NCBI GenBank assembly: GCA_029061495.1
Contig: JAIDRX010000057.1
Location: forward strand, 1 to 36,411
Source: Clostridia bacterium
Lineage (GTDB): Bacteria; Bacillota; Clostridia; Christensenellales; Borkfalkiaceae
Direction: 5' to 3'
DNA length: 36,411 bases
The translations under genes were made by a program, and so were the position numbers. The notes beneath the pieces were generated by a model. That model saw nothing but the letters and a program-made list of their open reading frames with translations, ran no database searches and was not told the origin of the DNA. Positions within the stretch are counted from its first letter, which is position 1, and each line of letters opens with the position of its first letter. This document shows, piece after piece, positions 1 to 36,411 of the stretch.

Positions 1-78
1 ACTACCATTAAAAAATAATTCTACAAATATCATTATACCATATCGTTTTTTATTTTTCAAGATAATAACGGTGATTAA

Positions 79-107
79 TTGCAATAACGCAAAATTTGAA
101 GTATAAT
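79..107 (+). promoter_or_regulatory. Putative sigma70-type promoter of serS: TTGCAA-N17-TATAAT
   Basis: TTGCAA at 79-84, TATAAT at 102-107, 17-bp spacer; GGAGG SD just upstream of the ATG at 136. Confidence 0.65.
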
Positions 108-135
108 TGTTTTATTAATCGGAGGATAAAGGCTA

Positions 136-1428
136 ATGATAGATATAAATCTCATACGTAACAACCCCGAGCTTGTAAAAGAGAATATCAGAAAAAAGTT
201 TCAGGACAAAAAGCTTCCCCTTGTTGACGAGGTAATCGCGCTCGATAAAAAGAAACGCGAGTACCAGACCAAGATAGACGAGCTCCGCGCAAATCGCAAC
301 GTCCTTGCAAAGAGCATAGGCGCATTGATGCGCGAGGGCAAAAAGGAAGAGGCGGAGAAGGCAAAGAAAGAGTCTGCCGATAATAACGCGCAAATTGTTT
401 TTCTTGAAGAAGACTGCGCCGAAATAGAAAAAAATCTTAAAAAAGATATGATGGCTATACCCAATATAATCGCGGACGACGTCCCCGTCGGCAAGGATGA
501 CAGCCAAAACGTTCAGGGTAAAGTCTTTTTAGAGGCTAAGGAAAAGGATTTTGAAGTTCCTTACCACCTCGATATATTAGAGAGCTTAAACGGCATCGAT
601 TTAGATTCCGCGCGCCGTACAAGCGGAAACGGCTTCTATTACCTTACAGGCGATATCGCAAGGCTTCATTCCGCAGTCTTAACCTACGCGCGCGACTTTA
701 TGATAGACAAGGGCTTCACTTACTGCATACCGCCCTTTATGATTCGTAGCGACGTCGTTTCCGGCGTTATGAGCTTTGAAGAAATGGAAGGTATGATGTA
801 TAAAATAGAGGGCGAGGACCTGTATTTAATCGGTACGTCGGAACACTCTATGATAGGCAGGTTTATGGGCGAAGTTCTGCCCGAAAACGCCTTGCCTCAA
901 ACACTCACTTCGTATTCGCCCTGTTTCAGAAAGGAAAAAGGCGCGCACGGCATAGAGGAGCGCGGCATTTATCGCATACACCAGTTTGAAAAGCAGGAAA
1001 TGATAGTCATCTGCAAGCCTGAGGAAAGCGACTATTGGTACGAAAAACTTTGGAACTACACGGTAGAGCTTTTCGTATCTATGGAAATCCCCGTAAGACA
1101 GCTTATCTGCTGCTCGGGCGATTTGGCAGACTTAAAGTACAAGAGCTGCGATATAGAGGCGTGGAGTCCTCGCCAGAAAAAGTACTTCGAGGTGGGAAGC
1201 TGCTCCAACCTCACCGACGCTCAGGCAAGGCGCCTCGGTATAAGGTATAAAAACTCGCAGACAGGCAAAAACGAGTACGCGCACACTTTAAACAATACTG
1301 TAGTTGCTCCCCCGAGAATGTTAATTGCCTTCCTTGAAAACCATTTACAACCCGACGGAAGCGTATACATCCCCGAAGTCTTGCGCAAGTACATGGGCGG
1401 TAAAGATAAAATAGTTCCTAAAAAATAA
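136..1428 (+). CDS. serS: Seryl-tRNA synthetase
   Basis: 430 aa; N-terminal coiled-coil arm (MIDINLIRNNPELVKENIRKK) and class II motifs (CFRKEKGAHGIEERGIYRIHQFEKQE; EVGSCSNLTDAQARRLGIRYK; NNTVVAPPRMLIAFLENH). Confidence 0.97.
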   Translation: MIDINLIRNNPELVKENIRKKFQDKKLPLVDEVIALDKKKREYQTKIDELRANRNVLAKSIGALMREGKKEEAEKAKKESADNNAQIVFLEEDCAEIEKNLKKDMMAIPNIIADDVPVGKDDSQNVQGKVFLEAKEKDFEVPYHLDILESLNGIDLDSARRTSGNGFYYLTGDIARLHSAVLTYARDFMIDKGFTYCIPPFMIRSDVVSGVMSFEEMEGMMYKIEGEDLYLIGTSEHSMIGRFMGEVLPENALPQTLTSYSPCFRKEKGAHGIEERGIYRIHQFEKQEMIVICKPEESDYWYEKLWNYTVELFVSMEIPVRQLICCSGDLADLKYKSCDIEAWSPRQKKYFEVGSCSNLTDAQARRLGIRYKNSQTGKNEYAHTLNNTVVAPPRMLIAFLENHLQPDGSVYIPEVLRKYMGGKDKIVPKK

Positions 1429-1441
1429 GCTTAAATATACT

Positions 1442-1472
1442 AAAAAAGCCCGCTTATATAGCGGGCTTTTTT
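1442..1472. terminator. Intrinsic, apparently bidirectional terminator between serS and the VOC gene
   Basis: AAAAAAGCCCGC-ttatata-GCGGGCTTTTTT. Confidence 0.85.
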
Positions 1473-1483
1473 ATTGTAGTTTA

Positions 1484-1885
1484 TTAACGGTTAAACGGTT
1501 TATTGAAAGAACCTATTTCAACGAGGTTGCCTTCGGGGTCGGCAATATAGCAAGTTCTTTGTCCCCACGGCTCGTTGGTAGGTTCAAGCACGGGAGTCGC
1601 GCCTTTACTGATTACCTCTGCAAAACGTTTATCAACTTCCTCAAAGGTGTCTACGTACAATGCAATTTCAAAATGTCCGTTGAGACCCTTGATATATTCG
1701 TACTTTCTATTTGTCATGCGTTCAAAATTATTTCTGCCATACAGCATAAACAACGTTCCGTCTTTAATCAAATAGACGTTTTCAGTATCTTCACTTTCCT
1801 TAATTTCAAATCCCAAAACGTCGCGGTAAAACCGCACCATTGTTGCCATATCGTTTACTAATAATCCGAATCCGTCAAGCTTCAT
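1484..1885 (-). CDS. VOC (glyoxalase/bleomycin resistance-like) family protein
   Basis: 133 aa; MKLDGFGLLVNDMATMVRFYRDVLGFEIKE...RTCYIADPEGNLVEIGSF is typical of the VOC fold. Confidence 0.85.
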   Translation of the reverse strand: MKLDGFGLLVNDMATMVRFYRDVLGFEIKESEDTENVYLIKDGTLFMLYGRNNFERMTNRKYEYIKGLNGHFEIALYVDTFEEVDKRFAEVISKGATPVLEPTNEPWGQRTCYIADPEGNLVEIGSFNKPFNR

Positions 1886-1898
1886 AATTTTCTCAACC

Positions 1899-2609
1899 TC
1901 ACTTTAACAACTTCTTTAATTTGTTTGCGGTTAAAAACGAAATTTTAAACTGCTTGTCCCTTAGCTTTTTCAAAGAGGCGGCAGTAAACCTCTTGTCTAC
2001 CGCAAGATATAAAACTATTTCGCTTTTCAGCTGAGTATCGAATTCTATAAGCTGTTCGGCGGTAAAACTTCCGTTACGAATTTCAAGCAAAGCGCACGCG
2101 TAAAAATTTACAAGCTCTGAACATAGACTTTCAAAAACGTAGTTGTAAATCTCGCGCGCAAGCTTAGCTTTAACCTCTTTAAATGCTTTGCAAGCATGCA
2201 AAATTCCGCCGCACCTATCCGCACACGGCAAAACTTCTTTATTGAGAGTAAAGGGGGTAAGGTCGCATTTTATAACGCTTTTGCACTGCATAGCGGCGGA
2301 AACCGAACATAAAAACAAATCCGCACTGTCTATTCCGTCCGCACCCTTGAAAGCTGATGTCTTATAAGCCGCGCCGTCTGAAAACGCGATAATATCCTCT
2401 TTAGCGCTATCCGCCAAATCCAAAAGCGGCTGCAAATCATTAACGCTTACGCCGCCGCAAATTACCGTGTACTTCCCGTTAGCTTTCTTTAAAGCGCGCT
2501 GAAACTCCGCGGTGTCGGCGCAAGAAATAAGCTCGGCTTTTTCATACTGTAATTCGTCAAAATTTTTCGCCGTTTGAGAATAAACGACAACTGTCAACAA
2601 TTTTTTCAT
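1899..2609 (-). CDS. Hypothetical protein
   Basis: 236 aa ORF, 13 bp upstream of and co-directional with the VOC gene; no family recognised. Confidence 0.7.
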   Translation of the reverse strand: MKKLLTVVVYSQTAKNFDELQYEKAELISCADTAEFQRALKKANGKYTVICGGVSVNDLQPLLDLADSAKEDIIAFSDGAAYKTSAFKGADGIDSADLFLCSVSAAMQCKSVIKCDLTPFTLNKEVLPCADRCGGILHACKAFKEVKAKLAREIYNYVFESLCSELVNFYACALLEIRNGSFTAEQLIEFDTQLKSEIVLYLAVDKRFTAASLKKLRDKQFKISFLTANKLKKLLK

Positions 2610-2664
2610 ACCAAAAAATTATAATACAAACGCGCATAATTGTCAAGGGCGGGGCGGCTTACGG

Positions 2665-2693
2665 TTGATATTCAAAATTTATTGTGTTATAAT
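2665..2693 (+). promoter_or_regulatory. Putative sigma70-type promoter: TTGATA-N17-TATAAT
   Basis: TTGATA 2665-2670, TATAAT 2688-2693, 17-bp spacer, upstream of the exonuclease ATG at 2723. Confidence 0.65.
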
Positions 2694-2722
2694 GTAACTA
2701 TAAATTAAACGATGGGTAAAGT

Positions 2723-3676
2723 ATGAACTTATTATTTTTTGATATAGAGTGCGCGTGCGTGCGCAAAAACGTTGCCAAAATATGCGCTTTCGGCTACGTG
2801 CTCTGCAACAAAAAATTCAAGATATTAAAAAAGGAAGATATTTTAATCAACCCACGCGGCGAGTTCCGCTTAACCGACAGAAACGGCGGCAAGGGTTTAG
2901 TTCTTCCGTACGCGTATGAAGACTTCGTCAAATACCCTCGTTTCAGCAAAGTGTACAAGCGCATAAAGGCAATGCTTGAAAATAAAAACAACGTCATTTT
3001 AGGGCACTCTACCATAAACGACGTAAAGTATTTGAATCTAGAAACAAAGCGCTTCCAGCTTCCGTCGTTCGAGTTTACCTATTCCGACAGCCAGCTTTTA
3101 TATATGACTTACATAAACGACTTTTCGCGTCAGCTTGGGCTTGAACACATTGCAAGCAACCTCGGCGTAGAGTTTACACCGCATCGCGCGGCTGACGACG
3201 CTTACGCCACTATGAAGGTGGTCGAGGCCATGTGTAATGAACAAAACTGCGGCTATCACGAGCTTGCGCACCGCTTGCGTTTAAAGGAAGGGAAAATTAC
3301 TAACTACACCATAACCGCGCCTTCGTCGCACGCAATGCGCAGCCACAGCGCGCAGACCCGCGCCCTAAAGCGCGAGCGCGCAAAAATTCACACTCAGTTT
3401 TTCTCGTATTTAGGTAAGCTGAAAGAGAATAAAGAGGGCAAATTCAAAGGCAAAATTTTCACCTTTTCACGCGGTATAGAGGACGATTTAGAGCTTTCAA
3501 AGCGCCTTGCGGACGAAATTTACGCGTGCGGCGGAATATATTCGATGCACATAACCCATTGCCACTATTTTATTGCGGAAAAGGGCGACACGTCCCCGCG
3601 CACGGTAAACGCGTTGAAAATTCCGCGTATACAGGTTATAGATATTGCAGAGTTGGAGGCTATGCTCCGTGATTAA
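2723..3676 (+). CDS. DEDDh-type 3'-5' exonuclease (DnaQ-like) with a BRCT-like C-terminus
   Basis: LLFFDIECAC, ILGHSTINDVKYL, and HRAADDAYATMKVVEAM are exonuclease motifs; KGKIFTFSRGIEDDLELSKRLADEIYACGGIYSMHITHCHYFIAEKG is BRCT-like. Confidence 0.8.
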   Translation: MNLLFFDIECACVRKNVAKICAFGYVLCNKKFKILKKEDILINPRGEFRLTDRNGGKGLVLPYAYEDFVKYPRFSKVYKRIKAMLENKNNVILGHSTINDVKYLNLETKRFQLPSFEFTYSDSQLLYMTYINDFSRQLGLEHIASNLGVEFTPHRAADDAYATMKVVEAMCNEQNCGYHELAHRLRLKEGKITNYTITAPSSHAMRSHSAQTRALKRERAKIHTQFFSYLGKLKENKEGKFKGKIFTFSRGIEDDLELSKRLADEIYACGGIYSMHITHCHYFIAEKGDTSPRTVNALKIPRIQVIDIAELEAMLRD

Positions 3677-4952
3677 TTTGCCCGAAGAATTTTTAAAGCG
3701 AATGAGCCGTCAGCTTTCAAAGGAGAGCTTTGACGGCTTTTTAAAAAGCTACGACCGACCGCCCGAACGAGCTATCCGCGTGAACACGCTTAAAATTTCG
3801 GTTGAGGACTTCAAAAAACTTGCGCCGTTTTCGCTCGAGCCTGTGCCTTGGGAGAAAAACAGCTTTTACGTTGAAAGCGAGGGCTTAGGCAAAACAATTT
3901 ACCATGCTGCGGGCGCGTATTACGTACAGGAGCCTTCCGCCGCAAGCGTTGCGCCTCAGCTTGAAGTCAAGAGTGGAGAAAGGGTGTTGGACTTGTGTTC
4001 AGCCCCCGGCGGCAAGGGTACTCAACTTGCACAATATTTAGGCGGCAACGGCGTTATAATTTTAAACGAAATAAATTTCAAACGCGCCCAGATACTTTTG
4101 TCTAACGTTGAAAGGCTGGGTATTAAAAATGCGGTTGTAACCTGCGCCCCGCCCGAGGAGCTTGCGACTGCGTTTGGCGAGTACTTTGATAAAATTCTCG
4201 TTGATGCGCCTTGCTCGGGCGAAGGGATGTTCAAAAAAGAGCCCAACGCTATCCCCGAGTGGAGCGTTGAAAACGTTAAAAAGTGCTCCGCTCGGCAAAG
4301 AGACATTTTAGATAACGCATACTTAATGCTTGCTAACGGCGGCAGACTTGTCTACTCAACCTGTACGTTCGCGCCCGAGGAGGACGAGGAGCAGACAGAC
4401 TGGTTTTTAAAAACTCACGGCTGTCTGCCCGTCAAAAGCAAAAAGCTTTATCCGCACGAGGTGCGCGGGGAGGGGCATTTTTATCAAGTTTACGATAAGC
4501 GCGCAGGCGGTAAAAACGATATTCAAAACTTAATTCCGTCGGCTGATAAAAAGCTTTTATCCATATATAAAGAGTGGGAAAAAGAGAATTTAAAAATCAC
4601 CTTTTCAAACATTTTATCCGTCGGGCAAAAGCTGTATTCACTACCAGAGAATATGCCGCAAATGAATAAAAATATCCAGATACTCTGCGCGGGAGTTTTC
4701 CTCGGCGAGGTTGACGGAGGGCGGTTTCAACCTGCGCACGCGCTTGCAATGTGTTTAAAATCAGGCGAAGTAAATTGCGTTGAAGTTGACGAAAGCACCG
4801 CCCTGAATTATCTACGAGGACTAACCTTTGACTGCGAAAGCGGAAAGGGATGGAGGCTTGTAGCTTATAATAATTTACCGCTCGGCTGGTGTAAGGTATC
4901 GGACGGAGTTGCAAAAAACCATCTACCCAAAGGACTGCGCATTAATAAATAA
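3669..4952 (+). CDS. RsmB/RsmF (NOL1/NOP2/Sun) family rRNA cytosine methyltransferase
   Basis: VLDLCSAPGGKGTQLAQYL, DAPCSGEGMFKK, LVYSTCTFAPEEDE; likely GTG start at 3669 (VINLPEEFLKRM), overlapping the preceding stop. The ORF track extends to 3645. Confidence 0.93.
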   Translation: MINLPEEFLKRMSRQLSKESFDGFLKSYDRPPERAIRVNTLKISVEDFKKLAPFSLEPVPWEKNSFYVESEGLGKTIYHAAGAYYVQEPSAASVAPQLEVKSGERVLDLCSAPGGKGTQLAQYLGGNGVIILNEINFKRAQILLSNVERLGIKNAVVTCAPPEELATAFGEYFDKILVDAPCSGEGMFKKEPNAIPEWSVENVKKCSARQRDILDNAYLMLANGGRLVYSTCTFAPEEDEEQTDWFLKTHGCLPVKSKKLYPHEVRGEGHFYQVYDKRAGGKNDIQNLIPSADKKLLSIYKEWEKENLKITFSNILSVGQKLYSLPENMPQMNKNIQILCAGVFLGEVDGGRFQPAHALAMCLKSGEVNCVEVDESTALNYLRGLTFDCESGKGWRLVAYNNLPLGWCKVSDGVAKNHLPKGLRINK

Positions 4953-4961
4953 TGTATATAA

Positions 4962-4996
4962 AAAACGGCTTGGACGAAAAGTCCAAGCCGTTTTAT
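4962..4996. terminator. Intrinsic terminator between convergent genes
   Basis: AAAACGGCTTGGAC-gaaaa-GTCCAAGCCGTTTTATTGTTTT. Confidence 0.88.
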
Positions 4997-5004
4997 TGTT
5001 TTAA

Positions 5005-8000
5005 TTATTCAGCGGGTTTATCGCTTTCGTCAGCAGGCTGTTCGCCTTGCTCGCTTTCAGTAGCAGCTTCTCCGCTTTCTGCGGGAGCCTCGGTCGTTTC
5101 GGTTACTTCCTCGGAAGGCTCCGCAACTTCTTCCGCAGTCTGTTCGTCAGCGGGCTCAGCAACCGTTTCGGTAGCAGGTTGAGCCTCAACGTTTTCTGCA
5201 GGCGCTTCCGCGCTTTCGCTTTCGGTTGCTGCAGGGTTTTCAACCTCGTCGTACTCGTCAGCGGTGATGCGCAGTTTTCTCATATAGCGGTTGCGCTGCT
5301 GATAGTTATTTTTGCCGCTTACCTTGTTTCTGCGCGACTTCTTAATCATATCCTTGACAAGTATCGCCATAAGCGCAAACAGCATGGCTACAACAAGCAC
5401 GATAGAGGAGATAAGCAACCAAACGGTGGTATTGTTCTTGTCTTTGTCTCCGTTGTCGGTATCTCCGCCGTCGGAAGCCGTTCCTGTGTTTATCGAGTGG
5501 TCCAACACCCCATAGTCCGCAAATACGTAATACTTGTCTCCGTCCTTAACCTGAAGGTAAGCAAGCTTTTCATCGTTTTCGTAGGTGTATTCGTAACCCG
5601 TCGAGTTAGCGTCGGCAACGTCCTTGTTGAAGGGCTTGAAGTTTACCGAGTCGTAGAAGCTGTAGTTATAGTAGTACGCCGTGTAGTTTTTAAGAATTTC
5701 CACTCCGTCTATATCTGCCTGTGTCAGCTCGCCGCTGTCGATAAAGCCTTTTACAAGATTCCTGTAATAGTCGATATTTTCGGTGGAGGTAGGCGCGCCC
5801 TTCAAAAGTCCTTTACTTGAAAGAAGCCTTTGGTAAGCCGTGATAATTTCAGACTCGTAAGCGTTTTTAACAGTATCATCGTCGTACTTGTAATAGCTGT
5901 AATCGAATATTACACAGCTACCTAAAGCGCTTGCGTCCTTTGTTACGTTTCCTTCTTTGTCAACGCCCGTACTCTCGCGTGAACCGCTCCAAAGCTCCAA
6001 GCGGTAGCTCTTGCTTTCACTGCCGGTATGAATTACGAAGTTAACCGTAGCTTCCTTACCTGTTTCGTCGTTACGCGCGTCGATAACTGCTTTAAACTCC
6101 TCTGCAAGTTCAGTGCGGTCGTATTTAGCGTACTCGGTATCGAAGGGGGTAACTTCAACGGTTGACTTACCGTTTACGATATAGTAGTACTTTTCGCCTC
6201 TGAATTCATAAATCTTTTCTTCCTTGCCGTTTACAGTTGCAACGAGGAAGCAGTCGGCTTCCGTCTTGTCGGCTTTGTAGTAGGTTTCACCATCTACAAG
6301 GTTTTCAAAGTTTACGGCGTTTCCGTCTTTATCGTAATAGCTTACGCCGCGGTCTTTGTAAACTCTCTTATAGTTCCAGGTGTTTGCAAACAGCTTTCCG
6401 TCCTTGTCCTCGTACAGACCGTCGTCGCGCAGGTAATACAAAACGTTTGCTTTCTGCTCTGCAAGGGTCGCGTCGTCTTTAAGGTCTGCTTTAAGCACGT
6501 TTCCGTCCACGTCGTAGCGGAAGGTGTAGGAGGGAGCGGTATACTTAATAACGCTCTTGCCGTTGCTCGTTTCTGTAAGGTAAATATACGCAACAGCGCC
6601 CGCGCTTACTTTAACTTTAACGCTTACGGTCGTGTAGCTGTCTGCGGCAAAGGTCTTGTCGGTTGCCGCTATAAAGCCGTAGTTTAAAGCCTGTTTACGC
6701 GTGTAGTAGGTTTTGTTTTCGTCGTATTCGTCGTTTTCGCCAACCTGTACGTACTTGCCATCATCATCTTTAGTGTAACAAGTTTTATAAGTGTCTTTGT
6801 CGGCTTTCTTGTTTTCGCAGTAATAATTTCTAAGCGAATCGTTTAAGATAATCAGCGGTTGAACGGAGGAGGTGCCGAAAACTTCATTCCACTTGCCTAT
6901 CGCAGTGGTAGAAGTTGCGCCGAAGCTTGTAAGCACTTTATTGTACCAGTCCGCGGAATCATAGGTATTAACGTAATCTTTATTGATAAGTCCCGCCGAA
7001 GCGTTCGTATCGATATCGTCGAAGGGAAGGGTAACCGAGCCGTTATTAATGATGTACGAGCTGCCGCCGTTTACACCCTCATAATTTGCAGGCTTTGCGG
7101 GAGCGTTCTCTATCGCATGCTGCTGGCTTCCGTAAACTTCGTCAAACTTTTCAAGAGTTTTTTCTTCTTCCTCACTAATGGTTAAAGAAGCGGTATAAGT
7201 TCCGCTGCCCGTGTGAGCGAAGGTGTCTTTGTCCGTTTCAAAAAACTGCGCATTTGTAAGCGCAATCCAGCCGGGCTTGTACGCGCTTGCCGAAGTATCT
7301 TTAATAGTCGTATTGCCGAAGCTGAAATCGATCACAATGTTTTTTGCCGTGTCCTTCAATTCGTTTTTAACGAAGAGGAAGCACTGCGCCCAACCGTCGT
7401 AAACGTCCTTGTTGTCGTCGTCTATGTTAACGGCAGAGTCCTTAGTGTTTACGGTAAACGAAGAAGTGTTTTCGTCGTTGTCCTTTTCGTAAACCTTAAC
7501 GGTTGCCGTTCCCTCGTTCGAAGTCTTTACCCAGAAAGAGATAATGTAATAGCTTTCGGGATCAACGGGCACCGTGGTAGAAGCAGTATACGCCGCGCCG
7601 TTTGCCGAAAGCATAACAAGCATATCGGCAGTAGCGTCAATCTTGGGCAACTCTGTAGCTTTTGCCAAAGCCGTTGTCAACGTTTCGAAGTAATCCGTAT
7701 CGTTTGAAGTAAACTTGTGATCCGCCTTAACGAGTGCAAGTAAGTCATTGCTTGTGTCGCGCGCGGTAAAGTCCTTGGGGAGCTTTGCACCGCTTGCGTC
7801 TGGTGACGAGGTAAAGCCTAACAGTTTTCCGCCGAACGAATTTGCCGTAGCGTATTCGTCTTCATCAACGGTAAGTCCCGCGGTAGCACCTGTTAAGTGG
7901 AATACATCGTGCGTGTCTTCCGAAGCTAAATCAAGCAGGTACTTAAAGCATTCGGAGAAGCCTTTCGTCATTTCGACGTCGTTTCTTACATAGCTGTCCG

Positions 8001-9249
8001 CTTTGAAAATCTTTTCGCTCTTGTCGCTTGAAAGGGTAGAGTAAGCGCTGCGGTTCTTTATAATTTTCGAACCCGAGTTGTAAGAATAGTTGTTGTTGTG
8101 TCTGATTTCATAACCTACGGTGCCGCTCTGCGTGTCGTCGCCGTAAGAGCTCTTGTCAAGGCTAAGGTATTTAGTTACCTGAACGTCGTCGAAGAAAGCG
8201 TAGCCTTCAACGGTGTCGCCGTTGGTTGACTCGCCGAGACCAAGCTCAATTGAAATAGTGCTCGAAGCAAAGTCGCACGCGTTTACGTAAACGGTGTACT
8301 GAACCCAGCCGTTGTATTTGTCTTCTTTTCCGTCAAGAAGCTTTTCGGTATTAATGCAGTTTATGGTAAAGTTGTCGAGGTTAGAGCTGCCTACGGTATT
8401 GGTTACGGAAATGTACGCGCCGAGGTCCTGCTCAACCTTCTTGCCGTTGTTATATTTAAGCTCCGCGGTCTTAACCCAAAGCGAAATTTCCGCCGCGGTA
8501 TTTGCGGGCATGTCAACGCTTACGGAAGAGTAATCCTGTGCAATGCCGTTGCGGGTGGTTGCGTAGTTGTGGAGCATAAGGACGTGGGAGATAGGGGTCT
8601 TTAAAGCCTCGTCAGCAAAGTAGTCGCCGTTTTCGTCAACGTAAACGGGTTTCTCCTCGCCGTTCTCGTCCGTATAAACAAGCTTGTCCCCGCTCTTGCG
8701 GACATTGTAGTGCGTACCGGGGTTGTCGATTAACGCCTTAGGGTCGGTCTCGGTCTTGTCCGCTTCGCCCTCACCCTCGCCGCTGTCGCTGTCTTTGGCG
8801 TTGAGTGCGGCGTAGGTGTCCTTATAGAGGATATCGCTCGACTTCATTCCGTTGTAGTCGACGTGGAGGTCCTTATAGTTGTCAGCCGAGGAGTTGAGCG
8901 AGTTGTTATAATCCAACTTCTCAGCTAAATCTGAGGCGGTCAGCTTGTCCCAGGCCGCGTCGGACGTGCCGATTATACCCGACATGGTGTAGGAGGAGGT
9001 GCCTCCGTGCGACCAGTTCGTCGGGGTGTTTATAAGATACACTGCGTTTTCGGGAACGGTGAAAAATTCGAAGTTTCCGTTTTTAAGAAGCTGCGTATCC
9101 TCTTTAGATGTCGTTTTGTCTGCACTGTCGTCGGGGGTGTTGTCCTTTTTGCACGCCGCTGCCATTCCCGAAAGGGTAAAAGCCGTCGTGCAAGCCAACG
9201 CAAGCAGTACGTATTTAAGTCTGCGTTTCTTTGAGTAGTGTTTTACCAT
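5005..9249 (-). CDS. Very large surface lipoprotein-like protein: lipobox signal, repeated CBM-like beta-sandwich segments, C-terminal TM helix and long acidic tail
   Basis: 1414 aa; signal YVLLALACTTAFTLSGMAAAC-KK (lipobox); two related segments (...ISLWVKTAELK...YNGWVQYTVYVN... and ...IISFWVKTSNEG...YDGWAQCFLFVK...); TM TTVWLLISSIVLVVAMLFALMAILV near the C-terminus; then KSRR and an E/A/T/P-rich tail. Confidence 0.85.
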   Translation of the reverse strand: MVKHYSKKRRLKYVLLALACTTAFTLSGMAAACKKDNTPDDSADKTTSKEDTQLLKNGNFEFFTVPENAVYLINTPTNWSHGGTSSYTMSGIIGTSDAAWDKLTASDLAEKLDYNNSLNSSADNYKDLHVDYNGMKSSDILYKDTYAALNAKDSDSGEGEGEADKTETDPKALIDNPGTHYNVRKSGDKLVYTDENGEEKPVYVDENGDYFADEALKTPISHVLMLHNYATTRNGIAQDYSSVSVDMPANTAAEISLWVKTAELKYNNGKKVEQDLGAYISVTNTVGSSNLDNFTINCINTEKLLDGKEDKYNGWVQYTVYVNACDFASSTISIELGLGESTNGDTVEGYAFFDDVQVTKYLSLDKSSYGDDTQSGTVGYEIRHNNNYSYNSGSKIIKNRSAYSTLSSDKSEKIFKADSYVRNDVEMTKGFSECFKYLLDLASEDTHDVFHLTGATAGLTVDEDEYATANSFGGKLLGFTSSPDASGAKLPKDFTARDTSNDLLALVKADHKFTSNDTDYFETLTTALAKATELPKIDATADMLVMLSANGAAYTASTTVPVDPESYYIISFWVKTSNEGTATVKVYEKDNDENTSSFTVNTKDSAVNIDDDNKDVYDGWAQCFLFVKNELKDTAKNIVIDFSFGNTTIKDTSASAYKPGWIALTNAQFFETDKDTFAHTGSGTYTASLTISEEEEKTLEKFDEVYGSQQHAIENAPAKPANYEGVNGGSSYIINNGSVTLPFDDIDTNASAGLINKDYVNTYDSADWYNKVLTSFGATSTTAIGKWNEVFGTSSVQPLIILNDSLRNYYCENKKADKDTYKTCYTKDDDGKYVQVGENDEYDENKTYYTRKQALNYGFIAATDKTFAADSYTTVSVKVKVSAGAVAYIYLTETSNGKSVIKYTAPSYTFRYDVDGNVLKADLKDDATLAEQKANVLYYLRDDGLYEDKDGKLFANTWNYKRVYKDRGVSYYDKDGNAVNFENLVDGETYYKADKTEADCFLVATVNGKEEKIYEFRGEKYYYIVNGKSTVEVTPFDTEYAKYDRTELAEEFKAVIDARNDETGKEATVNFVIHTGSESKSYRLELWSGSRESTGVDKEGNVTKDASALGSCVIFDYSYYKYDDDTVKNAYESEIITAYQRLLSSKGLLKGAPTSTENIDYYRNLVKGFIDSGELTQADIDGVEILKNYTAYYYNYSFYDSVNFKPFNKDVADANSTGYEYTYENDEKLAYLQVKDGDKYYVFADYGVLDHSINTGTASDGGDTDNGDKDKNNTTVWLLISSIVLVVAMLFALMAILVKDMIKKSRRNKVSGKNNYQQRNRYMRKLRITADEYDEVENPAATESESAEAPAENVEAQPATETVAEPADEQTAEEVAEPSEEVTETTEAPAESGEAATESEQGEQPADESDKPAE

Positions 9250-9392
9250 AAAGCACCTTTTAAAAGTTTTTGTACCTTATTATTTTAATATAATCGCAAA
9301 TTATAATCAAGCGATTATCGCTTCAATACTTTAAAAAAATTCAATATTTTTGCTCTAATTGCAAAAACTGCTACTATATAAGTGTAAAAGAA

Positions 9393-9758
9393 ATGAAAGT
9401 TAAAGAAAATTTATTTAAAAGAGCCCCCGCGGGGCTGTTAACAGGGCTTGTAAACGGGCTTTTCGGAGGGGGCGGAGGAATGGTCGCCGTACCCCTTTTA
9501 AAAGGTATGCTAGGCTATGAAGACAAGCAGGCGCACGCCACGGCGATATTTTTAATCGCGCCAATTTGCGCGGCGAGCGCGCTAATTTATATAATCAACG
9601 GCTACGCACAGTTAGACGTAATAATACCCGCAGCCATAGGTTCGGTTGCGGGCGGGCTTTTGGGCGCTGTTTTTCTTGAAAAATTCCCAAAAACTATTAT
9701 AAATTACGTCTTTATCGCGCTGATGTTCGCCGCGGGAATAAGGATGATAACGGCGTGA
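9393..9758 (+). CDS. Half-size TauE/SafE (TSUP) family membrane protein, first of a pair
   Basis: 121 aa; GLVNGLFGGGGGMVAVPLLKGMLGYEDKQAHATAIFLIAP is the TSUP repeat motif. Confidence 0.85.
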   Translation: MKVKENLFKRAPAGLLTGLVNGLFGGGGGMVAVPLLKGMLGYEDKQAHATAIFLIAPICAASALIYIINGYAQLDVIIPAAIGSVAGGLLGAVFLEKFPKTIINYVFIALMFAAGIRMITA

Positions 9759-10126
9759 GTTTTATTCTTTTTTTAATCGCGGGCTTCTTTTCGGGGCTAT
9801 TAGGCGGTATGGGAATGGGCGGCGGTACTATTTTAATACCCGTCCTAACCGTGTTTATGGGGGTGGAACAGCACGTTGCGCAGGCGACAAACCTCATTGC
9901 ATTTTTGCCAATGGCGGCTTTTACCCTAAAAATCCATAAGGAAAACGGACTTTTGAAAACACAGGGGCTTTTAAGCCTCGTAATACCGGCGGTATTGGCT
10001 TCGGTTGCCGCGGGCTTTGTTGCCGCGCTTTTACCTTCCGTGGTTTTGAAAAAGCTTTTCGGTGCGTTTTTGGTCGCGCTTTCGGTTAAACTTCTGACCG
10101 ACGTCGGCTTCAGTTTCTCGAAATAA
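9755..10126 (+). CDS. Half-size TauE/SafE (TSUP) family membrane protein, second of a pair
   Basis: 123 aa; GFFSGLLGGMGMGGGTILIPVLTVFMGVEQHVAQATNLIAFLP; GTG start overlaps the previous stop by 4 nt. Confidence 0.85.
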   Translation: MSFILFLIAGFFSGLLGGMGMGGGTILIPVLTVFMGVEQHVAQATNLIAFLPMAAFTLKIHKENGLLKTQGLLSLVIPAVLASVAAGFVAALLPSVVLKKLFGAFLVALSVKLLTDVGFSFSK

Positions 10127-11615
10127 GCTTTTTGAAGGGGCGCATAGTAAACATTTCAAGGCAGAACAGCGCCGCACCGCTGAATAAAAGGCACGCAGGC
10201 GCGCAGATAACGATTTGCCAGATGGGGGCAACGTATCTTGAAACTATTCCGTCCAAAAGCCAGCCGAACGCGCAGGTAAATGCGACTACCGCAAGCGAAC
10301 GGAGTAAATATCTCATAAATTTTATGCCTTCGCACTGCTTTTTCAACAGCCTTAAATTGAGCGTACCGGTTATTATAAAGCTTGCCGCAAGCCCTATCAT
10401 GTACGAGTAAACCCCTACGAACTTGGTCAGCGCCACAATGCTTATAAGCATAGCCGCCGCGCCGAAAAAGTAGTAGATAAGCGTGCGTTTTTCTCGGTTC
10501 ATAGAGTTCAAAACGGTGGTCGTTATCATTGTAATGCACATCGGCAGCAGTATAAATGAGCAGTTACGCACAATTTCGCCGCTTAATTGGTTAGAGTACA
10601 AAAACGCGCCTATCTCTTCGCCGAGTACGAATAGTATGGGAATAAGCAAGGTTGCAATAAAAATAGCGGCTTTTACTGACTTTTCTACGTCAAATCTGAC
10701 GAGAGAAGTCTTTTTCTTGTAAAAGTTTTCCGATAACTCGGGTGCAATTACTACCGAAATCGAGCCTATCAGCGCCGACGGAATAAACAGAATAGGCACG
10801 CTCATTCCCATTGCAATGCCGTAAAGGCTAATAGCCTGAGAGTTGTCAACCCCGTACGCTTTCATGAGTAGCAGCGGTAAAATTATCGCAACTACCGAGT
10901 TTATTATCGAGGTGGAGGTACGCATTGCTGTAATGGGCAGGGAAGAGGAGAAAAGGGGTTTTAACTGCTTTTTGGGGTTTACGAATCTGCCGCCCTTTTT
11001 AAAGTACCAGAAGAGGGATACTATAAACGAAAAGACGTACGAAATAAGCACGGCAAACGTTGCGCGCTGCGCGCCCGCCATGGGGTCGGTTACTCCGTAA
11101 ACGAGTACGCACCCCAAAACGACCATAACGGCGTCCTCTAACAATTCGATAATGCTGTAAGGCAAAAATTGCTTGTTTCCCCAGAAGGACCCGCGCATAA
11201 CCGCGTAAACCGAGGTTAAAATAAGCCCCGGCAGGAGTAAGAGGAAAATATTTTTGCATCTGTCGTCCGAAAATAGGAAGCCGAAAAGGCTTCTCCCGAA
11301 GAACAGAATTATCGCCATAGGAATAGTTATAATAAGAGTGGCGACGACGCCCGCGGTAACGGCGGCATTTTTGCCCTTAATATCGTTTGTTGCGTTGCTT
11401 TTTGCGATAAGCCTTGAAACCGTAACGGGAACTCCGCTCGACGCCGCGGTCAAAAATACCGCAAAAACGGATAGGCAAATCTGGTAAATGCCTATGCCTT
11501 CCGCTCCGATAATGCGGGAGAGGACTATGCGGTAAAAAAAGCTTAAAGCCTTTTCGATAGTTGAAAAGATGGTAACTTGTGCAGCCGACCTGTAAATATT
11601 TGACTTCATCAACAA
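10110..11615 (-). CDS. SpoVB/MurJ-like polysaccharide flippase (MOP superfamily)
   Basis: 501 aa polytopic; RIVLSRIIGAEGIGIYQICLSVFAVFLTAASSGVPVTVSRLIAK is typical of SpoVB-like proteins. Confidence 0.88.
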   Translation of the reverse strand: MLMKSNIYRSAAQVTIFSTIEKALSFFYRIVLSRIIGAEGIGIYQICLSVFAVFLTAASSGVPVTVSRLIAKSNATNDIKGKNAAVTAGVVATLIITIPMAIILFFGRSLFGFLFSDDRCKNIFLLLLPGLILTSVYAVMRGSFWGNKQFLPYSIIELLEDAVMVVLGCVLVYGVTDPMAGAQRATFAVLISYVFSFIVSLFWYFKKGGRFVNPKKQLKPLFSSSLPITAMRTSTSIINSVVAIILPLLLMKAYGVDNSQAISLYGIAMGMSVPILFIPSALIGSISVVIAPELSENFYKKKTSLVRFDVEKSVKAAIFIATLLIPILFVLGEEIGAFLYSNQLSGEIVRNCSFILLPMCITMITTTVLNSMNREKRTLIYYFFGAAAMLISIVALTKFVGVYSYMIGLAASFIITGTLNLRLLKKQCEGIKFMRYLLRSLAVVAFTCAFGWLLDGIVSRYVAPIWQIVICAPACLLFSGAALFCLEMFTMRPFKKLISRN

Positions 11616-11679
11616 TATTCTACAAATTTTGCCGCCCGAATATGAACATTTTGTCAGTTTTCAGCGTATTATATATCAA

Positions 11680-11961
11680 ATGTTTACGCTCGTTACGGAC
11701 AGAAGCAAATATTTCAGGGTAAAGAGGGGTCAGAGCGCGGCGGAAATAGAAAGCACGCTCAATACCCCCGTTACTGGTTGTGCGTTCGCGGGGAAAATCA
11801 TTCCCGTAAGTGAAAAAAATTTAAGGCGTTACGTTGCGCAGGTGGGCGACACTTACAGAACAATAGCGCTTAAATTCGGCGCGGACGAAAACGAGCTTAA
11901 AAAAGCCAACAACTTTAAACCCGTTTACCCGACATGCAAAGTATTTGTGCCGTGTAAATAA
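11680..11961 (+). CDS. Small protein with one clear and one degenerate LysM domain
   Basis: YVAQVGDTYRTIALKFGADENELKKANNFKPVYPTCKVFVPC is a LysM; YFRVKRGQSAAEIESTLN...IIPV is LysM-like. Start at ATG 11680 preferred over the ORF-track start at 11629. Confidence 0.78.
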   Translation: MFTLVTDRSKYFRVKRGQSAAEIESTLNTPVTGCAFAGKIIPVSEKNLRRYVAQVGDTYRTIALKFGADENELKKANNFKPVYPTCKVFVPCK

Positions 11962-12003
11962 TCGCGTGGCATATAATGTAATATAAAAAAAACGGAGGTC
12001 AAA

Positions 12004-12660
12004 ATGTCATTTTTTTCCAATTTTCAATCGGACAAATGCCCCGGCTCTATCAGCGGCAATCCTTTAACCGGAATGTGTGAAAAGGTGTGCATTCAGGCAC
12101 AAAAGATTTTCGACGCCTGCATCAAACAGATTCAGATAGAAAATTACACCCTGACTCTCACCGATATAACTCCCGCCGAACCTACATACCCCTTGACTTT
12201 TATAAGCGCAAGGTCTACGACTTCTACGGGAAACATCACCAGCCTTAACATCGACAGACTTGCCGACAAACCCGGCTGCGCGAGAGTACAGGCAACCGTA
12301 AGCATACCCGTCGAGGTGTTATTCACCGACGCTAACGGAGTGGAGGGCGTAGCCCTGTCTACCGTAAGCGTTTCCGAGGACGTTTTATTGTTCGTTCCCG
12401 CTCCCTCGATTATGCCTTACAAAGCTACCGCGGAAGTTTCCGCCGTATGCGCCGAGGGTACGTTCAATTCCGATACGAACACGTTCAGCGTGAACGCCTG
12501 CATAACGACTATTTTAAAAATCGCTATCGACGTTGAAATTCTCGTTCCCAGCTACGGCTATTGCGCAATACCGCCCGCACAGGACTACTCGCAAGAGGTA
12601 TGCGCAGGGTTCTTCGAGCTTCCTTTATACCCTCAGGGCAAAAACTGCTCAAAACAATAA
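12004..12660 (+). CDS. Cysteine-containing conserved-looking protein, SPOCS/DUF3794-like (tentative)
   Basis: 218 aa, SD GGAGG upstream; beta-rich ARVQATVSIPVEVLFTDANGVEGVALSTVSVSEDVLLFVPAPSIMPYKATAEVSAVCAEG...ILKIAIDVEILVPSYGYC. Confidence 0.6.
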   Translation: MSFFSNFQSDKCPGSISGNPLTGMCEKVCIQAQKIFDACIKQIQIENYTLTLTDITPAEPTYPLTFISARSTTSTGNITSLNIDRLADKPGCARVQATVSIPVEVLFTDANGVEGVALSTVSVSEDVLLFVPAPSIMPYKATAEVSAVCAEGTFNSDTNTFSVNACITTILKIAIDVEILVPSYGYCAIPPAQDYSQEVCAGFFELPLYPQGKNCSKQ

Positions 12661-12678
12661 CTTGCATCGAAAATATAA

Positions 12679-12713
12679 AAAAGCGGCAAAGTTTGTGCTT
12701 TGCCGCTTTATTT
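12679..12713 (+). terminator. Intrinsic terminator
   Basis: AAAGCGGCAAAG-tttgtg-CTTTGCCGCTTT followed by ATTTT. Confidence 0.85.
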
Positions 12714-12805
12714 TGACCGTAAATACAGTACTACGCCACGCATAATAAGCTAATTTCGGGCTAAAAACGCTTTAATTTCGCAAAAATATGTGCTAAAATA
12801 GGCTT

Positions 12806-13501
12806 ATGAAGATATTTTCGATAAGCGATTTACACCTTTCGGGTCTTGCCGACAAGCCTATGGACGTGTTCGGTCCGGGGTGGGAAAATCACTTTGAAAA
12901 AATTAAATGCGACTGGCAAAGCAAGGTAAGCGACGGGGATATAGTACTTATCTGCGGAGATATAAGCTGGGGAACCATGCTTGAAGAAGGACTGTACGAT
13001 CTGCGCTCTTTAAAGGAGCTTAAAGGCAAAAAAGTCTTTATCCGCGGCAACCACGACTATTGGTGGAACGGCATTACAAAGCTCCGCGACAGCGCCCCCG
13101 ACGACAGCTTTTACTTTCTTCAAAACGACTGCGTCAAGTTTGAAAATGTCGTTATCTGCGGCTCTCGCGGCTGGACTTGTCCCGGCAGTACCGACTACAG
13201 CGAGCACGACGAAAAGCTGTATTTAAGAGAGGCGGAGAGGTTCAAGCTCTGCTTTAAGGAAGTTGAAAAACAGCGCAAAGAAGGCGATAAATTAATCGTA
13301 ATGATTCATTATCCGCCGTTCAGTCAAAAGTCGCCCGAAACGCTTTTTACTAAGCTTTTTAAAGAGTACGGCGCGGATAAAGTAGTGTTCGGGCATATCC
13401 ACGGCGAAAATTATTTCCCGCTGCGCACTGTAAGGGACGGTATAGAGTACGTCCTAACCTCGTGCGATAAGGTGGGTTTTACCCTGCAAAGAATTTTATA
13501 A
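12806..13501 (+). CDS. Metallophosphoesterase
   Basis: ISDLHLSG, ICGDISWG, IRGNHDYWW, VMIHYPPF, VFGHIHGE. Confidence 0.93.
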   Translation: MKIFSISDLHLSGLADKPMDVFGPGWENHFEKIKCDWQSKVSDGDIVLICGDISWGTMLEEGLYDLRSLKELKGKKVFIRGNHDYWWNGITKLRDSAPDDSFYFLQNDCVKFENVVICGSRGWTCPGSTDYSEHDEKLYLREAERFKLCFKEVEKQRKEGDKLIVMIHYPPFSQKSPETLFTKLFKEYGADKVVFGHIHGENYFPLRTVRDGIEYVLTSCDKVGFTLQRIL

Positions 13502-13528
13502 AATTTCAATAAAAATACCGTCCGCCAC

Positions 13529-13557
13529 TTTACATTATTAATCGGTTGTGTTATACT
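13529..13557 (+). promoter_or_regulatory. Putative promoter of the pyr operon: TTTACA-N17-TATACT
   Basis: TTTACA 13529-13534, TATACT 13552-13557, 17-bp spacer; predicts a leader RNA of about 160 nt before pyrB. Confidence 0.6.
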
Positions 13558-13609
13558 TTTAAAAATCGGAAATTTAATCTGCGCGGTATGCGCGGAGGTT
13601 ACGTCGGAT

Positions 13610-13720
13610 ATGAAGCGGATAATTGCCATCAAAGCGGAAAGGTCAAAGGCGAATGCTTGTGCATTTGCGTCAATGCCTTTTCCGCTTTTTTTGCGCCTTG
13701 ATTACTGCTACGGGAGATAA
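13610..13720 (+). CDS. Putative 36-aa leader peptide upstream of pyrB (MKRIIAIKAERSKANACAFASMPFPLFLRLDYCYGR)
   Basis: ATG at 13610 preceded by GGAGG at 13594-13598; reads through the terminator hairpin; TAA at 13718-13720, 3 nt before the pyrB ATG at 13724. Confidence 0.45.
   Translation: MKRIIAIKAERSKANACAFASMPFPLFLRLDYCYGR
13631..13692 (+). terminator. Intrinsic terminator/attenuator in the pyrB leader
   Basis: AAAGCGGAAAGG...CCTTTTCCGCTTT outer stem, inner GCGAATGC-ttgt-GCATTTGC, 7-T run at 13686-13692. Confidence 0.75.
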
Positions 13721-13723
13721 AGT

Positions 13724-14653
13724 ATGCTTAAAAGAAAAGACTTGCTCGGCTTGTTAGATACGAGCGCGGAAGAGATATGTGAAATTCTCGATACCGCCGA
13801 TAAAATGCGCGAGTGGCTTGAGGGCAAAGATAAAAAGGCTGACCTTTTGTCGGGCAAATCGCTGATAACGCTCTTTTACGAAAACAGCACGCGCACGCGC
13901 ACCTCTTTCGAGCTTGCGGGTAAATACTTGGGCGCAAACGAGGTAAACATTTCGGTTGCCACAAGCTCGGTACAGAAGGGCGAAACGCTTATCGACACGG
14001 GTAAAACGCTTGACAGTATGAAGATTGACTTCATAGCTATCCGCCACCCAATGGCGGGCGCGCCCAAGCTTCTTGCGGAGAATGTCAAGGCAAGCGTTAT
14101 AAACGGCGGCGACGGAATGAACGAGCACCCCACGCAGGCGCTTTTGGATATGCTTGCTATCCGCCGCAAATTCGGAAAGATAAAGGGACTTAAAGTTGCG
14201 ATTTTAGGCGATATAAAACACAGCAGAGTTGCAAAGAGTAACCTGTTCGGTCTTAAAAAACTGGGTGCGGAAGTTTATATGTACTCGCCCGAAACGCTTA
14301 TGCCCAAAGCTATCGAAAAGCTTGGCGCGCACGTCGCTAAATCGCGGGAAGAAGCGATAGAGGGCGCGGACGCGGTAATGGGACTGAGAATACAGCTCGA
14401 GCGTCAACACGGCGGACTTTTCCCGTCGCTTTCGGAGTACAGCCGCTTTTACGGTGTAAAGGACAACCTTTTAAAGCTTGCCAAACCCAACGCGGTTATA
14501 CTTCATCCCGGCCCCGTCAACAGAGGGGTAGAGCTTACGGCCTCGCTTATAGACGGAGACTCGAGCGAAATCTGCGAGCAGGTAACCTGCGGACTTTCGG
14601 TGAGAATGGCATTACTTAAACTGCTTGCCGAATACAGGGAGAAAAACTTATGA
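13724..14653 (+). CDS. pyrB: Aspartate carbamoyltransferase catalytic subunit
   Basis: FYENSTRTRTSFELAGKYLGANEVNI; GGDGMNEHPTQALLDMLAI; LHPGPVNRGVEL. Confidence 0.96.
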   Translation: MLKRKDLLGLLDTSAEEICEILDTADKMREWLEGKDKKADLLSGKSLITLFYENSTRTRTSFELAGKYLGANEVNISVATSSVQKGETLIDTGKTLDSMKIDFIAIRHPMAGAPKLLAENVKASVINGGDGMNEHPTQALLDMLAIRRKFGKIKGLKVAILGDIKHSRVAKSNLFGLKKLGAEVYMYSPETLMPKAIEKLGAHVAKSREEAIEGADAVMGLRIQLERQHGGLFPSLSEYSRFYGVKDNLLKLAKPNAVILHPGPVNRGVELTASLIDGDSSEICEQVTCGLSVRMALLKLLAEYREKNL

Positions 14654-15915
14654 AGTTACTTATAAAAAACGGAACGCTCGTTTTAAGGAGCGGAGTTAAA
14701 AAGGCCGACGTTCTTTTAAACGGCGGCAAGATAGAAAAAATTGCCACAGACATTAAAGCCGACTGCAAGACGATAGACGCTTCGGGCAAGCACGTTTTCC
14801 CCGGTCTTATCGATATGCACGTGCATTTGCGCGAACCCGGCTACGAGGGAAAGGAAGATATTTTAAGCGGCTCTCAGGCGGCGGTTGCCGGCGGCTTTAC
14901 GCAGGTTTGCTGTATGCCCAATACAAATCCGGTGTGCGATAACGCGGTGGTCGTTTCATATATTAAATACAGACAACAGCAGGTCAACCTTTGCCGCATA
15001 AACCCGATAGGCGCTATAACCAAGGGCGAGGAAGGCAAGGCAATGGCTGACATCGGCGCTATGAAAGAGGCGGGCGCGGTTGCAATAAGCGACGACGGAA
15101 AGTCGGTAATGGACTCAAACATTATGCGCCTTGCAATGGAATACGCTCACGGCTTTAATTTAAAGTGCCTTTGCCACTGCGAGGATATTAACCTCGTTGA
15201 CGGAGGAGTGGTAAACGAGGGCTACAACTCAACGCTTACGGGCTTAAAAGGAAGCCTTCGCGCCGCAGAAGACATTATGATAGCGCGCGACATAGCTTTG
15301 GCGGAAAGTCTTGATATTCCGGTACACATATGCCACGTTTCAACTTACAGCGGAGTAGAGCTTATCCGCAGCGCAAAATCGCGCGGAGTAAAAGTTACGG
15401 CGGAAACCTGTCCGCACTACTTTATACTGACGGACGACATAATAACCTCGTTCGATACCAGCACTAAGGTAAATCCCCCCGTAAGGGAAGCAAAGGACAG
15501 GGACGCGATAATCGAAGGCTTAAAGGACGGCACGCTCGACTGCATAGTAACCGACCATGCGCCCCACGCGTTAAAGGATAAACAGGTAGAGTACAACCTC
15601 GCCGCGTTCGGTATGAGCGGAATAGAAACAAGTTTCCCTCTCAGCTACACATATCTTGTAAAGACCGGGCGGCTCACGCTTCCGGAGCTTGCAGAGAGAA
15701 TGAGTTACAACCCCGCCAAAGTTTTGGGGCTTGAAGGCGGCGAAATAAAAGAGGGCGAAGTCGGCGATTTAACAATAATCGACCTCAACGAAAAGTACGT
15801 AATAGACAGCAACAAATTTCTTTCGAAGGGCAAAAATACGCCGTTCAACGGCTTCGAGGTATGCGGCAAAGTGCAGTATACTATAGTCGGCGGCGATATA
15901 AAATATAAAGCTTAA
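14650..15915 (+). CDS. pyrC: Dihydroorotase
   Basis: GLIDMHVHLREPGYEGKEDI; CHVSTYSGVELI; AETCPHYFILT; TDHAPHALKDK. Confidence 0.96.
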   Translation: MKLLIKNGTLVLRSGVKKADVLLNGGKIEKIATDIKADCKTIDASGKHVFPGLIDMHVHLREPGYEGKEDILSGSQAAVAGGFTQVCCMPNTNPVCDNAVVVSYIKYRQQQVNLCRINPIGAITKGEEGKAMADIGAMKEAGAVAISDDGKSVMDSNIMRLAMEYAHGFNLKCLCHCEDINLVDGGVVNEGYNSTLTGLKGSLRAAEDIMIARDIALAESLDIPVHICHVSTYSGVELIRSAKSRGVKVTAETCPHYFILTDDIITSFDTSTKVNPPVREAKDRDAIIEGLKDGTLDCIVTDHAPHALKDKQVEYNLAAFGMSGIETSFPLSYTYLVKTGRLTLPELAERMSYNPAKVLGLEGGEIKEGEVGDLTIIDLNEKYVIDSNKFLSKGKNTPFNGFEVCGKVQYTIVGGDIKYKA

Positions 15916-15935
15916 AAATAAGGGAGTATATAAAA

Positions 15936-16865
15936 ATGATTGACTCGTTGATTGAAAAAATTATCGAGATGCAAAACCCTACCTGCGTAGGGCTTGACAC
16001 AAGCTTCGACTACCTTCCCGACGATATGAAGGTCGATAAAAACGGCGAAGTAATCGCAACGTTCGAGACTGCGGCAGAGCGCATTACCGAGTTCAATATG
16101 AACATTATTGACAAGGTCTGCGACATAGTCCCCGCGGTTAAAGTCCAGATAGCCTACTACGAAATGTACGGCTACGAGGGCTTGAAGGCTTTCGACTACA
16201 CGGTAAACTATGCGCGTGGCAAAGGTATGGTCGTAATTGCAGATTGCAAGCGCAACGACATAGGCTCCACCGCAAGCTGCTATTCAAAGGCTTATCTCGG
16301 CGCAACCCAGGTAAACGACAAAAAAATAAAGTCCTTCCCCGCCGATATGCTTACGGTAAACGGCTATCTCGGCTCGGACGGAATCAAACCCTTTATCGAA
16401 AATATCAAGTCGGATAACAAGTCTATTTTCGTACTCGTAAAAACGTCTAATCCCTCGAGCGGCGAATTGCAGAATTTAAAGCTCGATAACGGAGAATACG
16501 TTTACGAGCGTATGGGCTCGCTCGTTGCCGAATGGGGCAAGGAGACGATAGGCAAATACGGCTATTCGGAAGTCGGCGCGGTAGTAGGCGCAACCCATCC
16601 CGAGGAGGCGGCAAATTTAAGAAAAAGACTTCCCAATACGTTTTTCCTTATTCCCGGCTACGGCGCGCAGGGCGGCAGTGCGCAAATGCTTAAAGTCTGC
16701 TTCGATAAGCGCGGCTTAGGCGGTATCGTAAACAGCTCGCGAGGAATAATCTGCGCTTACAAAAACCCCGAGTACAGCGGTATGAACTACTCCGACGCGG
16801 CGCGCGCGGCGTGCTTGGATATGCAGCAGGATTTGCGCAACGCCATCGGCAAAATGGGTAAATAA
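15936..16865 (+). CDS. pyrF: Orotidine 5'-phosphate decarboxylase (long type)
   Basis: NPTCVGLDTSFDYLP; VVIADCKRNDIGSTASCYSKAYLG; IPGYGAQGG; VNSSRGI. Confidence 0.95.
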   Translation: MIDSLIEKIIEMQNPTCVGLDTSFDYLPDDMKVDKNGEVIATFETAAERITEFNMNIIDKVCDIVPAVKVQIAYYEMYGYEGLKAFDYTVNYARGKGMVVIADCKRNDIGSTASCYSKAYLGATQVNDKKIKSFPADMLTVNGYLGSDGIKPFIENIKSDNKSIFVLVKTSNPSSGELQNLKLDNGEYVYERMGSLVAEWGKETIGKYGYSEVGAVVGATHPEEAANLRKRLPNTFFLIPGYGAQGGSAQMLKVCFDKRGLGGIVNSSRGIICAYKNPEYSGMNYSDAARAACLDMQQDLRNAIGKMGK

Positions 16866-17626
16866 TGAAAGATATAATCGCAACCGTAAAAGAAAATAAA
16901 CTTATTGCGGAAAATATTTATATGCTGACTTTGACCCTGCCCGAAAGCGCGGGGAAAATAAAAGGCGGTCAGTTTTTAAACCTTTCCACGGGCAATGCGG
17001 CAAATTTACTGCGCAGGCCTTTGGGAATTATGAAGGTTGAGGGGAACGATATAACCGTCTGTTATCAGGTAAAGGGCGGCGGAACTCAGACCCTTTCCAA
17101 AACCGAAAAGGGTCAAAAACTTTCCGTATTGCTTCCGCTGGGCAACGGCTTCAACCTTGACGGATACAAAAAAGTTGCCGTAATAGGCGGCGGCGTGGGG
17201 ATATTCCCGCTCATTTCAACCATACGTGAAAACTGTAAAGATAAAGAGTTTTACTCGTTTATCGGTTTCAGAAATAAAGGCGCGGTTTGCCTTTTGGACG
17301 AGCTTGAAAAGAGCAAAACTTTAACCGTAACTACCGACGACGGAAGCTACGGCGAAAAGGGCAACGCGGTTGACGCATATTTAAAGCATGCGGACGGGAT
17401 AAAGGCGGACGTAATAATCGCCTGCGGTCCCCCTATAATGCTTAAAGTGTTAAAGCAAAAACTTATTGAGTGCGGCTCGGATATTCCCTGCTTCGTATCG
17501 TTGGAGGAGAGAATGGGCTGCGGTATCGGCGCGTGCCTTGTGTGCGTGTGCAAAAAAACTGACGGAGAAAACGCGCGCGTCTGCAAGGACGGTCCCGTTT
17601 TTAATATTAAGGAGGTAAATTTATAA
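16865..17626 (+). CDS. pyrK: Dihydroorotate dehydrogenase electron transfer subunit
   Basis: GGQFLNLS..LLRRPLGI (FAD), VIGGGVGIFPL, CGPPIMLKVL, C-terminal 2Fe-2S cysteines ERMGCGIGACLVCVCKK..VCKDGPVF. Confidence 0.93.
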   Translation: MKDIIATVKENKLIAENIYMLTLTLPESAGKIKGGQFLNLSTGNAANLLRRPLGIMKVEGNDITVCYQVKGGGTQTLSKTEKGQKLSVLLPLGNGFNLDGYKKVAVIGGGVGIFPLISTIRENCKDKEFYSFIGFRNKGAVCLLDELEKSKTLTVTTDDGSYGEKGNAVDAYLKHADGIKADVIIACGPPIMLKVLKQKLIECGSDIPCFVSLEERMGCGIGACLVCVCKKTDGENARVCKDGPVFNIKEVNL

Positions 17627-18132
17627 TGGAACAAGTAATCGCAAAAAAGAAGTCAAGCTTAATGGCAAGCTATATCGTGCTTATAGTGCTCGGCGCTATT
17701 ATTTCGATATTCGGCGTATCGGCTTTAATTTTAGCACCCAACAAATATTTGGGCGCAGGTTTGCTTGCGTTCGGCTTGATAGTGCTTGGCGCAGGATTAG
17801 CGTGGACTATCGTGTTCGCACGTTTCCCCAAAGCTTACGTAACGTTTAAAGAGGGCAAGCTCTATCTCAGCAAGGGCGGAGTTGTCTGCTCGCCTTCCGA
17901 GGTTGACTATTGCCGCTCGAGCAGTTACGGACTTGACGGAGCAATTTTTAATTACGGCAAACTTATAGTGTCGGTCGGACATCAGGAATACAAATTCTGG
18001 TTCGTTCAAAACGTATCAAAAGCGGTAAGTATAATCAACGATCTTAAAGCGCAGGCCACGGCTATTGAAAACGCTCAAAAGGAAATTGCCGCGCGCAAGG
18101 CTACGGAAAGTACTGAAACCGAACAAAAATAA
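17626..18132 (+). CDS. Hypothetical 2-TM membrane protein, possible PH-like soluble domain (X1)
   Basis: 168 aa; N-terminal TM hairpin, then GKLYLSKGGVVCSPSEVDYCRSSSY; abuts pyrK and X2 without gaps. Confidence 0.8.
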   Translation: MEQVIAKKKSSLMASYIVLIVLGAIISIFGVSALILAPNKYLGAGLLAFGLIVLGAGLAWTIVFARFPKAYVTFKEGKLYLSKGGVVCSPSEVDYCRSSSYGLDGAIFNYGKLIVSVGHQEYKFWFVQNVSKAVSIINDLKAQATAIENAQKEIAARKATESTETEQK

Positions 18133-18608
18133 TGGAAGAAGAAATTATTGCAAGGCGCATACGCGGTATTTTAGGGCTGTATATTACCGTAATCGTTTTA
18201 GGTGCGCTTATAACGTTGGTGAGCATCGCTCCGTTCGTTTTACGGCAATGGATGGAAGGAATTTACTTTCTTGTTATGGGGATGTTATTTTTAGGAATGG
18301 GGATAGGTATAACCGCATGGTGGTCAACTATACCCAGAGTACTGATAAAATATTCCGACGGTAAGTTGTATTTGAGCGGCGGCGTAGTATGTTATCCGTC
18401 GGAGGTTGACTTTTGCACCTCGTGTTCGTATTGGACGGGTTATGGCTCGCTCGTAATTTCGGTAGCGCAGAAGCAGTACAAATTCAAATATACTTCCCGC
18501 GTTGATAAAGCAGCAAACAGAATAAATGAGCTTGTGGCAATAGACAAAGCTCAGAAAGAAATCGCAGAGCGTAAAGCTGCTGAAAACGCTGAAACGATGG
18601 AAAAATAA
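18132..18608 (+). CDS. Hypothetical 2-TM membrane protein, paralogue of the preceding gene (X2)
   Basis: 158 aa; GKLYLSGGVVCYPSEVDFCTSCSY, QKQYKF, AQKEIAERKA tail aligns with X1. Confidence 0.8.
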   Translation: MEEEIIARRIRGILGLYITVIVLGALITLVSIAPFVLRQWMEGIYFLVMGMLFLGMGIGITAWWSTIPRVLIKYSDGKLYLSGGVVCYPSEVDFCTSCSYWTGYGSLVISVAQKQYKFKYTSRVDKAANRINELVAIDKAQKEIAERKAAENAETMEK

Positions 18609-18619
18609 AAAGGCAAAGT

Positions 18620-19534
18620 ATGGCAAACTTACAGGTAGAAATTTGCGGAGTAAAACTTAAAAACCCCGTAATTGCGGCAAGCGGAACTTTCGGCTTCGGC
18701 AGAGAGTATGACGAAATTTACGATATATCCGTCCTCGGCGGTATAAGCACCAAGGGCATGACGCTTTTGCCTCGCCTCGGAAATCCCGTGCCGAGAATAG
18801 CAGAGGGCGAAAGCGTAATTTTAAACGCGGTCGGACTTCAGAATCCCGGGGTAGAGCACTTCATAAAATACGACCTTGATTTTCTTAAAAGCAAGGGAGT
18901 GGCGGTCGTCGCGAACGTTGCAGGCAAATCGTTTGACGAGTACGGCGAAATCTGCGCTAAGTTAGACGGACTTGTAGACTTTGTCGAGCTCAACATTTCC
19001 TGTCCCAACGTGAAGGCGGGCGGAATGGCTTTCGGCATCAAGCCCGAAAGTATAAGGCAGGTTACGCAAGTTTCAAAAAGCGCGCTCAGAAAAACTCCGC
19101 TTATGGTCAAGCTTTCTCCGAACGTTGAAAGTATCCCCGTAAACGCTCAGGCGGCTCAAAGCGGCGGCGCGGACTGCATTTCACTAATAAACACGCTTAC
19201 AGGTATGGTCATAGATATCGAGCGCCGCAAACCCGTAATTGCCAATAATACGGGCGGCGTTTCAGGCGCCGGTATTAAGCCCGTCGCCGTTAGAATGGTT
19301 TACGAAGCGGCGCACTCCGTCGATATCCCCGTAATAGGCATGGGCGGAATTACGCGCGGCGCGGACGTTATCGAGTTTATGATGGCGGGCGCGCGCGCAG
19401 TTCAGGTAGGAACGGCAAACTTCACCGATGCAAACGCAATGCCACGAATTATCGCCGAAGCAAACTCATGGCTTGATAAGCACGGCGTAAAAAATATCAA
19501 CGAAATTGTAAACACGCTCACACTCAACGGCTGA
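18620..19534 (+). CDS. pyrD: Dihydroorotate dehydrogenase, catalytic subunit (class 1B)
   Basis: NPVIAASGTFGFGREYDEIYDISVLGGISTKGMTL; ELNISCPNVKAGGMAFG; GMGGITRGADVIEFMMAGARAVQVGTANF. Confidence 0.96.
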   Translation: MANLQVEICGVKLKNPVIAASGTFGFGREYDEIYDISVLGGISTKGMTLLPRLGNPVPRIAEGESVILNAVGLQNPGVEHFIKYDLDFLKSKGVAVVANVAGKSFDEYGEICAKLDGLVDFVELNISCPNVKAGGMAFGIKPESIRQVTQVSKSALRKTPLMVKLSPNVESIPVNAQAAQSGGADCISLINTLTGMVIDIERRKPVIANNTGGVSGAGIKPVAVRMVYEAAHSVDIPVIGMGGITRGADVIEFMMAGARAVQVGTANFTDANAMPRIIAEANSWLDKHGVKNINEIVNTLTLNG

Positions 19535-19536
19535 AA

Positions 19537-20973
19537 ATGAAAAAGTTTTTAGCGTGTATTTTGCTTGCGCTAACCGTAGTTTGCGCAATACCTTTTAACG
19601 CGGCTACAGCCGAAACGCAAAGCGGAGAGGACGTCTATTCGAGTATAGACGCATATCTTTCGCAGGCTACGCAAAGGGCGCATATCCCCGCAACGTCGGT
19701 AACTATCGTCGATAAAGAAAGCGTGCTGTTGTCAAAAACTTACGGCAAATGCGGGAGCGCGGACGTTCCTTTTTTGCTCGGCTCGGTCAGCAAATCGTTT
19801 ACGGCTGTTTGCATAATGCAGCTAGTTGAAAATGGCAAAATTAATTTAGACGACAATATTTCTGCGTATCTGCCAACCGCAAAGTATGGTGCTAAAATTA
19901 CTGTAAAACAACTTTTAAACCACACAAGCGGACTTGGCGAACATCAGAATTTCAATAACTACAAAATATTAAACAAGCAAGGCGAGCACGTTTACGCAAA
20001 CGTCAACTATACCTTGCTCGGCAAAATTATCGAAGCGGTCAGCGGAACCGACTACGGAACGTATGTTACCCAAAACGTATTTAAACCGTTGAATATGACG
20101 CGTTCAGCCGCCTCGCGCGAGGAAAGCGAAAAGAACGGACTGATTCAGGGTTACCGCAACTATCTAGGCGTAAACACAGCCGCAAAACCGAGTTATCCCA
20201 AAAGCGATTCAGACTGGATTTCGCTTTCCGCGGGATATCTTTCCGCATCTACGAACGACCTCGGCAAGTACCTTCAAATGTATTTAAATGAGGGCAATGA
20301 GATAATATCGCAACAAAGCATAGACGCAATGTTTTACGATAACAACGTTTCGGTTGAGGCAAATATTCCGTACGCTTACGGTTTCGGTTGGAATCTTATA
20401 AAAGAGCCGTTAAACGAACCTGTGCTCCGCCACAGCGGACTTGTCGAAACGGGAATGTCATGCATCTATATTCTACCCGAAAGGCAGATAGGCATTGCAA
20501 TCGCGGTAAACGTCAACGATTATTTCGTAACGAAAGATATGATGGACCGGATCGATTGGAGTATCGCGCTTATGCTTATGGGCGAGGCTCCCAACGAGAT
20601 AGGCGCCTCGGAATATGCGGTTAAACATTTCGGTTACGATATGGCTTATATTGCGGTTTTAATTATCGCGTGTCTGCCGCTGTGTTTATTGGGCTTGTTT
20701 ATAAAGCGGCTTTCAAAGGGCAACTTGGCTTTAAAAACAGTAATAACCGTATTACTGCATTTAGTGCTTCCGTCGTTGCTTTTGGCGCTTTCGCAAATGT
20801 TTTTTGCAACACCCTTGTGGGTTGCGTGCAACTTTGTTCCCGATTTGTTTATTACGATAGTTATATCATCAATCCTGTTGTACGCAGGCGGAATAGCAAA
20901 AGCGGCTATCCGGATATTTTATACGGTCAAAAAAAGGAGAAATAAAAATGACTTACAAACAGCAGTTTATTAA
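19537..20973 (+). CDS. Serine hydrolase of the class C beta-lactamase/PBP4*-like family, with signal peptide and C-terminal TM segments
   Basis: LGSVSKSFTAV (SxxK), YANVNYTLLGKIIEAVSG (YxN), LRHSGLVETG; hydrophobic C-terminal helices. Confidence 0.9.
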   Translation: MKKFLACILLALTVVCAIPFNAATAETQSGEDVYSSIDAYLSQATQRAHIPATSVTIVDKESVLLSKTYGKCGSADVPFLLGSVSKSFTAVCIMQLVENGKINLDDNISAYLPTAKYGAKITVKQLLNHTSGLGEHQNFNNYKILNKQGEHVYANVNYTLLGKIIEAVSGTDYGTYVTQNVFKPLNMTRSAASREESEKNGLIQGYRNYLGVNTAAKPSYPKSDSDWISLSAGYLSASTNDLGKYLQMYLNEGNEIISQQSIDAMFYDNNVSVEANIPYAYGFGWNLIKEPLNEPVLRHSGLVETGMSCIYILPERQIGIAIAVNVNDYFVTKDMMDRIDWSIALMLMGEAPNEIGASEYAVKHFGYDMAYIAVLIIACLPLCLLGLFIKRLSKGNLALKTVITVLLHLVLPSLLLALSQMFFATPLWVACNFVPDLFITIVISSILLYAGGIAKAAIRIFYTVKKRRNKNDLQTAVY

Positions 20974-21604
20974 ATTTATGGTAGATAACGGCGTTCTTAA
21001 ATTCGGCGAGTTTACTTTAAAGAGCGGAAGAAAAGCCCCTTACTTCATAAACACCGGTAACTATAAAACCGGTGCGCAGTTATCGCGCCTCGGCGAGTAT
21101 TACGCGCAGTGCATCGAAGAAAATAAGATAGAGGCGGACACTCTCGTTGGTCCCGCATACAAAGGTATTCCGCTTGCAGTAACCACCGCGGTTTCACTGT
21201 ATTCTAAGTACAATAAAGACCTGGGGTACTGCTTTGACAGGAAGGAAGTTAAGGACCACGGCGAGGGCGGCTTATTTGTCGGCAAACAGCTTGTAGACGG
21301 CGAGCGCGTAATTTTAATAGAGGACGTCATGACGTCGGGCAAGGCTCTCCGCGAAATGCTTCCCAAATTACAACAGGCGGCAAACGTAAAAATTGCGGGA
21401 ATGGTAATTTCCGTTGACAGAATGGAAAAGGGGCTTGAAAGCTCGCTTTCCGCCGTTCAGGAAGTATATAAGGAATTCGGCGTAAAGGTTTATTCCATCG
21501 TTACAATGGCGGACATAATTGCCGCTATCGAGGACGGAGTAATCGAGGGTAAAGAGTATCTTGACAAAATGAAAGAGTACCGTAAAACCTACGGCGTAAA
21601 CTAA
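20948..21604 (+). CDS. pyrE: Orotate phosphoribosyltransferase
   Basis: LKSGRKAPYFINTGNY; VGPAYKGIPLAV; DRKEVKDHGEGG; VILIEDVMTSGKALREML. Confidence 0.95.
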   Translation: MTYKQQFIKFMVDNGVLKFGEFTLKSGRKAPYFINTGNYKTGAQLSRLGEYYAQCIEENKIEADTLVGPAYKGIPLAVTTAVSLYSKYNKDLGYCFDRKEVKDHGEGGLFVGKQLVDGERVILIEDVMTSGKALREMLPKLQQAANVKIAGMVISVDRMEKGLESSLSAVQEVYKEFGVKVYSIVTMADIIAAIEDGVIEGKEYLDKMKEYRKTYGVN

Positions 21605-21614
21605 GACGGATAAA

Positions 21615-21658
21615 AAACTGCGCGCTATCTTCTAATGCGAAGATAGCGCGCTTTATTT
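21615..21658. terminator. Strong intrinsic terminator at the end of the pyr operon
   Basis: GCGCGCTATCTTC-taatgc-GAAGATAGCGCGC then TTTATTTTTT. Confidence 0.9.
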
Positions 21659-21659
21659 T

Positions 21660-22370
21660 TTAAAAGTATTTAATTTGTTCTTTGACGATATTAAAAAATT
21701 CGTCGCGTGCGTATTTTTCTTTCCACGGTTCGTGTCCGCATTTTTTTAAAACTATCATTTCCAAATTTTTAAGCCTTCCGCCGATAGGCTTTGTTATTCC
21801 CTTTATAGGGTGGGGGTCGAAGTCGCCGTGTATTGCAACTATGGGGCGGCTTACGTTCAGCACTGACGAAAGCAGCTTTCCTCGTATACGCAATATAGTA
21901 GCTTCGTCCATAAGCGCTTTAAACTGTTCGTCGTCAAAACGTATCATGTCGCTTCCCGAATTTGGAAGCGGGCAATACAAATCACTATGAATTACTTTTT
22001 TGTGCCTTTTGTTGCGCGTTTTAATAATATTCAGCAAATATTTCTGCTCTAACGGCGGACACCCTACGACAATGACCTTTTTAACTTTTTCGGGGTATTT
22101 TTCTGCGAACATCAACGCAAGCCACGCCCCGAAAGAGTGTCCTATAATAGTCGTCTTTTCAATGCCGTACTTATCGTATATATCTAAAATTTCACTTATA
22201 AGTCCGTCTATCGAATAAGAAGTCTGTAGGTGTTCCAAAACTCCGAAGTCGTCGCACAGCCCTTTGCATATTCCCGCCGCGCTGCCGGGCGCTCCGGGAC
22301 CGCCGTGCAAAACTATTGCTTTATGCGGAGCACTGCCGTATTCTCTTACATTTACGTTTTCAATTTCCAT
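21660..22370 (-). CDS. Alpha/beta hydrolase
   Basis: IVLHGGPGAPGSA, IIGHSFGAWLALMFAEKYPEKVKKVIVVG, HGDFDPHP, GHEPW. Confidence 0.9.
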   Translation of the reverse strand: MEIENVNVREYGSAPHKAIVLHGGPGAPGSAAGICKGLCDDFGVLEHLQTSYSIDGLISEILDIYDKYGIEKTTIIGHSFGAWLALMFAEKYPEKVKKVIVVGCPPLEQKYLLNIIKTRNKRHKKVIHSDLYCPLPNSGSDMIRFDDEQFKALMDEATILRIRGKLLSSVLNVSRPIVAIHGDFDPHPIKGITKPIGGRLKNLEMIVLKKCGHEPWKEKYARDEFFNIVKEQIKYF

Positions 22371-22405
22371 AGTAGTTTAATTATATCAGAACACAAAGTA
22401 AAAAT

Positions 22406-22435
22406 CAAGGATAAAGCAAACAGGCTTTATCCTTG
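22406..22435. terminator. Intrinsic terminator
   Basis: CAAGGATAAAGC-aaacag-GCTTTATCCTTG flanked by A/T runs. Confidence 0.8.
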
Positions 22436-22441
22436 AAAAAT

Positions 22442-23134
22442 TTAAAACGATTTAAATAAATAACCTTCGTCCTTAAAGTGTCGGATAATATCTCTCAATG
22501 CTTCCGCGGTCGCCGTCTTGGTGGTGGAGTCGTGCGCAAGCAAAACTATGTTTTCCGCGCTTGCCGCGGTGGTTACCGCCGCCGTGTAAAGCTCGTGCGG
22601 CGTCGCGTTGTAAATTTCCGCGTCGCGGAAAGATGCGTTCCAGTCAACGTATCTCATTCCGTGCGAGGTTACCGCCGAAATCAGCCTGTCCGAAAGGTTA
22701 AAGCTTCCGCCGGGGAAGCGGTATAGGGTAGAGCGGCTCCCCGTAACTTCCTCGATTAAATCGTTACAGCTGTCTATATCCTCTAAAAGACTTTCGGGTG
22801 AGGAATAAATTTTTCCGTACACGTGCGAGTAAGAGTGTACGCCGACGGTATGACCTTCTTTTACTTCACGCTTAACCAAATTTTTTCGCGTTTCGGCGTT
22901 CTTGCCCACAATAAAAAACGTTGCTTTAACGTTTTCCTCGGCAAGTATATCCAAAATTTTCGGGGTTACCCTGTCGCTGGGTCCGTCGTCAAAAGTAAGG
23001 TAAACGGTCTTTGCATCGGACTTTTCCTCGGCAAGTGAAAACGCGCCGCCCTGAGCCCAAAGCCCTCCGCAAAACACGATAAGAAGCGCAAACGCAAGCA
23101 TTGCCGCACAGAATGCAGGAAAGTTTCTGTTCAT
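22442..23134 (-). CDS. Polysaccharide deacetylase (NodB homology domain), secreted/anchored
   Basis: N-terminal hydrophobic signal; VYLTFDDGPSDRVTPKILDIL; GHTVGVHSYSHVYGKI; YRFPGGSFN; VLLAHDS. Confidence 0.93.
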   Translation of the reverse strand: MNRNFPAFCAAMLAFALLIVFCGGLWAQGGAFSLAEEKSDAKTVYLTFDDGPSDRVTPKILDILAEENVKATFFIVGKNAETRKNLVKREVKEGHTVGVHSYSHVYGKIYSSPESLLEDIDSCNDLIEEVTGSRSTLYRFPGGSFNLSDRLISAVTSHGMRYVDWNASFRDAEIYNATPHELYTAAVTTAASAENIVLLAHDSTTKTATAEALRDIIRHFKDEGYLFKSF

Positions 23135-23181
23135 ATCCGTATTTTGCGCAAATTACAAAATTTTACTAAACTTAAAAATAT

Positions 23182-23859
23182 TTAGTAAATTTCCGCGTTG
23201 ATAATCACGTCCGTTACGGCAATTTGAATGTACCGCATATCTTTCGAGTAAATATATCCGTCGCACTTATCGTCGCAAATATCTACTAAATTTTCAAGGC
23301 GGTCGGTAAAGCAGTTGTTTTCGTTCGCTCGCAGTAGTCCGTTTAATCCGCTTTTTAAGGCGGAGGCAACGTCTTTGGCTTTGCTTTGGTTATAGTTGCC
23401 TAAATCGAGCGCGTTGGCGCACTCGTACGCAAGCAGGGAGAGGGAGTTCAAGGTGTTTAAATTCCCCGCGTATAGCTCGGCGTTTTTTCTCGCGGAACGG
23501 GTTTTCAGCTTAAATTTATCAGTACTTATTTTCAGAACCGAGCAGTCTAGCCCGCGCCGTTTTAAACTTGAACAAACTCCGTCCGCGTCGTTTTCAGAGT
23601 AGTAGCAGGATACCGTCGCATAATAATTTCCGTCGTGCGTTATAACGTATCCCGCGCCGCCGTAGCTTGACGCCGTTTCCGAAAGCGAGCTTGCCGAAAC
23701 CGAGTTGTCGGCTATGCGGTAACAGATATAGTAGTAGTCGGCTTTATAAGTCAGCTTTCCGCCGCCGTTAGCAATTACAAAAATGCAGATAACCGCCGTA
23801 ACCGCAACAGCAGATATTACGGCAATTATAAAAGCCGCATTTTTCGCATTTTTAAACAT
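23182..23859 (-). CDS. Membrane-anchored protein with a possible SPOR-like domain
   Basis: N-terminal TM; GAGYVITHDGNYYATVSCYYSENDADGVCSSLKRRGLDCSVLKI resembles a SPOR repeat. Confidence 0.6.
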   Translation of the reverse strand: MFKNAKNAAFIIAVISAVAVTAVICIFVIANGGGKLTYKADYYYICYRIADNSVSASSLSETASSYGGAGYVITHDGNYYATVSCYYSENDADGVCSSLKRRGLDCSVLKISTDKFKLKTRSARKNAELYAGNLNTLNSLSLLAYECANALDLGNYNQSKAKDVASALKSGLNGLLRANENNCFTDRLENLVDICDDKCDGYIYSKDMRYIQIAVTDVIINAEIY

Positions 23860-23918
23860 AGTATATTCTATTTAGCCTGCGCAAAATTTATGTTTTGCAT
23901 GAAAATATCATAACTCAA

Positions 23919-23961
23919 TTGACACTGTTAATATTAAATGTTATAATCTTAACAATGTCAA
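23919..23961 (+). promoter_or_regulatory. Consensus promoter (TTGACA-N17-TATAAT) carrying two 13-bp palindromic operator-like sites
   Basis: TTGACA 23919-23924; TATAAT 23942-23947; TTGACACTGTTAA 23919-23931; TTAACAATGTCAA 23949-23961. Confidence 0.75.
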
Positions 23962-23976
23962 GATTAGGGGGCATAA

Positions 23977-24555
23977 ATGGATAATAAGCATTCATATCAT
24001 CACGGTAATTTAAAAAACGAACTTATAGAAAAGGCTATCGGCATTGTAAATAGCGAGGGGGAAAATGGCTTATCTATCCGTAAGGTTGCAAGGGCATGCA
24101 ACGTTACTTATGCTGCGCCGTATTCGCATTTCAAAAGCAAAGAAGAGCTTTTATCAGCTTGTCGCGAATACGTTTCAAACCGGTTTGCCGAATATCTGTC
24201 AAATTCAATATCGGGCGATGATATAACGAAGCCCGAAACTTTAAATATACTCGGAAACGCTTATATTGAATTTTTTAAGCTGCATCCCGTGTATTTTAAT
24301 TTTATTTTTAACAGCAAGCAAACTTGCAAAATGGTTTTGACCTTAGACGAGGTTAAAGGCAATTACCCGCCGTTTGAAGTGTTCAGAAAAGCTTGCTTGA
24401 CGTTGACCGAAACTTACGGACTGACTAGAGAGCAAGGGCTTGCAAGGCTTATTAAATGCTGGTCGCTCGTTCACGGCGCAACGGCGCTTATAATTTCACC
24501 TAACGTTGAATTGGACGGAGATTGGAGCGAATATCTGCAAGTTCTTTATAAATAG
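23977..24555 (+). CDS. TetR/AcrR family transcriptional regulator
   Basis: HHGNLKNELIEKAIGIVNSEGENGLSIRKVARACNVTYAAPYSHFKSKEELLSA HTH. Confidence 0.93.
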   Translation: MDNKHSYHHGNLKNELIEKAIGIVNSEGENGLSIRKVARACNVTYAAPYSHFKSKEELLSACREYVSNRFAEYLSNSISGDDITKPETLNILGNAYIEFFKLHPVYFNFIFNSKQTCKMVLTLDEVKGNYPPFEVFRKACLTLTETYGLTREQGLARLIKCWSLVHGATALIISPNVELDGDWSEYLQVLYK

Positions 24556-24564
24556 AGGTGTACT

Positions 24565-25374
24565 ATGAGAAAATTTATTGACAGGTTCCCCGTTATTTTT
24601 TCGGTTGCGGTCTTTGCAGTTTCAATGCCTATAATTTGGGGTGCGTTATATCCGCTTTTATACAAATTGCCTTTTTATTGGGCAAGCGCGATAAAGTATA
24701 CTTTAACGCTTTTAGCGGTTATTGCTATTTGCTTTGCCGTTTATCGTAAAATTCCGTTTACGCTGCAAGGCAAGGGACTATTTAAAGGGCTGTTTACTTT
24801 CGGGTTGGTCGGACTTGTTTGTGCCGTAATGGCTTTTGTATTCAGCTATAACAAGCCTGACGTAACGCCGTCAGCTTCAACGGTTATAGGGTTCATTTTC
24901 TATAATCTTGCAATAGCGTTTGGCGAGGAGTTTTTATTCCGCGGTGTCATTTTTACGCAAATGCTTGACAGTTGGAAAAACAAAAAAGGTTTTATTTGGA
25001 CGGCAATTATTATATCTTCAGTAATTTTCGGGTTAAGGCATTTACTTAATCTTGTAACTACGCCTAAGGTAGTAATAATGACCATCGGGCAAGTGCTTTT
25101 TACCTTTATGGCAGGCTTCTATCTTTGTGCAGTTTATTTGAGAACGCGCAATATATGGGTTTGCATTATCATTCATTTTCTTGAAGATTTTTTTACAGGT
25201 TTCTGGGCAATAGTGTCAACTTCCGCGGCGGCCGCGCAAACGGTTGACGGAACGGTTGCAAATATGTTTATGCTCGTCGGCGTTCATTTGGTTTACATAA
25301 TTTTCGGCGTGATAATGTTAAAGAGTAAAAGGTGGCAATACCAGCCTCTTTTTAACTGTTACAGTGTTAAATAA
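24565..25374 (+). CDS. CPBP family intramembrane glutamic endopeptidase
   Basis: GEEFLFRGVIFTQ, FGLRHLLN, IHFLEDF in a polytopic protein. Confidence 0.9.
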   Translation: MRKFIDRFPVIFSVAVFAVSMPIIWGALYPLLYKLPFYWASAIKYTLTLLAVIAICFAVYRKIPFTLQGKGLFKGLFTFGLVGLVCAVMAFVFSYNKPDVTPSASTVIGFIFYNLAIAFGEEFLFRGVIFTQMLDSWKNKKGFIWTAIIISSVIFGLRHLLNLVTTPKVVIMTIGQVLFTFMAGFYLCAVYLRTRNIWVCIIIHFLEDFFTGFWAIVSTSAAAAQTVDGTVANMFMLVGVHLVYIIFGVIMLKSKRWQYQPLFNCYSVK

Positions 25375-25378
25375 ATAA

Positions 25379-25408
25379 AGCCCTTGCAACAAGCAAGGGC
25401 TCTATTTT
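25379..25408. terminator. Intrinsic terminator
   Basis: AGCCCTTGC-aaca(a)-GCAAGGGCT followed by CTATTTTT on +; TTATTTATTT follows it on -. Confidence 0.8.
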
Positions 25409-25493
25409 TGGAGCTACTGGCCGGATTCGGTAGCCGCTTGCGGCGTATTTGGCACGCAGTGCCAAACGTTATTTCGTTGATACGGGCAGTAGC
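25409..25493 (-). pseudogene. tRNA-Thr-like element: acceptor ends and CCA retained, core replaced by a multi-hairpin sequence
   Basis: Minus strand GCTACTG...CGAATCCGGCCAGTAGCTCCA is shared with the tRNA-Thr at 25531-25606; intervening 57 nt differ. Confidence 0.6.
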
Positions 25494-25499
25494 TAAAAC

Positions 25500-25529
25500 A
25501 ATGCCCTTTGAGTTTCCTCAAAGGGCTTA
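25500..25529. terminator. Intrinsic terminator downstream of tRNA-Thr on the minus strand
   Basis: GCCCTTTGAG-tttc-CTCAAAGGGC; minus strand continues ATTGTTTTAG. Confidence 0.75.
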
Positions 25530-25530
25530 A

Positions 25531-25606
25531 TGGAGCTACTGGCCGGATTCGAACCGGCGACCTGCTGATTACGAATCAGCTGCTCTACCAGCTGAGCCAC
25601 AGTAGC
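25531..25606 (-). tRNA. tRNA-Thr (anticodon CGU), CCA encoded
   Basis: Minus strand GCTACTG TG GCTCAGCTGGTAGAGC A GCTGA TTCGTAA TCAGC AGGTC GCCGG TTCGAAT CCGGC CAGTAGC TCCA; complete cloverleaf. Confidence 0.96.
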
Positions 25607-25832
25607 ACACTATTTAATTAGGCTAAAAGTTAAACCAGTCTAAAAATTAGACTAGCTATATCATTATAGCAAATAATATAAATTTTGCAAGCGATTTTCA
25701 AGTTTAGCAAAAAATATTTTTAGCGCACCGTTTTTTATACAATTTACCGTAGTTTTTTGTTTTTTTGTTTACTTTTGAATTATAATATTGTATAATAAAA
25801 TTTGTATAATTATAATCTGCGGTAATTAAAGT

Positions 25833-26852
25833 ATGGAGCAAAAGAAAAAGAAGTTATCAAAAGGTAAGATAAGGGCGATAATCGTAGCTGCCGTATCGTG
25901 CGCAATAGCGTTGGCCTTGATAATTACAAACTTCTTCGTACCCGTAAAATATCTTGCAAGTTACTTCGTGTTACACAATAAAGGCGCGGCGGAAGGGGTT
26001 ATGCGTGTCCGCTTCGTCGATGTGGGCTACGGCGACTGTACAATAGTAGAACTCCCCGACGGCAAAAATATGCTTATCGACTGCGGAAACGGAACTAGCG
26101 CCAACCAAAAACGCATACTTAAATTTTTGAACAAGTGCGATATCGACACAATCGACTACCTCGTCTGTACTTCGGTAAATAACGAACAGTGCGGCGGCTT
26201 TGGCGAAATTATACAATACAAAAAAGTTAAAACAATTTATATGCCGTACTGTTTAAACGCATACGTTACGGACGGCTATCGCGACTTCGTGCTTTCCGCA
26301 AACTCAAGTAAAGCCGAAAAGAAAATTATCGAGTACGGCGAAGGCGCGTCAAACGAAGCATACGATTATTTTTTCGTGTTTTTATCTCCGTCAATTCATA
26401 CTAACCCCGAGGGCGAGTATGCAAATCTCAATTCAAACCCTTCGGACGAGAGCGCAAGGAACGCGGCTTCCGCTGTAATGTGGTTACAATACGGAGACAC
26501 AAGCTTTCTTTTCACAAGCGATGCAACTTCCGCGGTGCAGGAAAAAATCTGTAATGACCTTTTAATGACAAGCGGCATAGTCGGTGATTATATGGTAGAT
26601 CACCACAACGGCGATATATCAAAAATAATAAAAGTGGCAAACCACGGAAATGCAAATTCCGCGTGCGCGCCTTTATACGATTTTTTCAAACCCCAAGCAG
26701 CCGTCATTTCGGTCGGCAAAAACGGCAACGGTTGTCCGTCTTTAGAAGTTATTTCCGACGCTGTTAATTACGTTGGGGACAAACTGTACAGAACTGACGA
26801 ACACGGCACCGTAACCTTCGAAGTAACGCGCGAAGGCTATGCTGTAGTTTAG
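25833..26852 (+). CDS. Membrane-anchored metallo-beta-lactamase-fold protein (ComEC C-terminal-like) with a degenerate metal motif
   Basis: N-terminal TM; VRFVDVGYGDCTIVELPDGKNMLIDCGNG and FLFTSDA and KVANHG; HxHxDH position reads YLVCTSVNNEQCGGF. Confidence 0.85.
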   Translation: MEQKKKKLSKGKIRAIIVAAVSCAIALALIITNFFVPVKYLASYFVLHNKGAAEGVMRVRFVDVGYGDCTIVELPDGKNMLIDCGNGTSANQKRILKFLNKCDIDTIDYLVCTSVNNEQCGGFGEIIQYKKVKTIYMPYCLNAYVTDGYRDFVLSANSSKAEKKIIEYGEGASNEAYDYFFVFLSPSIHTNPEGEYANLNSNPSDESARNAASAVMWLQYGDTSFLFTSDATSAVQEKICNDLLMTSGIVGDYMVDHHNGDISKIIKVANHGNANSACAPLYDFFKPQAAVISVGKNGNGCPSLEVISDAVNYVGDKLYRTDEHGTVTFEVTREGYAVV

Positions 26853-26861
26853 GAGAATAAT

Positions 26862-27992
26862 ATGAAGCTTTCAACTGCGGGAGAATCCCACGGCAAAACT
26901 CTTATCGGCATAATCGAGGGTTTGCCGTCAAATCTTCAAATTAATATAGGCGAAATTAATTACTATCTTTCTCTGCGCCAAAGCGGTTACGGCAGGGGAG
27001 GCAGACAGAAAATCGAGAGCGACAAAGTCGAAATTTTAAGCGGAGTAAGAAACTGCAAAACTCTCGGAAGTCCCGTGTCCTTTGCCGTAGTCAACGCCGA
27101 CTATGCAAACTGGCGCGATAGCATGGCTCCCGAGGGGTGCGACACGACGCAGAAAACTTTGACCAAAGTCCGCCCGGGACACGCAGATTTAACCGGGCTT
27201 ATTAAATACGGACACACGGACGCCCGCAATGTTTTAGAGCGCGCAAGCGCAAGAGAAACGGCTGTCCGCGTAGCCGCGGGCAGTATTGCAAGGCAGTATC
27301 TTAATGCACTCGGCGTAGAGGTTTCGGGCTACGTTAAAAGCGTCTGCGGAATTGCGGACGAAAAGCAGTATTCATTCGAACAGCTTGAAGGAGCAAAGAA
27401 ACAGCCTTTGTTTATGCTCGACGAAAAAGTCCAGAAAAAGGCTATCGAAAAAATAGACAAGCTCAAGGCCGACGGCGACACCGCGGGCGGCATTATCGAA
27501 ATAAGAGTAAAGGGTCTTAAAAGCGGTTTCGGCAGTTGTATGCAGTACTCGACCAAGCTTGATGCAATTCTCTGCGGCGCGCTTATGAGCGTTCAGGCAA
27601 TAAAGGGCGTAGAGATAGGCTTAGGCTTCGAGGCGGCTAAAAGAGAAGGCAGCCGCGTTCACGACGAGATTTATTATGAAAACGGAAAGTTTTTCCGCAA
27701 GACTAACAACGCAGGCGGAATTGAGGGCGGTATGTCAAATGGCGAAGAAATTATCTTACGCGCCGCAATGAAACCCATCCCCACGCTTATGAAGGGACTC
27801 AACACCGTAGACTATGCAACCAAACAGCCCTGCACCGCCGCAAGCGAAAGAAGCGACGTTGCGGCTATCTGCGCGGCTGAAATTATACTTGAAAGCGTAA
27901 CGGCTTTCGCGCTTGCCGAGGTCGTATCTCAAAGACTCGGCGGCGACAATATGCGCGAGGTAATAGAGCGTTACAACGCGTTACAGGACTGA
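26862..27992 (+). CDS. aroC: Chorismate synthase
   Basis: STAGESHGKTLIGIIEGLP; RQSGYGRGGRQKIE; VRPGHADLTGLIKYGHTDARNVLERASARETAVRVAAG; GGIEGGMSNGEEI. Confidence 0.97.
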   Translation: MKLSTAGESHGKTLIGIIEGLPSNLQINIGEINYYLSLRQSGYGRGGRQKIESDKVEILSGVRNCKTLGSPVSFAVVNADYANWRDSMAPEGCDTTQKTLTKVRPGHADLTGLIKYGHTDARNVLERASARETAVRVAAGSIARQYLNALGVEVSGYVKSVCGIADEKQYSFEQLEGAKKQPLFMLDEKVQKKAIEKIDKLKADGDTAGGIIEIRVKGLKSGFGSCMQYSTKLDAILCGALMSVQAIKGVEIGLGFEAAKREGSRVHDEIYYENGKFFRKTNNAGGIEGGMSNGEEIILRAAMKPIPTLMKGLNTVDYATKQPCTAASERSDVAAICAAEIILESVTAFALAEVVSQRLGGDNMREVIERYNALQD

Positions 27993-27994
27993 TT

Positions 27995-29071
27995 ATGACC
28001 GATATAACCATAAAGACAAATACGGTAAACAGCGTAATACACTGCGGCGAGGGCGCTTTTGAAAAATACGCGCCCGAACTCAAAGGCAAACAGCTTTTTA
28101 TCGTTACGGATAAAAACGTATTTTCATATTACAGAGAGCTTATCTGGAAAACCTTCGGCAACAGCGTTCCCGTAAAAATTCTACCCGCAGGCGAAACGAG
28201 CAAAACCCAGCGTTACCTTTTTGAAATTTTGCGCGAAATGGCTGCCGCGGGAATACGCAGAAGCGGTTACGTAATAGCGTTCGGCGGCGGAGTAGTGGGC
28301 GATATTGCGGGACTTGCCTCTTCTTTGTATATGCGCGGCGTTCATCTCGTGCAAATTCCTACAACGCTTTTATCGCAGGTAGACAGCTCCGTCGGCGGCA
28401 AGACGGCGGTTGACTTTGAAAACGTTAAAAATTTAATCGGCACGTTCTATCAGCCCGAAGAGGTTATAGTAGACCTTAGGTTTTTAGATACTCTCCCCGA
28501 CCGCGAAATCCGTTGCGGCTTGGGTGAAATTATAAAGTACGGCGCGCTTGATTCAAAAATTTATTCAAAGCTTGCAAACAATATCGAAAATTTAACCTCA
28601 AAGCAATTTCTCGGCGATATCACCGCCGACTGCATAAATCACAAAGCCGAAGTCGTTAAAAAGGACGAGCACGACCTGACTGGTGTCAGAAAAACTTTAA
28701 ACCTCGGACACACAACAGGGCACGCATTCGAGCTGTACTACCGCAGGAAGTCGCACGGAGAGTTCGTGCTTATCGGAATGATTTACGAAATGTATATCGC
28801 ACGCGCTCAGGGCTTAGGCTCGGATAATTACTTTGATACGCTTGAAAGGCTTATCAAAAAAGTTATAAAAAAATTGCCCGCATACGACGATATAGAAAAG
28901 GCGGCGCTTATGGCTAAGTTCGACAAAAAGAACGAGGGCGATAAAAAGGTATCTTTGGTAGTTCCAAACAAACAGGGAATGAGCGCGGAAATCATACTCG
29001 GTATCGACGAATACGTTAAGCTTATAACCGAGTGCAGGGATAAGTTAAAGGAGCAAAATGAAAACTCTTAA
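27995..29071 (+). CDS. aroB: 3-dehydroquinate synthase
   Basis: IAFGGGVVGDIAGLASSLYMRGVHLVQIPTTLLSQVDSSVGGKTAVD; NLGHTTGHAFE. Confidence 0.96.
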   Translation: MTDITIKTNTVNSVIHCGEGAFEKYAPELKGKQLFIVTDKNVFSYYRELIWKTFGNSVPVKILPAGETSKTQRYLFEILREMAAAGIRRSGYVIAFGGGVVGDIAGLASSLYMRGVHLVQIPTTLLSQVDSSVGGKTAVDFENVKNLIGTFYQPEEVIVDLRFLDTLPDREIRCGLGEIIKYGALDSKIYSKLANNIENLTSKQFLGDITADCINHKAEVVKKDEHDLTGVRKTLNLGHTTGHAFELYYRRKSHGEFVLIGMIYEMYIARAQGLGSDNYFDTLERLIKKVIKKLPAYDDIEKAALMAKFDKKNEGDKKVSLVVPNKQGMSAEIILGIDEYVKLITECRDKLKEQNENS

Positions 29072-29864
29072 TCTCGCTGTAATCGGCAAGGACGTTTCAA
29101 AATCGACGAGTCCGCAAATTCATACATTCATAGCGGAGCATATGGGCAACCGCGTAAACTATAAACGCATTTCCGTACCCGAGGACGAGTTCGAAAATTG
29201 CGTTGCAAGCTTTTTCAAAGATTTAGACGGCTTTAACGTAACTATACCGTATAAGCTTTCGATAATGCCTCACTTAAAAAGCATACAATGCGACGCTGAA
29301 GTTTTCGGCGCGGTAAACACCGTCCGCACTCGCGACCGCGCAGGCGACAACACCGACGGACTCGGCTTTGCGCTTATGCTTAAAAATAATGGCGTTGAGG
29401 TCAATGGCAAAGAGGTACTTTTACTCGGCGCGGGCGGCGCAGGCAGAAGCGTAGCCAAAAAGCTTGCGGACGCGGGCGCAACCGTCTACGTTTACGACAG
29501 GCGGACGGAAAACGCGCAGGCGATAGCAAAAGAGTTTAAAGGTGTTTTTGCTCTTGACGAAATAAAGGTAAAACCCTACTTTGCGATAATTAACGCAACG
29601 GGCGTAGGGATGCACAAGACGGAGGGTATATCCCCCGTCGGCGAGGATATTTTAAAACTTTGCTCTGTCGCGGTAGATTTAATTTACACCCCGCGCAAAA
29701 GCAGATTTTTGGAAATTGCCGAACAATGCGGCAAAAAAATTATAAACGGCGAAGCAATGCTTTTTTATCAGGCGTACTTTTCGGAGTGCATTTATTTCGA
29801 TTTACAGCCTAATGAAAATCAGGCAAAGCTTTTATTTGAAAAATACACGGAGGAAAGTTTATGA
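29058..29864 (+). CDS. aroE: Shikimate dehydrogenase
   Basis: LAVIGKDVSKSTSPQIH; GFNVTIPYK; GAVNTV; NTDGLGF; LLLGAGGAGRSVAKKL. Confidence 0.95.
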   Translation: MKTLNLAVIGKDVSKSTSPQIHTFIAEHMGNRVNYKRISVPEDEFENCVASFFKDLDGFNVTIPYKLSIMPHLKSIQCDAEVFGAVNTVRTRDRAGDNTDGLGFALMLKNNGVEVNGKEVLLLGAGGAGRSVAKKLADAGATVYVYDRRTENAQAIAKEFKGVFALDEIKVKPYFAIINATGVGMHKTEGISPVGEDILKLCSVAVDLIYTPRKSRFLEIAEQCGKKIINGEAMLFYQAYFSECIYFDLQPNENQAKLLFEKYTEESL

Positions 29865-30271
29865 AGCTGTTATTTATAAACGGCGTCAATTTGAATATGA
29901 CGGGCGTAAGGGAAAAGGGCGTTTACGGCACGCAGACTCTTGACGAAATCAATAAAGAAATTGCCTCGCATTTCAAGGGCGATAAGTGCGAGTTTTTCCA
30001 GAGCAATATCGAGGGTGAAATTTGTACCGCGCTTCAAAAGGCGGACTGCGACGGCATAGTTTTAAACGCCGGCGCGTTTACTCATTACAGCTACGCTATA
30101 CGCGATGCAATAGCTTCCATTAAAATACCCGTAATAGAAGTGCATATGTCCAATGTTCACGCACGCGAGGAGTTCAGACACAAGTCGGTAATATCCGGGG
30201 TGTGCAAGGGCGTTATATGCGGCTTCGGCAAAAACAGCTATATCTTGGCGGGCGAAAGCTTTAAACTATGA
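29861..30271 (+). CDS. aroQ: Type II 3-dehydroquinate dehydratase
   Basis: LFINGVNLNMTGVREKGVYG; FFQSNIEGEI; VLNAGAFTHYSYAIRDAI; VIEVHMSNVHAREEFRHKSVIS. Confidence 0.95.
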   Translation: MKLLFINGVNLNMTGVREKGVYGTQTLDEINKEIASHFKGDKCEFFQSNIEGEICTALQKADCDGIVLNAGAFTHYSYAIRDAIASIKIPVIEVHMSNVHAREEFRHKSVISGVCKGVICGFGKNSYILAGESFKL

Positions 30272-30759
30272 ATATTGTCCTTGCAGGTATGCCCGGCAGC
30301 GGCAAAACCACGGTTGCAACCGCGCTTGAAAGCTTAGGCAAAAAGGTCGTGGATACCGACGCCGAAATCGTAAAAAAGCACGGCGAAATTTCTCAAATCT
30401 TTGCAAAACACGGCGAGGAGTATTTCAGAAATCTGGAAACCGAGGCGGTAAGAGAGGTAAGCGCGCTTTCTGATATAGTAATATCCACTGGCGGCGGTTG
30501 TCTTTTAAGGAGTGAAAACGTTTCGCTTTTAAAGCGTAACGGAAAAATAGTTTACCTGCGCACACAGCCGCAAACGCTTATTAAACGCGTGGAGGGAAAT
30601 TCCGACAGACCGCTTTTGCAGGGCGGCGCGGCTGAGAAGATAAACGCGCTGTACGCGGCGCGAAAAAGCGTATACGAAGGCGCGGCGGATATAACTGTCG
30701 ACACGGATGATCTTTCACCGAAGCAAATAGCCGAAAAAATATTGGAGCTTACAAAATGA
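30268..30759 (+). CDS. aroK: Shikimate kinase
   Basis: GMPGSGKTTVATALESLGKKVVDTDAEI; FRNLETEAVRE; ISTGGGCLL. Confidence 0.94.
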   Translation: MNIVLAGMPGSGKTTVATALESLGKKVVDTDAEIVKKHGEISQIFAKHGEEYFRNLETEAVREVSALSDIVISTGGGCLLRSENVSLLKRNGKIVYLRTQPQTLIKRVEGNSDRPLLQGGAAEKINALYAARKSVYEGAADITVDTDDLSPKQIAEKILELTK

Positions 30760-31481
30760 AAACAGCACTCATTACGGGCGGAACAAAGGGAATAGGAAAA
30801 GCCATAGCCCACGCGTTTTTACAGCAGGGCTACGAGGTGGTTATAAATTATCACAGCGACGAGGAAACCGCCCTTGCAACTCAGGAAGAGTTTAATATGC
30901 AGGGCTACTGTCCCGTACTTTTGCGCGCGGACGTTTCGGACGAGGCGCAGGTCAGGGCAATGTTTAAAGAGTTTTACGGAATTTACGATAAGCTTGACGT
31001 CCTTGTAAACAACGCGGGTATTTCTCTCGTCCGCGTAATACAGGACACCTCGCCAATAGAGTGGAACAGAATTTTCGACGTAAACGTAAAAGGCGTGTAT
31101 CACTGTTGCCGCGCGGTAGCTGATAAAATGATAGGCTGCGGAGGCGGCTGTATAATAAATATAGCGTCAATTTGGGGTGAAGTCGGAGCTAGCTGTGAGG
31201 TCGCTTATTCGGCTTCCAAGGGCGCGGTTATAGCATTTACAAAGGCGCTTTCAAAAGAGCTTGCTCCCTCAAAGGTACGCGTAAACTGCGTATCCCCCGG
31301 CGTTATAGATACTCAAATGAATTCGCATTTGACCGTAAACGAAATGGAACAGCTTATCGACGGTATCCCCGCAGGTCGCATAGGCTATCCCGAAGACGTG
31401 GCAAAAGCCTGCATCTATCTTTCAGACGCGGATTACGTTATGGGGGAAGTTTTGTCTGTCGGCGGCGGCTTCGGCAAGTAA
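30756..31481 (+). CDS. SDR family oxidoreductase (FabG-like; possibly the EF-P 5-aminopentanone reductase group)
   Basis: ALITGGTKGIGKAIA, VLVNNAGIS, YSASKGAVIAFTKALSKELAPSKVRVNCVSPGVIDT. Confidence 0.9.
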   Translation: MKTALITGGTKGIGKAIAHAFLQQGYEVVINYHSDEETALATQEEFNMQGYCPVLLRADVSDEAQVRAMFKEFYGIYDKLDVLVNNAGISLVRVIQDTSPIEWNRIFDVNVKGVYHCCRAVADKMIGCGGGCIINIASIWGEVGASCEVAYSASKGAVIAFTKALSKELAPSKVRVNCVSPGVIDTQMNSHLTVNEMEQLIDGIPAGRIGYPEDVAKACIYLSDADYVMGEVLSVGGGFGK

Positions 31482-31720
31482 AATCGCGTATATACTGCGC
31501 AATACTGCGTTGAACTGCGCTTTTTTCGGGTCGTTTACGCTCAGTAAACTCCCCGTCAAAAATGCTCGTTCGCCTTGTCTTGCTTGTATCTACGCAATTT
31601 CAAATAACAAACCCGCGCGCTCCTCGTTCTGCTTGTATCTACACGATTTTTAAGCGCGTAAAATAAATTTTTTGTACAAAAAAAGGAAAAATGGAATTTT
31701 TTTCGTAATAAATAGACGGA

Positions 31721-32755
31721 ATGAAAAAATTTAAGTCGGTTAAAGAAAAAACTTATGCAATTGAAAAAGCTTTCTTTTCGCCGTACGCTTCGTTTTCTGA
31801 TAAAACGAAGGGCAGACAGCGTAAAGAGGAGCCTTGCGCCATGCGTACCGAGTACCAGCGCGACAGGGACAGGCTTATCTATTGCAAGGCTTTCAGGCGG
31901 CTGAAAAACAAGACGCAGGTCTTTTTCTCGCCCGAGGGCGACCACTATGTAACGCGCCTTACTCATACTTTGGACGTTGCGCAGATAGCGCGCAGTATCG
32001 CGCGCGCCCTTTCTTTAAACGAGGACTTGGCAGAGGCAATTGCTCTCGGGCACGATTTGGGGCATACGCCTTTTGGACACAGCGGTGAGCGTATTTTAAA
32101 TAAACTGTCGCCTAACGGCTTCGAGCATAACGTTCAGTCTTTGCGCGTCGTTGACGTTCTTGAAAAGGACGGAAAGGGACTTAACCTCACGTTCGAGGTT
32201 CGCGACGGGATTATAAACCACAAAAAAAGCGGCAACCCCGCAACGTTAGAGGGCAAGTGCGTATCCCTTGCCGATAGAATAGCTTACATAAACCACGATT
32301 TGGACGACGCTGTCCGCGCAGGTATTTTGAATATAGACGAAATCCCCAAGGACATAGTTAGCGTGTTGGGCAAGACCTCTAAAGAGAGGATAAACACGGC
32401 GATAACTTCCATTTATAACCGCTCGGTAGGTAAAAACACGGTTGAAATGGACGAGCAGGTTGATAAGGCAAGCGAGCGGCTTCGTAGCTTTATGTTTGAA
32501 AGGGTGTATCTCACCGACTCGGCAAAGGGTGAAGAGGAAAAGGCTGAAAGAATGCTTTCCGCAATGTATTCGCATTTCATTTCCCACCCCGAAGAGCTTC
32601 CCCAAAGCTATATAAACCTGCTTGAAAAATATCCGCGCGAGCAGACTGTCTGCGATTATCTTTCGTCAATGACGGACAGATACGCGCTTTACATTTTTAA
32701 CAGCATTTTCGTCCCCAAGGGCTGGACCTTTATAGATGAAGCAGGCGAAAAATAA
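31721..32755 (+). CDS. dgt: dGTP triphosphohydrolase (dGTPase), HD superfamily
   Basis: YQRDRDRLIYCKAFRRLKNKTQVF; TRLTHTLDVAQIARSIAR; ALGHDLGHTPFGHSGE. Confidence 0.94.
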   Translation: MKKFKSVKEKTYAIEKAFFSPYASFSDKTKGRQRKEEPCAMRTEYQRDRDRLIYCKAFRRLKNKTQVFFSPEGDHYVTRLTHTLDVAQIARSIARALSLNEDLAEAIALGHDLGHTPFGHSGERILNKLSPNGFEHNVQSLRVVDVLEKDGKGLNLTFEVRDGIINHKKSGNPATLEGKCVSLADRIAYINHDLDDAVRAGILNIDEIPKDIVSVLGKTSKERINTAITSIYNRSVGKNTVEMDEQVDKASERLRSFMFERVYLTDSAKGEEEKAERMLSAMYSHFISHPEELPQSYINLLEKYPREQTVCDYLSSMTDRYALYIFNSIFVPKGWTFIDEAGEK

Positions 32756-32818
32756 ACAACAGTAACCTCGCTACAAAGATTTTCGCGTAGCGAAAAGATT
32801 TGAGCGAAATTAATTTTT

Positions 32819-34609
32819 ATGGCAACGGCTTTACAGGAGTTTATAACGACTCTTAAAGAAAAAGTTGATATAGTAGAGGTGGCGGGCGGCTACCTCACGC
32901 TGGAAAGGCGCGGCAACGGCTATTGGGCTTGTTGTCCTTTTCACCATGAAAAAACGCCGTCCTTTTGTATAAATGCGTCGGACCAGTATTACCACTGCTT
33001 CGGTTGCGGAGAATCGGGCGACGTAATAAAATTTGTGCGCGAGCTTGAAAATATCGAGTTTATGGACGCGGTAAAGCTTCTTGCGCAGCGTGCAGGTCTC
33101 GAAGTTCCGCAGACCGGTTTCGACAATAAAAACACCGTAGAGTTAAAGCGCAAGCGCGACGTTTTACTTAAAATTATGAATGACTGCGCACATTTCTATC
33201 TTGACAACTTAAACTCGGGTAAAGCGGACGAGCATATCAATTACATATTAAAGCGCAATATTCCGTCCAATATCGTAAGGTCGTTCGGGTTAGGCGCAAG
33301 CTTAAACTTCAACGACTTGCCTAAATTCCTTTTGGCGAAAGGCTATTCAAAGCAGGATATAATAGACAGTGGCGCGGTAAACGAGGTTGACGGAAGGCTG
33401 ACCGATGCGCAGGGCGGAAGACTTATAATTCCCATTATTAACGCTATGGACGAGGTTATCGCGTTCGGCGGCAGAGTTCTTAAAAAGACTGAGTTTGCAA
33501 AATACAAAAACACAAAAGAGACGCTTTTATTCAATAAAAGTAAATCGCTTTACAACATAAACCTTTTAAAAAAGCTGAGAAAGACCCAAACTATAAACGA
33601 GGTAATTATGGTAGAGGGGTATATGGATACTATTTCTCTCTATCAGGCAGGTTTTAAAAACGTAGTTGCGAGTATGGGAACCTCTCTCACGCAAGAGCAG
33701 GCGCGGCTTATAAAAAGGTATACCGATACAGTTCTTATAAGCTATGACGGCGACGGCGCAGGGCAGAAGGCGAATATGCGCGGGCTTGAAATTTTAAAGG
33801 GCGAGGGGATTAACGTAAAAGTCGTACCCCTTCCCGAAGGGTTAGACCCCGACGACGTAATTAAACAACAGGGCGCGGAAGGCTATCAAAAATGCCTCGA
33901 TAACGCAATGCCGCTTATTGAGTACAAGCTTGTAACTTTAGGCCGCGGCTACGATATAACAAAAACCGAGGATAAAATAAAATACGTTTCCGAGGCAATT
34001 AAAATCATCCGTACTGCGGACAGCGCGGCGGAGCAGGAAGAGCTTTTAAAAAACCTGCGCGACAAGACGGGCATAACGTATGAGTCGTTAAAGCGCGATT
34101 TAAACTCAATGCCTGCACAACAGCCACAGCAAGCAGAGCAAAAAGCCGTAAGGAAGGATATTTCCCCCGTAACGGTTAAAGCCTCGCGCTTTGTAATAGC
34201 TTCGTTTTTATTCGGCGCAAAGTACACGCAGGATATCGACGTTTCGCAAATACCCTTTTGCAGCGACGTCCACACGATAATAGCAAAATATTTGCAGTCC
34301 AAACAGCTTATGAACGAAAGAGTTCAGCCCGCCGAGCTATTCGAGTTTTTTGACGAAAACACGGCGGAGTATGAAGAGCTTTGCAAAATTCTCGACTACA
34401 GCGACGGCGACGCGCTTGCGGGAGAGGTTGCGGAAAAGTACTATTCGGACTGCGTATTTAAGTTAAATTTAGAATCTTTAAACAAACAAATTACGACTTT
34501 GAAAGCAAAGTTAAACGAGCCGGGCAACGCGGATAACATGTTGCTTGCGGCGCAATTACAACATCTTATAGACCAAAGGAAAAAAATAAAAAGCGGAGAA
34601 AAGCAATGA
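32819..34609 (+). CDS. dnaG: DNA primase
   Basis: [35 protein letters not shown] zinc finger; [44 protein letters not shown]. Confidence 0.97.
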
Positions 34610-35664
34610 GTTTATCCGAGCAAAAGCTTAACGACATTTTAAAACAGATTATCGACAACTACGGCTCGAAGGGCAGTATAACTACAAACGCCCTTTGCGA
34701 CATTATGGAAAAGTACGAAACCACCCCCAACCAAATGGATTTCGTCTATAAGTCCATAGCCGATGCGGGCATACAGATTATCGACGAGGCGGAGCGCGAC
34801 AAAGAGCTTTACGAGCAGGCTCTCTCCGACATAGGCCTTGACGACCCCGTCAAGATGTATTTAAAGGACATAGGCCGCGTGCCCCTTCTTTCCGCCGACG
34901 ACGAAATAGACCTTGCGCGCAGAATGCAGGAGGGCGACGAAGAGGCGAAGAAAAAGCTTTCCGAGGCAAACTTGAGGCTTGTTGTATCCATTGCAAAAAG
35001 GTACGTAGGGCGCGGAATGCTTTTCCTCGATTTAATACAGGAGGGCAACCTCGGTTTAATGAAGGCGGTCGAAAAATTCGACTACCAGAAAGGCTTTAAA
35101 TTTTCGACCTACGCAACCTGGTGGATAAGACAGGCAATTACGAGAGCGATAGCCGATCAGGCGCGCACCATTCGTATCCCCGTGCATATGGTTGAAACTA
35201 TAAACAAACTCACGCGCGTTTCCCGTCTTTTACTTCAAAAATACGGCAGAGAGCCGACCCCCGCGGAAATTGCTGAGGAGATGCACATAAGCGAAGAGCG
35301 CGTGCGCGAAATTCAGAAAATCGCACAGGACCCCGTGTCTTTGGAAACGCCCATCGGCGAGGAGGAGGACAGCCACCTCGGCGACTTTATCGAGGACGAG
35401 TCAACCGAAACACCTTCGGACAGCGTTTCAACCACAATGCTTAAAGAAACGCTTTTAACCGTTTTAAACAGCCTCACTCCGCGCGAGGAAAAAGTTTTAC
35501 GCCTCAGATACGGCGTTGACGACGGAAGACCCCGCACCTTGGAAGAGGTGGGCAAAGAGTTTAACGTAACCCGTGAGCGTATCCGTCAGATAGAAGCAAA
35601 GGCTTTAAGAAAGCTCCGCCATCCGTCGCGCTCTAAGCATTTAAAAGATTTCCTCGATACCTGA
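34606..35664 (+). CDS. rpoD: Primary sigma factor (sigma A/RpoD)
   Basis: [28 protein letters not shown]; region 2 [30 protein letters not shown]; region 4 [32 protein letters not shown]. Confidence 0.98.
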
Positions 35665-36311
35665 TGGACAGAATTAAAAAGCTTTGTTCATATTTACAGC
35701 CCTGCACAACCTTTGCCGACGTCGCTTGCGACCACGGCTATTGCGCGCAGTATATGCTTAAAAACAGGCTGTGTGAAAGTGCGGTAATTTCGGATATAAG
35801 CGCAAAAAGCCTGTCCAAGGCTGAAAATCTTTTAAGCGACTATATCGCGGAAGGTAAGTGCCGCTCTGTTTGTTGCGACGGATTAACGCTTATTCCAAAG
35901 GATACCGAGCAGGTTTTAATAGCCGGGATCGGCGGCGAGGAAATTATCAAAATTTTAAAAACCTCGTACATACCCAAAAACTTCGTCTTTCAGCCAATGA
36001 AAAACGCGCCGGCGTTGCGCAAATTCCTGTTGCAAAGCGGTTGTAAAATAAATAAAGACGATATTTTCACTGACGGTAAAAATTACTACTTCGTAATTTG
36101 CGGCGCGAATTCGGGCGACAACGGAAAGTATTCCGCCGCGCAGTTTGAATACGGTAAGGACAGTTTAAATAATTGTGTTTTAAAAGAGTATTTAAAAGAA
36201 GAGCTTTCAAAAAGGCAAAGTTATTTAAGCGGCAATATGACAGAGGAAAGCCGTAGCACGATATTAAAATCAATACAAGAAATAAATTCGGTGTTAAATG
36301 AAATTAACTGA
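35664..36311 (+). CDS. trmK: tRNA (adenine-N1)-methyltransferase, TrmK family
   Basis: FADVACDHGYCAQYMLKN, VLIAGIGGEEIIKIL; located downstream of rpoD as in Firmicutes. Confidence 0.88.
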   Translation: MDRIKKLCSYLQPCTTFADVACDHGYCAQYMLKNRLCESAVISDISAKSLSKAENLLSDYIAEGKCRSVCCDGLTLIPKDTEQVLIAGIGGEEIIKILKTSYIPKNFVFQPMKNAPALRKFLLQSGCKINKDDIFTDGKNYYFVICGANSGDNGKYSAAQFEYGKDSLNNCVLKEYLKEELSKRQSYLSGNMTEESRSTILKSIQEINSVLNEIN

Positions 36312-36411
36312 AATATTAAAAATTCTTGAAAGCAAGGTTGCGCCGGTATCGCTATCTGACGAGTTCTGCAAAAAGTACAATATGTACGACAACAGCGGAA
36401 TTATCATAGAC
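36298..36411 (+). CDS. Nif3-like dinuclear metal center family protein, N-terminus only (runs off the window)
   Basis: MKLTEILKILESKVAPVSLSDEFCKKYNMYDNSGIIID; start overlaps the trmK stop; position after trmK is typical. Confidence 0.7.
   Translation, partial: MKLTEILKILESKVAPVSLSDEFCKKYNMYDNSGIIID

Follow-up and report, generated by a model that had tools for sequence, protein, structure and literature searches.

Leader ORF and terminator resembling E. coli pyrBI in anatomy before the pyr operon of a clostridial genus lacking PyrR

Organization of the pyr locus

The window, the whole stretch of 36,411 nucleotides that was analysed, belongs to a metagenome-assembled genome of 1.47 Mb that is 96% complete. 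Its genus is that of Candidatus Coproplasma, uncultured gut Clostridia represented by metagenome-assembled genomes. The window contains a pyr operon with the gene order pyrB-pyrC-pyrF-pyrK-two unknowns-pyrD-beta-lactamase-like gene-pyrE (Table 1). The promoter and leader of the operon are positioned downstream of a metallophosphoesterase gene, which ends at position 13501.

Table 1 Features of the pyr locus in the window
Feature	Positions	Strand	Details
Sigma-70-type promoter TTTACA-N17-TATACT	13529..13557	+	10/12 consensus matches
Leader ORF candidate A, 37 codons, MRGGYVGYEADNCHQSGKVKGECLCICVNAFSAFFAP	13588..13701	+	start aligns with starts of relatives
GGAGG Shine-Dalgarno sequence for the 13610 start	13594..13598	+	anti-Shine-Dalgarno duplex -10.2 kcal/mol
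Leader ORF candidate B, 36 codons, MKRIIAIKAERSKANACAFASMPFPLFLRLDYCYGR	13610..13720	+	strong Shine-Dalgarno sequence; ends 3 nt before pyrB
Intrinsic terminator hairpin (putative attenuator) AAAGCGG...CCGCTTT	13631..13688	+	-28.8 kcal/mol; counterpart in 64 leaders
Terminator run of 7 T	13686..13692	+
pyrB, aspartate carbamoyltransferase	13724..14653	+	NCBIfam NF002032, E 2e-113
pyrC, dihydroorotase	14650..15915	+
pyrF, orotidine-5'-phosphate decarboxylase	15936..16865	+	TIGR02127, E 1e-78
pyrK, dihydroorotate dehydrogenase electron transfer subunit	16865..17626	+
Gene between pyrK and pyrD, 168 aa	17626..18132		no Pfam or NCBIfam match
Gene between pyrK and pyrD, 158 aa	18132..18608		no Pfam or NCBIfam match
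pyrD, dihydroorotate dehydrogenase	18620..19534	+	NF005574, E 6e-119
Beta-lactamase-family gene between pyrD and pyrE	19537..20973		PF00144; 26-nt overlap with pyrE
pyrE, orotate phosphoribosyltransferase	20948..21604	+	TIGR00336, E 3e-50

The promoter is the top promoter-like site of the region. A preliminary description of this DNA listed the promoter, the GGAGG sequence, the ATG at 13610 with its 36 codons and stop at 13720, and the 3-nt gap before the pyrB start at 13724, all of which are read directly from the sequence. The hairpin and the seven T that it reported are both present; however, the T do not all follow the stem, because three of them are paired inside it. The predicted fold of the 177-nt leader has an energy of -56.7 kcal/mol, compared with -46.6 ± 4.0 kcal/mol in shuffled sequences (z -2.5).

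Two candidate leader ORFs, which start at ATG 13588 and ATG 13610, are in different frames, and each of them spans the entire hairpin. The start at 13610, which had been taken as that of the leader ORF, does not align with the start codon of any relative in pairwise alignments of the leaders. By contrast, ATG 13588 is aligned with the starts of L002, L004, L005, L006, L007, and L008, that is, in six of 11 pairwise alignments. It is separated from the -10 box upstream by 30 nt and from the hairpin downstream by 43 nt, as in the relatives. The Shine-Dalgarno interaction of ATG 13588 is weak, with an energy of -3.3 kcal/mol in comparison to that of ATG 13610 (Table 1). Judging by the alignments, ATG 13588 is more likely than ATG 13610 to be the inherited start codon of the window.

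Terminators and promoters in pyrB leaders

The pyrB gene is present in 84 of the 94 genomes of the genus, and its upstream regions were taken from these and from genomes in GTDB. The resulting 101 distinct regions include 31 with pyrR directly upstream of pyrB, as in Borkfalkia, and 70 without it. Of the 70 leaders without upstream pyrR, 64 contain a strong hairpin and its T run at 17–215 nt before pyrB, and in most relatives the distance is 17–55 nt. A pattern search identified a sigma-70-like promoter upstream of the terminator in 63 of these 64 leaders. A promoter followed by a terminator within one leader would make sense only as a regulated attenuator.

Three leaders (L019, L030, and L045) are minimal: they contain a promoter, a 17–19 nt hairpin positioned 22–23 nt past the -10 box, and a T run, with no room for an ORF. 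The terminator scan found no terminator in L011, L014, L049, and L086. Therefore, the arrangement of a terminator with a leader ORF is common in the genus but not universal. Four genomes (G020, G021, G057, and G061), each at least 93% complete, have no pyrB match at E ≤ 1e-40 and no carA, and may have lost pyrimidine synthesis.

Position and composition of the leader ORFs

The presence of leader ORFs was evaluated with a fixed rule, which required an ATG 20–90 nt before the hairpin, a stop codon between -20 and +50 nt of the hairpin edge, and at least eight codons. An ORF fitting the rule is present in 47 of 60 leaders, whereas 15.4 ± 3.4 are expected from dinucleotide shuffles. The leader sequences form 19 clusters, and when one leader is counted per cluster, the ORF is found in 14.7 of the 19 clusters, compared with 4.9 ± 1.8 in shuffled leaders and a maximum of 12 in 300 shuffles. 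When GTG and TTG starts are included and the ORF is chosen by eye in comparison to relatives, 61 leaders contain an ORF. This set is less objective than that defined by the rule, and it serves for description and for measurements of U-richness and Shine-Dalgarno pairing. The starts of these 61 ORFs are mostly located 26–36 nt past the -10 box, and 56 of the ORFs stop between -16 and +44 nt of the 5' edge of the hairpin. The pairing with the anti-Shine-Dalgarno sequence at the leader starts has an energy of -4.6 kcal/mol, compared with -3.9 kcal/mol in shuffled sequences (p 2e-4); that at the pyrB starts is stronger, at -6.2 kcal/mol.

The preliminary description emphasized an ORF that spans the whole hairpin. 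This is correct for the window; however, most ORFs of its relatives end at the base of the hairpin without crossing it. Only five of the 61, including that of the window, cross it completely, and the others end close to, at, or within the hairpin. Work in E. coli showed that termination fell from ~90% to <10% when a stop codon 28 bp upstream of a terminator was shifted to 5 bp upstream of it, and that ribosomes halted at distances above 27 nt did not repress termination (PMC4824070). The leader stops at the hairpin edge are within the zone in which ribosomes block termination in E. coli, and therefore a stop before the hairpin can be compatible with such a block. The alternative suggestion that the leader ORF is translationally coupled to pyrB is unlikely to apply generally, because most leader ORFs stop 36–254 nt before the gene.

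Synonymous bias, which had been put forward as a check of the leader ORF, is absent: within clusters, 13% of the changes are synonymous in the frame of the ORF in comparison to 21% in the other frames. The indels inside the leader ORFs are often not multiples of three (within clusters), and the leader peptides differ from cluster to cluster. The lack of synonymous bias suggests that what is conserved is where translation takes place rather than which peptide it yields. It speaks against a functional leader peptide, and the pattern would fit that of pyrBI, in which only the position of the ribosome matters.

The bodies of the leader ORFs are rich in U, with a U fraction of 0.32 compared with 0.22 at the pyrB start (p 4e-6 over clusters), and their longest U run is 3.95 nucleotides compared with 3.0 in shuffled sequences. 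UUU is the second commonest codon in the 61 leaders, and phenylalanine is the most frequent residue, present in 52 of them; both arginine and phenylalanine codons are frequent. Counts of codons and amino acids in the 61 leaders revealed no shared runs of one codon and no residue that occurs in every leader. The window differs from this pattern. The preliminary description had pointed out that the stretch before its hairpin is not strikingly U-rich, and this stretch contains only 22% U, which is below the level of the genus.

Long-range pairing between the 5' region of the leader ORF and the end of the terminator was considered as an additional element. When all leaders are pooled, the signal has a p value of 2e-4 and peaks at the T run; however, with one leader per cluster and dinucleotide shuffles it is not significant (z -0.25 ± 0.22), and the pairing is retained only as a lead. 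In leaders such as L022, L023, L026, L058, L063, L064, and L113, the sequence immediately upstream of the leader start could pair with the T run and the nucleotides that follow. Once the terminator has been read through, such pairing might sequester the start of the leader ORF.

PyrR in the genus and in Borkfalkia

The preliminary description found neither a pyrR gene nor a PyrR-binding loop in the window, and the absence extends to the genus. None of its 94 genomes encodes PyrR, and the best match has an E value of 9e-10 and 28% identity. The three weakly matching sequences that were read end in the motif YRNLPY(I/V)GIL, which we take to be HPRT-like, and these candidates were rejected. PyrR is present in 15 of the 18 genera of the family, and the three without a match include the genus of the window. 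The PyrR element RF00515 has no match at E ≤ 5 in the window or at E ≤ 1 in 20 relatives, and an Rfam search of the leaders matched no family.

By contrast, Borkfalkia has pyrR and a PyrR-type leader at the locus equivalent to that of the pyrB leader in the genus. The Borkfalkia leader L088, which precedes pyrR, has a full-length match to RF00515 of 35.2 bits (E 0.002), which is below the gathering cut-off of 54. The metallophosphoesterase gene is located upstream in both lineages, which indicates that the control systems were apparently exchanged in place. One genome of Candidatus Borkfalkia faecavium contains two pyrB loci on different contigs (L099 and L107), and a pyrR-like end precedes L107.

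A second leader ORF before carA

In 19 genomes of the genus in which carA is not positioned behind argF, the gene is preceded by a near-invariant hairpin, GACTGATTTA-loop-TAAATCAGTC. An ORF of 29–61 codons continues in frame to a TGA inside the hairpin in 17 of the 18 leaders with enough sequence (L172, L178, L179, L181, L184, L188, L191, L194–L197, L200, L221, L223, L239, L240, and L244). In 500 shuffles, 0.58 of 18 are expected and the maximum is four of 18; the carA leaders are mutually related, so that the 18 are not independent. The 45 nt preceding the carA hairpin contain 45% U. The sequence of the hairpin is near-identical across species. The carA of the window itself is located behind argF, without such a leader. 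The carA leaders are the strongest evidence in the sequences for ribosome-coupled leaders in the genus, and the signal to which they respond may be pyrimidines or arginine.

Comparison with known attenuators

The pyrB leaders of the genus resemble that of E. coli pyrBI, which also has its own promoter. The start of pyrL is located 25 nt past the -10 box, compared with mostly 26–36 nt in the genus; the U fraction of the pyrL region is 0.34 when measured in the same way; and the intrinsic terminator is positioned 30 nt before pyrB, within the range found in most relatives. The stop codon of pyrL is 3 nt before pyrB, as is that of candidate B in the window. However, the two systems belong to different phyla, have unrelated sequences, and no pyrI follows pyrB in the genus. 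Most ORFs of the genus stop at the base of the hairpin. The likeness is one of anatomy; a response to UTP would be a further, functional similarity.

PyrR-dependent attenuation of the Bacillus type (RF00515), which Borkfalkia carries, likewise involves a regulated terminator in a pyr leader of Bacillota, but the genus of the window lacks both the protein and its RNA element. In the pyr leader of Thermus, a short leader ORF overlaps the terminator, and PyrR is thought to act on coupling. The leaders described here share the short ORF at the terminator with Thermus, and differ from it in the absence of PyrR. Attenuation linked to the translation of a leader ORF has been described in Gram-positive bacteria for hisS and hisZ (PMC2965389), for branched-chain amino acids with a leucine-rich attenuator peptide in S. 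aureus (PMC5794164), and for vmlR in B. subtilis (PMC9226507). The hisS/hisZ and S. aureus leaders respond to an amino acid and that of vmlR to ribosome-targeting antibiotics; none of the three serves pyrimidines. The open-access papers that were searched contained no account of a pyrBI-like attenuator from Clostridia.

Proposed mechanism and alternative explanations

The pyrB leaders of the genus contain a dedicated promoter, a strong terminator, and an ORF placed so that a ribosome can reach or cover the 5' arm of the hairpin, and this organization occurs genus-wide in the absence of PyrR. We regard this attenuator, which has a leader ORF and an anatomy like that of pyrBI, as real and as occurring across the genus. 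The ribosome-coupled attenuator proposed in the preliminary description gains from the recurrence of the ORF, terminator, and promoter and from the lack of PyrR, whereas the synonymous bias that was expected of it is missing. We consider it fairly probable that the pyr leader is a transcription attenuator controlled by a ribosome translating the short leader ORF, as in pyrBI. The U-rich ORF body, together with the similarity to E. coli pyrL, makes UTP sensing the most likely reading. When UTP is plentiful, RNA polymerase would outrun the first ribosome, and transcription would terminate. When UTP is scarce, the polymerase would slow down in the U-rich leader, the ribosome would catch up and block the formation of the hairpin, and the pyr operon would be transcribed. 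The leader peptide itself would have no function. Borkfalkia still has the PyrR protein and its RNA site at this locus; in the genus of the window, the ribosome switch would have taken their place.

An attenuator whose leader ORF senses tRNA charging or a general slowdown of translation, and not UTP, would agree with the location of the carA leader at the branch of arginine and pyrimidine synthesis and with the frequent arginine and phenylalanine codons in pyrB leaders. However, even phenylalanine is missing from some leaders, runs of a single codon are not shared, the peptides vary between clusters, and U-richness explains the phenylalanine codons equally well, which makes this alternative unlikely. 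A terminator that operates purely through RNA folding, as a switch responding to an unknown ligand, protein, or small RNA, with the ORF being incidental, is similarly improbable. The absence of synonymous bias, the few leaders that have a terminator without an ORF, and the pooled complementarity of the 5' leader to the terminator end are in agreement with it; but the placement of the ORFs is far above chance, the carA leaders preserve a reading frame that terminates inside the hairpin, and the complementarity is lost when one leader per cluster is used. Furthermore, no Rfam family was matched, and the 19 leader clusters differ too much in sequence to suggest an obvious fold that binds a ligand. 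Control of the terminator by a diverged form of PyrR or by some other protein that binds RNA, as in Bacillus, could be expected from the use of PyrR in Bacillus-type pyr operons and in Borkfalkia at a syntenic locus. This is very improbable given the lack of PyrR in the 94 genomes, where the best match is weak and the three sequences read are HPRT-like, and of RF00515 in the window and 20 relatives, although the search detects the element in Borkfalkia.

The window requires separate consideration. In its species the arrangement might have decayed, leaving a largely constitutive or leaky terminator and ORFs that occur by chance. The 13610 start lies closer to the hairpin (-21) than the start of any other leader, the leader is not U-rich, and two ORFs overlap in different frames. 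However, none of the promoter, the strong hairpin, and the T run is disrupted, and an unregulated terminator after the promoter would shut off an operon to all appearances complete; decay is a minor possibility. The leader of the window is shortened and not U-rich, and how it is regulated can therefore be stated with less confidence than the pattern seen across the genus. The ORF of the window taken alone could be due to chance, whereas the genus-wide arrangement is not, and the species of the window may have a modified or weakened version of the device.

Implications for transcription-translation coupling

In Bacillota, ribosomes are expected to trail RNA polymerase, and recent work assigns the phylum to the class with runaway transcription (PMC13323073); the genes of the window contain 54% purine, as in B. 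subtilis. General coupling of RNA polymerase to ribosomes is therefore unlikely, and a ribosome-controlled leader would have to create the coupling locally, by pausing. It is possible, with a chance somewhat short of even, that the genus, having lost PyrR, evolved ribosome-coupled, UTP-responsive attenuators at pyrB, that some of its species did so independently upstream of carA as well, and that selection acts only on where translation occurs and not on the peptide. If this is true, a protein-RNA attenuator was swapped for a ribosome-coupled attenuator at the same locus between related genera. The pyr leaders would provide a natural test of the coupling of RNA polymerase and ribosomes in a phylum assigned to the runaway class, and coupling would be a local state made by the leader and not a general property of the cell.
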